From Magnolia sinica (taxonomy: Eukaryota; Streptophyta; Magnoliopsida; Magnoliales; Magnoliaceae), in NCBI RefSeq assembly GCF_029962835.1, contig NC_080584.1, positions 77,528,862 through 77,592,861 on the forward strand: 64,000 nt of DNA, read 5' to 3'. Positions within the stretch are counted from its first letter, which is position 1. Each line of letters opens with the position of its first letter. The position numbers were made by a program, and so were the translations under genes. Under the pieces are notes generated by a model, which was not told the DNA's origin, made no database searches, and saw only the letters and a list, made by a program, of their open reading frames with translations. Below, one piece after another: positions 1 to 64,000 of this stretch.

Positions 1-140
1 TGTTATATGGGTTGTGGTTGTAATGTGGTAAGGGTCGTAGTTGTCATGGGTCGTGGTTGTCATGTTATATGTGTCGTGGTTGTCATGGGTCGTAATTATC
101 ATGTTATATAGGTCGTGGTTCTCATGTGATATGGGTCGCG
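1..140. repeat. Minisatellite of imperfect units
   Basis: A run of imperfect short units built from the words gggtcgtggttgtcatg and gttatatg. The same words return at about 468-512, beyond an intervening foldback repeat, so the array was probably continuous before that insertion. The array may extend left of the window. Confidence 0.7.
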
Positions 141-199
141 GTTATTACATGTTCACTTCCTTTACTACCAAATGAAAGGATAGTCATTGGTAAAATAGC

Positions 200-470
200 C
201 TAAGGCCCACAATGGGGTGATCCGTTCCGTCCACCTTGTCGGCCTGCTCATCGTGGGCTCAAAAAGTCCTAACTTGGGAAGTGTCCACTTCTAAAGAGCA
301 TCATAGTGAGCCTGAAAAGTTTCAACAGTGGGTTCCATTGTCACCATTATTTTCTATTTTGTGGCCCACACGAGCACCAGATAAGGCTGATATTTGGGCC
401 CTAGCCCTAAAATGACACGGCAAAAAGGATGGGCGGCATGGATTATACACATACATCAATGTGGGCCCAT
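200..470. repeat. Partial foldback (MITE-like) repeat
   Basis: Contains the hallmark words of the dispersed foldback family seen throughout the window: cccacaatggggtgatcc on the left and acatacatcaatgtgggccc on the right, with weak inverted symmetry between them. It lies between two blocks of the 1-140 minisatellite. It looks like a shortened, diverged copy and I could not define a TSD. Confidence 0.5.
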
Positions 471-539
471 ATGGGTCGTTGTTTGCATGGGTCACAGTTG
501 TCATGTTATATGGAGAGAAGTTGTCCAGACTAGGACCTG

Positions 540-2241
540 TCCTTAATGCTTCGAAAGGAGGATCCTCTACTTATTTAGAGCGTGTTGTTCCCGCCTTGGC
601 CTTCTGAAACGAACTATCCAACAATCTACTGCGCCCTAGGGGAGCCTTGTTGGAGTGCTGACGAAGTGGGATGCTCACCAAGGGGGGGTCACTACTCGTG
701 CACCTCTCCCATGTCAAATGTTGGTCCCTGGGAATTTGGATATTACTGCAGTTGTGGAAATCAAGTAGAAGAGATCCTTGAGCAGGAGCCCTTCTCCGTT
801 GACTGGGAATTGAGCATGTGCCAGCAGAATTGAAAACATCTCTGGTATACTAAGCCTGTTCGTTACTTTTTTCTATCCGAAGAAGGGCCTGAGACGCGTG
901 TGTACCAGGCTAGATCCCTGTGTCCTGGCAACCTGCTGGTAGATCTGAGGGAGGAGTGGATGCACTTGCTCCCTTGAATCCGTCAATAAGGAGTAAAACT
1001 GGTTCCTGCAGGTCCTCATTCTCATATACATTACAACAAACACCTTGACTACATTGACTGGGATTCTTTGGATTCCCTACCATTGTGCCCCTGGATTCTC
1101 CATCTACCGCTTGGCCAATGGTCTTAAAGCACTCCTCGACCCACTGTTTTGTACTCTTGAGGGGCGGGATGATTGCATTTGGGATGCTATCCCTGTTCCT
1201 AATCCTCAACTCTGCCTTAACTACCGCATGAACTGGGAAGTGCTGACCATCCACTACTAGTCTCAGCACTCTCTACAAATCAATTCCAGGCTGGAACTTC
1301 ACCTTGATCCGAGCAAAGCCTTGGAACAACCCAAGCCTACTAATGGAGTCAATCATTAACACTTTACCAAAATAACTACCTAGATCTAGCAGGACCGATT
1401 CGAACCAAGCGTGGACTGGGATACCGAACAGACGGATCCACGTACCACCTCCAACACCTTCCTCTACTGGCAACCAAGGGGCGATTGCCACAAGCCCCAT
1501 TTGCTGATGTAACTCCTTATCGGCAATGAAGAGCTGCAGCTCCTCAACTGTCTTCAACTTTAGGAGGAAACCAGTAGCTAATAGTCGAACCACATCAATG
1601 CATGAGGAGGCAAATTTGGACGACCTGATTGCCTGTACAAGGCATAGGACTGAGATATTTGTGGCTACTCGACCTACCAGCCTCAACTCCAATTCCTGTT
1701 TCTTCCTTTCAACTGCCCCTGAGTTTGCAAGAGTGGTGAAGTCATCCTGAATCGTCGCCGGCTTGTGAGGAACTTTGCCGCCTCCAGCCACTGCTGCTAC
1801 AAATGTTTTCACCAAGGGTTGGGGAATAGGGTTATGGCGGTCTATGGGTGGTTTTGAAGACGGTTTAGAGGGATGGGTAGATCTGGGATTTGCTATCTTG
1901 ACAAAAACCCGACGTCCGTCGAACCTCTTCACATTCAGTACGTCCATCACGCTTTTTGCTTCCTGTTCATAGAGAAATCACACAAAAGCGAATCCCCTAG
2001 GAGTATTGGTTCTTGGCCGCATCGAGATGAACATGTCTTGTATTCTACCATATTTTCCAAAAACCTGAAAGAGATCTTGGTGAGAACAATCAAAGGGGAG
2101 GTTACCTACAAATAAACTGAAGTCTGAATGGTTGGAGATACGATTCCTCTTGAGAGATCTCCCTCTGAAAGAAACTTTGAGATGAGGGCAAGCGGATTTG
2201 CTCCGTCTTCGCATAGGATCCGGTCCCCGGAGACGGGACAT
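540..2241 (-). pseudogene. LINE (L1-type) ORF1 relic with RRM and DUF4283
   Basis: Read on the minus strand from 2241, a single frame runs to 910 with two internal stops, a TGA at about 1978-1980 and a TAG at 1273-1275; weaker similarity to such proteins may continue to about 540. The N-terminal part has an RNA-recognition motif with RNP2 (LFVGNLPF) and RNP1 (RGFAFV). It is followed by a DUF4283-like region with the typical WIRLFGIPVHAW core. This order, RRM then DUF4283, is known from ORF1 of the BNR-type plant L1 LINEs, where ORF1 is an RNA-binding nucleoprotein. The TGA looks like a single CGA to TGA change, since coding sense resumes at once in the same frame. No ORF2 endonuclease follows, so the element is broken 3' of ORF1. 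A decayed host RRM gene is a less likely alternative. Confidence 0.7.
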
Positions 2242-2299
2242 CTCCTAGGGGAGGAGAAAACCCTCGACGTGATTTGGGGATTTCACTGAAACCCTAGCA

Positions 2300-2942
2300 C
2301 CAGAGCCATTCCCTAAAAGAACATGCATTATCTTCCCTGCAAGTCATTATACTTCCATTTTATGACATCTTTGTATACATACTCATGCCTCCACACTTAT
2401 AATTCGTTGTTACTTGTACTATATTATTTGTGTTGTATATGAACCATGTCAGGTTTACTCACTAGCATGTCTAGCTAACGTTGTGAAATGACAACCATAT
2501 AGAGGTAAACGAGACTAGAAATATGAACTAAGTGTTGGAGAATGAGGCCCGGTTGGTGGATCTAACACAAGATTAATTACTGTATTTAGCGGAAGATGAA
2601 CTCACTACATTGGATGGATGAATTTTTTATATGATTGACCGTTATGAGATTTTGTTTCTATTAATATAACTAGTGATGTTTAGGTTTGATTTGATATTAT
2701 TTATGAACATAATATTGATGAATGATATTTGATTTTATAGTTGAATAAAGTCCCACATGGGTGGACGTAATTGAATTTTGGAATTTATAGATGGTTGTGA
2801 ATGTAATGAGTTTGGTAGTGAAAAAGTACACGATTGTATGGATGTATAAATGTTAATTTAGTGTGAATTTAGAATACATTAAATTGTGCCTCAAAAAATC
2901 TATATGACAAGTGGAATTACGTGGACTTGGTATATAAGTCAT
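2300..2942. other. AT-rich intergenic stretch, no gene seen
   Basis: Low-complexity AT-rich sequence with no recognisable coding potential. It ends in the left copy of the target-site duplication (2943-2954) of the LINE that follows. Confidence 0.5.
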
Positions 2943-2954
2943 GGACCATAACTC

Positions 2955-3652
2955 AGGCTGTCCTGGGTTCGGTGGGACAAGCCGTGCTGGGATTGAGTAA
3001 AAATCAATGTTGATGGCTCGTCACGTGGGAATCCGAGCTCCTAAGGTGGAGGAGGAATCTGTCATAATGATAGGGGAGATGCTATCTTTGCATTCTCAAG
3101 TGGTTATGGGCACGGCACAAATACGTGCGCGGAGCTCAGGGCCATTCATGATGACCTAGCCTTCTGTCATAGCAAGGGCTTCGCTAAGGTTATAGTGGAA
3201 TCAGATTCGCAACTGGTAATTGACATTTTGAATGGGGTAGCAAGGTCGGGGTGGAAATGGAGATTTTTGCTCAGCAGGATAAACGCCCTCATGTGGATGG
3301 GGCAGTCTTGAATTGCGCATATTTTGAGAGAAGCAAATTATCCGGCTGACGCGTTGGCTCATCTTGGAAGCGAATCCCAGTCTTGCGTGTTTTTCTCCGC
3401 CCAGGCTAAGATCCCGTATAGGATCAGAGGGTTGATCTTCCTTGATAAGGTGGGGCTGGGTGCAACTAGGGGGGAGCTAACCCCCCCTTGCAGTTTTTGT
3501 TGGTTTTTGTATTTAGTTATTTTTCTGTTCAGTTTGTCATGATCGGTTGGCCTAGAAATTTTTCCTGGGCCTCCCCGAATGTAAATCCTTTTTGAAGTTG
3601 TATGGAATCAGGGCCTCCGTTTGCCCCTTTTTTAAAAAAAAGAAAAAAAAAG
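2955..3652 (+). mobile_element. 5'-truncated LINE insertion with 12-bp TSD
   Basis: The 698-bp insertion ends in a poly-A-rich tail (about 3632-3651) and is flanked by a perfect direct repeat, ggaccataactc, at 2943-2954 and 3653-3664. That is the signature of target-primed reverse transcription. Only the 3' end of ORF2 (RNase H domain) and the 3' UTR remain, which is the usual LINE 5' truncation. Confidence 0.85.
2990..3480 (+). pseudogene. LINE ORF2 C-terminal RNase H domain, broken
   Basis: The plus strand encodes a plant LINE RNase H domain. Visible are the first acidic site in INVDGSSRGNP, the Glu in CAELRAI, an Asp in VESDSQLVI and the late Asp in NYPADALAHLG, followed by the family tail GLIFLDKVGLG. 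At least two in-frame stops interrupt it (after GNPSS and after GQS). The tail resembles GLLFLHRVGLG in the minus-strand LINE at 22.4 kb, so the two belong to related families. It is non-functional. Confidence 0.8.
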
Positions 3653-3664
3653 GGACCATAACTC

Positions 3665-4860
3665 GGGTTTGAGAATGCATAATCTGTATCCAAATTGCGG
3701 GCGTGACAAGTGACTCACAAGTTTAGTAAGACATAGGGGTGCAAAAACCTTGAAACATCCGGTGCAAAGTAGTACTAAGCAAAAAAGGACAAAACTACAC
3801 AACAGTTACCTGAGGTGCCAATTGTGTAAAGCACCACTCACCAGTGACAATATGATTAATTACCTTATCCAAAGACACTATTTTTAGCGGAAAAAAATGT
3901 CTATAGATTTATAACTAATACATAGGGTACTAGTTGAGGGTCTATTTATACACTAGTGTATCAGACCATCAAGGAGGTCAGAGGTGGAAAAAGAAGAAAA
4001 GAAAAGGAGAGTGGTTGCGAGATGGTTAGGAGCTTACTGTGTCAACTGAGGGTGGTATTCAGGATTTAAGTGTACCGATGCCAGACGGTAGTTGCAAGTG
4101 CTAAATTCACCCGATGCCCGAAAAACTCAGAAAAAGCCTATGCAATCACCCTATATACCTAATAAGAGGGACAATATTTCAAGCCAAAGAAGATATCGAA
4201 GCTAAAAGAGTAGAGTTCGGATTGAGGATATTTGTCATCTCTATGTAAGAAAATGATTTCTGAATTTTCCTTTTCTTTCTCATGTCTTAGATCAACCTGT
4301 GCTCCACTTCACACATTCTAAGACGACGACGACGATGATGACGACGACGACAACAACAACAACAACAACAACAACACAGACACTATTTATGCACTCTTCT
4401 TTTATCTTGATTATCCACTTTTTTCACCTACTCAAGAGTTTTGAAACTCTATGAAGTATGGCCTAATGTAGTAACATTAAATTTCCATTGAATCTTCTAA
4501 AAAAAATTAAAATTCTATAAAATAGATAATGCATGTTGTGCAAGTGAAAAATGGTACCTAAATCCTTCATTTTCCCTAACCGAGGCTTTTACTCGGAATT
4601 CACTGCACAGATCAACCATGGGAGTCCTGTGTTGGAGAATCTTGCAATTCTCCGACCCATATCCGATTCTATTATTTTTAGTTGGTTGTAGATTTTAAAG
4701 GTTCATTTAATTAGTGGCAACTCCAGTTAAGCATACTTTAATACCTAAAGTTAACACTGCATTTCTCTATATCCAAAACAAACAACAAGCACCAAATCAA
4801 AAAGGAACCGGTGAAGAAAGTGAAGGCAAACTGTGCTCGTGCACGGGCATTAGCACTTAC
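3665..4860. other. Intergenic, no gene seen
   Basis: No coding frame of interest. It contains a trinucleotide microsatellite at 4321-4377, first acg/atg-type then aca-type units, and otherwise AT-rich unique-looking sequence up to the kinase exon relic. Confidence 0.5.
4321..4377. repeat. Compound trinucleotide microsatellite
   Basis: Consecutive acg, atg and aac triplets form about 19 units: a gac/gat block followed by an aac block. Sequence is directly visible. Confidence 0.9.
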
Positions 4861-4983
4861 ATATCCCAGAATGTTTAGAAAAAGTTGCTCGATCGTAGAG
4901 CTGCTGTTACTCTCACCGCTAACCAGACATCGGATTTCTCTGATAATTGCCCTTCTTTCGCGTGCTCTGGGGCCATGTAACCA
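4861..4983 (-). pseudogene. S-receptor-like kinase exon 6 relic
   Basis: On the minus strand this matches exon 6 of the receptor kinase at 36306-36456, with the same acceptor context (gcag followed by TGG) and donor (gtaag). Residues GYMAPE and AKEG of the kinase activation-segment end are still readable, with a changed APE-site residue (EH for EY). It is 123 bp instead of 151 bp: about 28 bp are missing where the intact gene encodes the [11 protein letters not shown] stretch, so the frame is shifted and kinase subdomain IX is lost. Similarity continues into the flanking intron to about 5104, so this is a genomic duplication fragment and not a retrocopy. No other kinase exon is recognisable beside it. 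Confidence 0.8.
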
Positions 4984-5104
4984 CTGCATTTGATTGTTCA
5001 AGACACTGTGCTTGGAGCAATACGTTAAAGTGAGCTGATTTCTTTAGAATAGAACTTAAAATAACTGATTCAAGCGACAATTACTTCTCCCAGAAACACC
5101 ACTA

Positions 5105-7486
5105 CTAACGGCGGCACCAGCTAATGTTAGGACAAGATCCCATAAATAGTCCAATAAAAAACTCAAGTGGGCACACCACATGGAAAGACTGGTGTAGGAT
5201 GCCCACAATTGAGAATTCCCTAGGGTCTACCCTGGTTTCTCTGCACCTAAAATCAGATGCACACTCTCTCGGCACACTGTGCACACACAAACTTCTCATA
5301 AACTAAAATTACATAGAAATATTTAAAGTTGGAATGAATGTATATCAAGGGACTTCATCACTCTAACACTCTTCCACACATGTGGGGTGGAACTCCGCAT
5401 GGGAACATACCAGCCAAGAGTGGAGGGACACAACTCACACCATAAATGAGCCCCCGTGAGAGAATATATTCCGGTGGCATATTTTGTTACTTTCGGAATT
5501 TAAACACTTAACCTTCTACTCTGATACATGTAAGGTTTTGGAATGATGGTATTAAATCTATATCAAGGGACTTTATCACTTTAACAAAATACCAGTAAAC
5601 AATTAGTTATAAGTCCAAATAGTAAGCGTGTTGGACCCACCATAAAAATGACCCATTTTCCCTTATCATCATCTCAGTCTAGTTTATGAAGAAGTTCCCA
5701 ATTCATGTAGATATGAAATCAGGTCGGGCTGGGGTAGGTTTCCAGCTGGAAAAAATATCTTGAGCCCAACCCCAACTTAAAAAATTGGTCAGGCCATTAT
5801 GAGCCAAGCTAATAGGTCCGAGTTTGGTCCAAAGGATAAACCAATTGCCACCCTTAATCATCTCAGCACATGGGCCTAATGGTTGGTGACATCAGGTCCT
5901 ATATTTGTGGTCAGAAATTATCCCTTCTTTACAAAATATTAAACTAAAAAGTAAAGGTAGTTTGGCCGTTTTACCTACTTTTGTGGACCTGCATGTTTAA
6001 TCATATTAATTTCTCTTTTGAACTTTATGTTTGATCCGCTGCCATGTTCATGAAAACGGCCACTATGGTTTTTGTGCCAAATCCAACCCATCTAGAAGGG
6101 CTGCCCCACTAATAAAGTAGAGGTTCCAATAATAACGCCGATCCAACAATCAAATGGGCCAATGTGAATTTAAAGTTTTTCTATTTTATATCCATCGTTT
6201 TCTGCATTTTTTCTGCTATGACCTATTTAATGATTTTTAATGATTGTATAGACTTGATTTTTGAGGAATCCCATCGAAGCGGTGGGACTTACTTGATGTG
6301 CGGTCTGGATGGTTTGCACATAACATTGTGGACCTCACACAACATTGAAATACCATTTACGCAGTTGAAAGTTCCCCGCATGTTAAGCATTCTACTGCAA
6401 ATGCTTTTTAATTAAATTTAACAATTCTGGCACAAGGTTTACGCTAACACATCCCTGAGTATTTTAATTTGGTGAGTTGGGAGTTTATCCTTTGTATTGG
6501 GATTGCCTTCCAATCATCCAAACCGTTTATACGGTGTTACCAACTTGTGTGGTAGATTCACAATAAAAAGTAAAAGAAGAAGATAAAATCTCTTCAAACC
6601 GGTTATTTCAACAATTTTGAAATTTGGCATTGCCACTATTACTTTTATGTGAGGGTTAAAATATTCAATCTGATAAAAATTATTGCAATTCTTCAGACAG
6701 TGGCAGTGTATCACATGAATGGTATAAGTCATTAAAAAAAAATCCAATAAATAAAGTCCTGGCATGTTATCAAACATTCTTCTAGATGCAATTCATGTTC
6801 CACATAAATGATAGTTAATACAAATCTGGTAGATGATAAGACGTCCTCTTTTTAATGAAATTGGTGTTACACGTCAATGATATTATATACATATGTAATA
6901 ATCTATGAATTAGGGAGATGATACGGTGGAGCAGGAAGAACTGATTGTGTAAATAAATAAAATAAAATAAATAAGAAGAAGAAGAAGAAGAAGAAGAACT
7001 AATTGTACGGTGGAGCTCTCTTTCCATGGGGACATCATATGGCATGGTTATGTGTAAATGGGTCCTCCCATATGTGGGGTGTTAGCATGGATGGTTTATG
7101 TAATTTAAAAAAAAAAAAAATCCCATTTGACAATCCTATCCATCTAATCTATGGCCATTAAAGTAACGGTTGAATACGAAAATAGCTGACGGTCAGATAT
7201 GCAGTTGGGCAAACCATAGAATAATCAATGGATACGGTTTTCTCATGGGTTTTGTTATTAAAACGTAAGCCATCCATTCTAGTGCGAGTAAATGGGTGGA
7301 GCCAACCGATATATCCCATTGTCACGTGTTGTGGGCACATGTTCCGTTCTCTACGTGTATACCTTATTCTTTTCTGTACGTATATCTACCGTCGACAATC
7401 GACTCAATGATTAATATATTCCATTCCTCGGAATTTTCATCATTTCTCCCATCCACCACAGCTCATACGCTCAACGGCTTTGGAAG
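5105..7486. other. Intergenic, repeats only
   Basis: No convincing gene. At 5330-5370 and 5534-5586 two related segments (both containing tatatcaagggact and atcact) lie as direct repeats about 200 bp apart around a tggggtggaactcc motif, a common plant repeat. A (aag)n microsatellite lies at about 6974-6998 beside an aaataaa run. The rest is AT-rich. Confidence 0.45.
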
Positions 7487-8008
7487 CGGATTGCGTACCG
7501 AGTAACTCAGTACCCTTACCGTACTGAGTAAATTGTGTTGGGTCCACTGTTATTTATTTATTTTATGCACTCCGTTAATCCATGTTAACAGATAATTTTA
7601 GGACTATATTCCAAAAATGAAGCAAATTAAAATCTCAAGTAGACCACACTACAGGAAACAGTTTGATTGAACTTCTACCATTGAAAATTTTTTGGAGGCC
7701 AAAGAAGTTTTGGATCAAGCTGATGTTTGTGGTTTCTCTTCATCCATGTCTTTGTGATCTTATGAACAGGTTGGATGACAAATAAAAATTAATTTGGACC
7801 CTAGGAAGGTTTCAATGGTGGAAATCATTATTCCACACTGTTTCCTGTGTAATGGTCCACTTGAGCTTTGGATTCACTTCAATTTTGGTCTCAACCCCTA
7901 AAATTATCAGTAAAAATGGATGGAGGTGTGGATAAACCACATACATTAACAGTGGGCCCAACTGAATTTGACGATAAAAGCGTACTGAGTAACTCAGTAC
8001 GCAATCCG
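7487..8008. mobile_element. Foldback MITE with 27-bp terminal inverted repeats
   Basis: The ends 7487-7513 and 7982-8008 are inverted copies of each other with two mismatches. The interior is itself roughly self-complementary: agtagaccacactacaggaaacag on the left answers ctgtttcctgtgtaatggtcc on the right. It contains no coding capacity. Each terminal repeat includes a near-perfect palindrome, GTACTGAGTAACTCAGTAC. I found no clear TSD, so the superfamily is uncertain. Confidence 0.75.
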
Positions 8009-8067
8009 ATTTCAACGGGGTATATACGTACAAAAAAGAATAAGGTAAACACGTAGAGAACAGAACA

Positions 8068-8215
8068 TGGTGGACATTAAATCCCCATTGTGGTCCACTT
8101 AAGCGCTGTACCTTGCTCAGTTTTGGCCTATAACTTAAAATGATCTGAGAAAATTGATTAACAGCTTGGATAAAACACTTACATCATGGTGGGTCCCATA
8201 GAGCCCTGCCTGGAC
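8068..8215. repeat. Half copy of the foldback repeat family
   Basis: Only the right half of the family is present, from ccattgtggtccactt to catcatggtgggtccc. It lies between two larger family members. Confidence 0.55.
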
Positions 8216-8275
8216 GGATTACCGTCCAGGCGTGGGTAGGACGCAATCCGCGTCCCCAGTTTGGAGACCTTATCT

Positions 8276-8777
8276 GGGAAACGGATTGGCTACTCCCCTT
8301 GCCACCAGCCTGGTGGCTGATGGTCGGTGCTCTGTGGGCCCACCATCATGTATTTGTTTCATCCATTCCGTTCATCCAGTTTTACGGATCATTTAAGTGC
8401 TTCGTACTGAAAATTAGAGGGATATATATCTCAGGTGGCCCACACTATAGTAAAACAATAGTGATTGGATATCCACCATTAAAATTCTCTAAAGGCCCAC
8501 TGTACTGTTTATTTGACATCCAATCTGTTGATTAGGTCATACAGACAAAATATCAGCTTGATCCAAAACTTTTACGACCCCCAAAAAGTTTTTAATGGTC
8601 ACGTTTATTCAACACTGTTTCCTGTAATGTGGTACAGTTGTTATTGGGATATACCTCATTTTTGGTTTCATGCCATAAAATGATCTATAAAAATAGATGG
8701 ACGGCAACACATACATCATGATAGGGCCCACGGAACACCGACTATCAGCCATTGGCTGGTATCGGGGGAGTAGCCAA
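8276..8777. mobile_element. Foldback MITE just upstream of the UGT
   Basis: Terminal words ggctactcccc (from 8288) and ggggagtagcc (to 8775) are inverted copies, and the body is a long imperfect palindrome with tctgtgggcccacc on the left. A 12-bp direct repeat with one mismatch flanks it (8264-8275 and 8778-8789, gagacctt core), a plausible target duplication. Its right end lies about 113 bp before the UGT start codon, so it probably forms part of that promoter. Confidence 0.75.
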
Positions 8778-8890
8778 GAGACCTTGTCTACCCATTCGTG
8801 CTTTAGAAGCCTACAATTCCCTCGATAAAGGGAGTCAATTACTCCATCAACACTACCCAAACATTAGTTTCTCAACCATTTCTTCGATCA

Positions 8891-10360
8891 ATGGCTTCCA
8901 CAACATCTAACCATGTGATATTGTTCCCTTTCATGACCCAGGGACATCTCAACCCTTTCCTAGCCTTTGCACATCTGCTCGAGCGACATACTCAATTCAC
9001 CATCACCATCGTCAACACTCCTCTCAACGTCCAAAACCTTCGAAATGCACTGCCTTCAGACACCACGATCCGACTCATGGAACTCCCATTCGACAGCTCT
9101 GAACATGGCTTACCACCTAACAGTGAGAACAACGAGACCTTGCCCGGCCATCTTTATTCTACATTCTTCCATGCCACACTTACACTAGAAGCTACCTTCG
9201 AACGCCAACTCATCGACATATGCCGAAGAGATGGGCACCCCCCTCTTTGCATAATCTCCGATATGTTCTTTGGATGGACGGTTTCTATTGCCAAGAGGCT
9301 TGGAATACTCCATGCTGTCTTTCTTACTGGTGGAGCTTACAGTATGGCGGGTTATTTATCCCTTTGGCTGCATCTACAACGTCAGAAAGATTCAAACGAA
9401 TTTGGCCTAGTGGGCTACCCTGAAACATTCCGTCTCCATCATTCCCAACTCGATGGTTTAATCCACTTAGCCCATGCTGATGAGCCTTACTTTCTCTCAC
9501 TCAAACAACAGATATCACTTTCTTTAGGCTCCGAAAGTATTTTATGTAATACAGTGGAAGAGATGGAAACAACCGGATTGGAACTTTTACCAAAGTTGTT
9601 CGGGTTACCCGTTTGGCCCGTCGGTCCTCTAGTCCCCTCTTTGATCGAACCTTCCACTTCTAGGAAATTCTCAAGGACAGGAAAGGAGCCCACAGTATCT
9701 TCTGATCAATGCGTTGCGTGGCTGAATCTACACCCTCCATCTTCGGTTCTCTACATAGATTTTGGCTATCAAAATCACATATCGACTTTGCAGATGATGG
9801 AGCTCGCAATGGGTTTGGAGTCAAGTGGCAAGGCATTCATCTGGGTCCTTAATCCTCCGATGGAGCATGAAGAGAGTGTTGAACTTAGACCTGAGTGGCT
9901 GCCCAAGGGATTTGAAGATAGGATGAAGGAAAGAAAACAAGGGCTATTGATCTATAAATGTGCTCCACAGTTGGAAATTCTATCCCATAAATCGACGGGT
10001 GCATTTCTAAGCCATTGTGTTTGGAACTTGGTCCTGGAGAGCTTGAGCCTGGTTGTACCCATCATCGGGTGGCCGTTGCAGATAGAGCAGTTCTTTAATT
10101 CGACAGTGTTGGTGGAGTTGGGTGTATGCTTGGAAATGGTGATAGGGGTGGAGGAGAATGCAGTGAGCCGAGAGGTGGAGAGGGTGGTTGGGCTAGTAAT
10201 GGGTGGGACAAAGAAAGGAGAGGAGATGAAGAGGAAGGCAATTGCCATTTCAGAAATGTTGAAGGCTGCTGTGAGAGATGATGGGGGTGAGAAGGGATCT
10301 TCTGTTTCTGCTATTGGTGCTTTTTTCAGGTGGATCAATCAAAGAAAGATGCTGGAGTGA
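8891..10360 (+). CDS. Family-1 UDP-glycosyltransferase, UGT92-like, degenerate donor motif
   Basis: A single-exon 489-codon frame has the length and layout of plant family-1 (GT1) glycosyltransferases, which move a sugar from a UDP-sugar to small acceptors in the cytosol. The N-terminal acceptor half carries the catalytic His (H19 in MTQGHLNPF) and the partner Asp (D124 in IISDMFFGW), closest by eye to the UGT92 group. The C-terminal PSPG sugar-donor motif spans about 357-400 and is clearly recognisable (CAPQLEILSHKSTGAFLSH, GWPL, EQ end). Several near-invariant positions are changed: the first Trp is C357, the HCGWNS core is HCVWNL (G to V at 377, S to L at 380), and the upstream SFGS loop is DFGY (290-293). 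The frame is otherwise intact. It may be a recently decaying paralogue or an altered enzyme. The start was chosen as the first Met before the conserved N-terminal strand. A foldback MITE ends about 113 bp upstream. Acceptor is unknown. Confidence 0.85.
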   Translation: MASTTSNHVILFPFMTQGHLNPFLAFAHLLERHTQFTITIVNTPLNVQNLRNALPSDTTIRLMELPFDSSEHGLPPNSENNETLPGHLYSTFFHATLTLEATFERQLIDICRRDGHPPLCIISDMFFGWTVSIAKRLGILHAVFLTGGAYSMAGYLSLWLHLQRQKDSNEFGLVGYPETFRLHHSQLDGLIHLAHADEPYFLSLKQQISLSLGSESILCNTVEEMETTGLELLPKLFGLPVWPVGPLVPSLIEPSTSRKFSRTGKEPTVSSDQCVAWLNLHPPSSVLYIDFGYQNHISTLQMMELAMGLESSGKAFIWVLNPPMEHEESVELRPEWLPKGFEDRMKERKQGLLIYKCAPQLEILSHKSTGAFLSHCVWNLVLESLSLVVPIIGWPLQIEQFFNSTVLVELGVCLEMVIGVEENAVSREVERVVGLVMGGTKKGEEMKRKAIAISEMLKAAVRDDGGEKGSSVSAIGAFFRWINQRKMLE

Positions 10361-10373
10361 TGGATGCCACTTA

Positions 10374-10379
10374 AATAAA
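10374..10379 (+). promoter_or_regulatory. Possible polyadenylation signal of the UGT
   Basis: An AATAAA lies 13 bases after the stop codon. It is very close to the stop, so another A-rich element further on may be used instead. Confidence 0.3.
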
Positions 10380-10380
10380 T

Positions 10381-11841
10381 CAAAACTACAAGAATCAGAA
10401 GAGAGTAATAATAAGTTATTTACAGGGTATTTACAGGCCAGACGGAAAATAAAAAAGTCCCTTATTTTCTTGATCTTCAAATTAGGGAAAAATAACTTGC
10501 CAATAAGAGAGTTTTTCTCTCGAACACTAAATTAAGTTGTATAATTTAGTGGAGTGAAATGGTTTGTTTCTTTGGTTTTCTTGTTTGTAGTAAAGTGTGT
10601 TCTTTTAATCCAACTAATTATATGTTTTTGGCCATTAATGCTTTATTATTGAACATGCATGGAATCTATATGATAAGTCCAATGAATGAACTCTTGTGTG
10701 AAACTCGTGAATGGTTGGGCAATGGATTTCTTCAAATCACCCAGTGGGGATGTGACAAGGGGAACCACTATAACCCAGTCTGCATGTTTTGGCTTCGTAG
10801 GTGCTCGGTCGAGGGTTCAAGAAACTGATGCATAGGCGAGCTTTTTTGTTTTCCATTCCAAAACAAGATGAACACTTTACAGCAGGAACATTTTCGGGCA
10901 GGCCCACCGGCAAAATGGGGAGGGCCTTGTCAACCTTTCCGTGTCCCACGAGGATGCCCTCTCTTTTTTAGCTGATGGTATTCTCTTTGGGGTCGTTTGA
11001 ATACCTATAAAATCCTATATTTATAATCGGATTACATGGGTCCTTAGGATGGATGCATTTGCTTGCAAGTGTATTATAACGGGCTATAATGTAATTTAAA
11101 ACATAATAAAAAGGCATGTTCCAGATTATAGGTAACAAATTTATTTTTTGAAACTTTTCGGTGCATGGAAAATTCTAACTTTGACATTGGCACGTTCTCC
11201 TTCTTCCAACTATTACTGATGTAACAAGGGTCGTTCGCCAAATCATGAAATTCGAAGACTCAAAACCTATCGCAACAGTACCAATCAATTGATTTCACTC
11301 AAATGCACATCATAGGAACCCTAAATCCTTGAAGAGAAGTACTTACTAGGATACTAGCAGTTTCTCAATCAGGAAAAAGAAAACAATGGAAGAAAAATCT
11401 CCGTCATAATTGAAGATGGAAGAATCCCAATGCCAATCATCTCTTGCTATAAACTATTGCCGCAACCAAAATCCAAAACCACATTTTTCATGAGCATTAA
11501 TTACATGGAGCATGTTTATTATGGTCATCCAAAAGATATGCCAATCGAAATAAGAATAACCAATGATAGTCTAGCAATGATTAAAAACATATAATACTAA
11601 AATCAAGCAACTTTAAAGCTACACTAACAAAAATGAGGCTTGATCCTCAAATATAGCAATTATGCACAACATAAGGCTAGAATCTTTAGATTTTACTATA
11701 AGCGCACTCATGAAGCCAAAATTCTCTTATTTGACTATAGAGTATAAGATTGAGGCTAAAATCCTCAAATTTAACAATTAGCTTATCAAATGAGGCTTAC
11801 TCTGATTTTCTTTTGAAGCTCACATAGACATTCTAAGGTCA
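10381..11841. other. UGT 3' flank and intergenic DNA
   Basis: No gene recognised. Sequence is AT-rich. It ends at the left TSD (11842-11846) of the solo LTR. Confidence 0.5.
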
Positions 11842-11846
11842 CCCAT

Positions 11847-12570
11847 TGATGTAGAGCAGGTCGTGGACAGTTTCATGGTCAAGATGGATCAGAAAAGGCC
11901 TGGTCGACGACAGAAGTGATCCGTACCGTCGGACCTTAGATCTGGTGTATCTCGCAATCTGGAATGAGTTATCTGACGTATAATATATGATTTTAGGGTA
12001 GAACGAGCTACTTTAGCCAACCAACCATGCTACGCTGGGTTACGCAACCCGGAATTGCAAAAAACCCCCTGGATCGACGGTCGTTTCTCTGTTTTAATTT
12101 CGTTTTTACTATAAATAGTAAGTTTTAGTTTGATTATAACTCTTCATCCGTTGGGCTTTAGGAGTTGCGCCCAACGTCAAAAGAGCCTGGAATAATTAGG
12201 AGAATGGTTTGATAAAGCCAAATAGGACACTTACTATTTTTGGCCGAAAATCTTGCGCACTAGTAGACATCACGACCATCTATAAATAGTAAGTTTACTA
12301 TTTATAGTAAGTTACGAATTCTAGGAGTTTTAGTCGTAGTTTGATTCTGATTTCTTTCCCATTGCTTGGTTCCCCTATTTAAAGGGTTGTGAACTCATTT
12401 TTATTCATTCATTAATCAATTTCGAATTTATTAGAATTTATTTCTATTTTCTGCTTTCTTTCCTCGTGGATTCGAGAAGTCTCTTTGAGGAGTCCAGAGA
12501 AGTTCCGTGGATTCAGAATAGTTATCCTCTTGAGGAAGACGGTGCTCGACCTCACGTCCTCCCTGCGTCA
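11847..12570 (+). repeat. Solo LTR, 724 bp, TSD cccat
   Basis: Starts TGATGTAGAGC and ends CTGCGTCA, the TG..CA ends of an LTR. It is flanked by a perfect 5-bp direct repeat, cccat, at 11842-11846 and 12571-12575. A TATA-like tatttaaag lies at about 12376. No internal retroelement sequence adjoins it, so it is a solo LTR left by LTR-LTR recombination. The parent superfamily cannot be told from the LTR alone. Confidence 0.8.
12281..12308. promoter_or_regulatory. Perfect hairpin inside the solo LTR
   Basis: A 12-bp inverted repeat (ctataaatagta and its complement) encloses a 4-base loop upstream of the LTR TATA-like box. The same ctataaatagtaagttt word occurs alone at about 12110. It may be part of the LTR promoter/enhancer. 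Confidence 0.5.
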
Positions 12571-12575
12571 CCCAT

Positions 12576-13217
12576 CAATCATCACAATCCACTTGGGTGT
12601 GAATTTCTTAGGACCCAGACTACGTTCAAGAGAGAAAATGACTTTCCTATATGCATTTCACTTAGGTGAATTCTTAGTTGGAGATCCATGTTCGGTAGAT
12701 GATTTATCTATGTGAGTCCTACCTTAATTATCATTGTCCTTTATTATAATTTTTCTTATTTTTCTTATTAAGGCAGATAATTAGTTTCAACAACACTTTC
12801 ATACGACTGGGCTTTTTAGGAATGATTAAAACCATGCCTTTTTTTCTGGAGATCCTTCAGGAATTCTTCTCCATTGGTGTGTCAATTTCTTATTCATAAT
12901 ATATTTACTACTTTGGTTTGTGAATGAGGTGGATTGGGCCCTATTTAAGATTGAGCATTCAAATTTAAAGTGCCTAAATCTCTATAAACATGGCACACAA
13001 GAGAGGCTCTTGAGCTACTTCCCAAAGTAAATGAGTCTGTTTGGATTACCAGAGGAGTAGAGGTAGAGGCAAAGATCTGAGTATCAAGTGCAAATGCTCT
13101 ATTGTCTCCAATAGGCTTACCCACATTACATTTATATATTTGTTTATGTTATTGGAAAACCTTATGTAACGCCCATTTTTTAAAGTAAAATAAAATTATT
13201 ATTTTTTTTGAAAATTT

Positions 13218-13287
<70 letters not shown>

Positions 13288-13294
13288 CGTTGAT
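12576..13294. other. Intergenic stretch with TG/AG microsatellite
   Basis: No gene seen. A tgtaacgccc word at about 13164 resembles the start of a gypsy LTR, but no matching end was found. A compound microsatellite sits just before the next element. Confidence 0.45.
13221..13285. repeat. (TG)n(AG)n compound microsatellite
   Basis: About 16 TG units run directly into about 17 AG units, close to the left end of the inverted-LTR element. Confidence 0.95.
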
Positions 13295-13299
13295 CTCAT

Positions 13300-15653
13300 T
13301 GTTGAGGGTCGAATATTGTATATCAGACCCCGATTACTGCCTGATTTTACGTACACGATAATGCCTAATATTATAATTTAATCGTGTTTTTGTTGCAGGA
13401 TGTAATAAGGAGCTTTGATTGAAAAAGAGTATTAAAAGCATGGATTTAATGCTCCGAAGTCACCAGAGCAAGGAATGGACTCCAAGGGACCGAGATCGAT
13501 GGATAAACACGTCAGAGATTCGAGAAAATTGAGAAACTGAAGCTTAAGTGGCCTGAAAGTTAGTCAGAATGCAAGATCACAGGGTTTCCACCATCCACTC
13601 GCCTCGAAACTTCATACATGGCCTGAGGACCATAAATTAACCGTACACGTCAAATTTCAGCTATTAGATCCTTGTGGAAGTGGCCCAATAGAGAGATCAG
13701 CGGATAATAACCATTAAGAAAGCATCTTGGATATCCTTGGGAGATCTGGACCCAAACTGAACTGATGGAAAGAGCACGAAAAACGGTGGATATTTGTCAA
13801 ATTTCACTTCTTTTGGATGGTGCAATCAGGAGATACTGACGGCAGAAGATATAACAAAACAGAATGGCAAATCTGTAAATAGATGTGCCATGCATGGCTT
13901 ACGTGAAGCCCATTGTTTTTTTAAACAGTGAATGTTGTCCATACATTGGTTAAGCGTGTGGCCCACCCTGAAGTCAGATCTACTTTAAACTGGAAGCCAT
14001 GGGCTAACACTATGTATAGGAGCTGATGGAGGGAGTGGATCTACAAGAATGTCATCATAAGTGGGCCTCACCAATTTTTTGTACAAAACATGCAAATAGT
14101 AAAAAAAGTCCAGTGACGTACGTGCCTGTGATTGGGTTTTTACAGTGAGCTCCATCCATCATCCTTTTTCATGATCTGGACCGTCCAATGTGTCCTAGAG
14201 GGGTGGCTTGACCCTCTCGTAGGTGGAGGAATTATAGAAGATAGCATGAAGCGGATTTCAACCATTCAAACGGAGGACAGACGACTAGAAGATCTGGTAC
14301 CATGGGCCGCATCAAACTCGAGACCAATCAGCCTGTCCCGAACGGTTTTCCGAGGAGAACACAATGGACGTGGTGGATTTCTCGTCTGACACTGATTTTG
14401 GGCCCCACCATCGAAACAGCGCAAGTGCCATCCGCCATCCCTGTTTTAGCGCCGGACACTGGGCGTTCCTTTTTTGGCCATTGCACGATCATGGCAATGA
14501 TCGGATAGAAGATCTGATCCGTCCATCATGTAGCTCATTCAAAAACGTCCCAAGGGATGTTGATTTTACGGACAGATTGCAAGAAAAATGGGAGTTTGGA
14601 GGCTCCGAATTTGACTGCGTAAGGGTCATTCACGCCATCGACTTTCTAGTTCGGTGAACTGCTGTCCGTAAAGACCTCTTCCGCAGCCTATTTCTTTTGG
14701 GACTCCACAGCAGCTCCAAAGGAGTCCTTTCATCTTTAAAAAGGAGGAGACGTGCAGGAGAGAAGGGGTAATTTTCAGGCGGACGGTTGGAGCGTGTGGA
14801 AGGAAGCTTGGCGTGGGCAGCCGTGGAGGCCAAGAGAGAGGAAGAAACAAGGTGGACGTGACTGGAACGTGAGGCTGGAATAGGATTGAGATCTGGTTCT
14901 CTCTTTCCTTCTTGTTCTTTTCTTTCTCTTTTTATTTTTATTTTGTTACTTTGTTTAGCCCATTCATGTGTGGCTAATCCTCCTAGCTAGGGCTAAGAGG
15001 TGAAGCTTGTATTGAGATGGGAGACTCTATTTATTGATTTAATTATTTAATTGTGAATTAAACTTGATTGTGGTATAATTATTAAGGGATGTTTGTAGTT
15101 TTTAATGGTCTATTGTGACTGAAATTACAATGGGTCTGAGATAGCTTTGAGCATGTCCCTTTCTTTTTGTGTTTATGACGTCAGGAAGTCCTGTTGTTCA
15201 CCATCGTCTCATGGGCATGGTCGGATGACGGTACCCTTCCTAACTTTCATGCACTATTGATTGGTTGGTAATTAGTTTAATCCTGTTGTTTGCTTTGTCT
15301 CCTGGGCATGGTTAGATGATGGAATCCATTCTAATTCATATACCTTTCATCTCTTGAAAACCAGATCAAGTAAGTTCAGTTTAAATTTCATAATTCTTGA
15401 TGCAGGCATAAGATCTCCCTGATCCCTACAAGTGGATCCTCTGAATCCCTAGTTTCCTTCCTCTAAATTCCTTAAGTTATTAGATAATTATTCCACAATT
15501 ACTCCTTAAATTCTATTTGATTTAGATTGCATCTTAGGCTAGTTTTATTTCTAGTTAGTTTCAGGAAACGTACAAGTTTCAGTCCCTGTGGATTCGACCT
15601 CGGTCTTACCGAGTTTATTACTACATCACAACCCTATACTTGGGGAGTGAACA
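13300..15653 (+). repeat. Left LTR of the inverted-LTR element
   Basis: 2354 bp, starting TGTTGAGG and ending GAACA, followed by agtttt and then the primer-binding site. It matches the reverse complement of 19346-21700; in the parts compared the two differ by about one to two percent, so the element is young. A tttaaaaagg TATA-like word lies near 14733, followed by a pyrimidine-rich tract. The short open frames inside it are mirrored in the other copy and are not genes. Confidence 0.85.
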
Positions 15654-15659
15654 AGTTTT

Positions 15660-15677
15660 TGGCGCCGTTGCCGGGGA
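15660..15677 (+). other. Primer-binding site, tRNA-Asp type
   Basis: TGGCGCCGTTGCCGGGGA is complementary to the 3' end expected for tRNA-Asp and lies six bases after the left LTR. This primer is characteristic of the Tat/Athila branch of plant Ty3/gypsy elements. Confidence 0.85.
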
Positions 15678-16210
15678 CTGACGGTTACGTTTTTCTGAAA
15701 TTAATTAATTTTAGAATTAGGTTGGGATTAGGATTTTACTAACTTTAGGTTAAAGGTTTTTATTTTATTTTATTTTTAGAAACTAACCTGTTTTCCTGTT
15801 TTGTAGGTTCCTGAAATAACTTCTAAACTGGTAATCCCTTTCTAATTCCTCTACTTTTTCTATTTTTAGAATTAGTGTTTGAATTTTAGAAATTTTCTAA
15901 TTCTGGAACTTTCCTTTTTAGGAACTAACTTTCTATTTTTATTAACTTTCTAATTCTAACTCTTTTAGAATCTAACTTTGTTTCCTAATTTAGTTTTAGA
16001 AATTTCTACTTGTAGACTTTTTGTTTAAAAAAACTAACATTCCTTTAGAATTTTTAAATTTAGAAACTAATTTTTATTGTTTTCTTTTGCAGGATCTTAA
16101 TATAAGAATCTCTAGTCTGGTAACATCTTTCTAACTTCTCCTCTTACTTTATGTATTGTTATAGGATTTTTCTTTTTTTCTAGGATTAGACTCAGAGTTA
16201 GGGTTCTACC

Positions 16211-17992
16211 ATGGAAGCGTGGGTACGTGCATATGCCGAGATGGATAAGAGATATTGGGGAATGCCTGAGGGTTGTGGAATTCAACGTATACCTCAAGAT
16301 TCTTCTCCATCAAGAACAGACATTGAGAACCGACTAAAACGTTATGTTCCATCTGTTAATAGGGCCGTATATGATCGTAATTATGGAAACGAGGATTATT
16401 ATCAACCATCATATTCTCCCATGTATGATCAGTATGACTATTACCAGGGGAAACATCAAAATTTGGAAGATGAACCAACTATATGCTATAATGATTACCC
16501 TCTTGGATACCCTACCATTGATATCCAACCAGAAACAATCCAAGAGGCTCAGCGTCGCCTGGCCTATCTCACTGAAATGAGAAAATCGTTGGAAGTGCTT
16601 AATTCGCGCCTTGATAAGATAGAGGAGGCTCGGTTATCTCAACCACAATTCATTCCAGAAATACAATGCGAGAAAAGTGATCCTAACTCGCTTTGGAAGA
16701 ACTCCGGAATTACAAATGAGGAGTTGGATTCTATCAATGAGCCGATGGTTCAATGTCCCGCTGAGTTGATCTCAATGACTGTTCAAAGGAATGGTCAAGA
16801 TGCGTGGGTATCTTTCAAATACAGTGATGATGACACACTTTCCTCACATGACACACAGGATCTCAATGATGACGTAGAGGTTAGTTTTTTCAAACCTCAA
16901 CCGAACTTAGGTGTAGAATATGAGGAGAGCAACCCCATCCCAAGTGTGTACTGCACGGAATTAGACAATGATGCTTATTGGGATGATGATCATGAATATA
17001 CAGCCCAAAGTCCCCTAGAATCAATCTCAAGTTTGGTCCAGGTCAATGATCAAGACGTACATGAAGTGGTCGGTCATAATAAGCCACTCCCCTCACCTGA
17101 CATGTCTGATTTTAAGGTGGAGGATGAGCCCCTTACAATAGACCCTTCTAACTCTTGTGAAACATGTTTAGACCACTCCTCTGAATTAAATGATGATGTG
17201 ATTCGGGAGAAGGACGAGTTGCTTGCTACGACCTTGGAAATTGAAACCACTAAGTTGAGGCCACCATCTGAGCTGTACACGTTTGACAATTCAACACCTC
17301 GATTGAGTAGTTTCAATGAACAAAGTGATCACATCGATGCTTCCCCTATTGATTTTCAATCTATCTGTGCAGGGCTGGAGCAAGAGAGCACACCTCCGTT
17401 TACCTTTAAAGACAATGGATTCCTTGGGCAGATCATCACAAGTTTTAATGTGGAAAATGAGTCACCCTCAACTGAATGTCCCAACTCTTTTGATGATTGT
17501 TTGGCACACTTTGCAGATTCAAATGATCCCATGATAAGAGACATAGTGAATGCCTTGCAAGACAACATCTCGGTAGTCATCACTGACCTAGAGAACCCTT
17601 ACTTTGAAGCCCCTTCTTCCATAGATCCTGAATGTTTACCATTAAGGGAGGAGGAGCTGAAAATTGAGCCGAAGTTTGGAACTTCAGAATGTGTTGAGAC
17701 TACATCACTTTTTAAGAAGTTTTCTAAACTTTATTTACGTGTAGTCTCTAATTCACCATGGAGTACTAACGTTGAAACTTCTTCTGTCACAGGTGAATCG
17801 TATATATGTTGGATACCTCAAGCTATTCAATGGAAAATTTCTTATGAGGTACATAAGTCTCTCTGGAAAGTCATGCTCCAGGGCGCCCAAGCCTATTGCA
17901 AAAAGGGCTTTTGGATGATCTTGCTAAGGAACTTACTGAGAGACTTATCACGATATTGGCCGGAAGAGGACCCTTGCAGCATGATCGAGTAG
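16211..17992 (+). CDS. Unknown acidic ORF of the inverted-LTR element
   Basis: An uninterrupted 593-codon frame lies about 530 bases after the primer-binding site, where gag would be. I do not recognise it: there is no capsid domain, zinc knuckle or pol motif. The N-terminus has a Tyr-rich patch (about 55-80, NEDYYQPSYSPMYDQYDYYQ) and then a likely coiled coil (about 105-145, with QRRLAYLTEMRKSLEVLNSR). The rest is strongly acidic and Ser/Pro-rich. It appears built from repeats: LISMTVQRNGQDAW is echoed by SISSLVQVNDQDVH, and a module with PSNSCETCLDHSSELND is echoed by PNSFDDCLAHFADSND. The C-terminus turns basic and Trp-rich. Its intactness in a pol-less element may mean youth or a role in packaging. 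It could instead be a remnant of a captured gene. Confidence 0.5.
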   Translation: MEAWVRAYAEMDKRYWGMPEGCGIQRIPQDSSPSRTDIENRLKRYVPSVNRAVYDRNYGNEDYYQPSYSPMYDQYDYYQGKHQNLEDEPTICYNDYPLGYPTIDIQPETIQEAQRRLAYLTEMRKSLEVLNSRLDKIEEARLSQPQFIPEIQCEKSDPNSLWKNSGITNEELDSINEPMVQCPAELISMTVQRNGQDAWVSFKYSDDDTLSSHDTQDLNDDVEVSFFKPQPNLGVEYEESNPIPSVYCTELDNDAYWDDDHEYTAQSPLESISSLVQVNDQDVHEVVGHNKPLPSPDMSDFKVEDEPLTIDPSNSCETCLDHSSELNDDVIREKDELLATTLEIETTKLRPPSELYTFDNSTPRLSSFNEQSDHIDASPIDFQSICAGLEQESTPPFTFKDNGFLGQIITSFNVENESPSTECPNSFDDCLAHFADSNDPMIRDIVNALQDNISVVITDLENPYFEAPSSIDPECLPLREEELKIEPKFGTSECVETTSLFKKFSKLYLRVVSNSPWSTNVETSSVTGESYICWIPQAIQWKISYEVHKSLWKVMLQGAQAYCKKGFWMILLRNLLRDLSRYWPEEDPCSMIE

Positions 17993-18409
17993 TTTTTTCC
18001 TGCTTTCATAGGACTAGGGTAGTTTATTTTATGTTTTTTTAGGATAGATGGTAAACTTAGCGCTCCTGGCAGGCAACTTAGCTTTTCATTGCATTTTATT
18101 TTCTTAGTTCAATGTTTGTGGGTAACATTGCTGCAAACCCTCACGAGACTACAACTCGTCCACTAGGGGCAACCTAGGGGTTTAAAGGCTTGTTGCATAC
18201 GCTAAATGCAATCGAGAGTACCTGCGAAAGTGGTGTAGGTAGGATTTCATTTTTGTTATTTTTATTTTACTTCTGTTGGTTTCTCTCTTGTGCTGACCCG
18301 ATCTTACGTAGATATCTTTGGAAAGCCTTTTGATTCTTTCGTCCAGGTACTATCTTTCCATCACTCCTCTTATATTTTTGTTGTCCCATGTGCATTGCAT
18401 GCTTATTTC

Positions 18410-19336
18410 TTTTACATTGAGGACAATGTAGATTTTAGGTTGGGGGTGGGAGATTAGGTTTCCTAATCAGCATTTTCTTGGTCTTGAACAAAAATTGTGA
18501 AATTTTTCAAAAATCTTTTTCTGAAATTTTTATGAATCCGAAGTGATTTTGACAACCATCTTGGATTTAGAATTACAAGATGAGTGATGTTGGTAATTTA
18601 TGATTCTTAGATTCAGTTATTTATTATATTAGATTTCACAGTTAAGTTTGAAGTGTTAATCTCTGATTAGAAGTTGTAAACATTGATTGAGTTATGATCT
18701 CACATGTCACATCTCGCTTTCACATTAAGGTTTCAGTTTGATATTGAAGGATTTACTTGGTACTCACTAAGCTTGAAGGGAACCAACCTGAGAAATTGAA
18801 AGGATTGGGCAAATGGTTGACGCCATAGGTTTGCTCCCTATAGGTGTAGATTTAATTCGCTATGAATGATATGTGAAAATTTGGGTATACAGTTTTCATC
18901 ATAGGTTTGCTCCCTGTAGGTGAGGATTTGATTCCCCTTCTTGGCGTTACTTTTAATAGAAAAATCAAAAGCTGAAGGAATGAAAAGATGATCTGTGAGG
19001 CAAGTTTTGGTTATCATGAATCTTCTTATTGGTTACTAATGATATCCTGAAATAGAGAAGTGAACTTAATGATGATAAGCCGAGATTTCATTATACACTC
19101 ATGGTACTCATTGTTTAGAATTGTTCTAATTAATGCATAAATACTTTAAACTTGATTATGAACTTTATTGTGCGCTTGATTCCAGGAGGAAGTAATGCCC
19201 AACAGTCATGCATCTTAGAATTTTCGTATCTAGATTGCTTTTCAAAAATCACTTGAGTTCATAGAGATTGTCCTATAATTCTCGACTTATTTTTCGCATA
19301 CTTTGCTCGGGACTAGCAAAATGCTGGTTGGGGGTT
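18410..19336 (+). other. Gypsy-type 3' region with polypurine tract
   Basis: At about 18415-18452 stand acattgaggacaatgt and ggttgggggtggg, and at about 19312-19335 gggactagcaaaatgc and ggttggggg. These pairs are familiar from the 3' end of Tat/Athila elements, the last being the polypurine tract directly before the 3' LTR. Here the tract is followed by ttgcaaaaact and then by an LTR in the wrong orientation. Between them (18780-18960) a segment with the words cataggtttgctccctataggt occurs twice. Confidence 0.6.
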
Positions 19337-19345
19337 GCAAAAACT

Positions 19346-21700
19346 TGTTCACTCCCCAAGTATAGGGTTGTGATGTAGTAATAAACTCGGTAAGACCGAG
19401 GTCGAATCCACAGGGACTGAAACTTGTACGTTTCCTGAAACTAACTAGAAATAAAACTAGCCTAAGATGCAATCTAAATCAAATAGAATTTAAGGAGTAA
19501 TTGTGGAATAATTATCTAATAACTTAAGGAATTTAGAGGAAGGAAACTAGGGATTCAGAGGATCCACTTGTAGGGATCAGGGAGATCTTATGCCTGCATC
19601 AAGAATTATGAAATTTAAACTGAACTTACTTGATCTGGTTTTCAAGAGATGAAAGGTATATGAATTAGAATGGATTCCATCATCTAACCATGCCCAGGAG
19701 ACAAAGCAAACAACAGGATTAAACTAATTACCAACCAATCAATAGTGCATGAAAGTTAGGAAGGGTACCGTCATCCGACCATGCCCATGAGACGATGGTG
19801 AACAACAGAGCTTCCTGACGTCATAAACTTAAAAGGAAAGGAACATGCTCAAAGCTATCTCAGACCCATTGTAATTTCAGTCACAATAGACCATTAAAAA
19901 CTACAAACATTCCTTAATAATTATACCACAATCAAGTTTAATTCACAATTAAATAATTAAATCAATAAATAGAGTCTCCCATCTCAATACAAGCTTCACC
20001 TCTTAGCCCTAGCTAGGAGGATTAGCCACACATGAATGGGCTAAACAAAGTAACAAAATAAAAATAAAAAGAGAAAGAAAAGAACAAGAAGGAAAGAGAG
20101 AACCAGATCTCAATCCTATTCCAGCCTCACGTTCCAGCCACGTCCACCTTGTTTCTTCCTCTCTCTTGGCCTCCACGGCTGCCCACGCCAAGCTTCCTTC
20201 CACACGCTCCAGCCGTCCGCCTGAAAATTACCCCTTCTCTCCTGCACGTCTCCTCCTTTTTAAAGATGAAAGGACTCCTTTGGAGCTGCTGTGGAGTCCC
20301 AAAAGAAATAGGCTGCGGAAGAGGTCTTTACGCACAGCAGTTCACCGAACTGGAAAGTCGATGGCGTGAATGACCCTTACGCAGTCAAATTCGGAGCCTC
20401 CAAACTCCCATTTTCCTTGCAATCTGTCCGTAAAATCAACATCCCTTGGGACGTTTTTGAATGAGCTACATGATGGACGGATCAGATCTTCTATCCGATC
20501 ATTGCCATGATCGTGCAATGGCCAAAAAAGGAACGCCCAGTGTCCGGCGCTAAAACAGGGATGGCGGATGGCACTTGCGCTGTTTCGATGGTGGGGCCCA
20601 AAATCAGTGTCAGACGAGAAATCCACCACGTCCATTGTGTTCTCCTCGGAAAACCGTTCGGGACAGGCTGATTGGTCTCGAGTTTGATGCGGCCCATGGT
20701 ACCAGATCTTCTAGTCGTCTGTCCTCCGTTTGAATGGTTGAAATTCGCTTCATGCTATCTTCTATAATTCCTCCACTTAGGAGAGGGTCAAGCCACCCCT
20801 CTAGGACACATTGGACGGTCCAGATCATGAAAAAGGATGATGGATGGAGCTCACTGTAAAAACCCAATCACAGGCACTTACGTCACTGGACGTTTTTTTA
20901 CTATTTGCATGTTTTGTACAAAAAATTGGTGGGGCCCACTTATGATGACATTCTTGGAGATCCACTCCCTCCATCAGCTCCTATACATAGTGTTAGCCCA
21001 TGGCTTCCAGTTTAAAGTAGATCTGACTTCAGGGTGGGCCACACGCTTAACCAATGTATGGACAACATTCACCGTTTAAAAAAACAATGGGCTTCACGTA
21101 GGCCATGCATGGCACATTTATTTACAAATTTGTCATTCTGTTTTGTTATATCTTCTGCCGTCAGTATCTCCTGATTGCACCATCCAAAAGAAGTGAAATT
21201 TGACAAATATCCACCGTTTTTCGTGCTCTTTCCATCAGTTCAGTTTGGGTCCAGATCTCCCAAGGATGTCCAAGATGCTTTCTTAATGGTTATTATCCGC
21301 TGATCTCTCTATTGGGCCACTTCCACAAGGATCTAATAGCTGAAATTTGACGTGTACAGTTAATTTATGGTCCTCAGGCCATGTATGAAGTTTCGAGGCG
21401 AGTGGATGGTGGAAACCCTGTGATCTTGCATTCTGACTAACTTTCAGGCCACTTAAGCTTCAGTTTCTCAATTTTCTCGAATCTCTGACGTGTATATCCA
21501 TCGATCTCGGTCCCTTGGAGTCCATTCCTTGCTCTGGTGACTTCGGAGCATTAAATCCATGCTTTTAATACTCTTTTTCAATCAAAGCTCCTTATTACAT
21601 CCTGCAACAAAAACACGATTAAATTATAATATTAGGCATTATCGTGTACGTAAAATCAGGCAGTAATCGGGGTCTGATATACAATATTCGACCCTCAACA
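19346..21700 (-). repeat. Right LTR of the element, inverted
   Basis: 2355 bp, the reverse complement of 13300-15653, with its U5 end inside and its U3 start (TGTTGAGG on the minus strand) at 21700. The match to the left side continues eight bases past the LTR (agtttttg), up to the first bases of the primer-binding site, and then stops. Confidence 0.85.
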
Positions 21701-21705
21701 CTCAT

Positions 21706-22185
21706 CTCATCTCATCTCTTATCTTATCTCTCCTTATCCCAACTCTCCCTCATATCTCATAGTCTCCCAACAAACGCTCTCTCTTAAGGAGGGATTGCAT
21801 GAGAGCAGTCGTCCTACTAAGACTCAAAGAAAAGAAAGAAAATCGTATAAAAAAATGAGAGAAAGGCTTTTGGAAATCACTTAGGAATTCATTGTATACG
21901 TCTTCTCTTTGTTTTCTTTTTATATTAGTTTAATTTGGTAGTGATCTACACATTAGACAGATTGGATCAATTAGGAATTCATTGTATACGTCTAACTCAT
22001 TCAAATGGAAAGCTACACTGATGCGCATAGCTTTAGGGCTGATGTGTAGAGAGTGAGATTTTTTCGTGATGGACATCAATCGATATGATCTGTATAATTC
22101 ATGGGTTTTCTAAGAGTCAATCACATAATGATTTCAAGAATCAGACATATTCGATACCTCAATGGATTATATCGATCATAAATTT
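21706..22185. other. Intergenic, short direct repeat
   Basis: Begins with a ctcat and tctt low-complexity run. A direct repeat containing taggaattcattgtatacgt occurs at about 21883 and 21972. No gene seen. Confidence 0.45.
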
Positions 22186-22389
22186 ACCAAGATTTTTTTT
22201 TAAAAGGAAAGTGGCAGATGCCACAAATTTCATTTAATCACAGCAATATACAACCCTTCGGGTGGGTCTGAACAAAATGAAACGGACCGCACCTATCATA
22301 TGACCAGGGACTCCATAAGCAAAACGACGAACAAAACAAAACATCAGGAAGACAAAAGAGCAACCAACAAGACCAGGGAGCTATTCTGC

Positions 22390-24110
22390 TCCACTACATC
22401 GTTCTGATCGTCCCCAACCCTACTCTATGTAGGAACAGGAGGCCACTTATCCTGGGAGGAAGGGACTCAAAATGATCAAAGAAGACCATGCCTTGGTTCT
22501 CACTACCCAGGCGAACCAGGGCGTCCGCCAGGGCATTACCTTCCTTATAGATGTGGGAAAACAAAAATTGCCACCTACCCTTCATCCTAATGATCCTCCT
22601 GATCCAGTAGTACTATTTCCAACTCGGTTGGGAAAAACCGTTTAACACATTCACCACTTGGAGTGAGTCTGACTCAACCATGATTCGATTAAATCCCTTG
22701 AAGAGGTAGCGGACCATCCTATCATGCACCGCCCAAAGTTCCGCGTAGGAGTTTGGTCCCACTCCATACCCTGTGGAGAAAGCAAAAAGAAACTGCCCCT
22801 TGTCTCACCTGCATACTCCTCCGCTGCCCGCAGAGCCTGGGTTCATTATAGAGGAACCGTCGATGTTTATCTTCACCCACATATCAGCTGGTTTCGACCA
22901 CTTCACTACCTCAGCACAGTGTCTCGAATTAGCCACAACCTAGAACAACGAATGTCGGGCAGAAATACTATAGTTCACAGTTGGAGGAGCTAGCGAAATC
23001 CTTTGTTGTCGGTATGCAGCAACTGGATAGATATTTCACTAGGTCACGCTGCATGGTGGACTACAAATGGTTGACAGCCACCAGTAGACTTTCGCCACCA
23101 GAGCAGGGAGCGAGCAGGATTTTCCTTCAAAACGCGCCGAGTTTCTAGCTCTCCAGACTTCCCACATCAGAAAACCCAGCATCAGAAGCCTAGCCGTGGA
23201 CTGGTTGCTATCGACAGACTGCGCACCCCACCATTGCAGCAATCTGGCCTCAACCGAGGTGGCTAGCAAGACATTTATCCCAAATAGAACGCCGAAGTAC
23301 TGCCACACCTGATCTGCCAGCCCACTATGTAGCAGCAGATGGTTAATGGATTCCATTGAAGATCTATTCGCCAAGGTGCCACTACAACACATACATTTGG
23401 ATGCAAGGTGAATCCCACGAGCCTGGACCTCGTCGTCGACTGGTAGCGCCTTATGCAGCACCTTCCAAAGGAACATCCAGATATGAGGGGGGGGGGGGGG
23501 GGATCTTCGCATGTCACACTCCGGACTCCCAGCTTTTTCGAGCACGAGGTTGCCTACTTATCGCCCAAGCTGATTTGACAGTGAAACATCCAGATGGGGA
23601 GAGGGGCCAAAAAGGAACATCTGGGCCATCAGAAAGGCAAAAACCTTGCCGGAAGATGACGTCTATTGCTTCCTGCGGGAGGAATTAGAAAACCGCAGAG
23701 GGAGGGAGAGGGCCATTGATGTCCAAAAAATGGTGGACCTTCCAGGGCCAAAGGGAAAGAGAAATATGAGCCGTCACCAAGTTTTGCAAGGGGCCCAGGC
23801 CCGTCCAGTTGGAGATCCAAAGATCGCAGCTACCTGAACCAGCTTCCACCGAACCATTGCATCGAGGAGAGGGACCACTGCGCAAATCTTCTTCCACAAA
23901 GGAGAGGGGGCAAGGGAGAAGTTTCTGCCGTATTTGGAGCTCATGAAAGAGCTCCACAAACTTGCGGCTACACCGAAATGATATGCATAAGCCATCTTTA
24001 AACGGAAAGCTTTCATCATCTCCAAGAGACTACGAATTCCCAAGCCACCTTCGTGCTTAGGAAGGGCCACTGTTTTTCAGTTACGCCAATGCATCTTTCT
24101 TCTACCATCA
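22390..24110 (-). pseudogene. LINE ORF2 distal part: zf-RVT and RNase H, broken
   Basis: Read 3' to 5' along the plus strand, the pieces are in normal ORF2 order. First comes the post-RT segment LPKHEGGLGIRSL (about 24070-23780). Next is a zf-RVT region with IWMFLWKVLHKALP and CMCC (23545-23039). Last is an RNase H domain with a final EGNALADALVRLGSEN (22585-22394). The frame changes several times and a 16-G run (23487-23502) lies within it, so it cannot be translated whole. It is related to the RNase H piece at 2990-3480. Confidence 0.8.
23487..23502. repeat. Homopolymer of 16 G
   Basis: A run of 16 consecutive G within the LINE ORF2 relic; the length may be uncertain because of sequencing error. 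Confidence 0.9.
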
Positions 24111-24336
24111 GCCCAACCCCAAAAAAAATCAGCAAAACACTTTTCAAATACAGTAAGAACTTGAGTCGGGAGTTGAGTGGCTGCTAACGTATAGTCGGAA
24201 TGCTACTTAGCACATGGTTAATTAACACCGCTCTACCTACCTGGGAGAGGCATTTCACTTGCCATCCTTGAATACAGCCCGCAATTTTGTCAATAAGCGG
24301 CTGGAAATTTTGCCATCCACTTCACCAAGATTTTTT

Positions 24337-25577
24337 CTTAATTTAATGAAATTGAATTAATGTCGAAAGAGTACTTTTCTACGTAAGTTACAACTTGACA
24401 GAGAGAATTATATAACATAATCTGATACATGTTATTAAATCCTCGTCGTTCGTCAGATTCTTAAGAAAAAATTAAGTAAAATCCTAAATTTCAGACCAAT
24501 TGGACCATTGGATAGGCCGCATCAATTTAAGAAAATAATAGATAATGAATCATATGTTGATTTATTATATGGAACCATTGGATAGTTGCGATCTAACTCA
24601 ATAACTTGATATGAACCGACTCTCAAAATACAGACATCAGATGATAATGACATCCAGATTTGATGATTGATCTGAATATCTAGTGGATCGCATTGACCAA
24701 TCAATGTGATTATTAGGAATTATAATAAATTAATGTATGGATAGTCGAATCAAAATGATCATCGGTTGTCCCTTGAAATTAATCAAGTAACGATTAAAGG
24801 TTGACATTGATTTATCTATCAGATGTGATTCGAACCTTAAATTTAAAAAAGTAGATAAATCTTTAAATTTTCGTTTAAATCATCACAAACTACATAGAAC
24901 TTTAGAATTTCAGGGTCAAAATAAAATTTTTCATGAAGTAAGCACGTTCTGGCATAAAATTTCATAATATTACATAATGCCACCTGGACCTTTATAAAAA
25001 TTAATTTTTAGGACTGTTACTGAAAACAGCCTGAATCTACAAAAATTCTAAGGACAAATTCTAACGATACCTTAAATTTTATAATATTGTTTCCTAATGT
25101 ATGAATTCATTTAAATGAGATATCTTGTTATTTAAATAAATTTAGATTCATCAAAGGTGGGTCCCACGATGTGAATTAGTATATTAAAAAATAATTTTAT
25201 TTTAACATTATTATGTATGTTTTAAGTTAAATTAAATTTATTGATAATGTGTTATATGTATGTTTTAACATTGTTATTATAATCTCATATTGGATTTGAT
25301 TGAACGTATAATTTTGATTGTTGTATTATTAATTATGTGATCTGTTCAATATGCTAGTATAGCCAATGATCTGATTTATTGTGTTTATGAACTTATGATC
25401 TGATTTTCTGTATATAATTACAACCGGTGATCTGATTTGCTGAAAGTATATAATTATGAATTTATGATTGTGAAGATGTTATCAGTTAACATGAAAAATA
25501 CACTGAATCAAATCTGAGAATAAGAATGATCATATAATATAACATTCATGACTAATTGATATGCTTGTGCATCTATC
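24337..25577. other. AT-rich DNA, probable remains of an older inverted LTR
   Basis: No gene. The tcatcaaaggtgggtcccacgatg stretch near 25150 resembles the reverse complement of the region around 26610-26650 of the neighbouring solo LTR. At least part of this stretch is therefore likely to be the continuation of the inverted LTR relic seen at 27564-28372. Confidence 0.4.
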
Positions 25578-25582
25578 AATTG

Positions 25583-27558
25583 TGTCACGCTCCGAAATTC
25601 GAGTACAGAGTGTGCACCCTCAGACCCGAGTTTCGGCCCATGACACGTACACTGAGTGTACTAATTTCATTCAATTATACAATTATTCATTTACCTACTA
25701 GCTCTACCGTAGATTTACATTCCATTCATACTCAACAACATCAAAAAAATAAGAAACGATCATTTATTCCAATAATTAATCATAAACATAACTAAGGACC
25801 CTCTCAATTGGGATCTTATGAAATGAAATAAACATGTCCAACAATTTGAAAGAATTAATTTACAATCTAAGAAAATTAAATATAATTAAAATAAAAATAT
25901 CATAACTAGTCTAAGGCTGCAACTTCTTCTTTTATCAAGTAGGGTCATGTGTCCCTTAAGTCCTTTCTGGCTTGACCACATATTCCTATTTTTGAGCCAC
26001 CGACCCACCCTCATTCACATCTGTACGGTTTTTCCATCAATAAAAAATATAAGCTGGCCAGGCTTAGTGATATAACCCAGTATGGTTCATAATCATATCA
26101 ATTAAAATAATACAAAAATTCATGTACAATGATGTAAAATGGGGTATGAATGCATCAGATGGGGTGATCGTCCATCTACTTAGGTTGGAAGTCGTCAACC
26201 CGCATCCACCCTTTGGGTAGGCTTCCACCTTTCGGTAGGCTTGGGCATAGCCCGCATCTGGTAACGCTCTACCAGGATCGACATTTCTTCTAGGGAAGGC
26301 CCTTAGGATCGACCATGCATTATGTAATGCAATGAATGAAGGATGATATGTAAATGCATATTTTTCATATTTGGCATAGTTGTCTCGATTAAAATATTCA
26401 CAATAAATTTATCGTACAATTATCATATTAAAATATTCAAACCAGTAAATCAAACAATCACAATGATTTATTTTAATTTTTAATGAATTATGAAACAAGT
26501 TGGGTTACTCACCTGAGTCAGGTAGTGTAGAATTCACAGAGTAATTATGTTGGTTTGAATTCAGAAATCTTATTAGTTATATCAACAACATTATTATTTA
26601 TATATTTTTATTACATGGTGGGGCCCACCTCTGATTAACATTCTAGGTGGCCAGATCCAAAATAATCAAATAATTAAAATTTCTATTCTATTTTTTTCTC
26701 CTTTTTAAGATTATAAAATTGAATGATAATTACTTGATCGGGGTGGTTCATCGGATGGTCAGATCATTCAGATTCTTGAGGTATTATCATGTTTTGCCTC
26801 TACACATTAGATGGATGGTGTGGATCTAAACACACATACACCGATGGCCCATCTCGACCTTCTACGCCAAGTGATACCAACACTTGCGCAAAAATCTAAG
26901 ATTCCTTTATTAAACACTTTTAGATCTGACTAATGTGGCCTATCTGATTGTTAGATTGATCTAAAAATTATGGCCCTTGTATATTTTGGCCTTAAGGATC
27001 ATATGATCCGTACAGATCTATCTTAGCACAATCAGATTCCATCCATTTAATTTATTCCTAAAATATTACTAATTAGACCAAAATTATAAAACATCACTTT
27101 ATTAAAATTGACTCTACACACCTATACAATGATGGTGTGGATGATCCACGCCATCCATTGTATAGATCAAGAAGAAATTAATAACATAATAAATAGTTAA
27201 AAAGATCTAACGATTAGAACTTACCTAATTGAACCTTCTTAGAATTTTCTCTTCCTTTTACTTTAGGCTTCCTATCTCCTTTTTTTTAATGCAGAAACCT
27301 TCCGTATCCCTTTTAAAGAAAATTCTCATAAGATAGGATGAGCACATCCTCCCTTATCCTGAATTTGAATTTTTTTATGATATTTAATAAAAAAATTTAT
27401 TATTACCACTTCAAGAATCGATCCCTAAACCTCTCTCTCAACTAAGAATTTCGCTACCAACTCAACTATTGACTTGTTTTTATTTTTTATTTAAAAATAA
27501 AATCTTTAAATATTTAATTTAGTTTTTTAATAATGTACCAAAATTTAGGGTTGTTACA
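25583..27558 (+). repeat. Solo LTR, 1976 bp, TSD aattg
   Basis: Begins TGTCACGCTCCG and ends GGGTTGTTACA, and is flanked by a perfect 5-bp direct repeat, aattg, at 25578-25582 and 27559-27563. The start and length resemble LTRs of chromovirus-type gypsy elements, but no internal region is present to confirm this. It includes short repeats (ttgggtaggcttccacc / ttcggtaggcttgggc) near 26210-26250. Confidence 0.8.
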
Positions 27559-27563
27559 AATTG

Positions 27564-28372
27564 CATGCATAATACGTGTCGAATTTTAGAGGGACTTCCC
27601 TTAATGATATACTTAGTAGAATCTTTACTAGAAGCTCACTATAGTAGTGGAAGCCTACTCAAAGAGTAGATGCGGGCCTTGCCCATGTCTACCAAATGAT
27701 AGCAGCCTACCAATGGGCAGACGTAGGTTGACGAGTTTATAATCAAACAAGTAGATGGATTCCCACTTAATGCATTCATGCATTCACTTATTGCATAACT
27801 TTTGTATTTTCTTTCTGAACTTATATTGTATATAATTGTTGTTATTTTATTTTAATTTGATGTGAAGAATCATGTCGGGACTTCTCACTAAGCCTAGCCA
27901 GCTTACCCTTTATTTACGTAAAATCGTACAGATATGATTGAGGGTAACCTAGTGGCTTAAGAACGTGAGTACGTATCAAGCTAGAAAAGAACTCAATGGA
28001 CATGTCGCCCTACTTGACGGATGAAGAAGTTATTGCCTAGTCCAACCATGATTATCATTTTAATTCCATTTGGTGTTCTTGGATTATTATTTATTTCTTT
28101 CAATTTTGTTAGATAAGATTTATTTTATTGCATAAGACTCCGAATGAGAGGACCCTTAGATATGTTAATAACTAATTATTGAAATTGATAGTTGATTTCC
28201 TATTCATTAGATGTGACTAAGTATGAATGAAACTTAAATTTATGATGGTACAATTAAATAGACGAATTTTGTATAAGTATATCAAATAATTTAGGTACAC
28301 TTAGTGTAAAAGTCATGACATGAATCTTGGATCTGAAGTACATGCCAAGTACCTGAAATCTGAATTGTGACA
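27564..28372 (-). repeat. Degraded LTR relic, inverted relative to the solo LTR
   Basis: Several blocks match the reverse complement of the solo LTR: agcctac with tagatgcggg near 27650, gtaggttgacga with aagtagatgga near 27730, tgcattcatgcattcac near 27775, and the terminal tacctgaaatctgaattgtgaca ending at 28372. The minus strand therefore starts TGTCAC here. The solo LTR is inserted in or beside it, so this copy is older. Confidence 0.5.
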
Positions 28373-29002
28373 ATTTAGTATCAAAGAAAAGCTCATAATT
28401 AAATGACACGTGAGTAATGATTGGAGAATAATTGGTAGGTTCCCAATAATTAGAGACCTAAATTTAGGCCTCAATTGCTTAGTTTAAAAAATGAGGAATT
28501 TAATCTCAAACTTACTAAGACTTGTTTTTTTTTTTTTTAGGTCTACAACAACATCTTTCCTAAATTTCAATTGATGACAAGGTCCAGAGAAGGTGTTTCC
28601 AATTTTTCGACAAATTTCAACCTTATAATTTGAAAATATAGACCTGTTTAGTGTCCTTGATCAAACCTGATCAAATTAATGTTCAAAACCTTTTAGACTT
28701 TTTATGGGAGTCACTTACATAACTCTAGACAACCCCATAAAATTCTAGGACATGCAATTTGAGTTATAGAAAAATTACGAAAATTCAAATAGCATGTTGT
28801 AAAGGATAGAAACGGGTGTTGGACATAAGTATTTTTACCTCTCAGCAGCAGCAACGAAACCCAAGTAAATATAATGATTTTAATCTGAAATTTTTTATGG
28901 TAACCCACAAAATTGTCAGTGACTTGTATTATTGGTGGTTGGAGACAATAACTGAGATCGAATTTCTAATTTTAACACTTTGCCATTTGTATTGCTTTAG
29001 AC
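28373..29002. other. Intergenic, no gene seen
   Basis: AT-rich with a T run near 28520; no recognisable coding sequence before the UGT relic starts. Confidence 0.5.
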
Positions 29003-29162
29003 TTCAACGATCGGTGCATCACATGGTTGAATCTCCTCTCTTTAGCTTCTCTTCTCTATATATCTTTCGGGTCTCTCTGTTGCACAGATGATAGAGCTGG
29101 CAATTGGATCAGAGGTGATGGAATTTACTTTGGTCATTAGGCCTCTGATTGGACACAACATG

Positions 29163-29541
29163 TGTTGGAAGTCCAAACCAAATCGTCTGTCCGATTCTCA
29201 AGGACAATAAATGTTGGAAGAATCTTCCAACAACCAGGGCATTTCTCCATGTGGCTGTTCAGTTCCTCCATGTAGAATCTTTTAATATTTTATTTTGGTG
29301 TTTGTACAGCAATTAATACCATGCCCCTATAGTGTAATTTATAAGGGCATTTTTGTCTTTTCACCTTGGTGAAAAATGTCTATATAAGGGAGCTCTTGTA
29401 GTCCGTTTGGAATTAAGTCAGTGAGCTTGTGAGCAATAATAAAAACAATAGCAAAGTTTCTCTTCTCATTCTTACGTGTCCAGTGAGTTCAACTCTAAGG
29501 CTTTGTAAAGCCAAGAAGAGCTCTAGCTAATACAGCCATCA
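29163..29541 (+). repeat. 5' LTR of the copia element
   Basis: Starts TGTTGGAAG, ends AGCCATCA. A ctatataagg TATA-like box lies near 29381. Same length as the 3' copy despite compensating small indels. Confidence 0.92.
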
Positions 29542-29544
29542 AAT

Positions 29545-29556
29545 TGGTATCAGAGC
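29545..29556 (+). other. Primer-binding site, tRNA-Met type
   Basis: TGGTATCAGAGC three bases after the 5' LTR, the standard copia primer match to initiator tRNA-Met. Confidence 0.9.
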
Positions 29557-29752
29557 TGTCCTCCGCAACAGCATCCTCTTCTTTCTTTTTCTCAACTTGA
29601 GCTCTATCACGAACAGTTTGCCTGGAGCGTTCCTCAGCAGCACCCTCCTCCACGTTCTGTTTCTGAACTTGTGCTTCATCACAATCAGCGTGAGAAGATC
29701 CTTCTCCAATAAAAGTGTCCTTCGGTTTCTGTTTCTCAGTGACTAGGTTCAT
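29557..29752 (-). other. Antisense acidic/basic open frame in the copia leader
   Basis: Between the primer-binding site and gag the minus strand has an ATG-initiated open frame (start at 29752) running to the primer-binding site and on into the LTR. The peptide is charged and contains two similar 20-odd-residue stretches (AQVQKQNVEEGAAEERSR and AQVEKKKEEDAVAEDSSD). It looks like real coding sequence more than leader sequence and could be a captured host-gene piece, but I recognise no family. Chance openness cannot be excluded. Confidence 0.35.
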
Positions 29753-30053
29753 TTTCTAAAAGAAGTTTTTTAGTTTTTTTCAGCCAAGTACAGATTTCTT
29801 TGAAGGAAAATCTGTTTGAAAAAAATTCAGATTGCAAAGCTAAGTTTTCAGCTGCTTGAAGTTGCCAGCAATTTTTCCTAGCCAAGGGAAGAAAAATCTA
29901 TTCAACAACAAAAATCAGATTTCAAAAAAAAAAATAAATCAGTTTTCAAAAGTTTTTCTAGCTAAGAAAAAATCTATTTTCTATTTCATCTCTCTCTCCC
30001 TTCATTAAAAAGGAAAAATCAGTCATTTCTTCCTTTAAAAAAAAATAGAAAAG

Positions 30054-30980
30054 ATGGCCGGCTCAATCCAGCCGTAGGTTCCTAAGTTATCAAAGGACAA
30101 CTATGAAAAGTGGTGCATCCAAGTGAAGGCGTTATTTGAGTCGCAAGAACTATGAGAGATCATCACCGATGAGTATGTAGAACCCACTATGGAGGAAGAA
30201 GCAGCCTTCACCAATGAAGAAAAGACCGCTCTCAAAAATCAAAGGAAGAACGATAACAAGGCTTTGTTCCTCCTCTATCAAGGGTTGGATGAATCAACCT
30301 TTAAAAAAATTGCCGAAGTGACATCAAGCAAGCAAGCATGGGATACCCTTAGCACCATCTTCAAGAGTGTTGATCGAGTGAAGCGAGTTCACCTTCAAAC
30401 ATTAAGAGCCGAGTTCGAAGCGGCGCACATGAAGGAAGGTGAAACTATCTCTGACTACTTCTCACGTCTAATTGTTATTATTAACAATTTAAAAAGAAAT
30501 GGTGAAAAAGTTGAAGACATACGTGTCATTGAAAAGGCATTGTGATCTCTCACAACCAAATTTGAGCATGTGGTTGTGGCGATCGAAAAATCAAAGGACT
30601 TGGAAAAACTATCCATTGAAGAACTGATGGGATCATTGCAAGTACATGAGCAGCGAATGCAAAAAAAAAATGCTGGTTCAATGCTTGAACATGCCTTAGA
30701 GTCTAAGCTGACTCTAAATGAACAAAAGAATGGTCATACACAACGAGGCGACCGTGGCATTAGAAATCATGCAAGAGGCAGAGGGCGTGGATATCATCCA
30801 AGCCATCAACAAAATCAACAAAAATTTACCAGTTTTCGTAGAAGAGGAAATGGTAGAGGCTGGGTCATATGTGGTCGAGGAAACACAAAGAAAGTTCAAT
30901 GCACAATTGTAAGAAATTCAGCCATTATGCCTCTGAGTGTTGGAGCAAAGTGGATCAAGATGAACGATCCAACTATGCTG
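30054..30980 (+). pseudogene. Copia gag (UBN2-type), broken
   Basis: The ATG at 30054 opens a copia gag with NYEKWCIQVKALFE and TLSTIFKSVDRVKRVHLQTL. In-frame stops occur at 30075 (TAG), 30153 (TGA, a Trp position) and 30543 (TGA). A frame change follows near the A run at 30661-30670. The CCHC zinc knuckle around 30890-30935 is still visible (HNCKKFSHYASEC), but one base appears to be missing between its first two Cys codons, so the knuckle is broken. Gag forms the virus-like particle of the element. Confidence 0.85.
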
Positions 30981-30999
30981 AAGCATCACACCATGAACA

Positions 31000-33900
31000 A
31001 GAAAACTCCACACTCCTCGCACAAGAGAAGGCAGGTAAACAACCAGATGTGTGGTATCTCGACACGAGTGCAAGCAAGCACATGAGTGGTAACAAAGAAC
31101 TGTTCGTGGAACTCACAGAAGTAGTTCGTGGCGACGTGAGTTTTGGCAACTCATTAAAAGTACCCGTGATAGGTAAAGGAAAAATTAAATCTATCAGAAG
31201 AATGGTGAGCCAAATTACATCTTTAATGTATATTACGTACCAAACATGAAAAATAACATTCTCAGTATCAGCCAACTCCTTGAGAAGGGGTATGGCATAC
31301 ACATGGAGAACTGTTCTCTCTCTATAAGAGATGCTCACAGGAGACTTGTGGCTCAAGTCCAAATGGTGAAGAATCTCATGCTTCCGCTCCATATTACCAT
31401 AAAGGCTGAGAAGTGTTTCTATGGACTCGTGAAGAATGATTCATGGAGATGGCATCTTCGCTTTGGGCATCTCCATTTCAATGGCCTTAAACTCTTATCC
31501 TCATTGAGCATGATGCATGGCTTGCCGACTATTGAAGCTCTAGAACATGTGTGTGAGACGTGCACACTCGGCAAGTAACAAAGGAACTCCCTTCCAAGTG
31601 AAGTATTTAGAAGAGCAAAGGAACCACTTCAGTTGGTTCACACTAATATTTGCAAACCACTTGAAACACTCTCTCTTGGAGGTAATAAATACTTTATTAC
31701 CTTCATTGATGATTTCAGTAAAAAACTTTAGGTGTATCGCATCAAAGAAAAATCTTTCGCTTTACTATCTTTAAAATTTTCAAAGCTCGTATTGAAGTTG
31801 AAAGTGATCACAAAATTAAAGTACTCAGATCTGACAGAGGTGGAGAGTTCACCTCAAATGCATTCCAAATTTTTGCAGGGAACAAAGCATCAAAAAATAA
31901 CATACTGCAGCTTACACGCCACAACATAATGGAATTGCGAAACGGAAGAACCATACCATCCTCTACATAATGAGGACCATACTGAAGGAGAAAGGCCTAC
32001 CAAAGATCTTCTGGGAAGAGGCAATTACATATACTGCCTACCTGCTCAATCGGTGTCTAACCAAGAGTGTCAGAAACATGACACCACAAGAAGCATGGAG
32101 TGGCTACAAACCGAGCGTGGCGCACCTAAAGATCTTTGGGTGTGTCGCCTACGCTCAAGTTCCAGAAGCAAGAAAAAGGAAGCTTGATGATCGGGGCGAA
32201 AAATGCATCTTCATCGGCTACAATGAAGGATCTAAAGCCTACAAGCTCTACAATCCACTAACTAATAAAGTAGTGGTGAGTAAAGATGTGGTCTTTAGTG
32301 AGGAAGAAGCTTGGAAATGGAATGATGAAGAATCGACCAAAGATATTTTAGTTGAAACAGAAGAACATGAAGAAAGGCATGACCGTCAAGAGCAAACGCC
32401 CACAACACCTTCTTCTGCCGCATCATCAATATACAGAAGTCCAGGAGTATATTCCATCAGTCCTGAAAGTACTCCATTAAGTCAAAATTCGGCCAACTCG
32501 TCCTCACCCATGACACCTATAAAAATAAAAAGCATAAGCGACATCTATGAGCAAACTGAAGAGGTCAATCTTTTCTGTCTGTATGCAGATCATGAGCCTC
32601 TGACATTTCAGGAGGCCATAAAAGAAGAATGTTAGAGAATCGCTATGACAAAAGAAATTCATGCCATTGAGAGAAATGACACATGGGAGCTGACTACGCT
32701 TCGTAATGGCCAGAAAACTATTGACGTCAAATGGGTGTACAAGATCAAGAGAAATGCTGATGGTGAGATCGATCGCTACAAGGCAAGGCTTGTAGCAAAG
32801 GGCTACAAACAGAAGTACGGGGTGAACTATAAAGAAGTCTTCGCTTCTGTTGCTCACCTTGACACTATGAGGATGATTATCTCCCTTGCAGCCCATCGCA
32901 ATTGGATGATCTACCAACTAGATGTGAAATTTGCATTCCTAAATGAAATTCTGAAAAAAGAGGTCTATGTTGACCAACCTGAAGGCTTTGTTATGCAAGG
33001 AGAGGAATACAAGGTGTATCGACTGAAGAAAGCCTTATATAAGTTGAAGCAAGCTCTACGTGATTGGAATGCTTGCATCAACAACTATCTTTAAGAGAAC
33101 GGCTTCGCCCAATGTCCATATGAGCATGCAGTTTATATAAAGAAGAATGCTCATGGTGATATGCTTATAGCATGCCTATATGTTGATGATTTGTTGTTTA
33201 TAGGAAACAGCTGACCAATGCTTGATGAATTCAAGAAAGCCATGTTTAAGGAGTTCAAGATGACCGACGAAGGTCTCATGTCCTTTTTTTTGGGCATTGA
33301 AGTGAAGCAACAACATGGTGGCATTAATATATCTCAGAAGAAGTATACCATGGAATTGCTTGAAAAGTTCAAGATGGCCGATTGCAATGCTGTAAATATG
33401 CCTATAGCAACGGGCTTAAAACTGACAAAGGACGGAGAAGGAAGAAGCATTAACTCGACTATGTTTAAGAGTCTGATTAGAAGCCTAAGCTACCTCACAA
33501 TCATAAGGCTGGATATCGTCTATAGTGTTGAGCTTCTAAGTAGGTACATGGAAGCACCAAAAGAATCACACTGACTAGCCGCAAAAAGAATCCTCAGGTA
33601 TGTCAAAGGAACAATGAAATTCAGTCTTTTCTATCCATACGATGATGAAGCAATATTGTATGGATACTCAGACAGTGATTAAGGAGGTGACCAAGATGAA
33701 AGAAAGAGCACCATTGGCTATGTATTCTATCTCGGAACGATTGCTTTCACATGGAATTCGAAGAAGCAGAGTGTGGTCGCCCTGTCCACATGTGAAGCAG
33801 AGTACGTGGCAGCATCGTCCACTATCTGTAAGGGAATTTGACTGAGAAACCTACTAAAGGAGCTAAAGCATCCGCAGGAAGGATCCACAGTCATATATGT

Positions 33901-34129
33901 GGATAACAAGTCAGCAATCGAACTAGCCAAAAATCCGGTGCAACATAAAAGAAGCAAACACATTGATACCCGATATCATTTTCTGAAAGATCACGTGAAG
34001 CAAAAAACGAAAAAATTAGAGTATTGTCATACTGCAGAACAGGTGACGTATATTTTCACAAAGACATTACCGACAAATGCATTCAAACGACTAAAAACAA
34101 TGCTCGGAATGAAGCCGATTTTGGTTTGA
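31000..34129 (+). pseudogene. Copia pol: protease, integrase, RT and RNase H, broken
   Basis: Domains appear in copia order. Protease has WYLDTSASKHMSG (31050-31090), with Ser for the usual Gly of the DTGAS site. The integrase zinc region has WHLRFGHLH and CETCTLGK (31450-31577, ending in a stop). The integrase core (31680-32300, several frames) shows FIDDFS and RSDRGGEFTS. RT (32645-33200) shows WVYKIKRNADGEIDRYKARL and the catalytic YVDD (33178-33189). RNase H (33650-34127) has a stop in place of Trp after YSDSD. Several further stops and frameshifts exist, so no active polyprotein can be made. Confidence 0.9.
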
Positions 34130-34136
34130 AGTGGAG

Positions 34137-34515
34137 TGTTGGAAGTCCAAACCAAACCGTCCGTTAGATTCTCAAAGACAATAAATGTTGGAAGAAGCTT
34201 CCAGCAACCAGGGCGTTTCTCCATGCGGCTGTTCAGTTCCTCCATGCAGAATCTTTTAATATTTTATTTTGGTGTTACAACAGTTAATACCATGCCCCTA
34301 TAGTGTAATTTATAAGGGCATTTTTGTCTTTTCACCTTGGTGAAAAATGTCTATATAAGGGAGCTCTTGTAGTCCGTTTGGGCTTAAGTCAGTGAGCTTG
34401 TAAACAACGGTAAAAAAAAAAGAAGCAAAGTTTCTCTTCTCATTCTTATGTGTCCAGTGAGTTCAAATCTAAGGCTTTGTAAAGCCCAGAAGAGCTCTAG
34501 CTAATATAGCCATCA
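34137..34515 (+). repeat. 3' LTR of the copia element
   Basis: 379 bp, starting TGTTGGAAG straight after a short purine tract (gaagtggag) and ending AGCCATCA before the right TSD. Confidence 0.92.
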
Positions 34516-34918
34516 ACATGAACAATGATTTTAGATCAGAGTGTCCGCCTGACCGATCCGAAGATCGGATGATGTTAAGAAAACAAGAGCTATTAGTCTA
34601 TAAATGGGCCAGGACAGTTTGACATTCTCTTAAATGAATGGGGTCGGCCCGGTTGTCAGGTGGTGGTTGGCGTTGGAGTTCTATAAATGGAAGATTGTGG
34701 TGGAGGAATTAGGTGCTTGCATTTAGTTTGGGAGATGGATGGATGATATGTGGTGCAAAGGATGACAATGAAGCAATCCGATCGGTGATGGGTGGGCCTT
34801 TGAAAGCGTAGGAGATGAAGAGGAAGACAGATACTATCAGAGAGATGATGTGGGCCCACTTTGCGAGATCGACGGGCTTCTGTAATTGCTATTGATCATT
34901 TTATTAGGAAGACTATTG

Positions 34919-35704
34919 ACAGAAGCGGGAAGAGTAATGCTTCACACGAAATCGAACTTCCAAGTGTCTGCATGTGTCCCCACATGTGCTGCCATAGAAC
35001 ACATGTGGAACTTTGAGCCGTCCATCATGAGTAATGGCCTCTTTGCAGTTGCTCCCCATGAAAGTCCTACATCATGGTTACGTTTGGATGCACCATTCAA
35101 TCAAATTGCAATAACTAGTTCAGTGATGTGGAAACGAGCAAATTGCAATTACATTCCTTAGTACTCATATTGAGGGACTATGCTTGAAATTAGAATCAGA
35201 TCACTTTCATACTGGACATGATGGGATTGTAATTGGGATTAGAGAGATTACTTCCTTGTCATGAATACTGGGAACCATGTCCATTAAAAGGTGGAAAGAA
35301 GGAATGCCTGAAACTCTGATGGAAACGTGCATCGATTAGATTGTGTATCAGTATAACCCACAATCCGAAAGTGGTCTGGGAACCGGTTCACATTGATCAA
35401 TTTTGATTTCCTCAAAATTCCAAATTTTTCGAATGAAATGTGAATATGGATTCCCATCCACAATCAATGGATGGCTGGTGATGTACGGTAACAAATGATA
35501 TTTTCGAGTTATTTTTAGAAACCAGAATTATTAAAAACACACACCAAGGATGAGAGGTACAGAAAGAAAGCCAACTTTAAAACAAGTGATGAAACATTAT
35601 TTTCTTAATGTTCATGTTCTATACATGCCTATCTTAATTCATTCTACAGTTGCAGAGATTTAGAAGCAAGGAGACTCTAACCAGATTTCAGAGAGTTGAG
35701 AATG
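34919..35704. other. Intergenic between UGT relic and kinase
   Basis: No gene recognised; it contains the 3' flank of the receptor kinase (minus strand). No exact AATAAA was seen there, only A-rich near matches around 35600. Confidence 0.45.
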
Positions 35705-43258
<7,554 letters not shown>

Positions 43259-43339
43259 CTGGGCTCTAAAGAGCTGTTTTGAGTGAGAACAGAAGCTTAG
43301 AGAGGTGGAAATGTGAATGTATGAATGGATGGGAATCAT

Positions 43340-46032
43340 TTGATGTTTTTGAAGTCTTTGGACGGCAGTTTTTCCCTCTTTAGATGTTAAAGTCTAAGTC
43401 TAAGTCTCCATTACTGTGGTAATCAAAGTCTTCGTTTCTGTTTTCAGAAATGGTCCAATGCTCATAGCACTACGAGGTACAGTACTCCTACTTGCATCAG
43501 GGCACTTGAACAGTTCAAGTGATTGATCTGGACAGTACATTAGGTTGAAAACACATTTTATAGGTCATCATGAAAAAAGGCCACCCTGGTCGGATGATCC
43601 GATCCATAAATAAGTTATTACAAATGAACTAGTGGATAGTAGCGCATACTAGGATTTGGGCACTTGGACGGTTCAATCATTAAATTTGGAAAGCCAATTA
43701 GGTACATGGATTACCATTTAAAACTTGCATGGATCGGATGATCCAGTCGGTTTGTAACTGACCCATTTCTTGGACATCATGGATGGATGGTTAGGATTGT
43801 TTGATAAAAAGTGATTTTTCATAAAGTAAAGTAATCTATGATGGGTCCCAGTAAATGGGTGAATGAATTTGTTGATTGGCCTATTTTTCATAAATGATCA
43901 TGATCGTATAATACATGTTGAGAAATGCATCCAAAGTTATGTTGCTTTGAGATTACATTTTTATTTATTTATTTATTTATTTATTTTTAAACCTTAGAAA
44001 TACTTTAGTGCTCTGAGAGTACTTTAAGTTACAGTGGTCCTAGTGGCACTGGGACACTTATACAGTCCAATCATCCAGACGGTTCAATAGGTGCAGGGCA
44101 CATTTCATGGCTTACCATGCAAACAAGACACTGATCTGACAAATACAACAAGTAGATCAATCGCCTTTAATATGGACGGTCAAGTAATTCAGACATAAAT
44201 AGGCCCACCACTAACCAATTTGATCCATCTCTCTGTTAGGACCCATTATGGAATGCTCATGATTCTAAAGAATCACTTTTGTTAGGGAATTGTAATCATC
44301 CCATCCATGGCTTGGAAAATGGATGGCTATTAAAACCAAGGCAAATCAAGGACAGATTGAATCATCTGATCAGTGCAATTTTTACATAATAGCCCATAGA
44401 ATGTCTTGGAGTTAATGGACATTTCAGATGGATGGACTGGACTATCCAAGTGAACCAATGCATCTGTAAGAACAATGACTTGTAGTTTCCTTACATTGCT
44501 ATTAGAGCCTCAAAATTCCTCCATGATTCGGATTTTCCCAAATAATACCTCTACAAATCTAGGTTATTGGAGTCATCTTTTTTTCTTTTTTATTTTTCTT
44601 TTTTATTTATTTATTTTTTCTTACAAAATAGAAAAACTAGAATTATGGGGCCATGTTGCATGCTTCTCATATCCAACTCTTCCTACATATGCAAATCAAC
44701 ATTATTATTGGACAAACAAAAAATATGGTCCATCCAATTGTAAAGTGAGCTAAGCCATAAATTTTTTTTAAAATAATAATAAAATACACCATTCAAAATA
44801 TCTTATCTGATGATATGATTGGCCTGATGTTCTGTTCATGTTATATATCTTCATGGTGGGATGCGTACATTGGACAGTTTGGATGTTAGACACTATAAGT
44901 TATAATGCTCCTACCTGTATTGGGAGACTTAGGCAATCCAAAGGCTTGATCTAGAATGCACAACAGGTCCTACACAGATTTTACAAGCTACCATGCAAAT
45001 ATCTCACTAATCTGACAAGGCCACCTCCATGATCATTAGCCTTTAATTGTACGGTCCAGATATACACAACATAGGCCCACTGAAAAAATTGATCAATCCA
45101 TTTGTTAGGGAAGAACATCATATATTGCTTTTTATTATAAAAGGTCACTCTTGTCAGGTTTCCTAGCCATCCAACCCATGGCTCGAAGCTAGGATGACTA
45201 TAAAAAGAATGACAAATCAGAGATGGATGGATCATCGGATCTATCAGTGTGACTTTTTCCAAGTATCCATCAAATTTATTTTGGATTTAATAGACAGCTT
45301 AAAGTAGTAGGCTGGACTATCCAAGTGACCGATGCAGCCAGGAACACTATAACTTATAATGCTTTGAGAACGCCCAAGCTTTTTTCTTTATATATTTTAT
45401 ACTATTTTGCATAAATGATTCATTCTTTTATAGTTCTTTAATTTATTTTAGTTTATTTATTTTAATTACATTTTATAAAAGATCCACAATTATTATTATT
45501 ATTATTATTATTATCATTATTATTTATAAATGATCCGTTATTCTTGAAGGACTCTAAGTCACAGTGCCCCCACTTCATCATACTCCAAATGCGAGAATTA
45601 GACCATGTGAACCATTTGATCAATTGCCTATAAATGCATGATCATGGTTACTGATAATAAGAATTGCTTCCAATTTATTGACAAGCCTCCATTTGGTCGG
45701 CAACCGTGGATTGCATTTTTGACATGATCCTAACCATCTCATAGATGGCATGGAAAATATATGGCTATAGATAAGAAGGCCACCTTTTGGGCAGAGAGGT
45801 GTTTGCGCAATTCAATCAAGCACAAGCTCACATGTGTGATCCGGAGCTTGTGTTTAAATTTCGTGAGCAATTATGAAGTGTGGACATGTCAAAATTGTAC
45901 TCAACTTAATCTTTGATTAAACGCTAGTGATGCCCACATTGAAACGACTGATCAGTAAAAACGAATTCGGAAATCCACCTATTCAGTCAGCCATAGGTTC
46001 TAATTAGTGATTAGGCGATTTGCAAAAGTGTA
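43340..46032. repeat. Kinase 5' flank and a dispersed repeat family
   Basis: After the kinase promoter region, related segments recur at about 43470, 43650, 44030, 44890 and 45550 (and again near 49745). Each has words such as agt(t/c)acagtg(c/g)tcc, gggacacttat or gggcacttgga, and later accatgcaaa and ggcccacc. The clearest pair is 44030-44230 and 44890-45110. An (att)n microsatellite lies at about 45490-45515. No gene seen. Confidence 0.45.
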
Positions 46033-46040
46033 GGGGTGAG

Positions 46041-47400
46041 TAGAGCTTAGAGGTGGGAAGGATCCGACTCGACCAAACCAGTCAGATCCGATCCGATCCA
46101 AACCGAAAGTCAGGGTCGGGTCAGATCGAGTAGACCCACTCGGATCCAATGTCAAACCGAGTCGAGTTCGGGTCAAATAGTAATTCGATCCAATCTGATC
46201 CAGAATCCGATCTGGACTGGAATTGGGTAATATAAACTCAGATTTTATAGATTGATCTATCTTTTTTGTTTAAACCTTTACCCTTCTTCTACTCGAACCT
46301 TAACCCTACCTGCAGCCCTAGCTGACTTCCTCTCCTTCGCTCCTTCTTTCTCTCCTCCTTTCTCTCCCTCTTTCTCTCCCGATTTCCCTCCTCTCCTTCT
46401 TTCTCTCCTACTTTCTCTCCCTCTCTCTCCCGATTTCCCTCATGTTTCCTTCCTAGCACTAGAGTCTCTGATTCAGCTTGACTTAACCCAGTTTAAATCG
46501 ACCGGACAGACTCAACTCAATCCGAATCAGTTTCCCTGACCAAGTCGGATTTAGTACGAGTCAGGCCAGTAAGGAATCGTTTCAGATTGAGTTAGCCCTG
46601 CTGGACTCGATCCCAAATCGGATTGAGTTTGGGTCAGGTACTTACAAAAACCAGATTGAGTCGAGTTGGACCTAATCCGGTCTGACTCAACTCGATGCCC
46701 ACCTCTAGTAGAGCTGTACACAAGTCGAGTTAACTCGATCAGCTAACTCAACTTGATTCAGAAAAGCTCAACTCACCTCAACTTAAAATTGGATTTAAAC
46801 CGAAACAAGTTGGTTTTTGGATCTTGAAAAATTTTTAAGCCGAGTTCAAGCTTGCCTGAGCTCAACTCGAAACCCAACTCAAATCAACTCGGATCGAATC
46901 GGCTCAGTAACTTGGTTATTTTGATCTTGATGTTACTCGTCAAGTGTTTGATAAAATGAATTAACGAGGTGTTGTTTCTTAGACTGCCCTTATGTTAGGG
47001 TATGTATTTTTAAAATGTGCCTTCAATAGAAGATTATAGAATCAAATCACAAAAAATCAAAAAAAAACAAAAAAACAAAAAAAAAAAACTTTACATTGTA
47101 AGACCACCTTCATATCTTGATCTTGATGCTACTCACTAAGTGTTTGATGAAATGCCTATAAAGTAGTGTGACTATTTTGCATTTTGTGGGAGAGGTTGAA
47201 GATGCATTTTATTTGTTTGAGAAAATGTTGCATAGGCTCGAATTCGACTCAAACTAGCCTGAGCTGCTGACCGAATCAAGCCGAGTTGGCATGTCAGGCT
47301 CGAACACCAAGCCGAGTTGAGTTCAAGCTGGGGTTGGCTACTTGCCAAGTCAAGTCGAGTCATGCCAAGCTCGACTTAGCTCGACTCATGTACAACTCTA
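46041..47400. mobile_element. hAT-type non-autonomous element B, host of a nested element
   Basis: The terminal words TAGAGCTGTAC (left end, now displaced by the nested insertion) and gtacaactcta (47390-47400) are inverted copies. The outer flanks ggggtgag (46033-46040) and agggtgag (47401-47408) form an 8-bp TSD with one mismatch, as for hAT transposons. The interior is rich in cgagt and gactc words and encodes nothing recognisable. Confidence 0.65.
46048..46707. mobile_element. hAT-type non-autonomous element A, nested
   Basis: The ends tagaggtggg and cccacctcta are perfect inverted copies, and the 8-bp TSD gtagagct is perfect (46040-46047 and 46708-46715). It sits seven bases inside the left end of element B. 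The interior is again full of gatccga, gagtcg and ctcgac words, plus a pyrimidine-rich (ctctcc)n stretch at about 46330-46440. No transposase. Confidence 0.8.
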
Positions 47401-47408
47401 AGGGTGAG

Positions 47409-48712
47409 TCCTTCATAAATTCTTTTTGCCACGTGTCTAAGGACTTGTTCTTTCACCAATAATTTCAGCCAACACTACAACTAGCAACCTATAACAATGA
47501 AATTTTCCATCAATGTATATAAGAAAATCTGCCCATATAACATTTAGTAGTGGATCAGTGATAGATCACATATCTACCATTGTAAAATTTGTCAACATCT
47601 GTATAGTGATAGGAAAGTCATCTGCCATTGTTACAAGGTTGTTGTCGTGTAAAGTTTCGCCTCTATATGTCATCAACATACAATGGCGATCCTTCCCTTC
47701 CATCATAGAATAACTTTAAGCAGCGGATAAATCCATCGTAGTTCTATATATCATCAATATACAGCAGTGATCCTTCCCTTCCACCGCAAAGTAACTTGTA
47801 GCAGTGAGTGAATACCGTAGTATAAGAGGTGTGAACGACATATGTCAGTGAAAAGAAATCTATAGTGGCACTGATTTAGTGGTGGATATATCTGTCAATA
47901 AAAATCATCATTGTAGCCAACTTAAACCAACAGAATCTCTAATTCGTCGCTATAATAATTTGTATGAAAAAAATACAGCAGTCGATCATTCAAAATATCA
48001 TATTTAAATATTAAGATTCAGAATATAAAAACTAATTGTTTTGGACAACTATGAGATTCTTTTGTTTATATTCACGTTAAGGTTTATGTCAACGTCGGTT
48101 GGAATAGACAAACTATGTAGTCATTGTTCTAATTTTCGTGTCATCCTAAGCAATTTTATTTCTTTTTTAATAACTTTCAACATTTTTTCATAATTTCCAG
48201 TTCCTTCTTTAGCATGTCCTGGCCCTTAAATTTCAATTGTCTCTTCAATTCCTCAATTTCGTCTTTCGCCTAATTTTAGTCTGAATTGTACTTGTCACAC
48301 CAACAAAAATAGTTTCAATCATGTATTCATTTAATATACAACTTTCACCATTAAATATCAGAAAAATTTCCAATATCCTATACTTATTATACTTTTCAAA
48401 GACTTCAACAATCTTATCTGCAAAGAATAATTGTAAAACTGTCATTAGAAATTGGCAGAGGATTTGGATCTTAATACCATTTATCTTGTCCGTTTGCAGA
48501 AATAGTCTATCGAATGAAATTTATGAGCTTAATTTCTTATTATCCATAGTGTATACGATAAAATCATTAATAGATATTAGAGATTTTCATTAAATTTGTT
48601 AGTTTGCATTTATGCATTCTTGATTAAAAAGCAATTTATCAAGAATTAAAAAATCCAGCCACCAAATTAAACAAACAATGAGATGACAATACTTACATGT
48701 TCTTTTGAATAT
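47409..48712. other. Intergenic with weak internal repeats
   Basis: No gene. Two diverged units of about 80 bp sharing tatcatcaa and ggcgatccttcccttcca-like words lie at about 47655-47810. The rest is AT-rich. Confidence 0.4.
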
Positions 48713-49340
48713 ATGCCTAGAACATTGATGAACTTATAAAGCATTCAAAAATTTTCATAAATTGTTATAGTTTAAAAAAGATAATGGTGGGCCATAATGC
48801 GATTTTGAAAATATACCCAATCCAGTCAACTACTATAGCATGGAAAAGAAAATATAATTTTGTAAAGAAAATACATCGGTTAAAGTTTTTTTTTTTTTTA
48901 AAGATATTTATTTACCACTCTCTGTAACTAATGAGAGAGTTACTTATATACTTATCATCGTAATAGGTTTCAATTGTAATTCATTATCATTAAACTTAAA
49001 TTACAATTGAATATATTTTCATCATGCCTAGAACATTGATGAACTTATAAGCATTCAAAAATTTTCATATATTGTTATAGTTCAAAAAAGATAATGGTGG
49101 GCCATAATGCTATTTTGAAAAATATACCCAATCCAGTCAACTACTATAGCATGTAAAGAATATATATAATTATGTAAAGAAAATACATCGGATTAAAGTT
49201 TTTTTTTTTTTGTAAATATTTATTTACCACTCTCTGTAACCAATGAGAGAGTTATTTATATACATATCATTATGATAGGTTTCAATCACTGTAATTCATT
49301 ATCATTAAACTTAAATTACAATTGATTATATTTTCATCAT
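48713..49340. repeat. Tandem duplication with 311-bp period
   Basis: The segment starting atgcctagaacattgatg at 48713 starts again at 49024, and the two copies align along their length with a few substitutions and small indels, including the same T run and the atgagagagtta word. Confidence 0.85.
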
Positions 49341-50067
49341 ATTTATATGAATGTAAAGAGAAATGACAAATAAGTAGCATACATGAGTTTAATGATGAAA
49401 TAGATATCTTCGTGTAGGACTTAACTAGTAAATTTCTAACTACATTTTAGAGATCGTTTGTTTGTTATTGAATTAGATTGACAAAAGGATGTGAGTAAAA
49501 ATTACTAACAGAAGACCTCAATAATGAAGTTAGAATTTTATAGGTTGAGCTTTACACCAAAAATGTTCATTTCACCGTGAAATTAATGCAAGTTACTTAT
49601 TTCTCATTAGAGATGTCATTCATTCAAACAATTGGACTCCAACCTTAATCTATATTATATTGATCTTAGAGCATTTGATGATCCAGCGCTCTCATGGGCT
49701 TATTCTGCTCGTAGTCCTCTTATATATATATATATATATATATTAGTAGTGCTCATAGTTGCATAGGAACACTTGGAAAGATACTAACTTAATCTAGACC
49801 GTCCATTAGATCCAGACCATTCTTCATAGGTTACATGGGAAATTCTCATGGATGATTCTAACCATTTTATCAATGATCTATAAAATGGACGCTCAAGATT
49901 GTTTGTGAAAATTTACGTCTAATCAACAATTTTTAACCATTTGTTTTGCAGAGCCCGTAATGAATTGCATATGGTTCCAAAATATTATTCTTAATTAGAC
50001 AATTCTAACCATCAAATCATGTCTCAGAAAAAGGACGGCTATAGGAAGAAGACCACCTTCCATATGG
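49341..50067. other. Intergenic, with a (TA)n tract
   Basis: A short (ta)n tract lies at about 49720-49743. It is followed by a further member of the 43-45 kb repeat family (gtgctcatagttgcatagg). No gene seen. Confidence 0.45.
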
Positions 50068-50606
50068 CAACGGGGATTGCGTCCTACCCCTCCCATCTCA
50101 AGCCGTGAACGGACAGGAGCTTTGAGTGGCCACTGTAATGTATGGGTTTTATCCACACTGTCCACCCATTTTTCCATATCATTTCAGTTTGTAAACTCAA
50201 AACTGAGGCAGATCCAAGACACAGTTGGACCACACAATGGGGATTAAACTTTTACCGTTGAAAACTTCTCGGGGGCCACGAAAGTTTTGGATCGACCTGA
50301 TATTTGTGTTTTCTCTTCATCTAGGCCTATGTAACTTTATGAATTAGTTGGATGGAAAATAAATATCATGGTGGACCCTAGGGAAGTTTCAATGGTGAGA
50401 ATCATTATCACTGTTGCTTCCTGTGGTGTGGTCCACTTAAGCCTTGAATCTGCGTACTTTTATTCATATCCCATAAAATGCCACAGAAAATGGATGGACG
50501 GTTTGAATAAAACCCATACGTACATCACGGTGGCCACTCAAAGATCAATCCTGCCCGTTCCCAGATGGAGACAGGCATAGGAAGGACGCAGTCCGCGTTC
50601 TCCAGA
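50068..50606. mobile_element. Foldback MITE
   Basis: Ends ggggattgcgtcctacc and gaaggacgcagtccgcg are inverted copies, and the body shows the family palindrome (gagtggccactgtaatg and acatcacggtggccactc). Confidence 0.65.
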
Positions 50607-51019
50607 TGGATAGGTCAGTTGGCCGTCTTCTTTTCACATGGTGACTCACCAAGTGTGACCATAACCTAATGTACGGTCCAGATCTGTCGATTGGACTTTC
50701 CATGTACCCCTATGAAATAAATAGCAAAATAATCGGTATTTTTCTGATTACATTGGATCATTTCTAATGTATGACAACCATAAACTGGAAAACTCGGAGT
50801 TGAACTGAAATTCCGGCGAGTGGAGTCGACAAAACTCAGATCCAGATTTTTCCAATCTTGAAGATAGTAATATTTTAATATTTAAGAAAAAATAATAAAT
50901 ATGGTTCATAGATATTGGGGAGTTGAGTTTTGGGTAGCTTTTCCTTATAAGACTTCTATCGAGATGAATGGCATTGGAGCAAAATCGAGTCAAACGACTC
51001 TTGACCCAATGTGGATTAC

Positions 51020-51510
51020 CTGGGAAAGGCTTTGGCAGGAAGTTCCTGCGCTAGTTAGTGAGGTGGGGCCCACCGTGATGTTTGAAAGGAATTCACTTTG
51101 TCCTTGCAAGCTCATTTTAAGACATGTGGCAAAAAATAAGGCAGATCCAAAACTCTAGTGAGCCACGCGAGAGGAAGCAATTGAGATTAAATGACTACCA
51201 TTGAAACATTTATATGGCTACAAATGTTTTGCATAAGGCTAAGGTTTTTGGTGTTTCCAGTTCATCCCAATGGAAATAACCTTATAAATGGTGTGGAAGA
51301 CATAAATAAGTTAAGGTGAGCTCAAGAAGGTTTCATCAGTAGGCATTTCTTTTCCAAAATTTCCTCTCCTATGGCCGACTTGGGTGTTGGTCGCACATCC
51401 CAAAATGAGCTCACAAAATAGATGGATGGGTGGATTTCTCACAAACCTCACGGTGAGCCCCACCTCACTTGACAACACAAAAACTTATTGCAAAAGGCTT
51501 TGGCGGGCAA
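51020..51510. mobile_element. Foldback MITE with direct flanking word
   Basis: Inside, tgaggtggggcccaccgtga and tcacggtgagccccacctca are inverted copies. Outside, aaaggctttggc stands at both ends in the same orientation (about 51026 and 51495), perhaps a target duplication. Confidence 0.6.
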
Positions 51511-51629
51511 TCAGTGTCCCTCTTGACCAACCCAAGCTTCTTCTTTTTTTAACTCTTTTTCTTTTCTTTTCTTTATTTGATTTCTATATTTTTTTTTTCA
51601 AGAATAACTTTTCAATCCACGATGAAAGA

Positions 51630-52144
51630 AAAATTCTAAAAACAAGGGGTAAAATTGATGTTGTTGATTAAATTTTGAATAAATTCTATTTACAAAGCAC
51701 TTAACTAGCCATAATTAGCCCTAAATTTCTAACTTCATTAAAATGATAAATTCACCAAAAATGCTAAACAGTGCTGGTAATATCCAAGGACATATCATAT
51801 GTGTAAAATAGATAACCGATCACAAAGTTATATTCATCGAATGCTATATTGTGCATTTGACCCTTGACCAAACTTTCTAGCATGACTTATTTTAGGCATG
51901 GTCATCCAAGAATTTGTCTTTCAATCTTGGTCATCCAAAGACAAACTCATGGATGACTAAGATTGAAAATAATAATAATAATAATAAATACATCTTAACT
52001 TTATAGGGCTATTTTAATTACTAAAACAAGACAAACAAAATACATGACTCACCTCTTCCACTCTTATAATGTATAAGAACTTTCCTCTAAGGAATACCTT
52101 AGAAAATGATGAATGGAATACATCTCTTTACCTGTGCTCCTTAT

Positions 52145-52192
<48 letters not shown>

Positions 52193-54200
52193 GGCTAAGT
52201 CCTAAAAGAAATATGTCGTCACATCATCCACTTTTTAGGGCATGTCTTCTTTATCTTTGGCATCAAACGATGGTATTGTGATGCCAATGGTATTGGCCTA
52301 CATGTCATTTTGGAATCTCATTTACAAGATAAAACTTTATGAAATACAATCTCACCTTTTGTTTCATTGCATGTCTCTATAGTTGGTGTGTCGATCTCTA
52401 CCGCTTTTGCAACAATGGACTTGTGATCATGAATTGCTTGACCATTGATTATAGCTTCATTCATTGTTCTTGATTAACATCTATTAGTCATAGTATTGTT
52501 GTCGTCGTTGAGGCAATGAAGGTAGATGCATATAACGCATCTTCTAGTCTCCTTGGCAAAGTAAGCTTTTGCCACTCCTCTTGTGTGCGTACGTGAATAC
52601 ATACACAAGTACATGTGACGTGAAGACCTAGTTGCTATAGGACTTTCCTACCTACTCTCTCTCTCTCCCAGTGTGCTCTATAAAAGGAGAATTATAGGTA
52701 GAGAGAGGTATTCCTTTAATCCTTCTTTTGAGATTTCCTTGATGGAAGGTTCTTGTATACTAGAGTAGGGGAGAGGTGTTTCTTATACTTGGTTTCTTTT
52801 GTTTTAATGAAAAAGAAAGATTTGTGTTGTTGTCTAGCTCATATAGTAGGCATATTGCCAAACCATGAAATCTCTCTTTAACTTCTTTTTTTTTTTTTTC
52901 TTCCTTTTATTTTTTTGGGTATTGGTTTAATCTTTTTCTTTTGTGGTTTATTCGGCATCAATCATGCGTAGATGTTTTTCCATAACAGTCGTCACTACTA
53001 GCCTTTTATCTTTACACTTTAAGATGGCCACAAAAGTATCATCCTCCTTCGCCATGACGTCATCCTTTACCATTGATCCATCGATTCCTTTTGATGATCC
53101 ATCTGTCAACTGATGCATTAGTCCAATTGAATTTTTCTTAGCCAGATCATCAATCCATCCATGGATCTATCAAGTGATCAAATAAAGGATCCCTCTTGGC
53201 ATGCTGGACATGTTAATGCACATTTGAAATAGTTGGTTTATCTGTGGATTCATCAAGTAATTCAATGGTGGAACCTTTCATCTGTACATATTCACTCTTC
53301 TTTTTTAGTATCAGGTTAGCTGAAAAGTATTTGACTCCTTGAGTTGGCTTCACCTTCGTAGGATTGTTGCCTATGAGTTGGCATAGGTATTATACTTGTT
53401 GGAGCCAGAATTAATTAATCGTGAGCCCCTTCAATGGTCATGGATCAAACTTTGCTCTTTAATCCTGCATTGAATGATTGAATTCCAACAAAATGTTATA
53501 AACTTCGCACTCATCAATATTTAATTCCTCAAAACACTGTCCTCGGGATTGCCACCACCCAATCTGTTATTGAATATGTCAAGACCCGAGTAAAAACCTT
53601 GCTCTAATACTAAATAACGTAGGGATTGCATGGATTAAATGAGGAGATTATTGTCTTCTTATTATGAATAGTCATTGAATCTATAAGAAGAGAGATAAAA
53701 TTGATATTATTGATGAAGAGTTCGAATAAAGTCTCTTGACAAAGCTACTACCAAGCTCTAAACTCTATATCTGTAACCTTTTCAAAATAATAAACTTTCC
53801 TAAGATAATGAAAAATTAAAATAAAATAAAATAAAATAAAATATAAAATACTCTTGAAATCATAAATTTTTTTTTTTTCAAAAATGAAACTTACTAAAAA
53901 TAATAAATTTTAATTTTAAATTCAAAATCAACTCTTAAAACAACTAATTTTTTTTTTTTAAAATAATAATGTCAATGATTTTTTTTTACACTAGCCAGCA
54001 TATAGATCTCCTCGATATCTTTCCAACGATATATTATATGCACGAAATGGATAACAGATTGTAAAGTTATAGTTATTAGAAGCTATAGTGTATATTTGAC
54101 TAATGATCAAACTTTTTAGAGTTTCTTTCAATCCTAACCATCCATGAGTTTGTTCCTGACTTTGTCCTACATCATCAAAGGCTGGAAACACACTAATGGT
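51630..54200 (-). other. Possible very old retroelement; AT-rich DNA
   Basis: Segments at 51640-51960 and 53685-54170 share ordered words (taaaattgatgttgttga / taaaattgatattattga, then gataacc/cgatcacaaagtta and aaactttctag/aaacttttta), as decayed LTRs would. Next to the right one, ttgctctaatactaaat on the plus strand resembles the complement of a tRNA-Met primer site. No protein domain survives between them. A (ga)n microsatellite at about 52149-52188 and an (aaaat)n run at about 53817-53842 lie inside. Confidence 0.3.
52149..52188. repeat. (GA)n microsatellite
   Basis: About 20 GA units. Confidence 0.95.
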
Positions 54201-55740
54201 CAAGATTGACGATCAGTCATTTTTACAATATGAACAACACCCCCTATAATTTCTCTCTTCTAATTGAACCAAACCTAGTTATTACAAATTTTGAAAATTA
54301 CAATCTTTAATTTCAAAATATTATATATCCAAACATAGTAACATGATAATTCCCAACCCAAGGCTAAATCTTCCACGAACATTTATGGGAAAATCTTTTT
54401 CTACAACTCTTAATAACTCATTTATAAAGGTCATTTACTAGAGTGTAAAAATTATTGACATGCCTCAAACTTATTCACCTATCTAAACTTAATTCAATTA
54501 CTTTGTTCAATCTACCATGTTATGTTTATATCATCCTACTTGTACATCAAGTGAGCCCCACCATGTGGAAAAAATAAAAATAAAAATAGTCCATAGTATC
54601 AATATTTGAGCTACACTATTAAAAATAAAGGATATCTGCTCAAAAACTTTTTAATTCATGTGATTAGCCACATGATGATTGGATCACTCTTATTTTTGGG
54701 CATCCCACTTTCTTTTATAGGGCAACTTTTCTAGATGGGTTGAATTTTGTATGGAAATTAATGGAGTTTTCCAAAGGATTCATCATATTTCAAATAATCA
54801 TAATATATAATATTCAAATATTACTACAGTAACTCAGCTGTGATTGAATGGTCACCCAACATGGTGGGATATGATTGGGCCATTGCCCGTAATGAATTTC
54901 AAACTGGTTTAATTAAATCTGGGCACGTGTCACCATCTAATCCGCTGGAGCCTCACGAGTCTTCACAAGTCGACTTGACCAGCTTTGGATCACAACTCTC
55001 AAGTTTTAAAAGTATACATGCTATGGGACCCATGATTTGGACAACATGGATTGCCGTGTGCGAAGGGGATGTTAGATGCATGTGAGGGTTTTGATCTAGC
55101 TTTTTTATATCAAGCGTCGGCATGTCCTAACCAAGGGAGCAGATCCGGCCGATACCTCCCACTCATGGGAGGTACGGTGAGTCCCGGGTTACTGTTGGAA
55201 GCGTAGAATATATGGACAATATCCAAACCGTTCATTTGTATGCTTACATGCTAAGTGGGCCGGAGTCCAAAATATATACCGTTTAGATGAACCAAACCCT
55301 TAATTAGTGGCGTATAAATGTACACTGTGAGGAAAATTTCATCAATGGATCAATTCGGTTGGGATAGATTCAAATACTTTTTAGGGCCCCATTGGATGCC
55401 ACCAAATAAGTTACTTTCTACTTACAACAGTAGATAAGTAAGTTTGGTTTATGATAAATTATAACTAACCTTTTTATTTAAAGTTATTTAACCACTTTAG
55501 TTTTATAAACAGAAATCAAGATACACTACTTAAGCAATAAGCAGCTTATTTACGTAATTTATAATCCAATCACCCCTAAGATATTTCAATGAATATAATG
55601 TTTGGTTGATTTGGAATCCATGGCTGAGACCACGAGAGGTTTGCATAACTGGTAAAATATGTTTGAAAGTGATTTGGTTGACCTGGTCAAATGAAGTTAG
55701 ACCAATCAAATTAATCTATATATACATATATATATATATT
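54201..55740. other. Intergenic, no gene seen
   Basis: AT-rich with scattered fragments of gtggg/cccac repeat words; nothing codes. Confidence 0.45.
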
Positions 55741-55806
55741 CAAGTCATGCATGAGTTTTTCCAAGTACTTCTATTGCCTCCCAAGTTTCAACGGTGACAG
55801 TGTATA

Positions 55807-55837
<31 letters not shown>

Positions 55838-55906
55838 TTTCAAGTCATGCATGAGTTTTTCCAAGTACTTCTATTGCCTCCCAAGTTTCAACGGTGACAG
55901 TGTATA

Positions 55907-55937
<31 letters not shown>

Positions 55938-55999
55938 TTTCAAGTCATGCATGAGTTTTTCCAAGTACTTCTATTGCCTCCCAAGTTTCAACGGTGACA

Positions 56000-56073
<74 letters not shown>

Positions 56074-56137
56074 TTTCAAGTCATGCATGAGTTTTTCCAA
56101 GTACTTCTATTGCCTCCCAAGTTTCAACGGTGACAGT
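55741..56137. repeat. Four-copy tandem repeat with TA/T spacers
   Basis: A 61-base core starting caagtcatgcatgagttttt and ending cggtgacagt stands at 55741, 55841, 55941 and 56077, virtually identical. The cores are separated by (ta)n followed by about 12 T. The first two periods are 100 bp and the last is 136 bp through expansion of the TA tract. Confidence 0.95.
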
Positions 56138-56409
56138 CCAATTTCTACTATATGTCCCAACTTTTAGTTCTATCTCAATTTTTATACTGATGTCCTAACA
56201 CGAGCTAGTGGAATTGATTGAGGGAGTAGATTTGATGGCCCCGCATAGATTAGTTCAACATTGGCGTCCAAGACCGAGGAGTCTTGTGTGGCGTAAAAAT
56301 GACAAAGAAAGGAATTCTACGGAGATTAGCGCGAATTTTCCGTTACTGGCAATCTGCATGCCTATTGGAACGCGTGGTTAGGAACTGTTTGAAAGAAGAA
56401 GCATCTGAT

Positions 56410-56880
56410 TTTATCAACGCAAGTGTTGAAGGGAAACCATGATACAATGTTTCCATGGCCCACCGTGATGTCTATATGAAATCCACTCCGTCCATTAGTC
56501 TCCCAAGTTAATTTTAGTACTTCAATATATAACGAGGTTGTTAAAGAACTTTAGTGGATCACACCAAAGGAAAAGGTAAGATGGAAACGCCTACCATTGA
56601 AACCCTAATGGTATCCACTACAACGTTTATATACCATCCAACCCGTATATAAGGTGAATCGCATGGGAACGTTTATCCTGATACAAATCTTCTGTGGGCA
56701 CAAGGAGGTTTTAATGGTGCATATACCTATCCAAAATGTTCTCTGTGGTGTGACCCCCGAGAGTAATAGATCCACTTAGCTTCTTCGACAATATCATAAA
56801 AACGAGAAGGAGCAGCTGATGGACGGAGTGGATTTAACATATACACCACGGTGGGCCCTATGGATATTTTTGTAGCAAGG
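56410..56880. mobile_element. Foldback MITE
   Basis: The inverted words catggcccaccgtgatgt and accacggtgggccctatg enclose the family body. Confidence 0.6.
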
Positions 56881-56964
56881 ATCCTTTGATACTCTCTCCA
56901 CTGAACAATAGTTACTTTGTTTGCGAGAGAGGAGCGGATACCGAGAGGCCACGCCCGACCTCAC

Positions 56965-57835
56965 CGAAGATGGTGCCGCCCATACCGTTGGGCCAACCTT
57001 TAAGCATGTATTTTATATCCACTCCATCTATCTTTTCTTCTTCTTCTTTTTATTTTTTTTTTCATATCATTTAAGAGCATTTAGCTATTGTTCTCGAGAA
57101 ATGGCCGAGTCTGGCCCATTCCTCGGAAAGAAGTTTTTATGGTGGATCCAAATGCACTCACAAGGCGTACAATAAGAATAAAACCAATAGAGACTTCATA
57201 AGGGACCATTTGAGCTGCAGATCGTTATGCTCCTTCAGAAGGCGCGGGATTGGTAAGGCTCTTCTCCTTCTGATGTTCTATGAATCTACGGATCTCAAGA
57301 AGAACAAGCTAGAAAAAAAGTGGCTATCATGCTTTTTTCTGACGGATCACATAGTCCTACGATTTCATGGACTAATAAAGTCACCGAATAAATCGTAATG
57401 AAAATTAAATTATCAAAAAAGAGATGTGAGTGACTATATGTTCTAAAGTCGCAAATATCATTAAAAAAATTAATAATAATAATAATAATAAATCTAAAAA
57501 TGAAGCAGATCCAATTCTTAAGTAGACCCTATCATTAAAAACTTTCTAAGGCTCCCATAATATTTCAATAATATTTATTTTCCATCCAACCAGTTGAGAA
57601 GGTCACATAAATCTGAACGACAAAAAAAAAAAATAATAATAATAAATAAATAAATATTGGCTTGATCCAAAACTTTTGTGGTCCATTAATGGTCAATCAC
57701 CACTATTTCCAATGGTATGGTCCACCAGAGAATTGGATCTGCTTAGATTTTGGGCTCATACTCTAAAATGATCTTGTCAAACGGATGACCAGAGTGGATA
57801 TGGAATACATGCATCTTGATAGGTGACCCTTGAGA
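56965..57835. repeat. Fragments of two or more foldback copies
   Basis: A left end with gatggtgccgcccatacc lies near 56968, and a right half with cttgatccaaaacttttgtgg and atgcatcttgataggtgacc ends near 57830. Between them are unrelated sequence and (aat)n runs. Confidence 0.45.
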
Positions 57836-57939
57836 AAGCGACTCCTCGGGCATACGTGTTCTGGTGAACATGTAAATCGCCATAGCAACCATGTAAAAAT
57901 ATTAGCTACTGAACCTGACTGCTAATGTAGTGACGTCAC

Positions 57940-58400
57940 CACATCCTGTGAGCCCCACCATGATGTATGTGTTATATCCACACTGTCCATTCATTTCTAA
58001 AAATCATTTTAGAGCATGAGACAAAGAACGATGCAGGTCCAAAGCTCAATTGAACCCCACCACAGAAAACAGTGGGGATTGAACGCCTACCCTTGAAAAC
58101 CGCTCGAGGTCACAGAAGTTTTCAATCAAGCTGATATTTCTGTTTTACCTTATTCCATGTCCGTGTTAACTTATAAACAGGTTTGATCTCAAATAAACAT
58201 CATGGTGGGCCCTAGGAAGTTTTCAACGGTGGTTGTTACTGTCGCCACTGTTTTATGTAGTGGTGTCCGCTTGAGCTTTAGATCTGCCTCATTCGTTGGA
58301 TCGTGCCTAAAAAGTCTCTGCAAATGGATGGACGGTGTGGATACAACACAAATTATGGTGGGGCATACAGAACACGCTACTGTCGGGTTCAGTAGCCAAT
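57940..58400. mobile_element. Foldback MITE
   Basis: tgagccccaccatgatgtatg on the left is answered by caaattatggtggggcat on the right. The right outer arm keeps cagtagccaatccgcg, as in the intron-1 copy. Confidence 0.6.
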
Positions 58401-58639
58401 CCGCGTCCCACATGATCATTCCCTCTCTTGATTCCTTCGCCATTCCTTGTCTCAAAGTTCTTAGGTATCCACGTTGAGGCTGTCATCGTTTTAACCTTAC
58501 CACTAACGTCAAAGCTATGTTATCTATGAATGAAAATTTATAGGCGGAACATTTTAATCAGAAAAAAAATAAATAAATAAATAAATACAAATATAAAAAT
58601 GAATGTTTGGCTTGTGACCTCAACACCACCTAGCAAGTC

Positions 58640-59060
58640 TGAGTCAAAGTTCTGTGTGCCCCATCATGATGTATCTGTTTTATCCATGCCATCTATTTAT
58701 TTTTCCAGTTCATTCTAAGATGTGAGCCAAAAAATAAGACAGATTTAAATCTCAAGTAGGCTATACCACGGAAAGGGTGGTGATTAAATGCTTATTGTTC
58801 AAAACCTTTTCGGAGCTACAGAAGTTTAGGATCAAGTTGATGTTTGTTTTTCGGTTTTTCAGTTTTTTTTTTTTTCATCCAGATTTGTGTAACCTTTTTA
58901 ACAAGTTAGATGGAAAAGGTGCATTAATACATGTTATACCTTGTTCTCCCAAATAAAAATAATCCAAAACTCCGGAGAGCCTTGTTGTAGGAAACATTGT
59001 AAAACCTCCCTACAAAGTCTAAATCCATGTGGTGTGGTCTACTTGAAGATCAAAATAACG
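58640..59060. repeat. Left part and centre of a foldback copy
   Basis: Begins gtgtgccccatcatgatgta and runs through gtaggctataccacgg. The right half is rearranged. Confidence 0.45.
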
Positions 59061-59700
59061 TGAACTTTGGTTAGTGCATTCCTCCCCCCACCCGCTCCCC
59101 CTTGGCAGGACGACACTTGGAAATAGGGGTTGTCGTGATTCCGCTCGGGTGTTGATGACAAATTACATGGGCATTTTTTACGGCCAACATTACTAAGCGT
59201 TTAGCTAGCTGATTCAACCGTAATGAGGATTATGAACCAATTGGTGCCCTGCGCTCGTCCCCATCGGGAGGTTGGTTTTAAGAAGGCTATGGGTGGATCT
59301 GATCCGTCATGCCCAATCATCATGATAAAGCGGAGACTTAGCTCTGACTTAGTGTCAGACGGGGTGGAATCTTCTTCAATCCCGTGGTCATGGCATTCCT
59401 CGGGTTGCCAAAATTCTGGCAGGACCATGATGGTTGTGATCTGGTGGAACAGAACCCAGATTTTCATCCAAGCTAGTGAACTTGACTGGTGTGAAAGAAA
59501 GAGAGCTACCTATCTCGTGGCCATGCCATCTCCTTTTAGGATCTGGCTCTTGTGGCTCATTTTCTAGGAATGACTCATACCCTAGTCATGTCCTCCCTAT
59601 CTTTTCTCACACCTCAGTTGCCTTCGCAATATCTTGGTGCTCGAACCGATAGTTTAAGTTTTGACGCTGGGTTGGACTGAAGATGCAATTTGATCGAAGA
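59061..59700 (-). other. Unassigned, possibly downstream part of the gypsy relic
   Basis: Both strands have short open frames (59201-59467 on minus, 59223-59567 on plus), but neither shows a motif I recognise. Its position directly after the protease end of the gypsy relic suggests it belongs to that element. Confidence 0.25.
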
Positions 59701-62130
59701 GGACACGTCGTTGGTAAACGATTCACTGCCTTAGATTGGAAACTCTAGCTCACGCTATCTCTCTTTGGGTGTCATGTGTCAATGATAAGGATGTTGGGCT
59801 CTCATGGATAGACTTCTTCAGTGGGAAAATGTTGTTCAGGGTCAGGTAAGATGGAGAGAACTTTGTCCCTAAGAACATACTCAACTCTCTGGTCGAGAGT
59901 CGAAGGAATGATCCCAACCTTATGTAGCCAGAGCCAACTAAGGAGGAGATTGAATGATGAAGGGATGTCTAAGACCTAAAGAGCAATGATAGATTTGTCT
60001 GGTCTAATTTCTCTCATGGAGCGTGCCTTCGGGAATTGTTAATTGCCCTAACATTCATTCTGCTCAGCTTGAACATGGACAATTCCAATCCTAAATACAT
60101 GGTAGGCCAAAGTAGGAATCAATTCAAACTTGAACCCTTTTTATAAGTACGAGTAGATAGTTCAATCTTTATGACAAATGATTATGTTTAATGGTCTCCC
60201 ATGATCGCGGCCTTCCAGTGGCAACTTACTGTCTAAAAAGGTGATGGCTCATGGGGTGAGGAACTGCCCCATCATATGTGTGACCATCTCCGATAGTGCT
60301 TCCTTAGACATATGTGCGTTGTTTAGAGTCTTGACAAACATTTCTCGGTGGCTTTAAGATATGCATAGGAGTTCCTAAACATATATTTGGGCAAGGATAG
60401 TTTTGAGCTAGGCCACAACATTATATGTGGTTTCTGCCTTGAAAGTCAATCCTACTAAAGGTCCCTTGGGATCTCCCCTGGCCACCTCTCTAGAAACATT
60501 GTTCATTTGGGTTCATGTTTCCCACCTCAGAGCACTCTGGATAGTGTCATGAGACTGCTTTGTTATCAAAGATCGGTATCACCCTTCCTTGGAGGACCAG
60601 AAGAGGCTGAGGTACTAGAGGTGTTGGTTGGAAAGCGATGGGGTCTTGGTGATTTGGTCCTGGTATCGGGCTTGCCCCCAAGAGCACGTGAGGCTATGCG
60701 GGTAGTTTTTCTTGGATGGGGACTGTCTAGGCCAATTTGGCCAACTCATGTGGCATGTAGAATGGGGAGGATATCCTCCTTATAAGGTGACAAGTGGATG
60801 GCTTGCAATAGATGGTTGTTCTAGGGCCTTTCCTATGAGAACCACTGGTTGTTGGGTCTAGGATGAGCTGGGGTTGGTGACTGAGCTAGTCGTCAAGGTA
60901 TGCCCTTGTAGAACCAGTGGTTGGCCCAACAATCTATTGTGCATTGTAGGCTAGATGATGGATTGCTTCAGTGACTTTTCCTTGGAGGATCAATGGAGGA
61001 GGGAGTGATAGCCCTTATAGGACGAGAGATTGAAACTCTTGGCCATAACTCAGGGTTCGAGTTTGCTTAAAAGATATAGAATGGGTGGTCTCCTTGGATG
61101 ACATTGATGGCGGGGCCTCCTGATGTACTGGGACCTTCCTAATGTTATGGCAAAGGATTTTAGAGTATATTATTGCTAGTAGCGACCGGGTCAAGGGTCA
61201 CGATTGTGATTCTTTTTTAGTCGATTGGATTCTAGACTGCGTGCTTCAGAGAGAAACAACGCTCTGTGTTATACACAACATTTGCTTTCATTATAATTTG
61301 GAGGTAGAGAGTTTGGTGGAAGCCCGGGCTAAAGATGAGACAAAAGCTATCTCTGAATGAAGGTGGCTAGAATATTAGTGTACGATTAGGCTAGTGGAGT
61401 GAACTGATTAGGTGCCTTTGCCGCCTTTACCTGTCTATTTTGATTTGGATATCGTGGATTCTACTCAGGATGTTGTTGTTGCAGTTGTTGTCTATGTTGT
61501 CCCTATTAAGGATCAATCAATGCCCCATGCGCCAAAGTGAAGAGATTATTGGCTTTCATTAGGCGAGGATTAGTCATAACTTTATTTCTAGCTTCATACC
61601 TGCCTGCCTTTTCTTTGGCCTTTGCTTTCTATGTAGGGGTAGGTTAGTGGGGCCATGGTTCGATTATGTCGGCTCTTATTTCAGCTTCCACCAATTCCCT
61701 TGCAAGAATTAGCTGGGAGAAGTTGGTATACGGGTACGAAATCATATATCCTAATATGTTTGGATTGGCCGAGTGGATAATTATGGAAAGCTGTTCCTCG
61801 TCATTGATTGGCATTTTCATTCTTACGGCCATGGCTCTCTATCACCCAACATATGTGGATATTGTCTCGTCATTTCTTCACCTAAGGGCGGCCAAATCTA
61901 CCATTCGAGGTGCCATATTCAAATTGTATATAAAGCGATCTATGAATGCTTGGGATAGATCTTTCCAGGTCATAATATTGTGATAATCAAGCAATGTGTA
62001 CCATTCCAGTCCGTCACCTCTCAAGGACTTCTGGAATAGCCGAATTAGGGCTCTAGCATCCCCTATCATGGCATTGAGCCCACCGCAAAAAACTTTCAAA
62101 TGAGCGGTGGGACATCCCATGCCGTCATAT
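59700..62130 (-). pseudogene. Ty3/gypsy gag-protease relic
   Basis: Minus-strand pieces lie in the order of a gypsy element. The gag capsid reads FQKSLRGDGLEWYTLL and TWKDLSQAFIDRF (about 62030-61890), followed by a spacer with NPNILGYMISYPYTNFSQ-like sense (61830-61644). Next come a degenerate region resembling the knuckle segment (ERCFSLKHAV and NPID, about 61290-61220) and NPLP (about 61150). Then there is a part with KATEKCLSRL and KLPLEGRDHG (60370-60200). Finally the end of the protease region has WLHKVGIIPSTLDQRVEYV (about 59920-59860). Many stops and frameshifts separate the pieces. No reverse transcriptase or integrase follows, so the element is truncated. Confidence 0.65.
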
Positions 62131-63650
62131 CATTGAAACTTGGGTACTTCAAAATTTGCAGGTACCCTAGCGTCTAGGAAGGGATAAAAGTCTATGAACT
62201 TTGTGGAAGGGAGTTCCACCCCATGTTGCTTCTTGAGCTCGTTTCTCATAGCCTTGAGTTAGTCCTCAAAATGCTCTAAAAGTTTATCAGTTTTAAACAG
62301 TTGTTGAGGAAGTGGTTGTGTCCCTTGGGGAACTCGACTGGCTTCTTCTTCATAATGATCGATTTTCTCAACATTACTGTGATCCGTGAGGAGATTTTGT
62401 TGAATGAGAAGTGTCGGATGAGGGAGTTGGAGAGGAATCCCCATTGTGGTGTGAGAGTAATTATTAGGATGTACATTAGTAGATAGTAGAGGCTAAGCTT
62501 GTTTGTAATGCAAATATTGTGGTTGTTCAAACTGGAATTGAAAATCTCCTCCTACCTGAGGGAGGTTGTTGGAATTAACTAGAGGGATTGGCTGAAGCGT
62601 GCCTGATAAGGCATTGACTAGTTCTATTAGGGATATGTGCAGAGTCTTTTGAAGAGATAGTTGACTTTTTACTAGGCGTAGCGAAAATCATAATTTTGCT
62701 ACGTAACTACTTGTGTTTTGTACATGTAGGCTGCTTCGTGGTGATCTTGGGTCTTTATCAATAGCCCTGATTTTTCCTTTAAAAAAGTACCAACAAAAAA
62801 GTCGGATTTTTTGTTGGTATGAAATTTCATGCTTTATCTTGGTGTGCATGTTGAGATGGTCTTCAAGGGTCCTTGTGTCACTTTAAATTGGGATATAGGG
62901 TGGTTTGTAGATCTGCGGTGAATGGCTATCTAATCATGGTTTCTATGTTATTGGTTTCATGAAGGTTTGAAGGTTCAGGTTTGGGTTCATCATCAGTTTC
63001 GATTCAACTTTGAATGCAAATTTACCAAGGTGGGGTGCCTATAGTGTATTATCTATAAAAGGAGAACATCGGTAGAAAAAGTGTGATCTTCTTAAATATT
63101 CAATGGTAAGAGACTTCTTGTAAAGGGGAATAGTGATTTAGAGAAAAGTATGCCTCGTATTCTTTGATGTCTCTTGCTCAGCAAATAAGAAAAACTGTGT
63201 TGTTGCCCCGTGAACATAGGCATACCATCAAAAGATACATAAATCTAGCATTCAGGCCCAAGGGCCACACATTAACATCATAAAGGACCAGTTCTTGGTC
63301 TTCATCAGGCCCATAACTAACACAGGAGCCTTTTTACAGGCCCAAACCAGATCAGAATCAGACCTGGATCTAGCCCGCCGCCACCCTCAGGTGGGACCCA
63401 CTGTTTAACATGCCCAAGACACTGAAAGTCTAGCCCGACGTTGCAGCAGCCCATCCAAACGGAAGATATAGCTCACGGCCATTGATTATTCCAATGCTCG
63501 TTTTTTACTAAGCAAGTGGCCTACCTAATGATTGGGCCACATTTACTTTCAGCCCAGGAATGTTCACTACAAAACAGCAGGACTGGCCTGATGAATGGAC
63601 CTTATATCAGACATGTGTGCCATGTTAAAAGATGGTGTAAGCATGGTTAC
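62131..63650. other. Probable 5' leader/LTR remains of the gypsy relic, otherwise no gene
   Basis: No coding motif. A perfect hairpin lies at 62788-62819. On the minus strand a ttttatagata TATA-like word lies near 63050. I could not define LTR ends. Confidence 0.3.
62788..62819. other. Perfect 13-bp hairpin
   Basis: taccaacaaaaaa and its exact complement enclose a 6-base loop. No neighbouring feature explains it. Confidence 0.7.
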
Positions 63651-63801
63651 ATGTGCTACAAGGTTGGTAGAATGTTCACGGCGACCGAAACCACAGTTCC
63701 TAATATCTCTTGTGATCTCTAACAGGAAGACCCAGAACCCATAGACTTTGGATTTCCCTGAAAATCGAGTGGCGATGATGTACTTCGTGGACATGTAACC
63801 T
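63651..63801 (-). pseudogene. Receptor-kinase exon 6 relic, full exon length
   Basis: The minus strand shows an acceptor (attgcag), exactly 151 bp of open frame and a donor-like gtaacc, the same exon length and phase as exon 6 of the intact kinase. The sense GYMSTKY, TRFSGKSKVYGFWVFLLEI and NCGF corresponds to the end of the activation segment and kinase subdomain IX. The APE site is changed to STK, the conserved Asp of the SD motif to Lys, and SFG to GFW, so it could not support a kinase fold. No other exon is seen between here and the window end. It is closer to another receptor-kinase subfamily than the 4.9-kb relic is. Confidence 0.7.
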
Positions 63802-64000
63802 CTGCAATTGGGCATTTTTTAGCCCAACATCACATGAAGTGGGCCTGCTTGTTACTCCTTAATGTTTAGGGTTGAAATGGGCTGGGCCAAAGCCCACCCA
63901 AGGCCCAGTCCTTAAAAAGAGAGATGATCCGGTGCTCTGAGATAATTGAGCCACTTGAAAAATAAGCCCGAGATGTCTGGTAGATCTGGCACATGTGTTA
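63802..64000. other. Window end, no feature seen
   Basis: Intron-side flank of the kinase exon relic; no exon 5 counterpart is visible before the window ends. Confidence 0.4.

Follow-up and report, generated by a model that had tools for sequence, protein, structure and literature searches.

How can a plant LTR element come to carry two LTRs that face each other between two copies of one target site? This question is raised by a locus of Magnolia sinica (NCBI RefSeq assembly GCF_029962835.1, contig NC_080584.1) found in a window of 64,000 nucleotides, i.e., the whole stretch of DNA that was analysed (positions 77,528,862 to 77,592,861 of the forward strand; all coordinates below are those of the window). 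An earlier, sequence-only reading had described two facing LTRs of about 2.35 kb with their U3 ends outward, TG..CA at the outer ends and ctcat on both sides. It had offered two explanations, namely a single integration of a product of faulty reverse transcription that had two U3 ends, or an exceptional rearrangement after integration. According to the analysis reported here, the locus is quite probably a miscopied retrotransposon cDNA with two U3 ends that was integrated once.

The LTR Pair and Its Flanks

By self-comparison of the window, its most prominent inverted repeat was located between positions 13300–15661 and 21700–19338. The alignment of the two arms has 2363 columns and 27 differences (26 substitutions and one gap), which corresponds to an identity of 98.86%; the differences comprise 20 transitions, 6 transversions and the gap. 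The 5' LTR of 2354 bp occupies positions 13300–15653 on the plus strand, begins with TGTTGAGGG and ends in GTGAACA, and its orientation agrees with that of the PBS. The inverted LTR (2355 bp, 19346–21700, minus strand) has the same termini, TGTTGAGGG and GTGAACA, and also has its U3 end outward. Thus, the facing arrangement described earlier was borne out, with LTRs of 2354 and 2355 bp that are 98.9% identical, and the TG..CA ends are present in the terminal sequences. In correction of the earlier reading, the right arm reaches 8 nt beyond the LTR terminus inward (19338–19345). Two LTR copies of the element were found in the window and no third, internal one, and the pair is inverted, not direct as in a Ty3/Gypsy-type LTR retrotransposon. 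The ordinary arrangement is present in the same window and is recognisable there: a Copia-type element at about 29163–34515 is flanked by ACATG on both sides, contains RVT_2 and SH3 domains and has its LTRs (92%) in direct orientation.

At the outer ends, copies of ctcat in direct orientation at 13295–13299 on the left and 21701–21705 on the right make up a 5-bp TSD. Simple-sequence DNA lies on either side: the left flank is (GT)n(GA)n, and the right flank is a short CTCAT array that has the right TSD copy as its first unit. The frequency at which 5-mers from the two flanks agree was measured as 0.0014–0.0041 for flank widths of 60–1000 bases. Mirroring of the left LTR start and its flank predicts CAACAATGAG, whereas the right side actually reads CAACACTCAT. 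After CAACA, CTCAT is found instead of the ATGAG of a mirrored left flank. The right flank is therefore not a mirror of the left one, the inverted duplication stops at the LTR edge, and an inverted duplication taking in flanking DNA is ruled out.

Ordinary decay since one insertion would be in keeping with the 27 differences over 2363 columns. Six of them are clustered in 35 nt (P 0.0007), as could result from gene conversion or from the use of two templates. Counting each of two adjacent doublets once reduces the cluster to four in 35 (P 0.093), and for this reason it was dropped as proof of two templates. The last 471 columns of the arms, on the U5 side, are identical (P 0.064); no conclusion is based on this stretch or on the cluster.

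The Internal Region and a Relative of the Element

Adjoining the 5' LTR, the six-base spacer AGTTTT (15654–15659, plus strand) is followed by an 18-nt PBS, TGGCGCCGTTGCCGGGGA (15660–15677, plus strand), which we take to be complementary to plant tRNA-Asp at its 3' end. The internal region contains an intact ORF of 593 aa (16211–17992, plus strand), to which no Pfam family was assigned at E up to 10, and its next longest stop-to-stop frame has 84 aa. In the same Pfam scan, which covered the 593-aa ORF, there was no match to RT, IN or tyrosine recombinase. With its long LTRs, PBS and PPT and this coding content, the element is similar to non-autonomous plant LTR elements without pol, known as the LARD or TR-GAG type, the LTRs of which are direct. 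A polypurine-type tract, GGTTGGGGGTTG, is situated at 19326–19337 on the plus strand. The PPT assignment is based on similarity to the relative described below; the bare pattern was also met in 6 of 100 window shuffles at 2 mismatches.

A first pattern scan of genome contigs gave no match, and a scan of them for the spacer-PBS motif gave one contig, L001, filed under Streptomyces clavifer, which looks like plant contamination. Plasmid sequences gave no match. The sole match of the pattern scans of viral contigs, L002, was judged by eye over 501 bases to be a chance one; the other viral-contig scans gave none. In L001, a 3' internal end and a PPT are accompanied by a single LTR of about 2015 bp, the identical six spacer bases AGTTTT at the same place, a PBS identical to that in the window and the beginning of an internal region. 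Its LTR directly follows the PPT in normal orientation and starts with TGATAAG, or with TGTGATAAG 2 nt earlier.

Six local alignments connect L001 with the window, three of them in matching order and strand. These are 18115–18272 (85% identity, plus strand), which orients the internal region; 19294–19337 (84%), which reaches the PPT end and terminates at the start of the L001 LTR; and 15583–15677 (83%), from the LTR end through the PBS. The fourth corresponds to the end of the inverted LTR, 19416–19338 (80%), and stops at 19338, while the remaining two are A-rich, of low complexity, and lie elsewhere. Comparison of the 593-aa ORF with L001 by tblastn gave two unconvincing matches (E 3.1 and 8.6). 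The positions of PBS and PPT together with the L001 match indicate that the internal region has the ordinary orientation, with the left LTR fitting the PBS. Presumably, the PBS and PPT resemble those of the Tat/Athila lineage.

The Inner Joint

Past the PPT, the sequence continues as CA-AAAACT-TGTTCACTCC, where TGTTCACTCC is the end of the inverted LTR, and the whole joint reads GGTTGGGGGTTG-CAAAAACTTG. Its eight bases (19338–19345, minus strand) consist of AAAACT, the reverse complement of the spacer, and CA, that of the first two PBS bases; we take this CA to match that of the tRNA CCA end. The microhomology at the joint is 0 bases, and the join falls at the end of the polypurine tract. Comparison with L001 places it at the PPT/LTR border, with an uncertainty of 2 nt at 19336–19339. 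An inner joint with the spacer and two PBS bases at the PPT end is the new feature of this locus.

Such bases are expected only on unprocessed cDNA or beside a 5' LTR. No spacer should accompany a 3' LTR once it is integrated, so that an in-place flip of a resident 3' LTR should not yield this joint and is rejected on account of the spacer and PBS bases. The right arm must therefore have been derived from cDNA with an unprocessed U5 end or from a 5' LTR together with the spacer. As to the two explanations first proposed, the aberrant two-U3 product integrated once agrees with the outer TSD and the inner joint. A rearrangement after integration fails in its simple form, inversion of the 3' LTR, because of the eight extra bases, and a complex copy-and-insert version is left as a rival.

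In that version, replication-linked template switching would have copied the 5' LTR and the spacer backwards, replacing the 3' LTR of an ordinary insertion. The 5' LTR as a source explains the extra spacer bases, and TGTT/AACA, common to the LTR termini, offers a 4-base microhomology for a return switch at the outer edge with the original TSD kept. The first switch, however, would need to hit two sites accidentally and without microhomology, namely the PPT end and a position 2 nt into the PBS, and this course of events is improbable. For random break points and an internal region of 3660 nt, one exact position and one within 2 nt are expected at about 3e-4 x 1.4e-3, with the frequency of the TSD match not included, which favours a miscopied cDNA. 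The spacer would likewise be retained if the right arm were the 5' LTR of a second element, lying in reverse orientation to the right, and if a deletion had run from the PPT of the first element to the PBS start of the second. Both break points would then have to coincide with functional borders and the outer 5-bp match would have to be accidental, which makes two elements a highly improbable source.

Long near-identical repeats are difficult to assemble, and an artefact of assembly was considered as well. Against this, there is no N in the window, the joint lies at the repeat border, as a new sequence, and is not a join within the repeat, the internal region is non-palindromic, unlike a fold-back read, and the outer ends have the matching TSD. 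An artefact is scarcely credible here.

Proposed Origin

The two arms, the TSD, the positions of PBS and PPT, and the joint are read directly from the DNA. At the joint, two positions meet, each of which is naturally an end in reverse-transcription intermediates and nowhere else. One is the end left by PPT cleavage, and the other would be the U5 terminus of plus-strand strong-stop DNA that still has two bases from a tRNA stub. Plus-strand strong-stop DNA extends from the U3 edge to U5, the spacer and tRNA-copied bases. The right arm is U3-R-U5-spacer in one piece from the exact U3 edge and thus matches such a molecule. A miscopied cDNA is also favoured by the L001 match that ends exactly at 19337, the PPT end, and by the combination of a direct 5-bp TSD outside with an inverted repeat halting at the LTR edge.

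In the proposed course of events, the plus strand would reach the PPT end, where the 5' end of plus-strand strong-stop DNA would be met. The growing strand would then move to a strong-stop DNA (U3-R-U5-spacer with CA from the tRNA stub), continue on its free 3' end and copy it backwards to the U3 end. This would give a linear molecule that terminates in U3 on either side and has one of its LTRs inverted. The tRNA would already have been cut to a CA stub, leaving just two tRNA bases at the joint. Integrase would take both U3 ends, with one insertion and a 5-bp duplication as the result. As a rule, strong-stop DNA has more than two tRNA-copied bases; the stub thus requires that the tRNA was cut beforehand, and this counts against a miscopied cDNA. 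We infer the strand jump in preference to ligation of two cDNA ends, as well as the tRNA-stub origin of the two bases and the action of integrase. The evidence consists of one locus and one relative, L001, which has a single LTR and from which the native PPT/LTR joint was deduced. It is a tentative view, to which we give somewhat less than even confidence, that the locus is a fossil of a plant LTR element preserving, near base resolution, a plus-strand jump onto plus-strand strong-stop DNA.

The origin in reverse transcription would be kept and the strand jump dropped if an incomplete cDNA ending at the PPT had been ligated to a second LTR DNA at the unprocessed U5 end of the latter, with integration of the product thereafter. 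The joint is blunt, with no microhomology, as end joining would allow, and the cluster of arm differences is at least compatible with two source molecules, although it is weak after merging of the adjacent doublets. Moreover, a duplex ending at the PPT, needed for this ligation, is not a usual intermediate, and we regard such an origin as unlikely.

Comparison with Known Systems

Retroviral and Ty1 autointegration can give an inverted LTR order, and integrase acts there on processed CA ends. The element in M. sinica shares the inverted order but keeps the unprocessed spacer at the inner joint, so that autointegration is disfavoured. DIRS elements have no TSD. Here, inverted terminal repeats like theirs are present and ctcat stands on both sides, and the TSD disfavours an assignment to DIRS. 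According to the available text, DIRS-1 of Dictyostelium has inverted terminal repeats, as the present element does, but it has a tyrosine recombinase and circular intermediates (PMC5633606), whereas a PBS, a PPT, TG..CA ends and a TSD were found here, as expected for integrase. Ty1 autointegration circles are mentioned in the available part of PMC12786077.

In the text available, template-switch complex LTR elements of Triticeae are attributed by their authors to abnormal template switches during reverse transcription (Sabot and Schulman 2007, PMC1950507). From the same text, these complexes and the M. sinica element are alike in a single integration with 5-bp TSDs outside, but the complexes have three LTRs and two internal regions, in contrast to two LTRs, one of them inverted, here (PMC1950507). 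The word 'inverted' is absent from the main text of that paper, so far as available.

Elsewhere, in the accessible portions of the papers, 'inverted LTR' designates, in yeast, paired LTRs at rearrangement sites or Ty clusters (PMC3536649, PMC5065131, PMC3554576), the LTR of a Gypsy insertion in a locust (PMC8786324) and the U5-U3 junction of circles in an HIV study (PMC1905944). The portions seen of PMC2253517, PMC2151762 and PMC7215508 contain no integrase-type LTR element with a single inverted LTR. None was found in the literature searched, mostly without subscription papers and in part as excerpts, and older retrovirus work may hold precedents. For EVD of Arabidopsis, inverted LTR pairs were sought as a possible trigger of new silencing; the available text reports no such read pairs, with insert size as a limiting factor (PMC11624286).

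Biological Meaning

Transcription from the left LTR would give an RNA with R on the 5' side and inverted R on the 3' side, and first-strand transfer should therefore fail. The copy is probably sterile and would have been dead on arrival. From the geometry, a read-through RNA would, as the earlier reading had proposed, fold back into arms of up to 2.36 kb with a loop of about 3.7 kb and may serve as a source of siRNA. LTR finders that require direct repeats would be expected to miss loci with inverted LTRs, the numbers of which could be counted in plant genomes.

If the proposed origin is true, two short-lived intermediates of a plant element have left a record of their ends, the PPT cut and the tRNA stub, in the joint. 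A plant LTR element would then be capable of forming linear DNA with two U3 termini, its RNase H would leave the CA of the tRNA on the cDNA, and its integrase would be able to insert a U3/U3 molecule in concert, in nature. Reverse transcription would produce, in one step, an LTR hairpin, which is a candidate for triggering silencing throughout the family. The locus would thus be a rare record of how the copying of an LTR retrotransposon can fail.

Other Features of the Window

An intact open reading frame of 593 aa is located inside the inverted-LTR element (16211-17992), and a Pfam search with E values up to 10 gave no match of its product to any known family. Immediately to the right of the element, at 21880-21995, the words taggaattcattgtatacgtct were found twice, about 90 bp apart.

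A relative of this element, plant-like in character, was found in contig BMWJ01000030.1 (L001:1-3922), labelled in the database as Streptomyces clavifer, where its presence is probably due to contamination. It comprises the 3′ internal end, one LTR, the primer binding site and the 5′ internal end, an arrangement that may represent a tandem form or a circle with a single LTR.

The window also includes a Copia-type element of ordinary build (29163-34515) with RVT_2 and SH3 domains, direct LTRs of about 380 bp each, 92% identical, and ACATG flanking both ends. Repeats of 116 nt occupy 55714-56165 with spacings of 100, 100 and 136 and include a perfect self-complementary stretch at 56005-56065.

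There is also a UDPGT frame (8807-10357), and a minus-strand frame (41912-43393) has B_lectin, S_locus_glycop and PAN_2 domains, like plant S-receptor-like kinases.
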